A stretch of DNA of 42,684 bases, taken from the NCBI GenBank assembly GCA_003599885.1, contig QZKW01000016.1, positions 1 to 42,684 of the forward strand. Direction: 5' to 3'. The DNA comes from Desulfobacteraceae bacterium. GTDB taxonomy: Bacteria; Desulfobacterota; Desulfobacteria; Desulfobacterales; Desulfosalsimonadaceae. This document shows positions 1 to 42,684 of this stretch, piece by piece. The position numbers and the translations under genes were made by a program. The notes under the pieces are model-generated. The model was given only the letters and a program-made list of their open reading frames with translations, was not told the DNA's origin and made no database searches. Numbering within the stretch: the first letter of the stretch is position 1; each line of letters opens with the position of its first letter.

Positions 1-1260
1 AGACGACGCGCCCAGAGCATCGTTTAATTCCCTTCGGATGTCGGAAGGGATGGTTTGAAGCAGCATGGCGCTGTGTCGCACCTGTTCCGGATCAATGGTG
101 CCTACGGTCTCGGACACCTGGCCGGGAACGATCCGCATGGCCGGGGAAGTCCCCGAGAACGAGGAAAGCCATGCGTCCGCATCCATTGACCTGTTTTGTG
201 AAGAGAGGTATTCCGGCGACAGTTTTTCCGTTGCGAATTCTTCCGTTGCGATGTCTCCGGGCGCTGAGATGGCCGCAAAGTCGCCGGAAAATCCCGGATC
301 GATGCGGCGGATGCGGTCTTTCAGCGGGGGATGGGTGGCGAACAGGGTGGCAATGGCGCTGCCGAAGAACATGTGACTGGCTTCTCCTGCCAGCGGGGCC
401 CGGACGATGGAGCCTTTCATAAAGCCGCCGATTTTTTTCAAGGCATTTGCGATCCCGGAAGGATTGCGGGTGAACTGGACCGCCGATGCGTCCGCCAGAT
501 ATTCCCGCTGTCTTGAGACCGCGCTTTGAATGATCCTTGCAGCCAGAACGCCGGCATAGCCGATGATGATGAGCATGAGCCCCAGCATCAGGATCGGCCC
601 GGAGCTTTTGCTGTTCCGGCTGGTGCGGGTGCCCTGGAGGACGATTCTTCCGGCAGTGGCAAGGACCATGATGCCGCTGACCATCCCGATGAGCCGGAGA
701 TTGAGATTCATGTCGCCGTTCAGGATATGGCTGAATTCATGCGCCACCACTCCCTGGAGTTCATCCCGGGAAAGCTGGTTCAAGCAGCCGCTGGTAACGG
801 CCACCACCGCGTCACTGGGGCTGTGTCCGGCGGCGAATGCGTTGATTCCCTGTTCCTGGTCCAGCACATAGGCCGCAGGCACCGCCATTCCGGCGGAAAG
901 GGCCATTTCCTCGACCACGTTGATCAGCCGTTTTTCTTTGATATCATGTGTTTCCGGCAGAATCCGGCGGCCGCCCAGACTTTCGGCCACGTAGCTGCCC
1001 CCCCGGCGCAGGGCGATGAGTTTGACGAAACTTCCGCCCATGATCAGCGTCAGGACCACAAGAGCGACGCCCGAAAACACCGAAGGATCGAACCATGCAG
1101 CCGGCCCGCCTCCTGCGGACAGGGTGATGTCCTGAGTATAAAACGCCACCATGACAGCAGCATAGACCGAAATCACAATGGCTGAAACCGCTAAAATCAT
1201 TAACACAATCAGCTTGAAGGTGTTTCGTTTGGACTGTTCCTGGTGTTCAAAAAAATTCAT
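1..1260 (-). CDS. M48-family membrane zinc metalloprotease, C-terminus cut by window edge
   Basis: The minus-strand frame starts at the ATG at 1260 and runs off the left edge, so 420 N-terminal residues are visible. Seen: two hydrophobic segments near the N-terminus, the zinc-protease motif HEFSH at residues 174-178, two more hydrophobic segments after it, and a downstream REYLADA stretch that fits the third zinc ligand (Glu) of M48 proteases. Known: this family (HtpX-like) degrades membrane or misfolded proteins from the inner membrane. M48 and LemA genes are often adjacent, and lemA lies just upstream here, separated only by an inserted four-helix-bundle unit. The family is clear; the substrate is unknown. 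Confidence 0.88.
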   Translation of the reverse strand, partial: MNFFEHQEQSKRNTFKLIVLMILAVSAIVISVYAAVMVAFYTQDITLSAGGGPAAWFDPSVFSGVALVVLTLIMGGSFVKLIALRRGGSYVAESLGGRRILPETHDIKEKRLINVVEEMALSAGMAVPAAYVLDQEQGINAFAAGHSPSDAVVAVTSGCLNQLSRDELQGVVAHEFSHILNGDMNLNLRLIGMVSGIMVLATAGRIVLQGTRTSRNSKSSGPILMLGLMLIIIGYAGVLAARIIQSAVSRQREYLADASAVQFTRNPSGIANALKKIGGFMKGSIVRAPLAGEASHMFFGSAIATLFATHPPLKDRIRRIDPGFSGDFAAISAPGDIATEEFATEKLSPEYLSSQNRSMDADAWLSSFSGTSPAMRIVPGQVSETVGTIDPEQVRHSAMLLQTIPSDIRRELNDALGASS

Positions 1261-1275
1261 GGATGCCTCTTTATA

Positions 1276-1316
1276 GGTATTCAGGTATTCAGAATTCAGG
1301 AGTCAGAATTCAGAAT
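1276..1316. repeat. ATTCAG-type dispersed repeat, left border of the four-helix-bundle unit
   Basis: The segment repeats the words TATTCAG, ATTCAGGAGTCAG and AATTCAG. It is almost identical to 6991-7030, and in reverse orientation it resembles 31333-31368. The last codons and the TGA stop of the four-helix-bundle gene lie inside it. An inverted partner borders the other end of that gene at 1662-1692. Confidence 0.75.
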
Positions 1317-1661
1317 GGCCCGCATGTAAGCTTCCAGTAGTTTACTGGTTTCTTCAATCAATCGGATGGGTTCAGAAACATCACCATATTCAAGATCATT
1401 GGAAAGCATCAAGTAATACCTCGATTCCTCAAGGGAGCCTTGGGCAATATTGAGAAAACGGATTTTGTCCGCACGGCCACGCTTTCTGAATCCTTCAGCG
1501 ATGTTCGCTGCAATGGATACGGCTGCCCGGCGAAATTGGGAAGACAGGCCATAGACTTCAGAGCGCGGGAAGAATTGCGTCAAACGATAAACAGCAAGCA
1601 CGAATTGATGGGCTTTCTGCCACACCACCAAATCATCAAACCGCTTTGCCGGTTCCCGCAT
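1296..1661 (-). CDS. Four-helix-bundle protein of the 23S rRNA intervening-sequence (IVP) type
   Basis: 121 residues from the ATG at 1661. An upstream in-frame start at 1778 would run into lemA and adds non-conserved residues, so it is rejected. Seen: FDDLVVWQKAHQFVLAVY near the N-terminus, then SSQFRRAAVSIAANIAEGF and an SLEESRYYL segment, all hallmarks of the TIGR02436 four-helix-bundle family. Known: members are encoded in 23S rRNA intervening sequences or stand alone; the function is unknown. Here the gene sits exactly between lemA and the M48 gene, bounded on both sides by ATTCAG-type repeats. Its stop codon is part of one repeat, so gene and repeats look like a single inserted unit. Confidence 0.88.
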   Translation of the reverse strand: MREPAKRFDDLVVWQKAHQFVLAVYRLTQFFPRSEVYGLSSQFRRAAVSIAANIAEGFRKRGRADKIRFLNIAQGSLEESRYYLMLSNDLEYGDVSEPIRLIEETSKLLEAYMRAILNSDS

Positions 1662-1692
1662 TCTGCCTCCTGAATTCTGACTTCTGAATACT
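1662..1692. repeat. ATTCAG-type dispersed repeat, right border (inverted)
   Basis: TCTGCCTCCTGAATTCTGAC followed by TTCTGAATAC is the inverted counterpart of the repeat at 1276-1316. It ends directly before the start codon of the four-helix-bundle gene and lies 19 bases from the lemA stop. Confidence 0.65.
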
Positions 1693-1710
1693 TGCGTGGT
1701 TTCCAGTTTT

Positions 1711-2298
1711 TTAAAATGCCACTTTCGGCGCCTTTTTTTCTTCCGGTGACTCGGTGGATTCCAGAAGCTGGGCTTCACTGAAGTTGAACATTCCGGCGAT
1801 AATGGTGTTCGGGAATTTTTCCCGGGCGATATTGTAGCCCATGACCGCGTCGTTGAATGCCTGGCGGGCGAAAGCGACCCGGTTTTCCGTAGAGGACAGC
1901 TCTTCCTGAAGCTGGGCCATGTTCTGATTGGCTTTTAGATCCGGATAGCTTTCGGACAAGGCGAACAGTTTGCCCAATGCGCCGGACAACAGGCCTTCGG
2001 CAGATGAGAGGCCTTGCATGGCCGCCGGATCACCCGGATTTCCGGAGGCTGTATTGCTGGCGGTGACTGCGGCGTTCCGGGCGCGGATAACGGCTTCAAG
2101 GGTTTCCCGTTCATGCGCCATATATTTTTTCACCACTTCCACCAGATTGGGGATCAGGTCATAGCGCCGCTTGAGCTGGACATCGATCTGGGCAAAGGCG
2201 TTTTTGTAGCGGTTTCTGAAGGTCACCAGACTGTTGTAAATGGCGATTATCCAGAACACGAAAACAGCGATAATTCCAAGGATAATTAAAAATGTCAC
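1711..2298 (-). CDS. lemA: LemA family protein
   Basis: 195 residues. The start is the GTG at 2298, chosen because AGGAGG lies 6 bases upstream. Seen: one N-terminal membrane helix (about residues 2-22), followed by the LemA signature (YNSLVTFRNRYKNAFAQIDV, then RRYDLIPNLVEVVKKYM) and long helical segments ending in a polar tail. Known: LemA proteins are single-pass membrane proteins of uncertain function, with the helical domain usually outside the cytoplasm, and are often encoded beside M48 proteases. The partner protease follows downstream after the inserted IVP unit, so the lemA-M48 pair is physically interrupted here. Confidence 0.93.
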   Translation of the reverse strand: MTFLIILGIIAVFVFWIIAIYNSLVTFRNRYKNAFAQIDVQLKRRYDLIPNLVEVVKKYMAHERETLEAVIRARNAAVTASNTASGNPGDPAAMQGLSSAEGLLSGALGKLFALSESYPDLKANQNMAQLQEELSSTENRVAFARQAFNDAVMGYNIAREKFPNTIIAGMFNFSEAQLLESTESPEEKKAPKVAF

Positions 2299-2349
2299 GC
2301 GTCACCTCCTGTTTGGTATTTGATTGATTTTCAACTTCTACTTTTACTC

Positions 2350-2799
2350 TCATTCCTCACCCGTCGGCAAAACCCTGCCTCTTTGTTTCTTTTTGATGCC
2401 GTGCTGTTTTTTTTCATCGATCCGCCGTGCTTTCGCCTGCCGGGAAACCTTTGTTTTTTTCCGGGGGGGCTGGTCTGTTAAAACATCCTGTAATAGAATG
2501 ACAAATCGTTCGATGGCCGTTTCTCTGTTGGTCAGTTGGCTCCGGCTGCTCTGGGCGACCACCCGGAGTACACCGTCTTTGCTGATGCGGGTGGACAGAC
2601 CCGACAGAATCCGGACTTTCTGCTCAGAAGAAAGACTTGGCGACGCAATGACGTTGAACCACAGGGTGATGCGGGTATTGACTTTGTTGACATTCTGGCC
2701 GCCGGGTCCGGCGCTCCGGGACGCTGTGAACGTCAGTTCGTCTTCATCTATCAAAAGGGTGTCTGTGATCTGTATCATGGATCTTGCGGGGTTTTTCAT
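2350..2799 (-). CDS. arfB: Alternative ribosome-rescue factor ArfB (peptidyl-tRNA hydrolase)
   Basis: 149 residues from the ATG at 2799; an internal ATG at 2778 (MIQITDTLLI) is an equally possible start. Seen: the RF-1-like domain with the catalytic loop SAGPGGQNVNKVNTRITLWF containing GGQ, and a lysine/arginine-rich C-terminal tail (KKTKVSRQAKARRIDEKKQ). Known: ArfB enters the empty mRNA channel of stalled ribosomes with its basic tail and hydrolyses the peptidyl-tRNA ester with GGQ. The length matches E. coli YaeJ/ArfB (about 140 residues). It is transcribed away from the gspAB genes; if the 2799 start is used, its 5' end lies close to their leader. Confidence 0.93.
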   Translation of the reverse strand: MKNPARSMIQITDTLLIDEDELTFTASRSAGPGGQNVNKVNTRITLWFNVIASPSLSSEQKVRILSGLSTRISKDGVLRVVAQSSRSQLTNRETAIERFVILLQDVLTDQPPRKKTKVSRQAKARRIDEKKQHGIKKKQRGRVLPTGEE

Positions 2800-2981
2800 T
2801 AAGGGTTTTTATGGAAAGGGATCATAACATCAATCGTCCTGAAATTAAACAGAAACTAATGGTGGACCGCCTTTTGGGATTTCGATATTGTAAACCTTTC
2901 AAATATTATTTATACACAAAGTTCAAAGCGCCTGTAGTTTCGGAGTCGCAACGCTCCATTTTCTTAAAAAAGGCAGAGCTG

Positions 2982-4790
2982 ATGTACAATCAATTTTTCG
3001 GTTTTCAGGAACGCCCGTTTAAGCTGGTTCCCAACCCGGCCTATCTGTATTTGAGCAAAAGCCACGAAGAGGCCCTGGCCCATTTGCAGTATGCCGTGAC
3101 GGACGGGGAGGGGTTTGTTGAAATCACCGGCGACGTGGGCACCGGCAAGACCCTGCTGTGCCGGACGTTTCTGGAAAATCTGGGGCCGAATGTCGAATCT
3201 GCCTATATTTTTAATCCCCGGATGGACGCCCTGGATCTGCTCAAGGCTATTAATGATGAATTCGGCATCCCGTCGGATCATGATTCCAAAAAAGCCCTGA
3301 TCGATGTGTTGAATGTGTTTTTAATCCAGAAAAAAGCCGCCGGGCAGCGGGTGATTCTGCTCATTGATGAGGCACAGAACCTGAGCAAGGACGTTCTGGA
3401 ACAAATCCGGCTCCTGTCCAACCTGGAAACCACCAAAGACAAACTCCTGCAGATTATCCTGGTGGGCCAGCCGGAGCTGGGGGAGATTCTGGATTCCTAT
3501 GAACTGCGCCAGCTCGGCCAGCGCATTTCCTTGAGCTGCCGGCTTCAGGCCCTCAGCTTTGACGAAACCAGGCAATATATCGCCCACCGGATCGCGGTGG
3601 CCGCCCAAAAACCCGCAGACATTTTTTCAACCGCCGCCGTCCGCCGGATTTATAATTTTTCCAGAGGCGTTCCCCGACTCATCAATATTGCCTGTGACCG
3701 CGCACTCCTGACTGCTTATGGCCGCAACCGGCGCAGCGTGTCCGGCGGCATTGCCCGGATCGCTTTGATGGAACTGGCCACCCGTGGGGAAATCCGCCGG
3801 GAATTCATGAAATCCGACCGGAAAAGTCTTCTGCCGCTGGCGGCAGTGTGTGCGGTTTTGGCCATCGTTCTCCTCTATCAGTCCAATATCGGCGGCCTTA
3901 TTGGATATAATGGTTCTGAAAACAGGGCAGGGGCGTCTCCCGCCGAGGTCCAGAAATCAGCGCCCCCGGTGGCGGAGAACCCGGTTGCGGACCCGCCTGA
4001 ACCGTCACTGCCTGCGGTTCCTCAAGCGGAGACTTCCAGAATTTCCGTTACGGCTCCCGAACTGGAAGCGGCGCTTAATTTGCAGGAACGCCTGATTTCA
4101 GCCGGGGATTTTTCCCATCGGGTCGCTTTTGTCAATCTGCTCAAACAATGGCGCATCAACCCCGACGCGCAAACCGCCTTGAATGAGATTCCGGGAAAAA
4201 TTAAAAATGACATGACGTTTTTTTCTCTGGCGGCCCGGCAAAACGGGTTGACCGCCACGGCAGTTGACCGGGATTTAAGCAGAATCGTGGCGCTGAATCT
4301 TCCGGCGATACTGAAATTCAGTCATCCCCTGGATCAGCGTCCCATATACGGCCTTGTGGTCAGGGCGTCCTCGGATAGCATGACTTTCATTTTTGATGAA
4401 AACGGGCCGCCGGCAGAGGCGTCATACCCTGAAATTATGGAGATCTGGAGCGGCAGCGGTTTTGTTTTCTGGAAAAATTTTTATAATTACAAGCCGGTCA
4501 TTTCATTCGGCGCACCGGAAGAATCCATTATCGCCTTAAAACTCCAGTTGCAGAATGCCGGGTACAACCATATCAAAGTCAACGGCATATTCGACAAGGA
4601 AACCCAGATGACCATCAAAGATATTCAGGCCCGGTGGGGGATTCCGGTGGACGGGGTTGTCGGGGCCTTAACGCAAATCGTGCTGTATAATGAAACGCGC
4701 GCTCTGGAGATCCCTCATTTGTGGGAATCCAGGGAATCATCTGTTATGCCGGATTCCGGAGATACCCTGCCGGCGGGCCAATCGGATTAA
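2982..4790 (+). CDS. gspA: GspA/ExeA-type AAA ATPase with peptidoglycan-binding domain
   Basis: 602 residues from the ATG at 2982 (MYNQFFGFQERPF, the usual start of this family). An open frame extends to 2784 but has no family similarity. Seen: AAA ATPase with Walker A GDVGTGKT (residues 50-57) and Walker B VILLIDEA (124-131), a sensor region, one membrane helix at about 283-299, a proline-rich linker, a C39-peptidase-like domain, and a C-terminal peptidoglycan-binding domain (GIFDKETQMTIKDIQARWGI). Known: ExeA/GspA with GspB helps the type II secretin cross peptidoglycan. The gspB gene follows 12 bases later. No other gsp genes are in the window, so a role in secretin assembly is inferred. 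Confidence 0.92.
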   Translation: MYNQFFGFQERPFKLVPNPAYLYLSKSHEEALAHLQYAVTDGEGFVEITGDVGTGKTLLCRTFLENLGPNVESAYIFNPRMDALDLLKAINDEFGIPSDHDSKKALIDVLNVFLIQKKAAGQRVILLIDEAQNLSKDVLEQIRLLSNLETTKDKLLQIILVGQPELGEILDSYELRQLGQRISLSCRLQALSFDETRQYIAHRIAVAAQKPADIFSTAAVRRIYNFSRGVPRLINIACDRALLTAYGRNRRSVSGGIARIALMELATRGEIRREFMKSDRKSLLPLAAVCAVLAIVLLYQSNIGGLIGYNGSENRAGASPAEVQKSAPPVAENPVADPPEPSLPAVPQAETSRISVTAPELEAALNLQERLISAGDFSHRVAFVNLLKQWRINPDAQTALNEIPGKIKNDMTFFSLAARQNGLTATAVDRDLSRIVALNLPAILKFSHPLDQRPIYGLVVRASSDSMTFIFDENGPPAEASYPEIMEIWSGSGFVFWKNFYNYKPVISFGAPEESIIALKLQLQNAGYNHIKVNGIFDKETQMTIKDIQARWGIPVDGVVGALTQIVLYNETRALEIPHLWESRESSVMPDSGDTLPAGQSD

Positions 4791-4802
4791 AGGAAACAGG
4801 AC

Positions 4803-5618
4803 GTGAGCGCTATTCTCAACGCACTGAAAAAACTTGAACAGGAGACAGCCGGGACTTCCGGCCACCCGTTGCAGCGGGAAGCAAAACGCCGCAGGAAGTG
4901 GCGCAAGCCAACCCTGGCCGGGCTGCTGGTCGTGGGCCTCATTCTTTGCGGGCTTGCCGGTTTCGGCGTGAAGACCTTGATGCGGAAACCGCCGGCATCT
5001 GTCGCACCTGACCCATCCGTCCCGTCTGACCTGTCCGGCAATGGCCGTCAGGCGGTCAAGATGGCGCCGCCCATGCCGGTTGCGGCCCCGTCCGCCCCCA
5101 AGCCCTTTCAAGTGAAGGCTTCGGGTAAGCGCCTGGCGTTCCAAGGCGAAGAAAAATCCTCTCCACCGGCCAGGGAAATCATTGCAATCCCTCTGGGACC
5201 GGAAAAAATGCCTGAAGAAACCAGCGAAGAGGCGGTTTTTGCCTATGGTACGCAGCAGTGGCCGGAGACAGCGGAGGACTTGTCTGAAGAAACCTTCGAA
5301 GAAACGATGGAAACACCTTATCCCATGACGGATGAAACCATTCCGGAGGCGGATACGCCATTGCCGGACAGACGCATCCCGGACAGGGTTCCGGATGCAG
5401 CCCCAAAGAGTGTTCCGGGTATTTTCAATGACCCGGCCGTGGTGCTTCAGGCCATTTCCTGGTCTTCGGATGCGGCCCGCCGGATGGCGGTGATTAACGG
5501 CAAAATATGCAGGGAAGGGGAACAGGTCGGCGGGTATACGATTCTGAAGATCAACCCGGAGGACGTTACGGTAAGCAGGGGGGCGGTGTCCGGGCGGCTG
5601 GTGTTTAAAATCCGCTGA
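4803..5618 (+). CDS. gspB: GspB-type general secretion pathway protein
   Basis: 271 residues from a GTG start at 4803, 12 bases after gspA; AAAGGA precedes the start. Seen: N-terminal SAILNALKKLEQE, typical of GspB proteins, a basic stretch, a single membrane helix (about residues 39-59), a long low-complexity Pro/Glu/Thr-rich spacer, and a C-terminal T2SSB-type domain (VLQAISWSSDAARRMAVING, then YTILKINPEDV). Known: GspB is the inner-membrane partner of GspA, reaching the periplasm to assist secretin insertion. The spacer is poorly conserved in the family, so the unusual composition is not informative. Confidence 0.9.
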   Translation: MSAILNALKKLEQETAGTSGHPLQREAKRRRKWRKPTLAGLLVVGLILCGLAGFGVKTLMRKPPASVAPDPSVPSDLSGNGRQAVKMAPPMPVAAPSAPKPFQVKASGKRLAFQGEEKSSPPAREIIAIPLGPEKMPEETSEEAVFAYGTQQWPETAEDLSEETFEETMETPYPMTDETIPEADTPLPDRRIPDRVPDAAPKSVPGIFNDPAVVLQAISWSSDAARRMAVINGKICREGEQVGGYTILKINPEDVTVSRGAVSGRLVFKIR

Positions 5619-5634
5619 CGGTTGCCGTTCCGGA

Positions 5635-6903
5635 CTATAAGTATTCTTTTATCACCCGGCACGCCTGAATGGAGCCGCCTTTTCGTTCTTCAATATACCG
5701 GACGGCTGCAGCCTGATGAGATGGGGCCGGTTTCGGCCGGGTTAACTGGCGCACCAGTTCGGCAGCCACCGCAGGTCCGTCAGGGACTTTCATCGCCAGC
5801 CCCTGTTCAAAAATATCATTCCCCACCCAGGCAAAATTGTCCCAGAAAGGACCGATCACCGGAACAATTCCGTGGATCATGGGTTCCAGGAAATTCTGGC
5901 CCCCCAGCGGCGCAAGACTGCCCCCGACAAATACGGCGGATGCCAGCGCATAGGCGTGATTCAATTCTCCGAACATATCCCATAAAATAACGGTCCCCGG
6001 TTTCGCCGGGGCATTGTCTAAAGAGGACCGGAGCTGCCAGGGGATATCCAGCCTTGTCAGCCGTTGTTCCCACGCGGCCATGCGGTGCATGTGGCGCGGA
6101 AAAAGGCCGATGACGGTGCCGGGTACGCGTGATCGCACTGCCTCAATGATTTGCCCGATATCTTCTTCTTCCGGTTCCCGCACAGAACCCAGAACAAGGA
6201 AAGGGACGGTGTCCGGCAGCCATTTTTGAAGCGGATTGCCGGAAGTCGCCGTTTCTGTTTGCAGGCGGTCGAACTTGATGTTGGACATGGTCCGGACTAT
6301 CTCCTGCCCGAAGAGCGCGGCAAAGCGGCTTGCGTCATCACCCGAGATAGCCAGAATCCGGTCCGGGCTCAAGGTTTTCCAGAGGGAGGGCCAGATCAGA
6401 TAGCGCTTGAGACTTTTGGGGGTCAACCGGCCGTTGATGATGACGGTTTTCCGGTTGTTTTTCTTTAATGCCGTAAGCAGCCCCGGCCAGATTTCCGTTT
6501 CCAGAAGAACCATCAGCCTGGGATGAACGCGGCGAACGGCCTGTTCCATGATGGAGGGCCGGTCAAAGGGAAAATAGGCGCAGGCCGCAATTATTTGGGG
6601 GTTGGTTTTGGAGGCACTATCGATGGCGCGTTGGAGAATATCCAGTCCCTGGCGGGTGGTGGTGGTGACCAGAACACGGATAGGCCGGTCGGGTTGGAGG
6701 GTCTCCATAAGCGACCACGCGAGAAACGACTCCCCGGCGGAAGCCGCCTGTATCCAAAGGTCCGCGGGCGGCAGACGGTTTCCGGTGCACCGGTCGGCAA
6801 ACCCTTCCTGCATCCGGGAATTCAGCCGCAGAAGCGGCATGCACCATCGCCAGAGGGATTCATAAACGCTCAGGGCCGCTGCAATTTTTTTGGGTATACG
6901 CAT
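5635..6903 (-). CDS. waaA: 3-deoxy-D-manno-octulosonic acid (Kdo) transferase
   Basis: 422 residues from the ATG at 6903 (MRIPKKIAAALSVYESLW). Two earlier in-frame starts up to 6972 are possible, but the family alignment begins near this helix. Seen: GT30 N-terminal domain with LWIQAASAGESFLAW, which includes the conserved general-base glutamate, ETEIWPGLL, a GT-B type C-terminal half with VGGSLAPLGGQNFLEP (sugar-nucleotide site) and FWDNF. Known: WaaA/KdtA transfers Kdo from CMP-Kdo to lipid IVA at the cytoplasmic face of the inner membrane, an essential step of LPS core synthesis. It is convergent with gspB, with 16 bases between the two stop codons. This gene marks the organism as LPS-bearing. 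Confidence 0.95.
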   Translation of the reverse strand: MRIPKKIAAALSVYESLWRWCMPLLRLNSRMQEGFADRCTGNRLPPADLWIQAASAGESFLAWSLMETLQPDRPIRVLVTTTTRQGLDILQRAIDSASKTNPQIIAACAYFPFDRPSIMEQAVRRVHPRLMVLLETEIWPGLLTALKKNNRKTVIINGRLTPKSLKRYLIWPSLWKTLSPDRILAISGDDASRFAALFGQEIVRTMSNIKFDRLQTETATSGNPLQKWLPDTVPFLVLGSVREPEEEDIGQIIEAVRSRVPGTVIGLFPRHMHRMAAWEQRLTRLDIPWQLRSSLDNAPAKPGTVILWDMFGELNHAYALASAVFVGGSLAPLGGQNFLEPMIHGIVPVIGPFWDNFAWVGNDIFEQGLAMKVPDGPAVAAELVRQLTRPKPAPSHQAAAVRYIEERKGGSIQACRVIKEYL

Positions 6904-6990
6904 GCTGTCGAAATTCTTATTATTCAGAATGTTATTTATTGGCATCCAGATACCACTTATCAATTTTACCATGCAATAAAAATATCGTAA

Positions 6991-7078
6991 CTATTCAGGT
7001 ATTCAGCATTCAGGAGTCAGAACCCAGAATTAAAACGGATTGAATCATTCCTGTTCCGGCTCCTGATTTCTGACGCCT
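6991..7078. repeat. Gene-less ATTCAG-type repeat pair in the waaA-tmcD intergenic region
   Basis: The left part (6991-7030) matches 1276-1316 almost base for base. The right part (7059-7075, GCTCCTGATTTCTGACGCC) is the inverted counterpart. About 28 unrelated bases separate them, where the other locus carries a four-helix-bundle gene. The rest of the 299-base gap before tmcD shows no gene, only a possible leader of tmcD. Confidence 0.65.
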
Positions 7079-7202
7079 CGCATTACCAAATAATCCCCCG
7101 ATTCCTCAAAAAGACTTTGCGCATGTGGGCTTTAAGGTATAAAAATAATATGGATAATCCATTTGGGTGTTTCATGGTTTTCTCTGAAAACGGGAGTCTG
7201 AA

Positions 7203-8471
7203 ATGAATCCTGCGGAATGGGACTGGCAAACCGGGAAAAAGACCGTTGCGGATGCCGGAAAGTGGCGCAATATATTTGCACATGTTGACGCGCTTTATGT
7301 CAGTCCGGATGGAGAAACGCTGGCGGCTGTTGTCCAGACCGAGGATCTGTTGTTTTCCGTATGCGAAAATGGCCGGATCTGGGAATCCCGGTTTGATAAA
7401 ATCAGTTGTCTGCGATTCAGCCCCGATAACCGGGCCGTTGCCCTGGTTTCGAAAGAAGGCCTGTGGACGGTTGCTGCCTCCGGAAACCTTTGGGCGAATA
7501 CCTATGAGTTTGTCTGGAACCTCCACTTTAGCGCAGCCGGAAAATCTGTTATTGTGGCAGCCGTCTATCAGGGACGATATCTTGCCGTATCCGACGGTGT
7601 GCCCTGGTCCGACGGTTTTTTTTCGCTCAGTCATCTGACTGTCAGCCCGGATGGCCGGAGTGTCGCGGCGGTGGTGCAGACGGTTCCGCTGGCTGCCGGG
7701 GACTTGGCAGCGTTTCAGAAAGGGTGTTATACGGCGGCAGTAAATGGCCGGCCGTGGGACATGAATTTCCTTAATGTCTGGGAAATGCGGTTCAGCCCGG
7801 ACGGCAGGCGTCTGGCCGCCCAGGTGCGCAGCACCTTATATGACTATACCATTGCCGTGGACGGGCAGCCCTGGGCTGTCCATTTTGCATCGGTCTGGCG
7901 GCCCCGGTTTCATCCAGCAGATGGCTCCGTCACGGCCCCGGTTCGCGTCGCAGGCCTATGGACCCTGGCCCGGGATGGTGAAATTTTTTGGGACAAACGG
8001 TTTGTCCAGTTATGGCACCATCAATACACCCCTGACGGCCGTCATATTGCCGCGATTGTCGCCCCGAAATTCGGGGTCTGGACGGTGGCAGTGGACGGGC
8101 GGCCATGGGCGTTAACATTCAATGAGCTGGTAACGGATCTGGCCATCAGCCCGGACGGGAACCGTGTCGCCTGCGTGGGCAAGACAGATGGACGCTGGCA
8201 TGTGGCGGTGGATGGTAAGCCATGGGATGGCGATTATGATATGGTCTGGCCCCCGGTATTCAGTCCGGACAGCCGTCATGTGGCGGCAAAGGTGGAAAAA
8301 AATGGACGATTCACGATTGTTGTGGATGGTCGACCATTAAAATTTGAGTTCCAAAAAGCGTGGGAACCGGTATTTTCCCCGGACAGCGACAAAATTCTGG
8401 TTAAAGGCATGGATGACGTAAACGGCATATACACCCGCCGCGTGGTGGCTTTGCCGGAACTTTCGGTTTAA
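7203..8471 (+). CDS. tmcD: TmcD, tryptophan-rich WD40-like propeller protein of the Tmc complex
   Basis: 422 residues; ATG at 7203 with GGGAG upstream. Seen: repeated blades of the form FSPDG/SPDG followed by a strand and then V(D/N)G(R/Q/K)PW (AVNGRPW, AVDGQPW, AVDGRPW, AVDGKPW), with many tryptophans and no signal peptide or membrane helix. Known: in Desulfovibrio the Tmc complex consists of cytochrome TmcA, HdrD-like TmcB, membrane protein TmcC and tryptophan-rich TmcD, and moves electrons from periplasmic hydrogen oxidation across the membrane. The other three subunits follow directly downstream, which makes the assignment strong. TmcD is inferred to be a cytoplasmic scaffold. Confidence 0.88.
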   Translation: MNPAEWDWQTGKKTVADAGKWRNIFAHVDALYVSPDGETLAAVVQTEDLLFSVCENGRIWESRFDKISCLRFSPDNRAVALVSKEGLWTVAASGNLWANTYEFVWNLHFSAAGKSVIVAAVYQGRYLAVSDGVPWSDGFFSLSHLTVSPDGRSVAAVVQTVPLAAGDLAAFQKGCYTAAVNGRPWDMNFLNVWEMRFSPDGRRLAAQVRSTLYDYTIAVDGQPWAVHFASVWRPRFHPADGSVTAPVRVAGLWTLARDGEIFWDKRFVQLWHHQYTPDGRHIAAIVAPKFGVWTVAVDGRPWALTFNELVTDLAISPDGNRVACVGKTDGRWHVAVDGKPWDGDYDMVWPPVFSPDSRHVAAKVEKNGRFTIVVDGRPLKFEFQKAWEPVFSPDSDKILVKGMDDVNGIYTRRVVALPELSV

Positions 8472-8480
8472 GGGAGTCTG

Positions 8481-9143
8481 ATGATTCACGACATCTACAG
8501 TCTTCTCCGGGGCCCCATGGTATGGCTTGCGTTTTGTATTTTTGCCGGGGGCATGGTGTTTCGCATCACCGCCATGGTCGGGCTTGCCCGGCAAAAAGAC
8601 CGGGTGGTGTTTGATTATATGAACACCCGGTATGCCCTTCGTTCGATCCTTCACTGGATGGTTCCTTTTGCCGGGGTGAACATGCGCAAACATCCGGTGA
8701 TGACCCTGGTTGCGTTTGTGTTTCACCTGTCGGTGCTGGCAACGCCGCTTTTTTTATGCGCCCATATTCTGCTGGTCAAAGCCTCCTGGAACCTCTCCTG
8801 GTGGTTTTTGCCGGACGGCGTGGCGGATGTCATGACCGCTTGCGTGGTGGCCGCTTGCGGGTTTTTCCTGTGCCGCCGGATGCTCCTCCCGGATGTCCGG
8901 TATCTGACAACGGCTTCTGATTTGTTCCTTCTGGCGCTGGTGGCCTCACCTTTTATCTCCGGTTTCTGGGCCTGTCATCAGTGGCCGGGTTATCCCGTTG
9001 TCATGATGGCGCACATGCTTTCCGGCGAAATTCTGCTGGCGGCGATTCCCTTTACCCGCTTAATCCACATGTTTTTCTTCCCGTTCACCCGCGGTTATAT
9101 GGGATCTGAATTCGGCGGGGTGCGGCATGCAAAAGACTGGTAA
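8481..9143 (+). CDS. tmcC: TmcC, b-type cytochrome-like membrane subunit
   Basis: 220 residues starting 9 bases after tmcD, with GGGAG upstream. Seen: five or so hydrophobic helices (about residues 11-32, 70-95, 108-130, 148-165, 178-200), several histidines in or beside helices (HPVMTLVAFVFHLSVL, MMAHMLSGE) as expected for haem b ligands, and the IPFTRLIHMFFFPFTR ending shared with NarI/DsrM-type subunits. It resembles HmcE at 31386-32063 in the same window in length and in the LLAAIPFTRL region. Known: TmcC anchors TmcB in the membrane and passes electrons between TmcA and TmcB. Confidence 0.9.
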   Translation: MIHDIYSLLRGPMVWLAFCIFAGGMVFRITAMVGLARQKDRVVFDYMNTRYALRSILHWMVPFAGVNMRKHPVMTLVAFVFHLSVLATPLFLCAHILLVKASWNLSWWFLPDGVADVMTACVVAACGFFLCRRMLLPDVRYLTTASDLFLLALVASPFISGFWACHQWPGYPVVMMAHMLSGEILLAAIPFTRLIHMFFFPFTRGYMGSEFGGVRHAKDW

Positions 9144-9187
9144 AGTCAATTTTACCGGGTGTTATAACGAATAAGGATCTGACGGTA

Positions 9188-10519
9188 ATGACGAAACCGC
9201 CTGCGAAAGCCCGTCCTCACTTTGCGGATGAGGGAATCGAAAAAGGGGTTCAGAAACTGACCGGGGAATCCATCACTCCGGTGATCCGGGATATTCTAAA
9301 AACCGAGGGCGGGGCGCGCCTCAAGGTCTATATGGAAACCTGCGCCCATTGCGGGCTTTGCAGCGAGGCTTGCCATCATTATCTGTCCAATGACCGTGAT
9401 CCAAAATATTCCCCTGCGGGAAAAGTCAGGCAGACCATCGGGGAAATCCTCCGGAAAAAGGGGGCCGTTTCTCCAGGGTTTATCAAAACCGCCTGTGAAA
9501 TCGCGTTTACCGAATGCAACCTGTGCCGGCGATGCGTCATGTATTGTCCGTTTGGCATTGATGTGGCTTACCTGATGCTGTTCGTGCGACGGATTTGCCA
9601 CCGCCTCGGCGTCGTGCCCCAGTACATCCAGGACACGGCCCACAGCCATGCGGCCACCCTGAACCAGATGTGGGTCAAGGAAGATGAATGGATCGATACC
9701 CTTCACTGGCAGGAGGACGAAGCCCGTGAGGAGATTCCGGGTTTACGCATTCCTCTTGAAAAAGAGGGGGCGGAGATTTTTTATTCCGTGATCGGGCCGG
9801 AGCCGAAATTCCGCGCCCAGCTGATCTATCAGGCGGCGGTGATCATGCATGTTGCGGGAATGAACTGGACCATGCCCGCAACGCCCGGCTGGGACAACAG
9901 CGACATGTGCATGTACACCGGTGATTTTGAAATGACCGCCCGACTGAAAAAAGCCCATTTTGAAACCGCCATGCGGCTTAAAACCAAGCGCATCGTGATG
10001 GGGGAATGCGGCCACGCATTCCGTTCCGTCCATGATGTGGGCAACCGGTTCCTGGGATGGAAAACAGAACCGCTGCCGGTGGTTCACGCCATTCAGTTTT
10101 ATTATGAATTGTTCAGGGATAAAAAGCTGACGGTTAAGCAAAAATTCGATCAGCCGGTCACGCTCCATGATCCGTGCAATGTGGTGCGCGGCGCGGGCCT
10201 TCATGAACTGGCCCGGTATATCATTCATGAAACCTGCGACCGGTTTATTGAAATGCATCCCAACCGCGAGCACAATTATTGCTGCAATGCCGGTGGCGGC
10301 GTCATCAACTGCGGCCCGCCCTTCACCAAAAAGCGGGTGACCAGCAACAGCGTCAAGGCCGAGCAACTGAAGGCCGTGAAGGCCAAAGGCGCGAACATTA
10401 TTATCGCGCCCTGCCATAACTGCCATGGCGGGCTTGAAGATATCATCAAACATTATGATCTGGGCATGGAGATCAAGTTCCTGGGGGATATTATCTATGA
10501 ATGCATCAAAAAAACTTAA
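9188..10519 (+). CDS. tmcB: TmcB, HdrD-like iron-sulfur protein
   Basis: 443 residues. Seen: two 4Fe-4S motifs near the N-terminus ([11 protein letters not shown] and [12 protein letters not shown]) and the CCG region with [30 protein letters not shown] and APCHNCH. The usual CCG triplet of this family reads CCN here, followed by AGGG. Known: TmcB is the cytoplasmic catalytic-type subunit, homologous to HdrD and DsrK; the CCG region binds a special 4Fe-4S cluster. HmcF (28069-29457) and the selenoprotein at 23155-24474 belong to the same family. The physiological acceptor is not known; a DsrC-type disulfide is a plausible inference. Confidence 0.92.
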
Positions 10520-10533
10520 AAGGACGCCCCGCC

Positions 10534-10923
10534 ATGCCTGAAAAAATCCGTTTCATGGGCAGCCTTATTCTGTTGATGCTTTTGGCGGTTCTCCTTTGTC
10601 CGGCCCATGCCCAGGAGGACATTGTCCGAGTGGCAGACAGAGTTTTTGAAGCTCCCATGCGGCCACCGGTCGCCTTTCACCATGACGCGCACAATGAAAA
10701 AGCCGGGCTTGATGATTGCAGCATCTGCCACCACACCTATGAAAACGGCAAAAAACAGGAAGGGAGCGATTCCGTGGGCATGGAATGTTCGGAATGCCAT
10801 TTTTCAAAAGACCGGAACAATGCCGTAGATTTGATCAACGCCTATCACCTGCAATGCAACGGATGCCATGCCAGCCGGAAAGCCGGGCCTGTCATGTGCG
10901 GGGAGTGTCACCGGCGGCGATGA
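10534..10923 (+). CDS. tmcA: TmcA, acidic tetrahaem cytochrome c3 (type II)
   Basis: 129 residues from the ATG at 10534; the in-frame ATG at 10501 overlaps tmcB. Seen: a signal peptide (about residues 1-26, ending in PAHAQ), four CxxCH haem motifs (CSICH, CSECH, CNGCH, CGECH) and additional histidines for axial ligation, including FHHDAH. Length and haem count match cytochrome c3. Known: TmcA accepts electrons from periplasmic hydrogenase via type I cytochrome c3 and passes them to TmcC. It is the last gene of the operon here, in the order D-C-B-A. Accessory DNA begins right after its stop. Confidence 0.92.
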
Positions 10924-10950
10924 ACCCCTGCCTTTAGGATTTCTGTATCA

Positions 10951-11226
10951 TGCAACTCTTTTTGTCAGTTGCCGGGGTCTTTGCCCATTGCGATGCGGCC
11001 CTGACCGTTTGGCTTCCGTGGAAGAAGGGGGCAAACTGTCTGAGCGGATAGGCGTCGACCCACCTGAACCGTTCAATGAATGCCGTCGAGATAATCTAAC
11101 CCGGCATACCGATTTGACAGCGAGTTTTTGCCCACGCCACGGAGGCCAAACGGGCAGGGAGTTTTTCGCAGCGCAGGGTGGGCTTCTTTTGTTACTTTTC
11201 TTACCCATTAAGAAAAGTAAGAAGAA
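10951..11226. repeat. ~270-bp dispersed repeat, copy 1 (inverted relative to copy 2)
   Basis: The reverse complement contains GTAACAAAAGAAGCCCACC, CGTGGCGTGGGCAAAAACTC, TATCCGCTCAGACAGTTTGC and GGCCGCATCGCAATGGGC, all shared with copy 2 at 12151-12425. It ends in a hairpin, TTACTTTTCTTA / TAAGAAAAGTAA, at 11192-11220. No convincing protein frame is seen; the short open frames here are artefacts of the repeat. Confidence 0.8.
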
Positions 11227-11503
11227 GAGAAGATGGCCGATGGGTATCTTCAGATTTTTACAGGTAAATAACTGTTTTTTTGAATAGATTGAAAAAAAAG
11301 TCGTTTTTCTTTTGGAAAAATGCTACAAGTCGCTCATCCATTTGCAACCCATCTTCTGGAAAGCGGATACGATATTTAATTGTGTGAGAACTTTTTGAGA
11401 ACAGTGATGTGAGAACGATAATGATTTATGCTTATGTTCTCAAGCAGGGAGGCAGGGGGTTGAAGAGTCCCGCGGACGATTTGTGGTTCAGAAGCAAGGT
11501 GTG

Positions 11504-11524
11504 TTATCGAGAAACCATATAAAC
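11504..11524. repeat. 21-bp direct repeat, copy 1
   Basis: A 21-base word beginning TTATCGAGAAACC is found again unchanged at 11625-11645, 121 bases downstream. The second copy ends 5 bases before the GTTAAGT core that starts the integron-like cassette. Confidence 0.75.
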
Positions 11525-11624
11525 CCCCGTCTCAGTCGGAATATGTGATTATATGTATTAATTTAAGTATATTATATTATTTAAGGCATAGAGGTTTATA
11601 CTTCTATTGATAGTGTTTGGGATA

Positions 11625-11645
11625 TTATCGAGAAACCATATAAAC
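11625..11645. repeat. 21-bp direct repeat, copy 2, beside the cassette core
   Basis: Identical to 11504-11524. Its position next to the cassette boundary suggests it is either part of the original insertion site or a duplication made during insertion; this is inference. Confidence 0.75.
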
Positions 11646-11662
11646 ATAAGTTAAGTTAAATA

Positions 11663-11923
11663 ATGAACAAGAAACAGAAAATATCAATCTTTGTTGCAAT
11701 TGTAATTTCATTATTTTCTATAATGATTAACCCAACAATTTTCTGGAAGAACCCACGAGATATTGAACATAATAAAATAGTTCGGCAGAGAGCAGATAGT
11801 TTGTTTATTGTTTATATTCCATTTGCTTCTTTTATATTTGCTGGGTCATGCGTTTATTTTTTTCGGAATAAACGCCAGGGCGATAAAAAGGATAAGAAAT
11901 CGAAAAACTTAACAATCGGCTGA
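11663..11923 (+). CDS. Small two-helix membrane protein carried by an integron-like cassette
   Basis: 86 residues, not recognised. Seen: a lysine-rich start, a membrane helix at about residues 6-27, a polar loop, a second helix at about 48-67, and a lysine-rich tail. Codon use is strongly AT-biased, unlike the neighbouring tmc genes. The start lies 7 bases after a GTTAAGT core sequence, and the stop codon lies inside the attC-type structure at 11907-12008, as is usual for integron cassette genes. No strong ribosome-binding site is visible, also common in cassettes. The function cannot be inferred from sequence. Confidence 0.65.
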   Translation: MNKKQKISIFVAIVISLFSIMINPTIFWKNPRDIEHNKIVRQRADSLFIVYIPFASFIFAGSCVYFFRNKRQGDKKDKKSKNLTIG

Positions 11924-12008
11924 AGTCTGACCCCAAAAGCCGAGCTCCTTTATCATTAATTCAAGCGTTGTGGGCGGCTTTTGGGGCAGCTTAGCCTGGC
12001 CGTTATGT
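11907..12008 (+). other. attC-type recombination site (integron cassette)
   Basis: The site starts with ACTTAAC (fits RYYYAAC), followed by AACAATCGGCTGAAG, and ends with CTTAGCCTGGCCGTTATGT. Between them, CCCCAAAAGCCG pairs with CGGCTTTTGGGG. The left inner box GGCTGAAG against the right GGCTAAG leaves one unpaired base, a known attC feature. The opening ACTTAAC is the exact complement of GTTAAGT at 11650-11656, the expected relation between a cassette's two ends. The Vibrio repeat has closely similar ends. No integrase gene is present in the window. Confidence 0.8.
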
Positions 12009-12147
12009 AGTAAAGAATTTCTGAGGATACTTCCTCATTAACGGCTGAGAGTATGGAAGAAAAACGCGTCTTCAACTCAAAACCTTTGTGTGTCCAAACT
12101 TCCGATGAATTGAGTTTTAAGTCTTCCAGCTCATTATCAGTAACCAC
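11956..12147 (-). CDS. Doubtful short protein or gene fragment, 3' end inside attC
   Basis: A 63-residue frame on the minus strand. The first ~45 residues (ELEDLKLNSSEVWTHKGFEL onward) have a protein-like composition. The last ~17 are read from the attC stem, so they are not conserved coding. It may be the 5' piece of a gene truncated when the cassette was formed or inserted. Not recognised; it could equally be chance. Confidence 0.25.
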   Translation of the reverse strand: MVTDNELEDLKLNSSEVWTHKGFELKTRFSSILSAVNEEVSSEILYYITARLSCPKSRPQRLN

Positions 12148-12150
12148 TTG

Positions 12151-12425
12151 TCATCTTTACTTTTCTTGATGGTCAAGAAAAGTAACAAAAGAACCCAGCC
12201 CGTGCGCTGCGGAAAACCCCCTGGCCCTCCGGTTTCAGTGGCGTGGGCAAAAACTCGCTGGCAAGGTGGAAAGCCGGAAGGCTTGATATTTCAATACCGC
12301 TGTCGAAATCGGCAGGTTCATTGGCATTTATCCGCTCAAACAGTTTGCCCCCGTAATCCACGAAAACCGAAGGGCTCAGGGCCGCATCGCAATGGGCGAA
12401 AACCCCCACCGCAAGGCTTCCCCCT
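12151..12425. repeat. ~270-bp dispersed repeat, copy 2
   Basis: It begins with a perfect hairpin, TTACTTTTCTTGA / TCAAGAAAAGTAA with a 3-base loop (12157-12185), and continues with the words listed for copy 1, ending GGCCGCATCGCAATGGGC and a short tail. Copies 1 and 2 point their hairpin ends towards each other and enclose about 0.9 kb that includes the cassette. Confidence 0.8.
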
Positions 12426-12508
12426 ATCCCGATTCGATGAAATTGATTTGATTTACCTTAAATGGTGTATTACTCTTACCAGTATTACATATTCCTGGAG
12501 GGTAAAAA

Positions 12509-12736
12509 ATGAGAGTGACAACCAAGGGACAAGTTACGATACCAATTAACATACGAGAAAAACTAGGAATAACACCCGATACAGAGGTCGATTTTTTACA
12601 AGAAGGGGATCGGGTTTTTTTGGTAAAGCGGAAAGGAACAGCCCCTGCCATCCGCAGGTTTAAAACGCTCCGGGGTGTTGCAACTGTCAAAATGACCACA
12701 GACGAAATAATGGCTCTCACGAGAGACGATAAATGA
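12509..12736 (+). CDS. AbrB/SpoVT-type antitoxin
   Basis: 75 residues; GGAGG lies upstream of the ATG. Seen: the swapped-hairpin AbrB domain at the N-terminus (RVTTKGQVTIPINIREKLGI, then DTEVDFLQEGDRVFLVKR) and a short C-terminal tail that would bind the toxin. Known: such proteins bind their own promoter and neutralise a PIN-domain RNase. The stop overlaps the start of the PIN gene by 4 bases, giving translational coupling. Autoregulation is expected from the family; no clear operator was found by eye. Confidence 0.9.
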   Translation: MRVTTKGQVTIPINIREKLGITPDTEVDFLQEGDRVFLVKRKGTAPAIRRFKTLRGVATVKMTTDEIMALTRDDK

Positions 12737-13140
12737 AAGGGATTCTCGTCGATTCCAATATCATCCTGGATATTTTTCTTGATGATCCTGATTGGGCTGA
12801 ATGGTCTGAGGCTAGGCTATCTGAATATTCCATTCATACGCCCCTTTACATTAACCCGATCATTTATACTGAAATTTCCATTGGGTTCAAAAAAATTGAA
12901 GAATTGGAAACAGCTCTATTAAACGGCGGATTTCAGATGTTGGAAATCCCGAAAGAGGCGCTTTTCCTTGCTGGCAAAGCCTTCTTAAAATATAGAAGGA
13001 GCAAAGGTGCCAAGGCGTCCCCTTTACCAGACTTTTTTATCGGTGCGCATGCTGCTGTATTGGATCTTGAATTAATTACCCGAGATACTAAAAGGTATCA
13101 GACGTATTTCCCAACGGTCAAAATGATTTTTCCGGAATAA
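12733..13140 (+). CDS. PIN-domain (VapC-like) toxin ribonuclease
   Basis: 135 residues. Seen: the PIN acidic residues in order, Asp in ILVDSNIILDI, Glu in YTEISIGF, Asp in LPDFFIGAHA, and the C-terminal LITRDTKRYQTYFP motif with an Asp. Known: VapC toxins cleave tRNA or rRNA using Mg2+ held by these acidic residues. It is paired by a 4-base overlap with the AbrB-type antitoxin. The pair sits in the accessory patch between repeat copies 2 and 3, consistent with acquisition. Confidence 0.92.
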   Translation: MKGILVDSNIILDIFLDDPDWAEWSEARLSEYSIHTPLYINPIIYTEISIGFKKIEELETALLNGGFQMLEIPKEALFLAGKAFLKYRRSKGAKASPLPDFFIGAHAAVLDLELITRDTKRYQTYFPTVKMIFPE

Positions 13141-13164
13141 ACGCGTGTCATAGAACATTTGCTT

Positions 13165-13222
13165 TCACAGCGACGGCAAAAAGCCGCATCGCAAAGGGCA
13201 AAAAAACCCTACCGAAAGCAAG
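13165..13222. repeat. ~270-bp dispersed repeat, copy 3 (end fragment only)
   Basis: GCCGCATCGCAAAGGGCAAA and ACCCTACCGAAAGCAAG match the distal end of copy 2 (GCCGCATCGCAATGGGCGAA and CCCCCACCGCAAG). Only about 50 bases remain. It lies between the toxin gene and the 3' end of the NifX/MinD operon, and so marks the right edge of the accessory patch. Confidence 0.6.
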
Positions 13223-13228
13223 AAACAG

Positions 13229-13600
13229 TCAATTCCCGATCAACGCCTTCAGCGTATCCATGAGCAGTTTTGCCTGTCCGGCATCCGGCTTGGGCGGAAG
13301 CTGGGCCATGATGCCCAGTCCCTCCGATGTCTCGTGGAATTCTTCCGGCGACAGCCCGCTGACCACCGCCTGATTCACCATGGCGTTTTTCATGAGCATG
13401 TTTCTGGCAATTCTCAAACCCGGCTGATCTCCCACGGTTTCATCAATGATCGCCAGATGAACGGTTTTGCCGGAGACAGCAGCCAGGGCCGCATCCGATG
13501 AATCCGCCCAAGTGATGGACATGGGCTCAATTTTTTCAAGTCCGCCCGCCAGTTCCGAAAAACTATCGGGGCGGGACGTTACCATCAGCACTTGTTTCAT
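13229..13600 (-). CDS. Degenerate receiver-like protein
   Basis: 123 residues from the ATG at 13600; a longer frame to 13756 overlaps the upstream gene and is not family-like. Seen: a CheY-like fold pattern, with VLMVTSRPDSF as strand 1, LAIIDETVGDQPG holding an aspartate in the phosphorylation position, and a late PPKP. The acidic pair expected after strand 1 is missing (TSRP in its place), so normal phosphorylation is doubtful. It is the last gene of the minus-strand NifX/MinD operon. A protein-protein adaptor role is a guess. Confidence 0.7.
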   Translation of the reverse strand: MKQVLMVTSRPDSFSELAGGLEKIEPMSITWADSSDAALAAVSGKTVHLAIIDETVGDQPGLRIARNMLMKNAMVNQAVVSGLSPEEFHETSEGLGIMAQLPPKPDAGQAKLLMDTLKALIGN

Positions 13601-13619
13601 ATGCATTACTTTCTTTTTT

Positions 13620-14069
13620 TTATGGATTAGGCCCTGTTTTTTGGCGGCCCCAGATTTTCTGGTAATAATCATCAATGGCCTCTCCCAGGGTATTGATGGC
13701 CAGCGCGGCGCAGTGCATGTGGTCTTCGGGTAAACCATCCAGCTCCGCCGCCACATCTTCCGGCGTCAGCCAGAGCAATTCCTCCAGGGTCCGCCCACAG
13801 GCCAGATGGCACATGGCGTTTCCGCAGGCCACCGTATACGTGCAGCCTCGTGGCGCATGACGGATGTCCGTAATCCGTTGCCCGTCAACGGACAGCGACA
13901 CCTCAATCGCGTCCCCGCAGACCCCGACGCCGGTGGCCCTGCCGTCGGCATCCGGAAGGGTTCCCAGATACCGGGGACAATTGGCATGGTTGGTAAACCG
14001 ATGGCTGAGGACATGGGGTTCATGATCTCCATGTCCGTGTTGCCTGGTTGCATGTAGGTTTTTATCCAT
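13620..14069 (-). CDS. NifU/IscU-like iron-sulfur scaffold protein
   Basis: 149 residues. Seen: a His-rich N-terminus, then CPRYLG, GVGVCGDAIEVSLSVDG, RGCTYTVACGNAMCHLACG and a late HMHCAALAINTLGEAI. The three IscU ligand regions (Cys in the GVCGD segment, Cys in the GCxxxxAC segment, Cys before AALAINTL) are all recognisable, and there are extra cysteines. Known: NifU/IscU scaffolds assemble Fe-S clusters for transfer. In this operon, next to NifX-type and MinD-ferredoxin proteins, a role in building or holding a metal cluster is inferred. There is no isc cysteine desulfurase nearby. Confidence 0.8.
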   Translation of the reverse strand: MDKNLHATRQHGHGDHEPHVLSHRFTNHANCPRYLGTLPDADGRATGVGVCGDAIEVSLSVDGQRITDIRHAPRGCTYTVACGNAMCHLACGRTLEELLWLTPEDVAAELDGLPEDHMHCAALAINTLGEAIDDYYQKIWGRQKTGPNP

Positions 14070-14086
14070 TTTTTGCCGGCCGCGTA

Positions 14087-14467
14087 TTAATGACCGCCGC
14101 CTCCGCCGCAGGTATGTTCCTGTGAAAACTGGGGCAGTTCCCCGTTGATGAGTGCGTTGACCGCATCTCCCACTGTCATGAAATTTCCGCCGAAATACAC
14201 GTCAATGCCAACCTGGTTAAAGCCCAGCAGCGGCCGGAAACCCATGCCGCCGGCAATCAGTTTTTTAGCGCCTTTTTCTGCCAGATACTGAACCGGGGCC
14301 ATGCATCCGCCCTGTTGATGAGGCATGTTGGGAATCACCGTGACGGACCGGATGTCTTTGTCCTGAACAGAAACCATTGTATACATGTCGCAATGGCCGA
14401 AATGTGCGCCCAGAGGGGCTTCAAGTCCGCCGGGGGCAGCGGATGGGACGGCGATAAGTGTGTTCAT
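14087..14467 (-). CDS. NifX/NifB-type dinitrogenase cofactor domain protein
   Basis: 126 residues. Seen: MNTLIAVPSAAPGGLEAPLG, HFGHCDMYTMV, a LIAGGMGFRPLLGFNQVGI core and a Gly-rich Cys/His tail (HTCGGGGGH), matching PF02579 proteins. Known: this fold binds FeMo-co precursors in NifX and NifY, but many anaerobes carry copies without nitrogenase. The C-terminal CGGGGGH could be a metal site. A second family member heads the same operon at 16273-16689. No nif structural genes are present, so a general Fe-S or Mo cluster carrier role is more likely than nitrogen fixation. Confidence 0.88.
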   Translation of the reverse strand: MNTLIAVPSAAPGGLEAPLGAHFGHCDMYTMVSVQDKDIRSVTVIPNMPHQQGGCMAPVQYLAEKGAKKLIAGGMGFRPLLGFNQVGIDVYFGGNFMTVGDAVNALINGELPQFSQEHTCGGGGGH

Positions 14468-14519
14468 GGTATTCTCCTTTTATTGTAATGGTGTATTTTT
14501 ATGTGTTTTGGGCGCGTGT

Positions 14520-15413
14520 TTATTCTTCATATGATTTTATTTCGGCAGTTAAGGCCATTGTTTGCCGCCAGATATTTTTCACCTGGTTTGCAAAATTTCC
14601 ATGCGCTGCATATTCGGTAATGGTCTGCCCATTGACCATGGCCCGGGTGATAATGGGATCATGGGGCAGGCGTCCCAGAAGGGTGAGGCCTTTTTCCCGG
14701 CTGAATGTCTCAATGGCTAAGGACTCCTTCGGGTTCAGATCACTTTTATTGATGATAATGCCCACCGGCACCCGGAAGTGGCTGCACAGCTCCGCCACCC
14801 GTTCGAGATCATGGCGGCCGGAGGGCGTGGGTTCGGTCACGATCACGGCAAGGCTCACCCCGGACAGGGAGCTGATGACCGGGCATCCGATGCCGGGGGT
14901 GCCGTCGGAAAGGATCAGGTTGAGTCTTTTTTGTTTGGCCATTTCTTTTGCTTTTTGCCGGAGAAGGGCCACCAGCCGGCCGGAATTTTCTTCGCCGGGA
15001 AAGAGTTGCGCGTGGATCAGCGGGCCGAAGCGGGAGTCTGAAATGAACCATCGTCCGCAAAAGCGTTCGGGAAATTCAATGGCATCTGCCGGGCAGAAGG
15101 CCACACACACCTTGCAGCCTTCGCACTTGATCGGATTGGCCCGAAAAATAACGCCGGTTTGATCGATTGCTCCGTAACGGCACATTTCCAGGCATTTGCC
15201 GCAGGCGGTGCATTTTTTATTATTGATGAGCGCTTCATGGCCGGAATAAAAATCTACGGTTTGCGTGTTTTCCGGTTTTAAAATCAAATGCATGTCCGGC
15301 GCGTCCACGTCCAGGTCGCAGATGACATGGCCTTTGGCCAGATGAGCGAACGCTGCGGCAAGAGAGGTCTTTCCGGTGCCGCCCTTGCCGCTCAGGATCA
15401 GGATTTCCTTCAT
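14520..15413 (-). CDS. MinD/Mrp-type ATPase with inserted ferredoxin domain (copy 2)
   Basis: 297 residues. Seen: deviant Walker A SGKGGTGKTS at residues 8-17, DLDVDAPD, two 4Fe-4S motifs (CTACGKCLEMCRYGA and CEGCKVCVAFCPADA), and SDGTPGIGCPV, the switch II/Walker B region. Known: this architecture (P-loop ATPase of the MinD superfamily with an inserted ferredoxin domain) is common in strict anaerobes, and the function is not established. It is a paralogue of the next gene upstream, overlapping it by 4 bases (ATGA), so the two are probably made in equal amounts and may form a heterodimer. Confidence 0.92.
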   Translation of the reverse strand: MKEILILSGKGGTGKTSLAAAFAHLAKGHVICDLDVDAPDMHLILKPENTQTVDFYSGHEALINNKKCTACGKCLEMCRYGAIDQTGVIFRANPIKCEGCKVCVAFCPADAIEFPERFCGRWFISDSRFGPLIHAQLFPGEENSGRLVALLRQKAKEMAKQKRLNLILSDGTPGIGCPVISSLSGVSLAVIVTEPTPSGRHDLERVAELCSHFRVPVGIIINKSDLNPKESLAIETFSREKGLTLLGRLPHDPIITRAMVNGQTITEYAAHGNFANQVKNIWRQTMALTAEIKSYEE

Positions 15414-16276
15414 CGTGACACCTCCCTGCCGGCTTTTTGCCTGATTTTTTCAGCAAGACCGGTAAAAAGCTGCCGCATGGGTTCTGATGTGTCGGCAATG
15501 ATACAGCCATTGGCATAGTCTTCGGCGATCCGGCGATCATAGGGGATCTCTGCCAGGATTTCGAGATTTTCAGCCTTACAGTAATCGTAGATTTCGGAAT
15601 TGCCCATCCCGGCCCGGTTCACCACGACCCCCATGGGTTTTTTCATGGGAGCAAACGCCTGATGGGCCAGTTTCATGTCATACACCCCAAAAGGCGTGGG
15701 TTCCGTAACCAGAAGAATCATATCCGAATCCATCACTGCATTGACCGCCGGGCAGGAAACGCCGGGGGGCGCGTCGATGATCACATCCGCCGGGGATGCA
15801 GTAATCCTGTCTTCCAGCCGGGCCTTGACTGCCCGCATCAGCGGCGGACTCATGGCCTCGCCAATCCGCAGGCGGCCCATGATAAAATCGCCTTTTTCCG
15901 AGTGGCCCCAGGAGACGTCTCCCAGCAACCGGACGTCCGCTGATAACGCCCCTTCCGGACAAATACTGATACAGCCCCCGCACCCATGACACATTTCCGG
16001 AAAGAGCATGAGCACCTCCCCCATCAGGCTGATGGCTTTAAATTGACAAAGATCGCTGCATTGACCGCACCGGCTGCAAAGGGATTCATCCGCCTTCGGG
16101 ATTTCCATGAACGCATTGCGTTGCCCGGATATTTCGGGGTGTAAAAACAGATGGAGATTGGGTTCTTCCACATCCAGATCCACGGCAACCGCCGGACCCG
16201 GCCAGACAGAGATCAGAGAAGCGGATACGGTGGTTTTGCCGGTGCCGCCTTTGCCGCTTGCAACCGTTACTTTCAT
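15410..16276 (-). CDS. MinD/Mrp-type ATPase with inserted ferredoxin domain (copy 1)
   Basis: 288 residues. Seen: Walker A SGKGGTGKTT near the start, DLDVEEPN, 4Fe-4S motifs CSRCGQCSDLCQFKA and CHGCGGCISICPEGA, and IDAPPGVSCP, the ATPase switch region. It overlaps the NifX-type gene upstream by 4 bases and its own paralogue downstream by 4 bases, giving tight translational coupling. Known: same family as copy 2. Together with NifX- and IscU-type proteins this gives a set of possible cluster scaffold, carrier and ATPase parts. Confidence 0.92.
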   Translation of the reverse strand: MKVTVASGKGGTGKTTVSASLISVWPGPAVAVDLDVEEPNLHLFLHPEISGQRNAFMEIPKADESLCSRCGQCSDLCQFKAISLMGEVLMLFPEMCHGCGGCISICPEGALSADVRLLGDVSWGHSEKGDFIMGRLRIGEAMSPPLMRAVKARLEDRITASPADVIIDAPPGVSCPAVNAVMDSDMILLVTEPTPFGVYDMKLAHQAFAPMKKPMGVVVNRAGMGNSEIYDYCKAENLEILAEIPYDRRIAEDYANGCIIADTSEPMRQLFTGLAEKIRQKAGREVSR

Positions 16277-16689
16277 TTACCGCGCCCCATTCGGCCCGGA
16301 CCCTTCATGCCGCCTTGGCCCATGCCTCCGTGGCTCATTCGGTTGGGCGCTTCAGCCAGGGTGACATCTCCGGCCTTGAATTTTTCGATGGCCTGGCGCA
16401 CGGTCATATTTTCCAGATCCTGACCGATTTTGATTCCTGCGGCGCTCAAACCCCGGAAAGCCTTGGGCCCTACATAGCCGGTCAACACAATTTTTGCGCC
16501 GGATCGCGCAATATTTTCTGCGGCCTGAATACCTGCGCCCTGGGCCATGACCTGGGACGCGCCATTGTCGATGAATGTGAATGCCATGGTTTCCGGATCA
16601 ACAATTAAGAATCCGGGAGCCCGGCCAAACCGGGGATCAATCCGGGAATTTAAGCTGGGTTCTTCACAGCTGACAGCGATTTTGTCCAT
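16273..16689 (-). CDS. NifX/NifB-type cofactor domain protein, first gene of the operon
   Basis: 138 residues. Seen: KIAVSCEEPSLNSRIDPRFG, FLIVDPETMAFTFIDN, AKIVLTGYVGPKAFRGLSAA, and a Met/Gly-rich basic tail (SHGGMGQGGMKG). This is a standard PF02579 domain with a tail that may bind metal or nucleic acid. GGAG precedes the start. It is the first gene after promoter P1 (16780-16855) and so is likely co-regulated with the redox operon and the Sec HdrD-like gene. Confidence 0.9.
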   Translation of the reverse strand: MDKIAVSCEEPSLNSRIDPRFGRAPGFLIVDPETMAFTFIDNGASQVMAQGAGIQAAENIARSGAKIVLTGYVGPKAFRGLSAAGIKIGQDLENMTVRQAIEKFKAGDVTLAEAPNRMSHGGMGQGGMKGPGRMGRGK

Positions 16690-16779
16690 TGTGTGCTCCT
16701 TTGTTTATGATTTCCGGTTGTTTGTTAACGAATCAACTAACAAACCAGGGAGATGGTCCATAACTTCTCATGGTGTTAT

Positions 16780-16855
16780 GGGCATATGCTCAATCTCAAG
16801 AGGAAGGTAATGGCTGGCCGGAGGATTGTCAAATGGTTTTTTTAAGAATATGCTC
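16780..16855 (-). promoter_or_regulatory. Promoter P1 with twin GAGCATAT operators
   Basis: On the minus strand: upstream box GAGCATATTCTT (16855-16844), a T/A tract, -35 TTGACA (16832-16827), 17-base spacer, -10 TACCTT (16809-16804), then downstream box GAGCATATGCCC (16791-16780), a near-perfect palindrome. The same arrangement occurs at 22864-22936 and 23002-23073. Boxes on both sides of the core promoter suggest a repressor that loops or clamps the site. Confidence 0.75.
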
Positions 16856-16881
16856 AAAAAATTGGCATACGTTTGCTGGTT

Positions 16882-16911
16882 TTTCACGTGAGGGCTGTCC
16901 CTCACGTGAAA
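16882..16911. terminator. Perfect 13-bp hairpin after the peroxiredoxin gene
   Basis: TTTCACGTGAGGG pairs with CCCTCACGTGAAA across the loop CTGT. It lies about 40 bases after the peroxiredoxin stop and upstream of promoter P1, so it probably ends the redox operon transcript. There is no long U-run after it on the minus strand, so a protein-binding or RNA-processing role is also possible. Confidence 0.6.
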
Positions 16912-16949
16912 TCTTATAACCCGGGCCGGCCGGTTTATCCCAAGTCTCC

Positions 16950-17669
16950 TTAATCAAACGCCATTTCTGTTTTCCATACTTCCCAGACTTTTCCCACCAG
17001 ATCAATGCCGGGCTTGAGCGTCATTTTACCCGGTTTCCATCCTGAAGGCGTGGCTTCCGTGCCCTTGCTGTTTCTGACAAGCTGAAATGCCTGAATCTGT
17101 CTCAAGGATTCGCTGACGTTTCTGCCCACCGGCGGAGTCAGCACCTCAAACCCCTGGACGATGCCGTCCGGGTCAATGATAAATCGTCCTCTGGTTTCCA
17201 CCCCCGCCTCTTCATCGTAGATTCCGTATATGGTTCCCACCTTTCCACCGGCATCCGACAGCATCGGGAAGGGGACACCGCCCGCGACCATTTTGGACAG
17301 TTCGTGATCGTTCCACATTTTATGCACAAACACGCTGTCGATGCTCATGGAAAGCACCTGAACGCCCAGTTTTTGAAATTCAGAAAATTTTTCAGCAACT
17401 GCTGAAATTTCGGTTGCTCAGACGAAGGTGAAATCTCCGGGGTAGAAGCATAAGACGACCCATTTCCCCAGATATTCGGACAAATTGATGTTCACAAATT
17501 TACCGTTAAAAAATGCCGGGGCTGAAAAATCCGGCGCTTTTCTTCCGACTTTGATCATGGCAGATGTCTCCTTTGGTCTGGTTTCTGATGGGATTTCTTT
17601 TTGTAAGGGTTTTTCGCCTGCCGGCCCGCCAGTGGGGCGGGCGCAACCGGGTTTAAATTCTTCGGGCAT
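16950..17669 (-). CDS. Selenocysteine-containing peroxiredoxin (in-frame UGA)
   Basis: The frame is open from 17669 to 16950 except for a TGA at 17420-17418. The reading around it is GDFTFV-U-ATEIS, exactly where 2-Cys peroxiredoxins have DFTFVCPTE with the peroxidatic Cys. The usual resolving-Cys position (VCPAxWKPG) reads [10 protein letters not shown], so this is a 1-Cys-type enzyme with Sec. Two starts have good ribosome-binding sites: 17669 (used here) and 17558, the latter putting Sec at residue 47 as in AhpC. Known: Sec peroxiredoxins reduce peroxides and occur in Deltaproteobacteria. It is the last gene of the long redox operon. Confidence 0.9.
17390..17420 (-). promoter_or_regulatory. 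Putative bacterial SECIS hairpin of the peroxiredoxin
   Basis: Directly after the TGA (17420-17418), TTTCAGC pairs with GCTGAAA around the loop AGTT, about 10 bases downstream. The distance, the 7-bp stem and the GU in the loop fit bacterial SelB-binding elements. This is by eye; no folding was run. Confidence 0.5.
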
Positions 17670-17696
17670 TTCGAGCTCTCCTTTTTATAATCGGGT

Positions 17697-18107
17697 TTAC
17701 GCCAGTTTTTTTCCGGCTCCGGGTCCGGGGGAAAGGCCGAAAATCTCATCAATTTTCAGAATCACCGCACCTTTGGATTTGAGCGGCATTCCGGCCTTGT
17801 TGCCCAAATCTTCGATCCAGGCGGCGGTTTCTTCATACCGTTTTCCGGATGTTTCAATGGTGATGGTGCCCTTAATCTGGTAACCTTCATAGCCTTCCCA
17901 GAAGGAGACCGCCACTTTGGGATTGGCCTTCATATTGGCATAGGTTTTGTTGAAAAACTGGTCTGAGATGAGAATGGTTTCGGGGTCGATGATTTTTTTT
18001 GCGCCAAAGGGCACTGCGTTGGGCGTGCCGTCACCTGCTGCGGTTGCAAGAATTGCGGCAGGGACTTTTGTGAAGAGTTCCATCATACGTTCGGTCATTT
18101 TTGCCAT
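17697..18107 (-). CDS. Pyridoxamine 5'-phosphate oxidase-like flavin split-barrel protein
   Basis: 136 residues. Seen: MMELFTKVPAAILATAAGDG, TPNAVPFGAKKIID, FFNKTYANMKANPKVAVSFW and GYQIKGTITIE, the strand order and FMN-contact pattern of PNPOx-like split barrels. Known: the family binds FMN or F420 and reduces varied substrates; many members act in stress response. It lies 27 bases before the peroxiredoxin gene in the same operon, so a role in oxidative defence is inferred. The true substrate is unknown. Confidence 0.9.
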   Translation of the reverse strand: MAKMTERMMELFTKVPAAILATAAGDGTPNAVPFGAKKIIDPETILISDQFFNKTYANMKANPKVAVSFWEGYEGYQIKGTITIETSGKRYEETAAWIEDLGNKAGMPLKSKGAVILKIDEIFGLSPGPGAGKKLA

Positions 18108-18233
18108 TTGCTGTCTCCTTTTTTTGGGGGATTTAAAATTGATGAAATCGTGAACTGGTTGTTTTAAGCACAGCGATCACGGAGAACATCATGAAACGAA
18201 CCTGTTTGTGTCTTTTATGAAATGCTCCTTTTT

Positions 18234-19040
18234 TTATCTGACGGCGTGCCGGGCCGCGATTTTTTCAAACATGTGGGCAAATCCGACAATGAGCGTATAC
18301 AGGGAATCAATATGCAGATTGTCGGTAGCGGTGGCGTCAAAAAACAGATGCAAGCTGGATTCCATTCCGTCATCCGGTTTCCAGTAGCATATCAGCATGG
18401 GCATCAGCGGCAGAAAATATAGAACAATGGAAATATCGGCTTCAAACAAATTATCCACCTGGCGGCCGTTAAAAAGTTCCAGCAGATCTTTAAAAAAATC
18501 CGTGTAGTCATCCGCCAGCCGTTTTAAGGGGGCTTCGCTTTTCCGCTCAAACAAAGGGTTTCTGACCATGCCATTCTTCAGCTCTCTGAATGGGGCCCAT
18601 TTGCCGGAAAGCGGCGTTCCCCGGCCATTGACAATATAATGGAGCACCGGGATCATCAGCCAGGGATTGATATGAATATCCGAATAGAAAGAGCCGTTTG
18701 AATCCACAGCGAATTCCTTGCCCAGAATCCGGAAGGTCAGCCGGTCGCCGGAAAATTGGCCACCCACCCGAACTGCCGCTTCAGACAAGTCGATGGTTTT
18801 GATTTTTTCTTTTAATGCAGTCACCATGTCCGCCATATCCTCCTCAACGGACTGGGCTTTTTGGGTATTTCCGGTATATTTTTCAACAATCCGTTGATCA
18901 AGGCGGGGACATTCCGCCAGTTGCCTTTTGCCCTTAAACACGCCGGCTGCAAACGCCAGGCAGGCCTTTTCACCGCATTCCCTGCAATTGGAACCCTCAA
19001 GCAGCTTAAAAATATCCATCGTTGTTTTTAATAGTGCCAT
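18234..19040 (-). CDS. Fe-S domain protein with DUF3786
   Basis: 268 residues from the ATG at 19040, chosen because AAGGAG lies upstream; the TTG at 19064 would overlap that site. Seen: an N-terminal 4Fe-4S domain of the CxxCGxxxCxxFA type (NCRECGEKACLAFAAGVFKG, then ECPRL), followed by a DUF3786 region (ILGKEFAVDSNGSFYSDIHI, PWLMIPVLHYIVNGRG, LPLMPMLICYWKPDDG). Known: such proteins are found in anaerobes beside corrinoid or redox genes; the activity is unknown. It lies in the redox operon between the J-domain and flavin protein genes. Confidence 0.85.
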   Translation of the reverse strand: MALLKTTMDIFKLLEGSNCRECGEKACLAFAAGVFKGKRQLAECPRLDQRIVEKYTGNTQKAQSVEEDMADMVTALKEKIKTIDLSEAAVRVGGQFSGDRLTFRILGKEFAVDSNGSFYSDIHINPWLMIPVLHYIVNGRGTPLSGKWAPFRELKNGMVRNPLFERKSEAPLKRLADDYTDFFKDLLELFNGRQVDNLFEADISIVLYFLPLMPMLICYWKPDDGMESSLHLFFDATATDNLHIDSLYTLIVGFAHMFEKIAARHAVR

Positions 19041-19246
19041 CTTGACTTTTTTCTCCTTATTCAACGCCTCACATCTTTTAAAAATGTCGGGTGTCTTAAA
19101 AAGATCATGCCGGTTTTTTCGCGTCGAGGATCAGAGACACCAACCAGATGACGCCGTCCGTCCTTCAGATTTCGTAAGATGCTCCCGGACATGTTCGCAT
19201 AGCACCTCATCCACAGGCTGATCCGGGAGAAATATGCTGGTATCAA

Positions 19247-19600
19247 TCAATTTTCCCCGGCATTATTTTGTGGTTCCCGATCATAGATCCATATCGGATC
19301 ACTGCCGAATTGCCGAAACCACCGCTCCTGGCCGGTCATGTATTTTTCTACTTCTCCCTGTTCAAATGAATAGCGATAATTGGAACAATAAGCGGAAATG
19401 GTTTTGTAGGCCCGGAGGATTTCATTGGTGCGGGTTTCCTTGGTCCTGAGCTCATCGATATTCGTGTGGATAATGTTTTTATCCGGATGCCATTCCTTGA
19501 TCAGTCGTCTGTAATTCTCACGGATCTGTTTTAAAGTTGCGGATTCAGGAAGCTCAAGAACTTTTCTTGCTTTAGTGATTCGATCATAGTTTGTTTTCAT
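19247..19600 (-). CDS. J-domain protein
   Basis: 117 residues from the ATG at 19600, which overlaps the radical SAM stop by 4 bases. The longer frame to 19786 reads through the radical SAM gene in another frame. Seen: KARKVLELPESATLKQIREN, YRRLIKEWHPDKN with the HPD tripeptide needed to stimulate DnaK, and a short C-terminal region without Zn-finger or substrate domains. Known: J-domains recruit DnaK to clients. In Fe-S biogenesis HscB plays this part, so a role in cluster transfer or folding of operon products is a possible inference. Confidence 0.88.
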   Translation of the reverse strand: MKTNYDRITKARKVLELPESATLKQIRENYRRLIKEWHPDKNIIHTNIDELRTKETRTNEILRAYKTISAYCSNYRYSFEQGEVEKYMTGQERWFRQFGSDPIWIYDREPQNNAGEN

Positions 19601-20586
19601 GGCCCGATTAATCCTTTGTTTTCGTCTTTCAGGCCTCGTTCCAATCCCCTTCTTGCCACCGCATAATACACATCTCCTTTTTTTCGTTTCTCCAGGATTT
19701 GACCGGTCCGCATCAGCTCTCCTAAATATTTGGATACCTCGGAAATATGCATTCCGTAAGCCCCTACAATCTGGGCGGTTGTACAAGGTCGGCGTTGCAG
19801 CATGGACAGAATGGACGCTTCCGTTGCAGCGATATGCTTTTCAGAATTCGCATTAAATTCCGCAATCACTTCTGCGGGCGGTTCAAATATGCCGGCCAGC
19901 GAGGCCAGTTTCGCTTGTTGTATGGGGGCGGCAAACTCTTCAGCCGGAGGACGAGCAACCGTGTTGAGCTGGACACTGTCCGGTTGGATTTTCTTAATTT
20001 GCGTAGCGATTTTTTTTACAGCTTCGGGTGATGAATTAATCCCCAGCATGATAAAAATTTCCATCCATAATTTTCCGGAAAACTGTGCCCGAAAAGATTT
20101 TAAGCCATTGATGAGTTCATTAAATTGCAGTTGGGGGTGCGGACGGTTGATCCATTCAAAAGAGCGCTGATCCCATGCGCTTAATGATATTTTAACAATA
20201 TCCGCGTAACCGGCTGCGTCCCGCACTTCCGGATGTACGAGCATGGAACCGTTGGTTAACAGCGCCGAAGGGATTGGATTTTGCTTTAAGACCCGGAGCA
20301 CCTTGCCAAAATCAGAATGAAGCGTCGGTTCACCTGAGCCGGAAAGGGTTACACAATCAGCATCCCCGTCTGTTTCCAGCCATGATTGAATTTCGGTCAA
20401 AACCGCATCAATGGGCACATATTCCTTGCGTAGCACCGTTTTTTGCGTCGTTCGGCCCAACTGGCAGAAAACACAATCAAAGCTGCATGTTTTGAAAGGC
20501 GTTAAATCAACGCCTAAAGACCGTCCAAAACGACGGGAAGGCACGGGGCCATATAAATAGTTGTATACCTGGTTTGTTTTGATCAT
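19597..20586 (-). CDS. Radical SAM protein with C-terminal winged helix
   Basis: 329 residues. Seen: GPVPSRRFGRSLGVDLTPF, the radical SAM motif CSFDCVFCQLG (CxxxCxxC), SGSGEPTLH, LLTNGSM, VKISLSAWD, and a C-terminal helix-turn-helix-like part (CTTAQIVGAYGMHISEVSKY). Known: proteins of this type, with PSRRFGRSLG at the front, are widespread in anaerobes and archaea with unknown reaction. The start overlaps the CGGC gene stop by one base. The winged-helix end could bind DNA or a protein partner. Confidence 0.9.
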   Translation of the reverse strand: MIKTNQVYNYLYGPVPSRRFGRSLGVDLTPFKTCSFDCVFCQLGRTTQKTVLRKEYVPIDAVLTEIQSWLETDGDADCVTLSGSGEPTLHSDFGKVLRVLKQNPIPSALLTNGSMLVHPEVRDAAGYADIVKISLSAWDQRSFEWINRPHPQLQFNELINGLKSFRAQFSGKLWMEIFIMLGINSSPEAVKKIATQIKKIQPDSVQLNTVARPPAEEFAAPIQQAKLASLAGIFEPPAEVIAEFNANSEKHIAATEASILSMLQRRPCTTAQIVGAYGMHISEVSKYLGELMRTGQILEKRKKGDVYYAVARRGLERGLKDENKGLIGP

Positions 20587-20930
20587 CAGTGATAATCATG
20601 CGTTCCCAGAACCACGGGGACACCTGTTTTATCCTGAAGAATTTTTGCCATTTCTTCAGCACTGGCATAGGGGCAGGTAGGTTTCGCATTGGCCATGCAT
20701 GAACTCATATAAATCGCATCAGGTTTTATTTCAGAGAGCTTGATTGCCATGCCGGTGTTCGGGGCAAGACTCCGGCCGGGACATTCACATTTCACAAACG
20801 CAATAACGGCAGATGGCTCTTCAAACTTTCCGCCTCCCAATGCTGCGGCTTTAAGGCATCGCCATTCACCGGGGCATCCGTATCCACTGTCCATGTAAGC
20901 GCCGCATCCAATAATCGCTACTTTTCTCAT
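20586..20930 (-). CDS. CGGC-domain protein
   Basis: 114 residues from the ATG at 20930 (MRKVAIIGCGAYMDSGYGCP); an earlier start at 20975 adds unsupported residues. Seen: clustered cysteines (IGCGAY, GCPGEWRCLKAA, KCECPGR, SCMANAKPTCPYASAEE) matching the CGGC family PF08821, and a GVPVVLGTHDYH ending. Known: the family is thought to bind metal, perhaps for redox or metal sensing; the activity is not established. It is coupled to the radical SAM gene by stop/start overlap. Confidence 0.87.
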   Translation of the reverse strand: MRKVAIIGCGAYMDSGYGCPGEWRCLKAAALGGGKFEEPSAVIAFVKCECPGRSLAPNTGMAIKLSEIKPDAIYMSSCMANAKPTCPYASAEEMAKILQDKTGVPVVLGTHDYH

Positions 20931-20978
20931 GTGATTTTCCTTTTCTATGAATTTTTGGTTACCATTTTGATGCAACTG

Positions 20979-21233
20979 TTAAAAATTTCTTCCGCAACAG
21001 CTCCCAGGCCCGGCACACCCTGAGGCTTCTCCCGGAGAAGAACCGCAGCATGCTGTGTCGCCATGACCCGGCATAGGGTTTTTTGGTGGTCCGGACATTG
21101 AAGAATGCGCAGACAGGCTTTTTTTCAAATTGCGACTGCCGCAATGACGGCATTTCGGAGAATCGGCAGACCCTAAAATGATAATTTCGGAAGATTTCCC
21201 GCAATCCTGACATTTGTATTCAAATATTGGCAT
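20979..21233 (-). CDS. FmdB-family zinc-ribbon protein with Cys/Gly-rich tail
   Basis: 84 residues from the ATG at 21233. Seen: MPIFEYKCQDCGKSSEIIIL, then CRHCGSRNLKK, the two CxxC halves of an FmdB zinc ribbon, and an unusual tail rich in Cys, Gly, Ser and Pro (ACCGSSPGEASGCAGPGSCC). Known: FmdB-like proteins are putative regulators, first seen near formamidase genes; the mechanism is unclear. The extra CC pairs could bind additional metal. Confidence 0.85.
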   Translation of the reverse strand: MPIFEYKCQDCGKSSEIIILGSADSPKCRHCGSRNLKKSLSAHSSMSGPPKNPMPGHGDTACCGSSPGEASGCAGPGSCCGRNF

Positions 21234-21281
21234 CATGTTATCCTTGATTGTTCTGTGATCATAGATTTTAACTCCATCGAC

Positions 21282-22121
21282 TTATTCGCAACGTTTCAAT
21301 ATGTTATCCGCTATTTCCGCAAAAGCCTTTGTTATAGGGGAATCCGTATACCTGTCTTGAAAGGAAACCCCGGTATCGCTGCACTTGACCATTTCCGGAT
21401 CAAAGGGGATTCTTCCAAGAAAGCCAATGTCTGTTGCTGTGGCAGTGCCCTCGCCACCGCCGGTACCAAAGAGGTCGAGCGCCCTTCCACAGTGGGGGCA
21501 TGCATACCCACTCATATTTTCAATCAGCCCGAATATTTCCATCCTGACTGTTCTGCAGAAGTTGATTGATTTTCGGACATCGGCAAGCGCGACCTCCTGG
21601 GGCGTGGTGACGATAATAGCACGTGCGTCTTTAATCAATTGGGCCACCGTCAAGGGTTCATCGCCGGTTCCCGGCGGAGCGTCGATAATCATATAATCTA
21701 AATCGCCCCAATCCACTTCCCCGATAAATTGACTGATTGCGGAATGCTTGACCGGTCCGCGCCAGATGATGGCGTCATCCTTATTTGGCATAAGAGACTC
21801 AATCGATATCGCCGAAAGATTCTCTGAAAAACGCATGGGCAGGATCTTTCGAGTATCACTGGAAGTAACCATGCCTTTTAGCCCGAGCATTCTCGGAATA
21901 TCCGGCCCATGTACATCCACATCCATCAACCCGACTTTGAAACCTCTGTTTGCAAGGGCAATGGCGATGTTGACCGAAACGCTTGTTTTTCCGACACCCC
22001 CTTTACCGCTCATCACGATGAATTTGTTTTTGATTTTTTTAAGAGACTGCCTTGCCATCTCATCCGGACCAGGTTCAGGAGGCTTTTCGGAAATGCCGAT
22101 CCCTTTCTGTACATTCTTCAT
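21282..22121 (-). CDS. Mrp/NBP35-family Fe-S carrier ATPase
   Basis: 279 residues. Seen: Walker A MSGKGGVGKTSVSVN (about residues 37-51), DVDVHGPDIPRMLG, IDAPPGTGDEPLT (switch II), and CPHCGRALDLFGTGGGE with the CxxC that holds a bridging 4Fe-4S cluster between monomers. Known: ApbC/Mrp/NBP35 proteins carry Fe-S clusters to target proteins in an ATP-dependent way. It is central to the redox operon and matches the theme of cluster handling in the MinD/NifX operon. The start overlaps the end of a small open frame at 22118-22240. Confidence 0.95.
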   Translation of the reverse strand: MKNVQKGIGISEKPPEPGPDEMARQSLKKIKNKFIVMSGKGGVGKTSVSVNIAIALANRGFKVGLMDVDVHGPDIPRMLGLKGMVTSSDTRKILPMRFSENLSAISIESLMPNKDDAIIWRGPVKHSAISQFIGEVDWGDLDYMIIDAPPGTGDEPLTVAQLIKDARAIIVTTPQEVALADVRKSINFCRTVRMEIFGLIENMSGYACPHCGRALDLFGTGGGEGTATATDIGFLGRIPFDPEMVKCSDTGVSFQDRYTDSPITKAFAEIADNILKRCE

Positions 22122-22240
22122 TCTGTGGCCTTTTCTTTCATTTTGTCTGATTGCCCTGCTTCAGGTGCATCCGGCAGGTTGTCCGGATATTTCAACTTCT
22201 TTTTACCAGTGACTGCCAATATTCGGGCTGTCTGAATATC

Positions 22241-22582
22241 CTATTTAACAGGTTTTTCCAACTGTGCGATGCGCTGACTAATGGCGTCCAGTGAATTCCG
22301 GAGAGAATCCGCCTGCGCTTTCAATTGATCCAGTTCAACGGCTGAACCGTCCGTATATGGTCCGGTAACCGTCGGCGGATACCCGGAAAATCCTCTGCCG
22401 AACCCACATCTTATACCCCGTCCCCTGCCGCCTCTATTCCCACGTCCAAGTCCTCTGCCACTTCCAAAGCCTGCGCCTCCCAATGAGGACCGGTTTGCAG
22501 TTGCTGCAGGGTTGCAAAATCCTCTCATGCCGCCTGTCATGGGGCCGCCACTCATAGGACCGCTTCTGTCATATCCTGGCAT
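22241..22582 (-). CDS. DUF5320-type glycine/methionine-rich protein with coiled coil
   Basis: 113 residues from the ATG at 22582 (MPGYDRSGPMSGGPMTGGM), the usual start of this family. Seen: the N-terminal MPG-D-GPM-GGPMTGG signature, a Gly/Arg-rich middle (GFGSGRGLGRGNRGGRGRG), and a C-terminal coiled coil (LDQLKAQADSLRNSLDAISQ). Known: such proteins often sit beside NifX and Mrp genes in anaerobes; the function is unknown. The stop is TAG, and the frame stays open for 40 more codons up to the mrp start. Confidence 0.8.
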   Translation of the reverse strand: MPGYDRSGPMSGGPMTGGMRGFCNPAATANRSSLGGAGFGSGRGLGRGNRGGRGRGIRCGFGRGFSGYPPTVTGPYTDGSAVELDQLKAQADSLRNSLDAISQRIAQLEKPVK

Positions 22583-22610
22583 TTTATTTTCCTCCATCTA
22601 TCTTAAAATA

Positions 22611-22793
22611 TTATTTTTTACGTCGATTCCCTTGTCCTGAGCCTTGCCCGGACCCACTTCCGCGTCCCTGGCCGCGCCCTGAACCTCTACCTTGTCCAGC
22701 GCCTTGTCCGGTACCTCCAGCCGGACACCCCCCTCTGCCTTTTCCGGCACCCGGTCCCTGACCGGACGGACCGGTTCGATCTTTTCCAGGCAT
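22611..22793 (-). CDS. Short Gly/Gln/Arg-rich protein, MPGKDRTGP type
   Basis: 60 residues from the ATG at 22793. Seen: MPGKDRTGPSGQGPGAGKGR, one cysteine, and a low-complexity GxGQGRGSG tail ending in basic residues. The N-terminus resembles the neighbouring DUF5320-type protein, so the two may be relatives. GGAGG stands upstream of the start. It is the first gene of the long redox operon behind promoter P2. A role in holding metal or RNA is a guess from composition only. Confidence 0.7.
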   Translation of the reverse strand: MPGKDRTGPSGQGPGAGKGRGGCPAGGTGQGAGQGRGSGRGQGRGSGSGQGSGQGNRRKK

Positions 22794-22863
22794 CTTTTTC
22801 ACCTCCTTTCGCTGACGGGATCTGCTGCTCCGTATTTGGAATATTATTCTGCTATTAAGTTAT

Positions 22864-22936
22864 GAGTATATGCCCATTTTATCTAAAAAGTAATGGCATG
22901 GCAGCGAATTGTCAATTTTTTTTTAAGAATATGCTC
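22864..22936 (-). promoter_or_regulatory. Promoter P2 with twin GAGCATAT operators (redox operon)
   Basis: On the minus strand: upstream box GAGCATATTCTT (22936-22925), identical to P1, A-tract, -35 TTGACA (22915-22910), 17-base spacer, -10 TACTTT (22892-22887), then downstream box GGGCATATACTC (22875-22864). Spacings match P1 within 1-2 bases. The first gene starts at 22793. Confidence 0.75.
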
Positions 22937-23001
22937 GGAACTTTGATTCGGAATGGAGTAGTTGGTTTGTGATAATTTCAAATTTTGATCCGGTTTATTT
23001 T

Positions 23002-23073
23002 GAGCAAATGCTTTAAAAAATCTTGACATCCATGCGCCTATTTATTAATTTTTCAGCTTACGGGTATATGCCC
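23002..23073 (+). promoter_or_regulatory. Promoter P3 with twin operators (Sec HdrD-like gene)
   Basis: On the plus strand: upstream box GAGCAAATGCTT (23002-23013), A-tract, -35 TTGACA (23023-23028), 17-base spacer, -10 TAATTT (23046-23051), then palindromic downstream box GGGTATATGCCC (23062-23073), flanked by ACG and CGT-like bases that extend the symmetry. It diverges from P2. Confidence 0.75.
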
Positions 23074-23154
23074 GTAAACTATGAGCCAATTCATTGAATG
23101 TTTGAAATATCCTCAAGAAAATAATAATTTCCACAGAATGGAGGGTTGAATGGT

Positions 23155-24474
23155 ATGACGGAAAAATTAATCAAGCTCGGAGGAAAAAAGCCAAGCGCCT
23201 TTATCGAAAAGGTGAAAGAGCTTCTTCCGGAAGGTGGAAACCTGAATCTGTGCCTGACCTGCGGGGCCTGCTCGTCCGGATGCCCGGCCACAGGGCTGGA
23301 GAATATGGACCCCCGCAAATTCCTGAGAATGGCGGCGCTGGGCATGGATGAGGAAATCACAAGCACCCCCTGGGTATGGATGTGTACCATGTGCCAGCGG
23401 TGTATTTATGTCTGCCCGATGAAAATCGATATTCCGCAGCTCGTTTACAATGCGCGGAACACCTGGCCCAGAGACAAGCGGCCCAAGGGAATCTTGGGAT
23501 CCTGCGACATGGCCCTTAAAAATGAGAGCGGCAGCGCCATGGGGACGTCGCCTGAGGATTTTGCCTTTGTGGTTGAAGATATCCTGGCGGAATACCAGGA
23601 AGCCCAGCCGGAGTTCAAGGACATGGAAGCTCCCATTGACAAGATGGGCGCAGAGTTCTTTTTGAACCAGAATTCCAGGGAACCGGTAACGGAACCCGAT
23701 GAGATGCTGCCCCTCTGGAAAATCCTCCACCTGGTCGGTGCGAACTGGACTTATGGTTCCAAAGGGTGGGGCGGCGAGAATTACTGCCTGTTTCTGGCGG
23801 AAGATAAAAGCTGGAGGCATCTGGTCCAACAGACAACGGACAAGGCCCACGAACTGGGATGTAAAACCTATCTTAATACCGAGTGAGGGCACGTGACTTT
23901 CTCAGTCCGGGCCGGACTGAAAAAATTTAAAATTGAACATCAATTTGAAGTTAAAAATATTTATGAATACTATGCCAAATGGATCCGCGAAGGTAAACTG
24001 AAAGTCAATTCAGACTGGAACCGGGATTTGAAAATCAAGTTCACGGTTCAGGACCCCTGCCAGATTGTGAGAAAAAGTTTTGGCGACCCTATTGCGGATG
24101 ATTTGCGGTTTGTGGTAAAATCCGTCGTGGGCGAGGAGAATTTTATCGACATGACGCCCAACAAGTCTAACAATTATTGTTGCGGCGGCGGCGGCGGATT
24201 TCTCCAGTCCGGGTTCAAGGAGCAGCGCCTGGAATATGGCCGGTTGAAAGACGAACAAATCAAGGCCACCGGCGCGGATTACTGCATCGCGGGTTGCCAT
24301 AATTGCCATGCGCAAATCCATGAACTCAGCGAACATTACGGCGGCCATTATCCGGTGGTGCACTTGTGGACGTTGATCTGTCTGTCTCTGGGCATTCTCG
24401 GACCCAATGAACGGGAATATCTGGGCGATGATTTAAAGGAAGTGAACGTGTTTCATCCGGAGTCAGCCATGTAA
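23155..24474 (+). CDS. Selenocysteine-containing HdrD/TmcB-like CCG iron-sulfur protein
   Basis: 439 residues from the ATG at 23155 (GGAGGG 9 bases upstream), reading through a TGA at 23884-23886. Seen: 4Fe-4S motifs with C33, C36, C39, C43 and C77, C80, C83, C87; Sec at residue 244 in NTE-U-GHVTFSV; then C302, CC342-343 in NYCCGGGGG, and C381/C384 in GCHNCH. In TmcB and HmcF of this window the Sec site is Cys (MGECGHA, GTECGHA). Length (439) matches TmcB (443), so the two halves are one protein. Known: HdrD/DsrK/GlpC relatives transfer electrons to disulfides or quinones; Sec members of the broad family are known. There is no membrane partner beside it, so its partner is unknown. Confidence 0.9.
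23884..23919 (+). promoter_or_regulatory. Putative bacterial SECIS of the HdrD-like selenoprotein
   Basis: After the TGA, 16 bases separate it from a strong hairpin: CAGTCCG pairs with CGGACTG around the loop GGC (23903-23919). Distance and size fit a SelB-binding element. By eye only. Confidence 0.6.
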
Positions 24475-24493
24475 TTTCAATTCGCATTCAGGC

Positions 24494-24531
24494 GGCATCA
24501 GGGTCGGCTGCGTTGTCGGCTCCCTGATGCC
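24494..24531 (+). terminator. Terminator-like hairpin after the HdrD-like selenoprotein gene
   Basis: GGCATCAGGG pairs with CCCTGATGCC (10 of 10), about 20 bases after the stop. Flanking ATTCA and TTGAAT extend the stem. No long T-run follows, but position and strength fit an end of transcription. It makes the Sec gene a single-gene unit behind P3. Confidence 0.65.
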
Positions 24532-24566
24532 ATCTTGAATGTAAAATGGAAGAATAACCGATGTGT

Positions 24567-24644
24567 CGGCCTGTCGCGGAACTTAAAATAAATAATGTCC
24601 TTTGCCTCCTAATTCAAAGTTCCACATTATTCCGCGGCAGGCTG
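24567..24644. other. Long imperfect inverted repeat before a gene of unknown function
   Basis: CGGCCTGTCGCGGAA (24567-24581) faces TTCCGCGGCAGGCTG (24630-24644), with inner pairs GGAAC/GTTCC and AATAATGT/ACATTATT. It ends 39 bases before the start at 24683 and could be a folded leader, a second terminator or a small mobile repeat. Confidence 0.5.
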
Positions 24645-24682
24645 ATCAACTTATAATTGATTGAATGGTTTTGGAGGATGCC

Positions 24683-25054
24683 ATGAATGACGGGATCAAT
24701 CCAACGCTTGAAGAGCTTGAGCGGAGACGCGTCAGGTCGTTGATGGTTTCGGAAAAGTCGGTTGCGGAACATCCGGATGTTTACCGTGAAATCAAGAAAA
24801 TAGTCCGGGATGTTATTTCTTCACCCGTTGACATCGGCGATTATTATAAAACCGCCCGAAAACTCTCGGAACTGCTCAGAGAAATGGCCAAAACCGATGC
24901 CATTTCTCTTTTTTATTATTTTGCGAAAAGCATCGATCCCCTTCAATGCGGCCGGGCCATGTATTTTCGGGCCGATTGCCTGGATTTGTGGGAACAGTTA
25001 AGGTGTATCGATGAATTAAGAGTCAGCTTGCATCACATCCGGTTAATCCAGTAG
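24683..25054 (+). CDS. Protein of unknown function, alpha-helical
   Basis: 123 residues from the ATG at 24683, with GGAGG 6 bases upstream; an ATG at 24665 in frame is less likely because the ribosome-binding site lies after it. Not recognised. Seen: mostly charged helices (PTLEELERRRVRSLMVSEKS, EIKKIVRDVI, ARKLSELLREMAKTDAISLF), two cysteines (QCGRAMYF, DCLDLW), and no membrane segment. It stands alone between the selenoprotein and the kinase, preceded by an inverted repeat. The stop is TAG. Confidence 0.6.
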   Translation: MNDGINPTLEELERRRVRSLMVSEKSVAEHPDVYREIKKIVRDVISSPVDIGDYYKTARKLSELLREMAKTDAISLFYYFAKSIDPLQCGRAMYFRADCLDLWEQLRCIDELRVSLHHIRLIQ

Positions 25055-25135
25055 GTCTCAAATACTCCCTCAGGCGGTTGTTATTTATCCATTTCCCGGT
25101 TCAACGTTTATTCCCCGTGTCTTTCTGGTCTCTCA

Positions 25136-26629
25136 TTAAGGTCTGGTGAGTTCCGGCATTTCAACCTTTGGCGATGTCCTGGTTCGGGGGATACAGATTT
25201 CAAACCGGGTGCCTTTACCGGGTTCAGATTCCACATGAATGGCCCCCCCATGCTGCCCAACCACATGGTTGGCGATGAACAGGCCCAGTCCCGTGCCTTT
25301 TGAGCCTTTGGATGAGAAGAACAGGGAAAACATCTTCTCTCTGGTTTCCCGGTCCATTCCCAATCCGTTGTCGGAAATGTTAAAGCAGACGCGGTCATCC
25401 CCGGTCATGCGGGTGTCAAACCGGATATGGTGCGTTTTCCGGTCGCTGTCCGAAACGCAGGAGTCCACGGCATTTTCAAGAAAATTGATCAAAGACGCCC
25501 TCAGCCAGTCCGGATCGATTTCCATGCGCGCCGGGGTTGGCGGCAGCGTGACAATGAAATCAATATTGTGGGCGGCGGCGGATGGGGTAATCGTCCCGGA
25601 AATGGACTCTATCAGTTCGTGAATATCGGTTTGCCTATATTCAAGCTCCCGTGATTTGGTAAAATAGAGGATATCTAAAACCATTTTCCGGATTCGTTTC
25701 ACCATCAGCCGCACCTGATCGAGTGCGCGTTCGGTTCTTTTCGGATCCTGCCGGGAAATTCCGGTTTCCAGGAGATAAATCCCTCCGTCCAGTGCGGTCA
25801 GCATCCCTTTAATCCCGTGAGACATGGAACCCAACATCAGTCCCAGCGATGTCAGGTGGTCCTGAAGCTGCCGGATCTGGGTGATATTGGTGGCCATTTC
25901 CATGACCTGGGTGATTTCGCCGGCTTCGTTGCGGATGGGCGCGGTCCATGTCAGCACATGATACTGGACCCCGGATTTGGATGTAACGACTTCTTCCGTC
26001 TGATGGCGGCGGCCGTCTTTAAACGTGTCTGCAACCGGGCAGTTGGTGCAGGGTGTGTCCCTGTGTTTGTATATCTGATAACAGTACCCGCCGATTTCGT
26101 TCCCGAAATCCCTTTTAAACAGCCGGTTGGTGGCTGTCACCCGAAAGTGATGATCCTGGACGGTGATGTAGCAGGGGACTTCATCAAAAAGCTGTTGCAG
26201 AAGGATTTGGGCGTTTTGTAATTCTTTGATTTTTTGTGTGATTTTGTCATGTTCGGTTTCAAGGGCAGCCCATTCTCCGGCTTTTTTTAAACCAAAATCC
26301 AGTTCAATGCTGTTCACAGGTTTCCGGATATAGGCCAAAGCACTGGTGTTGAAGGGGCCCATGATTTTTTCAAGCGCATCAAGCGGCCCATAAATGATGA
26401 ACTGGCTGTGTGGAATCCGCTCTTTCATTTGTTGCAAAAAGGCCAAGGGGTCTGTTTCCGGAAAATGCGGATCCACCAGGACGATGGCAGGGCTCCGGCT
26501 CTGGATGATCTCCAAAGCCTCAATCTTAGAATCGGCGAGAAGGACTTCAAATTGCTGCCGCTGAAGATAAACGGCGAGCGCCTGGGCCAGCTCCTTGTCG
26601 TGATCAACAATTAATAGGATGTCAGGCAT
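25136..26629 (-). CDS. Receiver-PAS-histidine kinase
   Basis: 497 residues. Seen: an N-terminal receiver (DILLIVDHDKELAQ, VLVDPHFPETDP with the phospho-acceptor Asp, IRKP with the conserved Lys), a PAS domain with a cysteine group (CYQIYKHRDTPCTNCP), then a kinase core with the H-box LGSMSHGIKGML, N-box LINFLENAVDSC, DNGLGMD and KGTGLGLFIANHVV. No membrane helix, so cytoplasmic. Known: the CxxC-bearing PAS type is frequent in sulfate reducers; the ligand is unknown. It lies 26 bases after a stand-alone receiver, its probable partner, downstream of hmcF. Confidence 0.9.
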   Translation of the reverse strand: MPDILLIVDHDKELAQALAVYLQRQQFEVLLADSKIEALEIIQSRSPAIVLVDPHFPETDPLAFLQQMKERIPHSQFIIYGPLDALEKIMGPFNTSALAYIRKPVNSIELDFGLKKAGEWAALETEHDKITQKIKELQNAQILLQQLFDEVPCYITVQDHHFRVTATNRLFKRDFGNEIGGYCYQIYKHRDTPCTNCPVADTFKDGRRHQTEEVVTSKSGVQYHVLTWTAPIRNEAGEITQVMEMATNITQIRQLQDHLTSLGLMLGSMSHGIKGMLTALDGGIYLLETGISRQDPKRTERALDQVRLMVKRIRKMVLDILYFTKSRELEYRQTDIHELIESISGTITPSAAAHNIDFIVTLPPTPARMEIDPDWLRASLINFLENAVDSCVSDSDRKTHHIRFDTRMTGDDRVCFNISDNGLGMDRETREKMFSLFFSSKGSKGTGLGLFIANHVVGQHGGAIHVESEPGKGTRFEICIPRTRTSPKVEMPELTRP

Positions 26630-26655
26630 ATCGGATGACCTTGCTTACCGGTATA

Positions 26656-27009
26656 TTACCCAATGGTTTCTTTGACGATTTTCAGCAATTCATCCCGGTC
26701 AAATGGTTTGGAAAGGCTTGCCACCGCTTTGGTAACTGCGTACTTGTTTCCGGAAAGGCCGCTGATAACGATTACCGGGATATTTTTTAATGCTTTGTCA
26801 GCGGTCAGTTTCCGATAAAATCGCGGGCCCCATTCATCGGGCAGCTCGATGTCCAGAGTGATCAGGTCCGGTTGTTCCTTTTTGGCAAGTTCATACCCGC
26901 CCTGAGCGGATATGGCCGTAAAAGCGGTATATCCATTGTCTTCAAAAAAAGTCTGGAGGTAATCGGCAACAGCAGCATCATCTTCAATAATTAAAATTTT
27001 TTTTGTCAT
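26656..27009 (-). CDS. Single-domain response regulator
   Basis: 117 residues from the ATG at 27009; an in-frame ATG at 27036 is weaker. Seen: ILIIEDDAAVADYL (acidic pair), LITLDIELPDEWG with the phospho-acceptor Asp, VIVISGLSG (Ser in the switch position) and LSKPFDRDELL (conserved Lys). No output domain. Known: such proteins relay phosphate or act by protein contact. In Desulfovibrio vulgaris a receiver gene (rrf1) also follows hmcF, so this could be a positional counterpart; sequence orthology was not tested. Confidence 0.92.
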   Translation of the reverse strand: MTKKILIIEDDAAVADYLQTFFEDNGYTAFTAISAQGGYELAKKEQPDLITLDIELPDEWGPRFYRKLTADKALKNIPVIVISGLSGNKYAVTKAVASLSKPFDRDELLKIVKETIG

Positions 27010-27104
27010 GATTAACCTCTTTGCAAAGCGTATCATATCAGTTGGCCCGGCCGGAAACGGTCAACCGGGCGGTTTGCGTTCGGAGACTGTTTGGAGCCGG
27101 GGCG

Positions 27105-28016
27105 CTATTTGGCAATGGACCGGTTGATGCTGATTACCGGACAGTTGGCCCGAAGGATGACCTGCTCCACGATGCTGCCGATAGCGTCTTCGCTGTCTCC
27201 ATCTTTCCGGGTATGATGGGCCATCACGATCAGATCCGCATGTTTTTCCCTGGCGTATTTGACGATTTCAACAAACGGGATGCCTTCCCAGACTTCTGCT
27301 GAAAAATTTTTAAATCCTTCCATTTTTCTGACATAGCGGAACCGGATCTGCTGGTGCGCTTTCCGGATCCGGTCGTCGATGTCGTCCTGGGACTGAAACG
27401 CGTTGATCTGACAGCCGGTAATGTCGAGGGCGTGCAGGATATGAAATTCGCAATCAAATGTTTTTGCAAGGTTAAACGAAAATTCAAAAGCAGCGTCTGC
27501 GGCTTCGGAAAAGTCCGTACCGAACACGATGTTGGAAAAACCGCCCCAGAAGGATCCGGCCGGCCGGTTGATGACCATGACCGGACAATGGGCCGCTTTG
27601 GCCACCCGCTGAAAAGTGGACCCGGTGATGTTCCGGCGGGAGGCGTATGCCCCGGCAGCCCCTGTGCTGCCGCCCATCACGATCATGTCCGGCTGGGTGT
27701 GCCGGGCCAGGCGAAGGATCTCCCGATGCGCCTCCCCGATGGCTACTTCAATGGCATAGTCGGTTTTCTTTTGGATTTGATGATCATAGTAGGCGCGGAT
27801 TTCTTCTTTGACCAGGTCACGGTAATTGTCATCCAAAACCACCTGCTCCCCGGTGGTCAGATCCACCACCACCTGGCTGAATCCCCGGGTCGGCACACCG
27901 ATGACGTGAAATACATCGATATGGGCATTGTAGCGCTGGGCCATGTCAAATGCCACCCGTGCGGCATGGTCGCAGGCGTTTGTTGCGGAGGTGGCGAATA
28001 AAATTTTTTTAAACAT
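27105..28016 (-). CDS. Tandem universal stress protein
   Basis: 303 residues from the ATG at 28016. Seen: two UspA domains in tandem. The first starts MFKKILFATSATNACDHAAR and has MGGSTGAAG, an ATP-binding G-2x-G-like loop. The second starts NIVFGTDFSEAADAAFEFSF and ends in a DLIVMAHHTRKDG stretch in which the G-rich loop is weaker. Known: Usp proteins bind ATP and protect cells in stress; the mechanism varies. It follows hmcF by about 50 bases and is likely co-transcribed. Confidence 0.92.
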   Translation of the reverse strand: MFKKILFATSATNACDHAARVAFDMAQRYNAHIDVFHVIGVPTRGFSQVVVDLTTGEQVVLDDNYRDLVKEEIRAYYDHQIQKKTDYAIEVAIGEAHREILRLARHTQPDMIVMGGSTGAAGAYASRRNITGSTFQRVAKAAHCPVMVINRPAGSFWGGFSNIVFGTDFSEAADAAFEFSFNLAKTFDCEFHILHALDITGCQINAFQSQDDIDDRIRKAHQQIRFRYVRKMEGFKNFSAEVWEGIPFVEIVKYAREKHADLIVMAHHTRKDGDSEDAIGSIVEQVILRANCPVISINRSIAK

Positions 28017-28068
28017 GGAGCACCTCATTATTTGGGATGGTCGGAGACTGTCTTGTGCCGGTCGTGTT

Positions 28069-29457
28069 TTACTCCTCTGGTTTCAGATGGTCGGGGATTT
28101 CGACCATATCCAGGATCAGCGGCTTTAAGAAAGACCAGCGAATCCCGATTTTGTAAACTTCTTCAAGGTCACGAATGGCGTCCCAGCAGTTATGGCAGGG
28201 GGCCAGCACCAGCTTGGCGCCGGTCTGAAGGATCTGGTCGCGTTTGGTGATGAGCGCCTTGTTGCGCTGCTCCCGGTACAGGCCGATACCGTTGAATCCG
28301 CCGCCGCCGCCGCAGCAATAATTGTGTTCCCGGTTGGGCGCCATTTCGATAAAATAGCCCGGTTCCACAATGTGGCTGACGATTTCCCGGGTGAATTCCT
28401 TTAAACCGTGATTCCGGACATAGTTGCAGGAATCCTGGAGGGTCACCGGTTCTTTAATGCGTCTGGACGGGTCGATTTTCAGCTTGCCGGTGCGCAGGGC
28501 TTCGGCCAGCCATTCCACATAATGGATGGACTCCACCGGCGGAAGGCCGTCTTTTCTGCCGGTCCAGTAGGGCCCTTCCACCACCGTGGCGCGGTGGGCA
28601 TGTCCGCATTCGGTGCCTATCATGCGTTTGGGTTTTAACCGTTCCATGGCGTCATAGACCGATTCCACCTGTATTTTGCAGGCGGCCCAGTCGCCCGCGA
28701 ACATGGCCAGACTGGTCTGTTCCCATCCCTTGCTGGCGACGGTCCAGTTTTCACCGGCAAGGTGAAATAAAATGGCGGCCTGGGCCAGATCTTCCGGGTA
28801 ATGCTTCACTTCCCGGGCATTGACCGTATACAGGATGTCCGCGCCTTCTTTATCAACGGGTATGGCGAGCCCTGGATATTCTTCCTCGTTTTCTTCGGCC
28901 ATCCACTGGAACGTGTCCACGAATTCCTCATCCGTGACATCCATTTGCGCATGATAGACCCGGTGCATGCCGGCCCCGATTTTGAGCTCCCAGGGCACGA
29001 AACCCTGCTGATATAGGAGACCCCGCAGATAGCCGAACATCACGCCCACGTCGATGCCGTGGGGACAATAGAGCCCGCACCGGTTGCAGCAGGTGCATTT
29101 GGCCCAGGCGGTTTCCATGGCCATATGCATGAACGCATTGTCGACGTTGCCTTTGCGCCGGACGATTTCGCCCAGAGTGGACTGAATTTTAAATGCGGGA
29201 ACTTGTTTGGGGTCCTGGTCGTTGATGCGGTAAAGAAAACAACTGTCCGCGCACATGCCGCAATGGGCGCAGATGGAGAGCCAGGTGCGGATACGGGATT
29301 TACAGGTTTTTTGAATGGTGTCCCATAAAAGTCCGGGGTCCACATCCAGGGATTTCATTTCCTGGTAATATTGCCGGCCCCCGGTATCGGACAGCAGCGT
29401 TTTTAATGCCGCATCGGTCTGGATGGGCTGTTTATTGCACAAACTTCCTTCAGGCAT
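28069..29457 (-). CDS. hmcF: HmcF, HdrD-like iron-sulfur protein of the Hmc complex
   Basis: 462 residues; GGGAG lies 9 bases before the start. Seen: 4Fe-4S motifs [11 protein letters not shown] and [12 protein letters not shown], then [37 protein letters not shown] and [10 protein letters not shown]. Known: HmcF is the cytoplasmic subunit of the high-molecular-weight cytochrome complex that links periplasmic hydrogen or formate oxidation to the cytoplasm. In Desulfovibrio it follows hmcE directly. Here a 1.9-kb accessory insertion separates the two genes, yet the frame and all motifs are intact. Confidence 0.92.
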
Positions 29458-29564
29458 CTGTTATTTCTCCCGTACTGGAATTCGTTGACCCTGATGCAAT
29501 GTTTCGGCCACTTGGGCCGCTTATATTTCCTGTCTAAATAAAAAAATAAATAAATCCAACTGAA

Positions 29565-29873
29565 TCAGCATTGCTGGGCCGCATGCTCTGACCAAGGCTT
29601 GATGTTTTTTAGCAGGGGACCAATCGTACGCTCCGCAACTTCGGTATCATAAGCAGCTTGTGCACGCAGCCAATATCCATTGGATAAACCAAAAAATCGA
29701 CATAACCTCAAATCGGTATCAGCCGTGACTGATCGTTTACCTGCAACAATTTCACTGATACGTTGTGCTGGAACACCGATCTCTTTGGCCAAACGATATT
29801 GGCTGAGGCTCATGGGTTTAAGAAATTCTTCCAGCAGGATTTCACCTGGAGTTATGGGGTCAAACTTTTTCAT
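29565..29873 (-). CDS. higA: HigA-type antitoxin
   Basis: 102 residues. Seen: DPITPGEILLEEFLKPMSLS, a helix-turn-helix (QYRLAKEIGVPAQRISEIVA, then GKRSVTADTDLRLCRFFG) and a YWLRAQAAYD tail, all typical of HigA/VapI. Known: HigA binds the operon promoter and neutralises the HigB mRNA interferase. It lies 12 bases after higB. With the toxin it forms part of the insertion between hmcE and hmcF and may have been selected as a stabiliser there. Confidence 0.92.
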   Translation of the reverse strand: MKKFDPITPGEILLEEFLKPMSLSQYRLAKEIGVPAQRISEIVAGKRSVTADTDLRLCRFFGLSNGYWLRAQAAYDTEVAERTIGPLLKNIKPWSEHAAQQC

Positions 29874-29885
29874 GATAGATACTCC

Positions 29886-30164
29886 TTAATGATAATCAAC
29901 AATCTCAACATTTTCAGCGAATCCATCCGACCAGCGAAAGCAGACTCGCCACTGATCATTGATGCGAATACTGTATTGACCGGAACGATTGCCCCTGAGC
30001 GCCTCAAGGTGATTGCCGGGCGGGATTCTCAAATCCTCAAAACAATTTGCGATTTCGAGCTGCCTGAGTTTTCGTCTGGCAACCTTGGCAATATTTACAA
30101 ATCTCTTTACGTGCTGGCCTTTGGATAGTGATTCAGTGAATTCGCATTTAAATGATCTGATCAT
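29886..30164 (-). CDS. higB: HigB-type mRNA interferase toxin
   Basis: 92 residues from the ATG at 30164 (MIRSFKCEFTESL); a start at 30200 adds unsupported residues. Seen: VARRKLRQLEIANCFEDLRI, PPGNHLEALRGNRSGQYSIR and INDQWRVCFRW, the RelE-fold catalytic surface of HigB. Known: HigB cleaves mRNA on the ribosome and is neutralised by HigA from the next gene. Order toxin-antitoxin is the rule for hig operons. Confidence 0.93.
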   Translation of the reverse strand: MIRSFKCEFTESLSKGQHVKRFVNIAKVARRKLRQLEIANCFEDLRIPPGNHLEALRGNRSGQYSIRINDQWRVCFRWSDGFAENVEIVDYH

Positions 30165-30238
30165 GTTTAATATAGTAACGCATCTCGTGAATAACGTCAA
30201 GCGTGATCATTTTTGTCTGACAGTGTCGATCCAACGCG

Positions 30239-30266
30239 AACATCTGCGGCTTGTCCGCAGAATGTT
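30239..30266. other. Hairpin upstream of higB
   Basis: AACATCTGCGG faces CCGCAG-A-ATGTT around the loop CTTGT, 75 bases before the higB start. It could be an operator, a terminator of DNA to the right, or a leftover. Nothing else is recognised between 30165 and 30381. Confidence 0.4.
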
Positions 30267-30381
30267 ATTGTTGGAATTCAGTATCATGTCCCCCGAATTC
30301 CCATGGCCGAGTTGAAAACTGCCCGGATCCGGATGGGCTAAAATTGAAAGAATGTTCATTTATATATCCTTCGGGTGGTGG

Positions 30382-30440
30382 GTGGAACGGATAAGATCGT
30401 GGCTCGCTTCGCTCTCACGATCTATCCTTATTCGTTAGGT
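30382..30440 (-). other. attC-type recombination site of a second integron-like cassette
   Basis: Read on the minus strand it starts ACCTAACGAATAAG and ends CTTATCCGTTCCAC. GATCGTG pairs with CACGATC around a short loop, with one small asymmetric bulge. ACCTAAC is the exact complement of the GTTAGGT core at 31069-31063 at the other end of the cassette, as expected. The DUF4145 stop codon lies inside it. It is short (59 bases), as in some antibiotic-resistance cassettes. Confidence 0.65.
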
Positions 30441-31056
30441 TTTCTTGTGATTTTTTATATTTTCCAAGAGATGCTTTAAACTGCATCATTCTGTCTGGAG
30501 AGACATAAATATATTCGATTAACATTTTAAAAAAGTCATTTATTGCAAAAGCTTGCATTGGATGAACTTCTTGATTATTTGCATGGGCACCAATGTTTCC
30601 AATAAGCCTCACAACGTCTGACGCCTCTACTAAATTTGAAGGTATTTCACCTTTTTCTGCCAACTCTTTGATTTGCTCAGTCAAATATTTCTTTTTCGTA
30701 CCTCTGTCTTTACAGATTGCTTCAAGCCCTTTTCTTATTTGTACAGCAAAGGCATTTGGTGCAATATTTTTTATTCTTATGGCTTCTTCGTAAATTTTTG
30801 AAATATGCTCAGGTACAGAGTCGTCGAGTGATATTTCAGGGAAAGCTAAACTCGGCTCGTCGCCGTCAATTGAATTGTATAACAATATTTGCTTGCACGT
30901 TTCACACCTTGTAACGATATATATTCCGTCAAATGGATGTTCATGCCCATCGTAAAAGTTCCAACCAATATCTATATACTTTTGTTCATGCAGAATGCTT
31001 TGAGTTGCCCTATTACAGCAGTGTGGACAAAAGTTAATTATTGTTTTATCTGGCAT
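30415..31056 (-). CDS. DUF4145 protein carried by an integron-like cassette
   Basis: 213 residues. Seen: an N-terminal Cys-rich part (NFCPHCCN, later TRCETCKQILL) that could bind zinc, and a DUF4145 domain (RIKNIAPNAFAVQIRKGLEA, LIGNIGAHANNQEVHPMQAF, the H-A-N region being conserved). Known: DUF4145 proteins are often found with restriction or phage-defence systems; the activity is unknown. The start is 7 bases from the GTTAGGT core and the stop lies inside the attC-type site. The gene is AT-rich relative to hmc. The cassette placement is seen; a defence role is inferred only. Confidence 0.88.
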   Translation of the reverse strand: MPDKTIINFCPHCCNRATQSILHEQKYIDIGWNFYDGHEHPFDGIYIVTRCETCKQILLYNSIDGDEPSLAFPEISLDDSVPEHISKIYEEAIRIKNIAPNAFAVQIRKGLEAICKDRGTKKKYLTEQIKELAEKGEIPSNLVEASDVVRLIGNIGAHANNQEVHPMQAFAINDFFKMLIEYIYVSPDRMMQFKASLGKYKKSQENLTNKDRS

Positions 31057-31062
31057 TTAAAA

Positions 31063-31069
31063 ACCTAAC
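31063..31069 (-). other. Leading core site of the DUF4145 cassette
   Basis: GTTAGGT on the minus strand fits GTTRRRY and is complementary to the opening ACCTAAC of the attC-type site at 30440-30434. It marks the 5' edge of a cassette of about 680 bases. The remainder of the gap to hmcE (31070-31385) shows no gene, only an ATTCAG-type repeat at its end. Confidence 0.55.
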
Positions 31070-31332
31070 AAGTTATTCTGCAGTTTCTGGTGAACTCCTG
31101 AACCTTTGGACTGCCGGTACCGATTATTTTGTCGTGGGTCTTAACGCCGCGGATTGCCAGAGTCCCTTGACCAGGTTTAACTACCCTGAAATACAGTCAA
31201 ATATTTGATTGGCAGTTTGCAATCATGTTCGTTCCACTTTCAGTATATCCTGTTGAAATAATAATTATCCGGAAAGTTGAGGATTCCACATGATCATGAT
31301 AGAGACCCGCTTAATAGATTTGTAACTGCTCA

Positions 31333-31368
31333 AGTATTCTGACTCCTGACTACTGAATACTGAATACC
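31333..31368. repeat. ATTCAG-type dispersed repeat, 3' of hmcE
   Basis: The reverse complement reads GGTATTCAGTATTCAGTAGT and then CAGGAGTCAGAATAC, the same words as 1276-1316 and 6991-7030. It lies 17 bases after the hmcE stop, at one border of the insertion that separates hmcE and hmcF. Confidence 0.7.
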
Positions 31369-31385
31369 AGTATTACCTTTACCGT

Positions 31386-32063
31386 CTACCACGCCATTCC
31401 CTTACCCTTCATTCCCCCCCGCTTGATGCCGAAATCCATGCCAAGCTGGGCCCGGGACAGAAAAAACAGCAACACGTGAGACAGGCGGGTAAACGGAATG
31501 GCAATCAGGAGAATTTCTCCGGAAAGGATGTGGGCAATCATCCAGAATGGATAATCATTCAGGTCATAGCGGCAGATCAGTCCGGTGATCAGGGGGGCGG
31601 TGGACAGGAGCAGAATCATATAATCGGATGCGGTGGTCAGGATGCGGACTTCCGGCAACACCAGCCGCCGGACCGTCAGAAAGAAAGCGCTGAAAATCGC
31701 TCCCCAGGCCAGGATATCAGCAACGACCGGTGGGAGTATGGCGAGTGAAAAACCGAAGGTCTTCTGGAAAATCATGTTGTGGGCGGAAAGAAACAGCATA
31801 ATGCCGATGATACCGGCATGAAAGATAAAAAAAAGCAGGGTCATCCCCGGTTTGGCGCGCCAGCCGTGAGAAGCGAAAGGCAGTATCCAGAAAAAAACAG
31901 AGCGTGCCGCGCCTTTTATTCCGGCTTTGGGGTGGGCGGTATAAGCCACGCGATCCAGTTGCCAGTGCAATCCTTTGATATAGAGGAATCCTCGCACCAG
32001 CAGGCCGACGAGGCAAATTCCGAGGGAAAACCATAATCCGAAACCGGTCAGCAAGTCAACCAT
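31386..32063 (-). CDS. hmcE: HmcE, b-type cytochrome-like membrane subunit
   Basis: 225 residues. Seen: a first helix (FGLWFSLGICLVGLLVRGFL), several more hydrophobic helices with histidines (FFIFHAGIIGIMLFLSAH, MIAHILSGEILLIAIPFTRL), and a short basic tail. It is similar to TmcC (8481-9143) in the same window, as expected for NarI/DsrM-type subunits. Known: HmcE is one of the Hmc transmembrane subunits. It is separated from hmcD by 230 bases that contain a dispersed repeat, and from hmcF by the accessory insertion. Confidence 0.92.
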   Translation of the reverse strand: MVDLLTGFGLWFSLGICLVGLLVRGFLYIKGLHWQLDRVAYTAHPKAGIKGAARSVFFWILPFASHGWRAKPGMTLLFFIFHAGIIGIMLFLSAHNMIFQKTFGFSLAILPPVVADILAWGAIFSAFFLTVRRLVLPEVRILTTASDYMILLLSTAPLITGLICRYDLNDYPFWMIAHILSGEILLIAIPFTRLSHVLLFFLSRAQLGMDFGIKRGGMKGKGMAW

Positions 32064-32171
32064 CCCATTCTCCTAACCCGGATTAACCGGAAAAGTATTG
32101 GATATACTTAAATTTCGAAATGCGAGAGCCTCAGGTGGTTTGGCGCGAATTTATATGAAAATATACAAAGT

Positions 32172-32237
32172 CCTCTGCGTCCCTGCGCCTCTGCGGGAGA
32201 AAAAACATATCTCGCGCAGAGACGCTGAGGCGCAGAG
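32172..32237. repeat. CTCTGCG-type inverted repeat between hmcD and hmcE
   Basis: CCTCTGCGTCCCTGCGCCTC and TGCGGGAGA face TCTCGCGCAGAGACGCTGAG and GCGCAGAG across a short A-rich loop. Symmetric repeats of this wording are common in many bacterial genomes between genes. There is no gene in the 230-base gap. Confidence 0.7.
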
Positions 32238-32293
32238 AAAAATCAGTTAAGTTTTTATTTTCATGATTCGTTGTGCCCATCCGGGCATGAAGG

Positions 32294-32437
32294 TTAGAAC
32301 GTCTTTTTCTTGTCGTCTCTGCCGGATATAAAACGCCAGAACAGGGGCAGCGCCACTAGGGCGACCCCGATCAGCAAATAGGCGATTCCCTTGGTATGGG
32401 TCATAAAATCTTGAAGTGTATTGAAATCGGGTTCCAT
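32294..32437 (-). CDS. hmcD: HmcD, small membrane subunit
   Basis: 47 residues from the ATG at 32437 (MEPDFNTLQDFMTHTKGIAY), with AAAGAGGGA upstream. Upstream frame to 32554 overlaps hmcC and is not real. Seen: one membrane helix (GIAYLLIGVALVALPLFWRF) and a basic tail (SGRDDKKK). Length and position, between hmcC and hmcE, match HmcD of Desulfovibrio, the smallest Hmc subunit, whose role is structural as far as known. Confidence 0.85.
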   Translation of the reverse strand: MEPDFNTLQDFMTHTKGIAYLLIGVALVALPLFWRFISGRDDKKKTF

Positions 32438-32465
32438 AAATCCCTCTTTAAAAATTTCTAAACCG

Positions 32466-33656
32466 TCAATGGTCATCCGGAAAATCAGGATGCACATGCA
32501 GCACCGGCATCCGGGTGACAATAAATTTGTACGCCACAACACCGATGGTGACAATAAAAATCGTGGTCATGATTTCCATCCAGCTCGGAAAATAGCGCTG
32601 GTTAAGGGGCAGTTGCCAGTTAAACGCCACCAGGGAAACATTGAGCCGGTTTAACACAATGCCGAGAACGGCCCATAATGCGGTCCGCTGGATCAGTTTA
32701 ATGTTGCGTTCCCGAACGCCAATGGCAAACATGATCGCCGGCAGCGCCACGAAACCGATTATTTCGATTAAATACCACAGACCCCAGCGGGTGCCCAGAT
32801 AGTGCCAGTCATTGTCTATGGCAATGCCGATCACCTGAATCATGATATACCCGGACATCAGAAACGCCGCGGCTTTGGCAAAGCCTAAGGCCACGTTGTT
32901 GCTTTCCACATGATGCTCGGCATCGATCTTGTTATGAAGAAACCGGTCGACCAGGGAATGCTCGAATATCACCATGGACATGCCCGCAAACATGCTGGAA
33001 ATAAAGAAATACACCGGCAGGTAGCCGGAATACCAGAGAGGATGCAGTTTTGACGGCACAATCAGGAAAATGGCGCCGAGGGAAGACTGGTGAAGAGTGG
33101 AAAGAATAATGCCGAAGATGACCAGCACCATGGACACCTTGCCGATGATGTACCGGGCGTGTTTCCAGTTGAGCCATTCAAACACGGCAGGGGAAAATTC
33201 CAGCATCAGCACGCTGAGATACAGAAATACACATAATGCCACTTCAAACAGAAGGGACGACGTGCCCTGGGATAAAAAAATCGGATACGGGAGCCGCCAC
33301 GGCCGGCCGACATCGTATTGCAGGGCAAAAACCACCAGGCCGTAACCCAGAAAAGCGGTGAGGATTGCCGGCCGCACCGCGCACCGGAATTGCTTCAGTC
33401 CGAAAATATAACAGGCGGCGCAGGTCACATAACCGCCGGCTGCCAGGGCAACGCCGCACAGCAGGTCAAACCCTATCCAGATGCCCCAGGGGTTGGTGTC
33501 ATCCAGGTTGGTCACGCCGCCGATGCCTTTGGCAAACCGCATCACGGTGAGGATGCAGCCGATAAAGATGATGATGCCGGCCACAACGTTAAAGGGGGTA
33601 AAGACCGTATCTCGCCCTGTCGTCATCGCCGGCGGGGTCGGGGTCGGGTGTTCCAT
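32466..33656 (-). CDS. hmcC: HmcC, NrfD-family integral membrane subunit
   Basis: 396 residues. Seen: about ten hydrophobic helices starting with FNVVAGIIIFIGCILTVMRF, the NPWGIWIGFDLLCGVALAAG segment and YDVGRPWRLPYP, features of the NrfD/PsrC/HybB family. Known: HmcC has no cofactor; it passes electrons or couples proton movement between HmcB and the other membrane subunits. It starts directly after hmcB with no gap, implying translational coupling. Confidence 0.95.
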   Translation of the reverse strand: MEHPTPTPPAMTTGRDTVFTPFNVVAGIIIFIGCILTVMRFAKGIGGVTNLDDTNPWGIWIGFDLLCGVALAAGGYVTCAACYIFGLKQFRCAVRPAILTAFLGYGLVVFALQYDVGRPWRLPYPIFLSQGTSSLLFEVALCVFLYLSVLMLEFSPAVFEWLNWKHARYIIGKVSMVLVIFGIILSTLHQSSLGAIFLIVPSKLHPLWYSGYLPVYFFISSMFAGMSMVIFEHSLVDRFLHNKIDAEHHVESNNVALGFAKAAAFLMSGYIMIQVIGIAIDNDWHYLGTRWGLWYLIEIIGFVALPAIMFAIGVRERNIKLIQRTALWAVLGIVLNRLNVSLVAFNWQLPLNQRYFPSWMEIMTTIFIVTIGVVAYKFIVTRMPVLHVHPDFPDDH

Positions 33657-34775
33657 TTATTTGTTCTCCTGTTTTTCCGGTTGCGGGGCTCCGGATGTTT
33701 CCGGGGGCGCAGGCGTCTGAGCGGCTGCATTTTCAGACAGTTGCTGTGCCGCAGCTTCCAGGGCTTTTTTGACTTCTCTGGCAACCGCTGCTTCTTTTTC
33801 TGATTTGGCTTTTTCTTTCAACTGATTGATTTCATGTTTGAATCTGGCCTGCTCGGTTTCAACGGCGGCGCTCACAGCCTGGTTTTTATCTTCATTGGCG
33901 ATCTGTTCCTTTCGCCGTGAAATCGCGCGCAGCCCGTTGATGAACACCACCCAGAGACTGACCACCACGGGAACCGCGGCAAGGGCCCCGGAGGTCATGG
34001 CAGGGGCCGGGGTAATGCCCAGATCCTCTCTCATGTCGATATCCGTGAAGGGGGCGTTTGAAATATACAGCCAGTTGCAGCCGCCCATTTCGTTTTCTCC
34101 ATAGATATGGTTCACATAGCGGTCCGGATGCTTTTCTATGCGCTGTCTGGCGATTTTGATCAGCTCGTTCCGGTTGCCGAACGTGAGGGCTTCCTGCGGG
34201 CATGCGTCCACACATCCCGGCCGCAGACCTTTTTGAATGCGCGGCTGGCAAAGGTTGCATTTGGTGATTTCCGGCGTGAGGGGTTTGTCATATTCATAGG
34301 CCGGAATGTTAAACGGGCATGCAACCATGCAATACCGGCATCCGACGCACAGGGACGCATCGTAGACCACGGCGCCGGTCTCTGATTTTATCAGGGCCTT
34401 GACAAAACAGGCCGATACGCAGGCCGGTTCCATGCAATGATTGCACTGGGTTTTGACAAAAACCGGTGATGACTTGTCATTGGGTTTAAACTGGTTGACC
34501 ACGGTATAGGTGTCGGCATGGGGCCTTCGTGTCTTGCTGAGCACAGTAAGATCATCAAACGGGGTCTCCGGCTTGGACAGCTCGTTGACCTGATTACAGG
34601 CGGCTTCGCATTTCCGGCACCCGATACACCGGGAGATATCATGAAGAACCCCGAAGCTTCCGGGATAGCCCGTAAAATGAATATTGGCGGCGGCTTTTGC
34701 CTGAGTGCTGAAGGCCATCTGACTGCCGACGGCCGCGCCCATCCAGCCAAAAAATTGTCGTCTAGAAATTCCCAT
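33657..34775 (-). CDS. hmcB: HmcB, periplasmic four-cluster ferredoxin subunit
   Basis: 372 residues. Seen: a Tat-type leader (SRRQFFGWMGAAVG), four 4Fe-4S cysteine groups (CIGCRKCEAAC, CNHCMEPACVSAC, CVGCRYCMVACP, CNLCQPRIQKGLRPGCVDACP), a single C-terminal membrane helix (MTSGALAAVPVVVSLWVVFI), and then a long Glu/Lys/Ala-rich coiled coil and a Pro-rich end. Known: HmcB transfers electrons from HmcA to the membrane subunits. Length matches Desulfovibrio HmcB (about 370). Confidence 0.94.
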   Translation of the reverse strand: MGISRRQFFGWMGAAVGSQMAFSTQAKAAANIHFTGYPGSFGVLHDISRCIGCRKCEAACNQVNELSKPETPFDDLTVLSKTRRPHADTYTVVNQFKPNDKSSPVFVKTQCNHCMEPACVSACFVKALIKSETGAVVYDASLCVGCRYCMVACPFNIPAYEYDKPLTPEITKCNLCQPRIQKGLRPGCVDACPQEALTFGNRNELIKIARQRIEKHPDRYVNHIYGENEMGGCNWLYISNAPFTDIDMREDLGITPAPAMTSGALAAVPVVVSLWVVFINGLRAISRRKEQIANEDKNQAVSAAVETEQARFKHEINQLKEKAKSEKEAAVAREVKKALEAAAQQLSENAAAQTPAPPETSGAPQPEKQENK

Positions 34776-34808
34776 TGTGTGTTGTTCCTTTAAAACCGCA
34801 TCAGTTAA

Positions 34809-36449
34809 TCATTGAACTGAACTGGTTCGTTTTTGATGGCAAGAATTGCAATCTGTCGCCGCGGGTTTTTCAATCCCCATCTGCTGATGACAGGTGATGC
34901 ACTGGCTGTGATAAGCGCCTTTCAAACCAGGCCTTCCATCCGGTTCCGATGTGGGGGAAATGCCGTGGCAGGACGCGCATTTCGGCGGGGATGCAGGGTC
35001 CAGGCTGTGGTGGTGACATCCGGAACATAATGTTGACGTCCCATCATGGAATTGTTTTGCCAGTTCACTTTTCTCTATCCGCTGGGAAAGGGACTTTGCT
35101 ATTTTCCGGTGGGGGAATTTCGCCCCTTCATACTGATCGGCCAGAATGTCAATGGTCACTTCTTCGGGTGTCTGGTCGATATGGATTTGTTTTTCCTGGA
35201 GCAATCGCTGGCGGTCGGGTCGCAAGCGGATGTCTTGCTCGGCGATTTGTGTCCAGGCTTCTTTGCTGTCCGGCATGGGGTCGAGCCATTTTCTGTCGAT
35301 GGCGTGACATTTCGTGCAATCGCTGTCTGTAAAATTTGTCTGGACCATCTGAAAATGGCAACCGGAACAGTCTTTTGACTCCATTTGTGTTTCATGGCAG
35401 CCCAAGCAGCTTTTCCGGCTGTCCGGGGAATGCATCGCCTGATCCAGTCGCGTCAGGTGACTCTTATCCGAACCGGTTCGGGTATGGCATTCGCTGCATG
35501 TTTCCATGGAATCATGGTGGCAGGTGTAGCAGTGTTCCGTCTTCGCTTCATGCAATTTGTGGTTGAACGCGACCGGGTTCACAAACTGTTTGGAAGGTTC
35601 TTTGCCCGCTTGCTGGGCGGTTTGGGCGTCTTTCAGCCATAAGGACATCAGCACACTGTCCGGCTGATTCCGTTTGATCCGGGGGACATCCTCCAGCTTG
35701 GCAATTCCTGAAAGTCTGGCCGGAGCATGACATGCCGCACAATCCGTGGGCCCTGCTTTCTGCTGGGTGGATTGTATCTGATAATGGCAGTTGACGCAGC
35801 TCTCATGAGCGACTGTCTGAAAAGAACGTGTTTTTTCAATGAGCGTTGCTTTATGGCAATACCGGCAGGTGCTTTCTTCTCCCTTGACATAAACTGTTTT
35901 GTCCAGCGCCTTGTCATACTCATGGTGGCAGGCGCTGCAATTGGTCTCTTCCCCTTCTTTGGCCGGGTGAATGGCGGAAGCAATTTCATGGCGGTAATGC
36001 AGGGATTTGTCCATTGCAACCGGCTGGGCGGTTTTGATGGCCGCTCCTGTCTGCGAGTGGCACAAGCGGCACTGGCTGGTTAGCGGCCCGGAGGAAAGGC
36101 TTTTTTCGCTGCGTTCCTGGTGACAGCTGATGCATTTTTCATGATACAGAGTTTTGTCCGTATGGTATCCGCCATCCTTAATCCGCTGAAATTTGAAAAT
36201 AAACTTTCCGTTTTCCTTGAGATGGCAGGCGCTGCAATTCTGGTCTTTGAGAGTATTGGTGTGTTTGTCATGGGAGAACCCGACACCGGGCATCTCTCGC
36301 ACGGGTTTACCCTCCGTCAGCCGGATATCGATCAGATCGGGCGTGTCGGCCTTTTGGGATGCGGCGCCCAAGCGCGGAATCACGAGGAAGGCAACAGCAA
36401 GAGCGATAAAAATAAATTTCTGGCGACCGGTCGGCAATATGTGTGTCAT
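34809..36449 (-). CDS. hmcA: HmcA, 16-haem high-molecular-weight cytochrome c
   Basis: 546 residues with a signal peptide (FIFIALAVAFLVIPRLGAAS). I counted 16 CxxCH haem motifs, the exact number in Desulfovibrio HmcA, whose length is also about 545. Many extra histidines serve as axial ligands (HDKH, HYRHE, FNHKLHE, FPHRK). Known: HmcA is the periplasmic entry point of the Hmc complex, taking electrons from type I cytochrome c3 or hydrogenase. It is the first gene of the operon; 250 bases of non-coding DNA separate it from a divergent sensor kinase. Confidence 0.96.
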   Translation of the reverse strand: MTHILPTGRQKFIFIALAVAFLVIPRLGAASQKADTPDLIDIRLTEGKPVREMPGVGFSHDKHTNTLKDQNCSACHLKENGKFIFKFQRIKDGGYHTDKTLYHEKCISCHQERSEKSLSSGPLTSQCRLCHSQTGAAIKTAQPVAMDKSLHYRHEIASAIHPAKEGEETNCSACHHEYDKALDKTVYVKGEESTCRYCHKATLIEKTRSFQTVAHESCVNCHYQIQSTQQKAGPTDCAACHAPARLSGIAKLEDVPRIKRNQPDSVLMSLWLKDAQTAQQAGKEPSKQFVNPVAFNHKLHEAKTEHCYTCHHDSMETCSECHTRTGSDKSHLTRLDQAMHSPDSRKSCLGCHETQMESKDCSGCHFQMVQTNFTDSDCTKCHAIDRKWLDPMPDSKEAWTQIAEQDIRLRPDRQRLLQEKQIHIDQTPEEVTIDILADQYEGAKFPHRKIAKSLSQRIEKSELAKQFHDGTSTLCSGCHHHSLDPASPPKCASCHGISPTSEPDGRPGLKGAYHSQCITCHQQMGIEKPAATDCNSCHQKRTSSVQ

Positions 36450-36701
36450 GACTTTATCCTAAGTGGTCCGGGTGATACGAATCTTCCCATAAAGAGATAA
36501 ATTCAGCGATTTTAAATTTTTTTCATTCCTACTGTTTCTGATCGAAAAGTCAACAGAAAAAGGGCTTTTGACGGCTTGCATCCATGGGCCGGATGAGCCT
36601 TTTGGCGCAGGACTTTTCCTTGACTGAACGGGCATGATGCGGTACAGGCTATCATTACTTATACAGAGAATTTACCTTTAACTTCCAGTGATTGTGACCG
36701 C

Positions 36702-38201
36702 ATGAATCAGAGTCCCCGTTCGGAGAAAGAAAAAAAATATTTGATCGACGCCATTGACGCATTTAACCGGAAACTGCTGATCATCGCCCCGGATTACACC
36801 ATTCTTGCCGCAAACACCGTAGCCATGGCAGGCCATTCTGAAAGCATCATCGGCAGGCCCTGCCATGAAATTATCCTCGGGTGCCATGAGCCCTGCGCCA
36901 ATTGCCCGGCCAAGGATGTGTTAAGAACCGGAAGCGCTTCCCTGCGTTATGATCAGTGCTATAATCTGGACATCAACCAGGACATGCTGTGTTTATATTC
37001 TTATCCGGTTTACAGAAACGGTGAAGTTGACGCTCTGGTGATGCTGGATTTTGATTTGCAGGCGCTGAAAAACGTTGAAGAACGGCGCATCCGTTCCAAT
37101 GGATTTTTGCGGAACCTGATCCACAGCGCGGTGGACGGCGTGATTGCCTCGGACCCAACCGGTAAAATTCTTATTTTTAACGATGCCGCCGCCCAGATCA
37201 CCGGTTATACAGTGGAAGAAGCCTTAAACGATATTTCCATCCGGGATGTGTATATAGGGGAAGGGGCCCGGGAAATCATGCGCATGCTGCTCAGTCCCGA
37301 GCATGGCGGCGAGGGCAAGCTCATCTCCTATCACATTGACGGGAAAAATAAAAACGGCCAGGTGGTGCCCATCAGCCTTAATGCGTCCATCGTGTACGAA
37401 AACGGGAAAAAAGTGGCCACCATCGGTTTTTTTCACGACCGGCGGGAGGAAATCCGGATTCAGAAGGAACTGGAAAAAACCCAGGTCCAGCTCCTTCAGG
37501 CGGAAAAAATGGCGTCCATGGGTAAGATGGCGGCTGGTGTGGCGCATCAGTTAAATAACCCCCTGAGCGGCATTATCCTGTTCACCAAACTGGTGATGGA
37601 GGATTACGGTCTGCCTGAGGACGCCCTCAAAGATCTGGAGCGGGTGCTGGATGACGCCCGGCGGGCCAAGGATATCGTCAAGGAACTGCTGGAGTTTTCC
37701 CGCCAGACCGCCCATGAGATGAAACCCCAGAACCTCAACGAAATTATTTCCCGGACCATGTTTCTGCTGGAAAACCAGTCCATATTTCACAATATTGACA
37801 TCCGGAAAAAACTGGATGAACATGCGCCGATCATATACGGCGACGCCCAGCAGCTGAATCATGTCTTCATGAATATCATTTTAAATGCGGCTGATGCGCT
37901 GAACGGAACCGGCAGGTTGACCATCCAGACATCGGTTTGCCCTGAAAATAAAATCGTGTGTGTTGAAATCAGCGATACGGGCCATGGTATCCCGGAGGAC
38001 GTTATTCATCATATCTTCGAGCCTTTTTACACCACCAAGGAGCAGGGCAAGGGAACCGGACTGGGGCTGAGCATTGTTTACGGCATTGTTGAAAGTCATG
38101 GAGGTCATATCCACGCCGAAAGCAAGTCCGGTCATGGCACGACTTTTTTTATTGAATTTCCTGTAGTGGAAAGTGAAAACGGAGGCATTCAAATTGGCTG
38201 A
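36702..38201 (+). CDS. PAS-PAS sensor histidine kinase
   Basis: 499 residues, divergent from hmcA. Seen: a first PAS-like domain with a Cys group (GRPCHEIILGCHEPCANCPA), a second PAS domain (LIHSAVDGVIASDPTGKILI, FNDAAAQITGYTVEEAL), a coiled linker, then H-box MAAGVAHQLNNPLSGI, N-box FMNIILNAADALNG, DTGHGIPEDV and GKGTGLGLSIVYGI. No membrane helix. Known: NtrB-like kinases of this form sense cytoplasmic signals. The Cys group could hold metal or sense redox state; this is inference. It overlaps the next kinase gene by 8 bases, so the two are co-translated. Confidence 0.93.
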   Translation: MNQSPRSEKEKKYLIDAIDAFNRKLLIIAPDYTILAANTVAMAGHSESIIGRPCHEIILGCHEPCANCPAKDVLRTGSASLRYDQCYNLDINQDMLCLYSYPVYRNGEVDALVMLDFDLQALKNVEERRIRSNGFLRNLIHSAVDGVIASDPTGKILIFNDAAAQITGYTVEEALNDISIRDVYIGEGAREIMRMLLSPEHGGEGKLISYHIDGKNKNGQVVPISLNASIVYENGKKVATIGFFHDRREEIRIQKELEKTQVQLLQAEKMASMGKMAAGVAHQLNNPLSGIILFTKLVMEDYGLPEDALKDLERVLDDARRAKDIVKELLEFSRQTAHEMKPQNLNEIISRTMFLLENQSIFHNIDIRKKLDEHAPIIYGDAQQLNHVFMNIILNAADALNGTGRLTIQTSVCPENKIVCVEISDTGHGIPEDVIHHIFEPFYTTKEQGKGTGLGLSIVYGIVESHGGHIHAESKSGHGTTFFIEFPVVESENGGIQIG

Positions 38202-39687
38202 CACGACAGAAGATGGGTTGAAAATCCTGGTTGTTGACGATGAAAGAGATATCCGTGAAGGGGTTGAACGCATCCTGAAACGGATGGGGTATCAGGTATT
38301 CACCGCAGGCCGGGGGGAAGAAGCCCTGGCGGTTCTGGAAAACCAGAGCGTGGCGCTTGCCATACTGGACCTGAAAATGCCCGGTATGGACGGCATGGAA
38401 CTTCATCAGCGCATCCGGGCCATTGATGACCAGATTATCGTCATCATCATCACCGGTTACGCCACCATTGAGACAGCCATCGAGGCCATGAAGCAGGGGG
38501 CCTATGATTTTATTCCCAAGCCCTTTGAACCCGAGCATCTGCGCATTGTGGTGCGCCGGGCCCATGAAAAATTGCGGCTCAAGCAGGAATCGGAAAGGCT
38601 CCAGATGGAGCGGGCCCGCACGCTGATGGATCTGGATACGGAAAAGAGCCGGATACGGACCATCGTCGAGGCCCTGCCGACGGCTGTGGTCGTGACCAAT
38701 ACCGCCGGCGAGGTGGTGTTGATGAACCCCGCGTTCATGAACAGTCTGGACCTGGACGCCTCTACCATGGTGCCCGGCCAAAACCTGTGCGTCTATGTGC
38801 CGGACCCCGGGTTTTGTGAGATGGTGAGCAATCTTTCCAGCGGTGAAGCCTGCAGGATCGGGGACGCCCCTACCTATGAGCTGACCGTATCGGGCAGCAA
38901 ATACCTGATGGCCAGGGGACAGTCGGTCATCAATGAAAACAATGACTGCATGGGGGCGGTGGTCACGCTTTCCAATATCACCAGTCTCAAAATGCTTGAT
39001 CAGCTCAAGTCGGAATTCGTGGCAAAAGTTTCCCACGAATTGCGGTCCCCGTTGTCAACGATTCACGAACAACTGGCCATGGTGCTGAAAGAAACCTCCG
39101 GCCATGACTCCGACGTGGACCAGCACCTGATTGAACGGGCCAAGGAAAAAACCCACGGCCTGATTTCCCTGATCGGTGATTTGCTGGATTTGTCCCGGAT
39201 AGAGGCGGGCGGCATATCCCATAATGTGCAACCCATCCAGGTCACGGACCTGCTTTCAAGCATCGTGGATTTTCTGGGAATCAGGGCAACAGCCAAAGGC
39301 CAGAGCCTGACGTTTGAACCGGCGGATGAAGCCTTGCCGCTGATCTCAGCCGATCCCATGGCTCTGGAAAGCATTTTCGGCAACCTGATCGCCAATGCCA
39401 TCAATTATTCGCCACAGGGCGGCAAGATTGTTGTCAAAGCCGGAAAAGCGGATGCCGGGCATATTTCAGTGCAGGTGGCGGATACCGGGTTCGGCATCGC
39501 GCCCAAATACCATGAGCAGATTTTTGAGCGGTTTTACCGGGTAAAAGACGACAACACCCGCTATATCACCGGCACCGGCCTGGGACTGCCCATTGTCAAA
39601 GGCTTGGTGGACGCGATGAACGGCGCAATTACCCTGGACAGTGATGTGGGTAAGGGCACCACCTTTACGGTGACCCTGCCGGTGTAA
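38194..39687 (+). CDS. Receiver-PAS-histidine kinase
   Basis: 497 residues from a TTG at 38194, which has GGAGG 8 bases upstream; the GTG at 38173 (504 residues) has no such site. Seen: a receiver (LVVDDERDIREG, LAILDLKMPGMDG with phospho-acceptor Asp, FIPKPFEP), a PAS domain (IVEALPTAVVVTNTAGEVVL), then H-box FVAKVSHELRSPLSTI, N-box NLIANAINYSPQGG, DTGFGIAPKY and GTGLGLPIVKGL. It can thus receive phosphate and also act as a kinase, a likely relay with the kinase encoded just before. There is no DNA-binding domain. Confidence 0.92.
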   Translation: MADTTEDGLKILVVDDERDIREGVERILKRMGYQVFTAGRGEEALAVLENQSVALAILDLKMPGMDGMELHQRIRAIDDQIIVIIITGYATIETAIEAMKQGAYDFIPKPFEPEHLRIVVRRAHEKLRLKQESERLQMERARTLMDLDTEKSRIRTIVEALPTAVVVTNTAGEVVLMNPAFMNSLDLDASTMVPGQNLCVYVPDPGFCEMVSNLSSGEACRIGDAPTYELTVSGSKYLMARGQSVINENNDCMGAVVTLSNITSLKMLDQLKSEFVAKVSHELRSPLSTIHEQLAMVLKETSGHDSDVDQHLIERAKEKTHGLISLIGDLLDLSRIEAGGISHNVQPIQVTDLLSSIVDFLGIRATAKGQSLTFEPADEALPLISADPMALESIFGNLIANAINYSPQGGKIVVKAGKADAGHISVQVADTGFGIAPKYHEQIFERFYRVKDDNTRYITGTGLGLPIVKGLVDAMNGAITLDSDVGKGTTFTVTLPV

Positions 39688-39759
39688 GCGTTTTTTTGAA
39701 AATCCTTTCTATATAACTATTCGGCGATACAATCAAATACCTGCCTTCAGGGAATGTTC

Positions 39760-40542
39760 ATGAATGATGATAAGCTGTTAAAAAACGCTGTGGATTTGAT
39801 TGTGTTAATCAATACGACCATTAATAATATCCGCCTTTACCCCTCAGGAAGTGAATTGATTGTCAGCGCCATCAACCGGATCGACGCGCTTCTGCCTGCG
39901 CTCTTTAAATCCGTGGAAGCCATCGAATTCGGCGAATTTGAAAGAACCGTGCTTTTTCAGGGCGAGCCCCTTCCGGAAAAAGATCAGAAAAAACCCCCGG
40001 TGCAATCCCTTTTAAAGGTCATGCTGGAGTGGAAAATCCGGAGCATCACGTTTCAAAAAGAGGTCTCCAAAAGAGAATTTTCCGGTTTTATTCAGACTGT
40101 TGCTAAAACCCCTGAAGAAAAAAAAGACGAAGGCGCGCTTGCGCAGCTGATCAGTGATCAGAAAATTACCCATATCAAAATTGATAAAAAAATTTATGTG
40201 GAATTGGGCGCCGATCAATCCATTGTGGCCGGACTCAGCATCAAAGATGAGGACATCGCAAAATATATTCTGGGGGACCAGCCGCTCACTGACGAAATCC
40301 TTGAGTCGCTGAGGGTGTTTGCAAAAGATCCGGAATGGATGGCAAGAGTGTTCACGTCAGGTGTCAGCCAGTTGATGGAATCGTCAAAGGAGCATCATTC
40401 CGGCGATTTATCAGCGACTTTTGCCCGGATGATGGCCTCTTTTGAAACCATATCCGATTCTGAGCAATCCGCGCTTTCCGAAACTATTTTAAGCGCCATC
40501 ACGGACATGGAGGATGAAGCGTTTTTAACGGTATTGACCTAG
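39760..40542 (+). CDS. HEAT-like protein, N-terminal part (amber-split)
   Basis: 260 residues from the ATG at 39760 (AGGGA 6 bases upstream) to a TAG at 40540-40542. The same frame stays open after the TAG to 42015. Seen: an alpha-helical, charged protein with no membrane helix or known enzyme motif (LLKNAVDLIVLINTTINNIR, YPSGSELIVSAINRIDALLP). The frame continues DLAAVFGDNFLNVLVDKADD right after the TAG, which reads like one protein interrupted by a Gln-to-stop change (CAG to TAG). Alternatives: an expressed short form, or read-through. Confidence 0.7.
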   Translation: MNDDKLLKNAVDLIVLINTTINNIRLYPSGSELIVSAINRIDALLPALFKSVEAIEFGEFERTVLFQGEPLPEKDQKKPPVQSLLKVMLEWKIRSITFQKEVSKREFSGFIQTVAKTPEEKKDEGALAQLISDQKITHIKIDKKIYVELGADQSIVAGLSIKDEDIAKYILGDQPLTDEILESLRVFAKDPEWMARVFTSGVSQLMESSKEHHSGDLSATFARMMASFETISDSEQSALSETILSAITDMEDEAFLTVLT

Positions 40543-40572
40543 GACCTGGCTGCTGTTTTTGGGGACAATTTT

Positions 40573-42015
40573 TTGAATGTGCTGGTGGATAAGGCAGATG
40601 ACGCAGTATTTCAAAAATTTGTCGGTCGAATCACTCAGATGGTGGATACGGTTTCCAAAAATCCCCAGGATGCCGGGCCCCGGATCGTATCCAACCGGCA
40701 ATTGTCCAGCCTGGTGAAAAGCATTAAAACCGCTCAAATGATTTCCGGATCAACGCAGGCGTCCGCCGCCGGAGAAGACCTTCATCTGACAGCTGAAAAA
40801 AAGAGGGCCGGGCAACTGGCATCCGCCTTGAAAGGTATTCTAAAATGCCAGCCCATGGTATCTCATGAACGGGTGATGCTGGACCGGATGGATGAAACGG
40901 TCCGGAATTTATTGGCCAATCAGAAATATGCGACGGTTGTGACGCTGTTCGGGCAACTGGGAAACCTGCTTCAAAATAAAGATTCGGAAATCAGGACCAT
41001 CGCAGCCACCCTGCTCGCGAATATTGATGAGCAGTTTGAATCAGCGGGCTGTCTGAAGGAAAGAATCGCTCTTTCTTTAAAGATGCTTGAGTGGATTCAA
41101 AGCGAAACCGAGTATTCGCCGGTATATGAGAAAATATCCGCGCGTCTTCAGCGCCTGACCCGGCTCCTCATCGAAAAAAAATGTTTCAATGCCGCCGGGC
41201 ATATCCTGAAAGTGGAATTTTCCATCAGTAACGGATCGATACCGAAAAACAGTGAAATCCGTGGGAAGGCTTTGAAATTTTTAAAAAATATTGCCAAAGA
41301 AGACATTTTGAATCTGTATTTGCAGGAGATTCAGTCGGGCGGTGCTATTCCGGGGGAAGACGATATTCAAAGCTTTGTGATTCTGGGCTCGGTCAATGTG
41401 GACAGGCTTCTGGATCTGCTGCATGACAGCCACAGCCGCTCGGAGCGGAATTGTATTGTCCGGGTGGTCAGCCGGATCGGAATGCCGGCCGCCGGTCCGG
41501 TGGTGGAAAGAATTCAACGGGGCGGTCCCTGGTTTTACGTTCGGAACCTGACCCTTCTGCTGGGCAGAATCGGCGATGAATCTCATCTTAAAATTCTGGA
41601 ATCATTATTAAAAGATAAAAATGTCCGCATTCAGAGGGAGGGGATTCTCGCCATTCAGAATATCGGTGGGGATGCTGCGGCAAAACTGCTGTATGAGAAT
41701 TTGCATACGGTGGATGACGAGTTAAAAGGCGCTATTTTTACGTTTATAGGAAATCTGAAATACCGGGCAGCCACGGCGGACATGATCGGGATGCTGGAAT
41801 CAGGCGCGCTTGGCAGAACCAAAAAAGACAAAATCGATATCATGGTCAAAATTTGCGAAGCATTCGGGCGCATGGCGGAGGGAAAAGCCGTGCCGGTATT
41901 AAAACGCGTTACCCGTACCAAAGGATTTTTAACAAAAGTATATGACCCGATGGTGCGGGCGGCTGCGGAAGAGGCGCTGAGGCAGATAGAGACGGCAGGC
42001 GCGTCATCCGGATAA
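40573..42015 (+). CDS. HEAT-repeat protein, C-terminal part (amber-split)
   Basis: 480 residues if started at the TTG at 40573, which has no ribosome-binding site, so independent translation is doubtful. Seen: several HEAT-like helical pairs in the second half (HLKILESLLKDKNVRIQREG, ILAIQNIGGDAAAKLLYENL, VLKRVTRTKGFLTKVYDPMV). Known: HEAT repeats serve as protein-binding scaffolds. It follows two sensor kinases, so a role in signalling is possible. It is in the same frame as 39760-40542, ten codons after the amber stop. Confidence 0.72.
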   Translation: MNVLVDKADDAVFQKFVGRITQMVDTVSKNPQDAGPRIVSNRQLSSLVKSIKTAQMISGSTQASAAGEDLHLTAEKKRAGQLASALKGILKCQPMVSHERVMLDRMDETVRNLLANQKYATVVTLFGQLGNLLQNKDSEIRTIAATLLANIDEQFESAGCLKERIALSLKMLEWIQSETEYSPVYEKISARLQRLTRLLIEKKCFNAAGHILKVEFSISNGSIPKNSEIRGKALKFLKNIAKEDILNLYLQEIQSGGAIPGEDDIQSFVILGSVNVDRLLDLLHDSHSRSERNCIVRVVSRIGMPAAGPVVERIQRGGPWFYVRNLTLLLGRIGDESHLKILESLLKDKNVRIQREGILAIQNIGGDAAAKLLYENLHTVDDELKGAIFTFIGNLKYRAATADMIGMLESGALGRTKKDKIDIMVKICEAFGRMAEGKAVPVLKRVTRTKGFLTKVYDPMVRAAAEEALRQIETAGASSG

Positions 42016-42031
42016 GGGGCCGCGGTCGGGA

Positions 42032-42241
42032 TCAGGTTTTATCTTTTCCAGCTTTAATCTGAGAGATGGCATCATCCAGGGATATATCACCCAGCCACTT
42101 CTCCCGCTCTTTTGTATAGTCTCCCCGGCCCACCGAGAACTGATTCAAAAAGCGAATGGTTTCAACGATACCCATTTCTTTGAATAAAATCTGTGTGGCC
42201 CGACGGCTGATTTCAGATATCGATCTTGTTTCCGTATTCAT
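42032..42241 (-). CDS. Small conserved-looking protein, unknown function
   Basis: 69 residues from the ATG at 42241 (MNTETRSISEISRRATQILF); a longer frame to 42391 is not supported. Seen: KEMGIVETIRFLNQFSVGRG and EKWLGDISLDDAISQIKAGK, a two-part helical pattern. It has the size and charge of antitoxins, but I cannot name a family. It lies between the HEAT gene (convergent) and a dispersed repeat. Confidence 0.6.
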   Translation of the reverse strand: MNTETRSISEISRRATQILFKEMGIVETIRFLNQFSVGRGDYTKEREKWLGDISLDDAISQIKAGKDKT

Positions 42242-42401
42242 ATGTCTAACTCCATCACCAATTCGGGAAGTTTTGGGGTTGAGTTTTAAATCTTGATACT
42301 GCCGGATGAATTGCCCAACCGAATTCTGAGTAACATACGGGAATTCCGGGGGCAAACAGGGTAATCGCATGTAGAATCCGTTGTAATTCATGCCTCATGG
42401 A

Positions 42402-42487
42402 ACAACCACCACGAAGCACACGAAGTGCACGAAGAAATCATCAGTATCACTCCAAACCCCTTCGTGACCTTCGTGTTATTCGTGGTT
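42402..42487. repeat. ACCACGAAG-type inverted dispersed repeat
   Basis: ACCACGAAGCACACGAAGTG and CACGAAG face CTTCGTGACCTTCGTG and TTATTCGTGGT over about 30 bases. Symmetric repeats of this wording are common between genes in many genomes. No protein frame is seen. Confidence 0.7.
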
Positions 42488-42622
42488 TATATATGCGGCT
42501 GTCCCATTATACCGGCCGCACTGAATTTTGATTTTTATTAAGCTAAAACAGGTAGTTAAAATTATCGTGGATAAATTGTCAAGATTAAAGATTTGATAAT
42601 CATATAAAAGAATGCACCTCCT

Positions 42623-42647
42623 TTATACCAAAACCATTTTGGTATAA
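42623..42647. promoter_or_regulatory. Perfect 11-bp operator-like palindrome near the right edge
   Basis: TTATACCAAAA pairs with TTTTGGTATAA around CCA. On the minus strand AAAGGAGGTG and then an ATG at 42603 follow, opening a 13-codon frame (MIIKSLIL...). Operators of this kind are common in toxin-antitoxin operons; the rest of the gene is missing. Apart from this and the repeat, 42250-42684 holds no gene. Confidence 0.45.
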
Positions 42648-42684
42648 TCTGGTTATAAGCAAGTAACAATAACCCAAACAACAA

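Follow-up and report, generated by a model that had tools for sequence, protein, structure and literature searches.

An in-frame UGA codon in an hdrD-type gene

The window, i.e. the whole stretch of 42,684 nucleotides analyzed here, contains an hdrD-type gene whose reading frame is interrupted by a TGA codon. This raises the question whether the codon is read as selenocysteine (Sec) and, if so, what a Sec residue would do in such a protein. A sequence-only reading of the locus had proposed a single protein of 439 residues with one TGA at residue 244, in the context NTE-U-GHV, and this proposal was borne out (Table 1). The two halves of the protein are also co-linear with its relatives, as had been claimed, with a Fer4 dicluster at residues 30-91 and a CCG domain at residues 297-388.

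Table 1. Features of the hdrD locus and related loci. Positions refer to the window unless a contig is named; G000 is the genome from which the window originates.
Feature	Position	Strand	Basis
hdrD-type coding sequence (HdrC-HdrB fusion), 439 aa, UGA read as Sec	23155..24474	+	In-frame read-through in 80/80 kept relatives
UGA codon (Sec244), motif E-U-G-H	23884..23886	+	TGA (12) or TGC (5) in 17 phylum-survey matches
N-terminal 2[4Fe-4S] ferredoxin domain, HdrC-like	23242..23427	+	Pfam Fer4_8, residues 30-91
C-terminal CCG domain with C302, C342, C343, C381, C384	24043..24318	+	Pfam CCG, residues 297-388; EtfD ligand alignment
Bacterial SECIS hairpin, 8 bp (23902-23909 / 23913-23920), loop GGC (23910-23912)	23902..23920	+	Compensating base changes; not conserved in Cys relatives
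Candidate partner protein (123 aa; predicted all-helical; C99 as its single invariant Cys)	24683..25054	+	Start codon chosen by alignment
TmcB paralogue, Cys in Sec column	9188..10519	+	814.8 bits, cut-off 735
HmcF paralogue, Cys in Sec column	28069..29457	-	927.7 bits, cut-off 750
SelB2 and adjacent tRNA-Sec-like gene	G000:C28:11517-13542 (L138, L014, L022); also L156, L157

A contig scan was performed on the relatives of hdrD (best 80 of 455 genome loci). The column of residue 244 held TGA in all 80 and the frame continued past this codon in each case, which disposes of the concern that close homologues might end there. The same TGA is carried by a 95%-identical gene in another assembly and by more distant relatives. 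In a survey of the phylum, 12 of 89 genomes, including the genome under study, had a match at E 1e-150 or better, and the 17 matches encoded TGA (12) or Cys as TGC (5) at the site. In a survey of the class, 242 of 291 genomes had a match at 1e-60 or better. One TGA was counted by hand in 149 of the 150 best matches listed, a list that favors Sec forms because its entries were ranked by their scores against such a query and limited to the first 150. The column is therefore occupied by Sec (UGA) or Cys in aligned homologues, as the sequence-only reading had anticipated. The latter residue is found in the two paralogues of the window, TmcB (MGECGHA) and HmcF (GTECGHA), both named by matches above the NCBIfam cut-offs.

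The genome (4.51 Mb, 90 contigs, 98.8% complete, 2.4% contaminated) encodes the machinery for Sec insertion, whose absence would have told against a Sec residue. SelA (608.8 bits), SelB (369 bits), SelD (364.8 bits), and tRNA-Sec (74.7 bits) each scored over the cut-off, and the SelD gene itself contains a TGA.

The promoter and terminator that had been attributed to hdrD were not recovered by our scan, which gave no plus-strand promoter-like site from 22600 to 23154 and no terminator-like site from 24475 to 24682. A TTGACA hexamer is present at 23023-23028 without a passing second hexamer. A perfect 10-bp inverted repeat (24494-24503/24522-24531) has an 18-nt loop, beyond the range of the scan, and is followed by no T run. 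The divergent upstream neighbors of hdrD encode a NUBPL-type Fe-S carrier ATPase and a DUF5320 protein (21282-22597, minus strand). A relative of the ATPase gene was present within 5 kb of hdrD at 6 of the 80 loci.

A SECIS hairpin accompanies the UGA codon

The hairpin reported downstream from the TGA was recovered, with 8 bp rather than the 7 bp originally counted and with its loop at a spacing of 23 nt from the UGA. Folding of the single sequence was unremarkable (z-scores of -1.49 and -1.82), and eight pairs were also reached at two other offsets of the 1301 in the gene. Pairing was then counted over the 82 distinct sequences among 114 Sec rows, two Cys rows being shown apart. In total, 632 of 656 pair cells were paired, as compared to 104 to 295 of 656 in slid controls. 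The innermost pair was G-C in 45 sequences and U-A in 31, a compensating change, and the loop began with G in all 82. Of the 24 unpaired cells, 12 were G-A at the outermost pair and 6 were G-G at one inner pair. In a divergent set (12 distinct sequences of 13), 92 of 96 cells were paired and exchanges between standard pairs were observed at five of the eight pairs. Six Cys-encoding relatives had 16 of 48 cells paired. Thus, the hairpin is more than a chance structure because it is conserved with compensating changes, and not because of its folding energy. Sequence comparison indicates that it accompanies the UGA codon and is not kept with Cys. Candidates resembling Sec codons or SECIS elements also occur in other frames of contig C28 of the same genome (C28:1-20000).

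The features expected of a bacterial selenoprotein gene were all found, namely an in-frame UGA facing Cys in homologues, a conserved downstream SECIS, and the SelA/SelB/SelD/tRNA-Sec set. On these sequence data, the hdrD gene of the window is a selenoprotein gene. In one relative (G362:C22), an internal TAA was first taken for another recoded site; this was rejected, because TGC occupies the site in that gene and the TAA lies outside the 200 residues before and the 190 residues after it.

The window protein belongs to a known selenoprotein family

The window protein can be placed by its motif NTEUGHV in the Fe-S oxidoreductase-like selenoprotein family (GlpC/HdrD, COG0247; PTHR43551) displaying the motif UGH, which has already been published (PMC1794560, PMC9312934, PMC13188914). 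The last of these sources, a 2026 review, counts the family among selenoproteins that were, almost without exception, discovered bioinformatically. As described, the GlpC/UGH family resembles the window protein in having Sec in U-G-H, in occurring in Deltaproteobacteria, and in the existence of Cys homologues. Its genes are reported in operons with hdrA and frhD/mvhD-like genes, whereas the window copy lies outside an hdrA operon and has a small gene instead. A Sec-containing Fe-S oxidoreductase is also among the proteins listed in a genome paper on Deltaproteobacteria (PMC8318568). A Sec-containing HdrD4 devoid of transmembrane parts was described in 2009 in Desulfobacterium autotrophicum HRM2 (PMC2702500). 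Like the window protein, it is an HdrC-HdrB fusion with Sec and without a transmembrane part, and comparison by description makes orthology of the two proteins likely. Thus, the claim of a CCG protein with Sec where TmcB and HmcF have Cys stands, but a soluble Sec variant is not new, since the family was already listed and a soluble Sec HdrD already described. The window selenoprotein is probably cytoplasmic.

TmcB, HmcF, and DsrK share with the window protein the ferredoxin and CCG domains and display the E-C-G-H motif (by family model only for DsrK), but Cys replaces Sec in TmcB and HmcF and the window protein scored far under the cut-offs of the three families. Assignment was rejected for TmcB (NF045724, 155.7 versus a cut-off of 735), HmcF (NF045711, 160.7 versus 750), DsrK (NF045796, 118.4 versus 400), and GlpC of the anaerobic glycerol-3-phosphate dehydrogenase (TIGR03379, 28.4 versus 279.9). 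The hdrD gene is flanked by tmcD, tmcC, and tmcB genes on one side (7203-10519) and by hmcF and hmcE genes on the other (28069-32063). No match to P0001 was found in plasmid records at E 1e-60, and none of the papers covered by our literature search contained both 'DsrK' and 'selenocysteine'.

Predicted cluster ligands and proposed role of Sec244

The fold of the window protein was modeled from 25 sequences, without clusters (pLDDT 85.3). The top match of the predicted fold in the PDB was EtfD of Mycobacterium smegmatis (9ojn; E 1.4e-9, TM-score by query 0.65), followed by HdrB chains. In sequence searches of the PDB at E 0.01, EtfD was listed with the 25-sequence profile and not with three close copies. 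The ligands of the EtfD clusters, as given in PMC13083937, were transferred to the window protein through a HMMER alignment. The noncubane-cluster ligands Cys637, Cys672, Cys673, Cys709, and Cys712 align with C302, C342, C343, C381, and C384, respectively, which are therefore the predicted [4Fe-4S] ligands, and the noncubane-cluster histidine His583 aligns with His246. By this alignment, the EtfD-type set of five Cys plus His is present in the window protein. The four Cys ligands of the linear [3Fe-4S] cluster are kept at one position of four, where Sec244 aligns with Cys581; the three others align with Gly165, Tyr200, and Val247. The earlier statement that all CCG cysteines are intact is thus correct for the C-terminal CCG motif but not for the ligands of the first EtfD domain. 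In agreement, Pfam detected only the C-terminal CCG in the window protein, and not the two complete CCG motifs of HdrD or HdrB proteins with two noncubane clusters. EtfD and the window protein are alike in their second ferredoxin-type motif, in the C-terminal CCG ligand set, and in the His ligand. According to the published description, EtfD is longer and has five transmembrane helices, and its linear-cluster ligand set is absent from the window protein.

Since the other linear-cluster ligands are lost, the window protein is predicted to retain one cluster of the CCG type, next to which Sec would be located. The two HdrC-like [4Fe-4S] clusters would receive the electrons and transfer them to a single noncubane [4Fe-4S] cluster, coordinated by the six aligned residues. 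With the other ligands of the second cluster gone, the selenol of Sec244 would be free to attack a disulfide or to take a thiol partner beside the cluster. We prefer the reading in which Sec244 would act as a nucleophile on a disulfide or on the Cys of a partner. The ligand map points to a possible reason for the presence of Sec, as this residue would stand alone beside the noncubane cluster, at a site that is occupied by a second cluster in EtfD and Hdr and by a Cys in TmcB and HmcF. Residues E243, G245, and H246 are invariant, together with the position of residue 244, among the six aligned paralogues of the genome, TmcB and HmcF included. For this reason, the geometry of the Sec-adjacent cluster may hold, with Cys, for the wider family.

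Copies and genomic neighborhoods of hdrD

Three additional copies were found in the genome. A Sec copy 75% identical to the window protein is encoded on contig C4, preceded by metV-like and metF-like genes and by two genes resembling hdrA/mvhD; the neighbors were assigned to MTHFR and its C-terminal family by Pfam, the HdrA and MvhD models matching below their cut-offs. This locus (L139:2359-8400, G000:C4) comprises metV-metF-like genes, an HdrA-type protein in two pieces of 411 and 545 residues, the second of which ends in an MvhD-like part, and the Sec hdrD gene. The copy on contig C28 has Cys (TGC) and is 70% identical; the small gene, an hdrA-like gene, and an mvhD-like gene come after it, the latter two below cut-offs. 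The third copy, on contig C25 (L004:1489-2691, minus strand; L140), is 37% identical and contains Sec in the motif YPEUGHA. It lies near hdrC-, hdrB-, hdrA-, and mvhD-like genes, the hdrB-like one having CCG domains and the others being named by eye. A tandem pair of Sec hdrD copies was observed in Desulfamplus (L109:7881-11098; L121).

A relative of the MetF or MetV of the genome under study was encoded on the same strand within 6.5 kb of hdrD for 28 of the 80 relatives, an HdrA relative only for 6, the small gene for 23, and neither type of neighbor for 23. MTHFR and small genes occurred together at none of the 80 loci. Among the scan matches, that of Desulfatitalea alkaliphila (L095) has the small gene, whereas that of Desulfobacter vibrioformis (L096) lacks it. 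When only the 40 relatives flanked by 6 kb or more on each side were counted, the corresponding numbers were 16 (MetF/MetV), 2 (HdrA only), 13 (small gene), and 9 (none). A tree was built from 84 rows, in which a supported group of seven, all with the small gene, included the window protein. Counting same-strand matches only, the labels changed 7 times on the tree for the small gene and 15 times for MTHFR, as compared to 21 and 24 times after shuffling. The neighbor types thus switch repeatedly on the tree, and partner and function may therefore differ among members.

Interactions within HdrCBA-MvhD-MetVF have been shown by pulldown in Sporomusa (PMC9430772). As described, the Moorella and Sporomusa complexes comprise MTHFR-, HdrA-, and MvhD-type genes, as are present beside part of the hdrD relatives. 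In these bacteria HdrC and HdrB are separate, whereas in the operons of the relatives a fused Sec HdrD would stand in their place. Because of the pulldown in Sporomusa, we consider that the fused Sec protein probably takes the place of HdrCB in metVF-type operons. Relatives in metVF-hdrA-mvhD-like operons would accordingly provide the HdrCB module of a methylene-tetrahydrofolate reductase complex. The window copy would represent a solitary hdrD type, which in the genus has as its constant neighbor the gene for a small helical protein with a single invariant Cys.

A small gene downstream of hdrD encodes a candidate partner

The sequence-only reading had noted no membrane partner beside hdrD. 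The gene is nevertheless not without a likely partner, as a conserved small gene follows it. The gap between the hdrD stop codon and the start of the small gene is 208 bp in the window, and the two genes may not be co-transcribed. The protein has about 120 residues across members. One Cys is common to the 25 aligned members (the window protein, the C28 copy at L138:1923-2294, and 23 of the loci L055-L134), and C99 is invariant in 24 aligned rows. Five helices were predicted (pLDDT 87.7). Foldseek gave no match in the PDB under E 0.001, and no Pfam or NCBIfam family scored over its cut-off.

Both copies of the small gene in the genome are located directly 3' of hdrD, as are all 11 copies in the genus, which are distributed in 8 of 11 genomes. 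Their hdrD partners are of the Sec (8, including one partial match) and Cys (3) types. The converse does not hold, since the small gene is present at 11 of the 23 hdrD matches in the genus. The occurrence of the small gene after solitary hdrD in the genus provides a concrete partner candidate, and our best guess is that the one-Cys protein could be a redox partner or adaptor of the window HdrD.

A second decoding pair and alternative readings

A second SelB (SelB2; 280.1 bits, 27% identical to SelB1) is encoded on contig C28, directly behind a tRNA-Sec-like gene of 92 nt with the anticodon TCA (tRNA(UCA), 58.3 bits). The discriminator base is U in this tRNA and G in the first tRNA-Sec. The same U73 tRNA is found beside SelB2 in two other genomes (G034 and G282). 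Of the 11 genomes of the genus, three encode a full-length SelB2, and it is these three that encode the Cys form of HdrD (TGC codon), on the SelB2 contig in two of them. The remaining eight show no second full-length SelB. A single tRNA-Sec match is more usual, being found in nine of 11 hand-picked genomes, some of which lack the Sec form. Among the titles and abstract beginnings listed in literature searches on subjects other than the small protein, none described the ligand map, the small gene, or the second decoding pair. The three, the decoding pair lying beside the Cys copy, are additions of the present work.

Taken as a whole, the locus is probably best explained by a selenoprotein of a known family with one noncubane cluster, a free Sec244, and the small protein as partner. 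The listing of two open reading frames (246 and 193 residues) under translation table 11 would fit a nonsense mutation, an assembly error, or two separate genes. The TGA is common to all 80 kept relatives, from many assemblies, and frame and hairpin are kept, on which grounds two separate genes, a pseudogene, and a sequencing error were rejected, the chance of any of them being negligible. HdrD might also serve one of the membrane complexes encoded in the window, Tmc or Hmc, as a cytoplasmic subunit resembling TmcB or HmcF, given its 28-30% identity to both proteins and the location of both clusters within about 16 kb. This is very improbable in view of its low scores against both family models, the presence of dedicated TmcB and HmcF, and the location of 57 of the 80 relatives beside MTHFR/HdrA-type genes or the small gene. 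Alternatively, Sec244 could bind an Fe-S cluster through its selenolate, in an electron relay like that of EtfD, instead of acting catalytically as a free selenol. Its alignment with the EtfD ligand Cys581 argues for this role, which would require no thiol substrate, but with Gly, Tyr, and Val at the other ligand positions formation of the linear cluster is not expected, and we hold such a relay to be possible, if doubtful.

The UGA could also be read at least in part as Cys, for instance when selenium is short, SelB2 and the U73 tRNA(UCA) inserting Cys at the SECIS-marked codon. The contiguity of SelB2 and the U73 tRNA gene in three genomes would fit this reading. U73 is an identity element for CysRS, and recoding of UGA as Cys by such a SelB/tRNA pair has reportedly been the subject of a published study. 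G73 has been described as essential for Sec function, which favors a role other than Sec insertion for the U73 tRNA, but the same source takes many non-G73 predictions as non-functional (PMC5330540). The canonical Sec machinery is also present, and both the absence of a second full-length SelB from most genomes of the genus and the single tRNA-Sec match in most hand-picked genomes speak against partial decoding as Cys, which we regard as unlikely. In a layered version, the UGA would be read as Sec by tRNA-Sec and SelB1 in selenium plenty and as Cys by the U73 tRNA and SelB2 otherwise, with the genomic Cys-HdrD as a third layer and the small protein as the disulfide partner of both HdrD forms; this scheme as a whole appears quite unlikely. 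If SelB2 and the U73 tRNA did act on the hdrD UGA, the site would provide a natural selenium-dependent choice between Sec and Cys. Decoding of the UGA as Sec, with Sec244 as a free nucleophile, is the reading that we retain.

Additional observations were made around the second decoding pair. A protein of the IscA/HesB-Se family (NF038090, 103.5 bits, L138:11170-11499) is encoded directly before the U73 tRNA and SelB2 genes, and a similar protein was identified by eye at L157:3538-3864. In G034, G085, G185, and G220, the first half of the SelB model, and no more, is covered by a total of six short SelB-like matches, whose open frames have 373-420 residues. The tRNA-Sec family had three matches in G309 and two in G345. 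A family match with a score of 50 bits at L159:2849-2942 (G309:C16) was identified by ARAGORN as a tRNA-Cys(GCA) of 94 nt with a final T.
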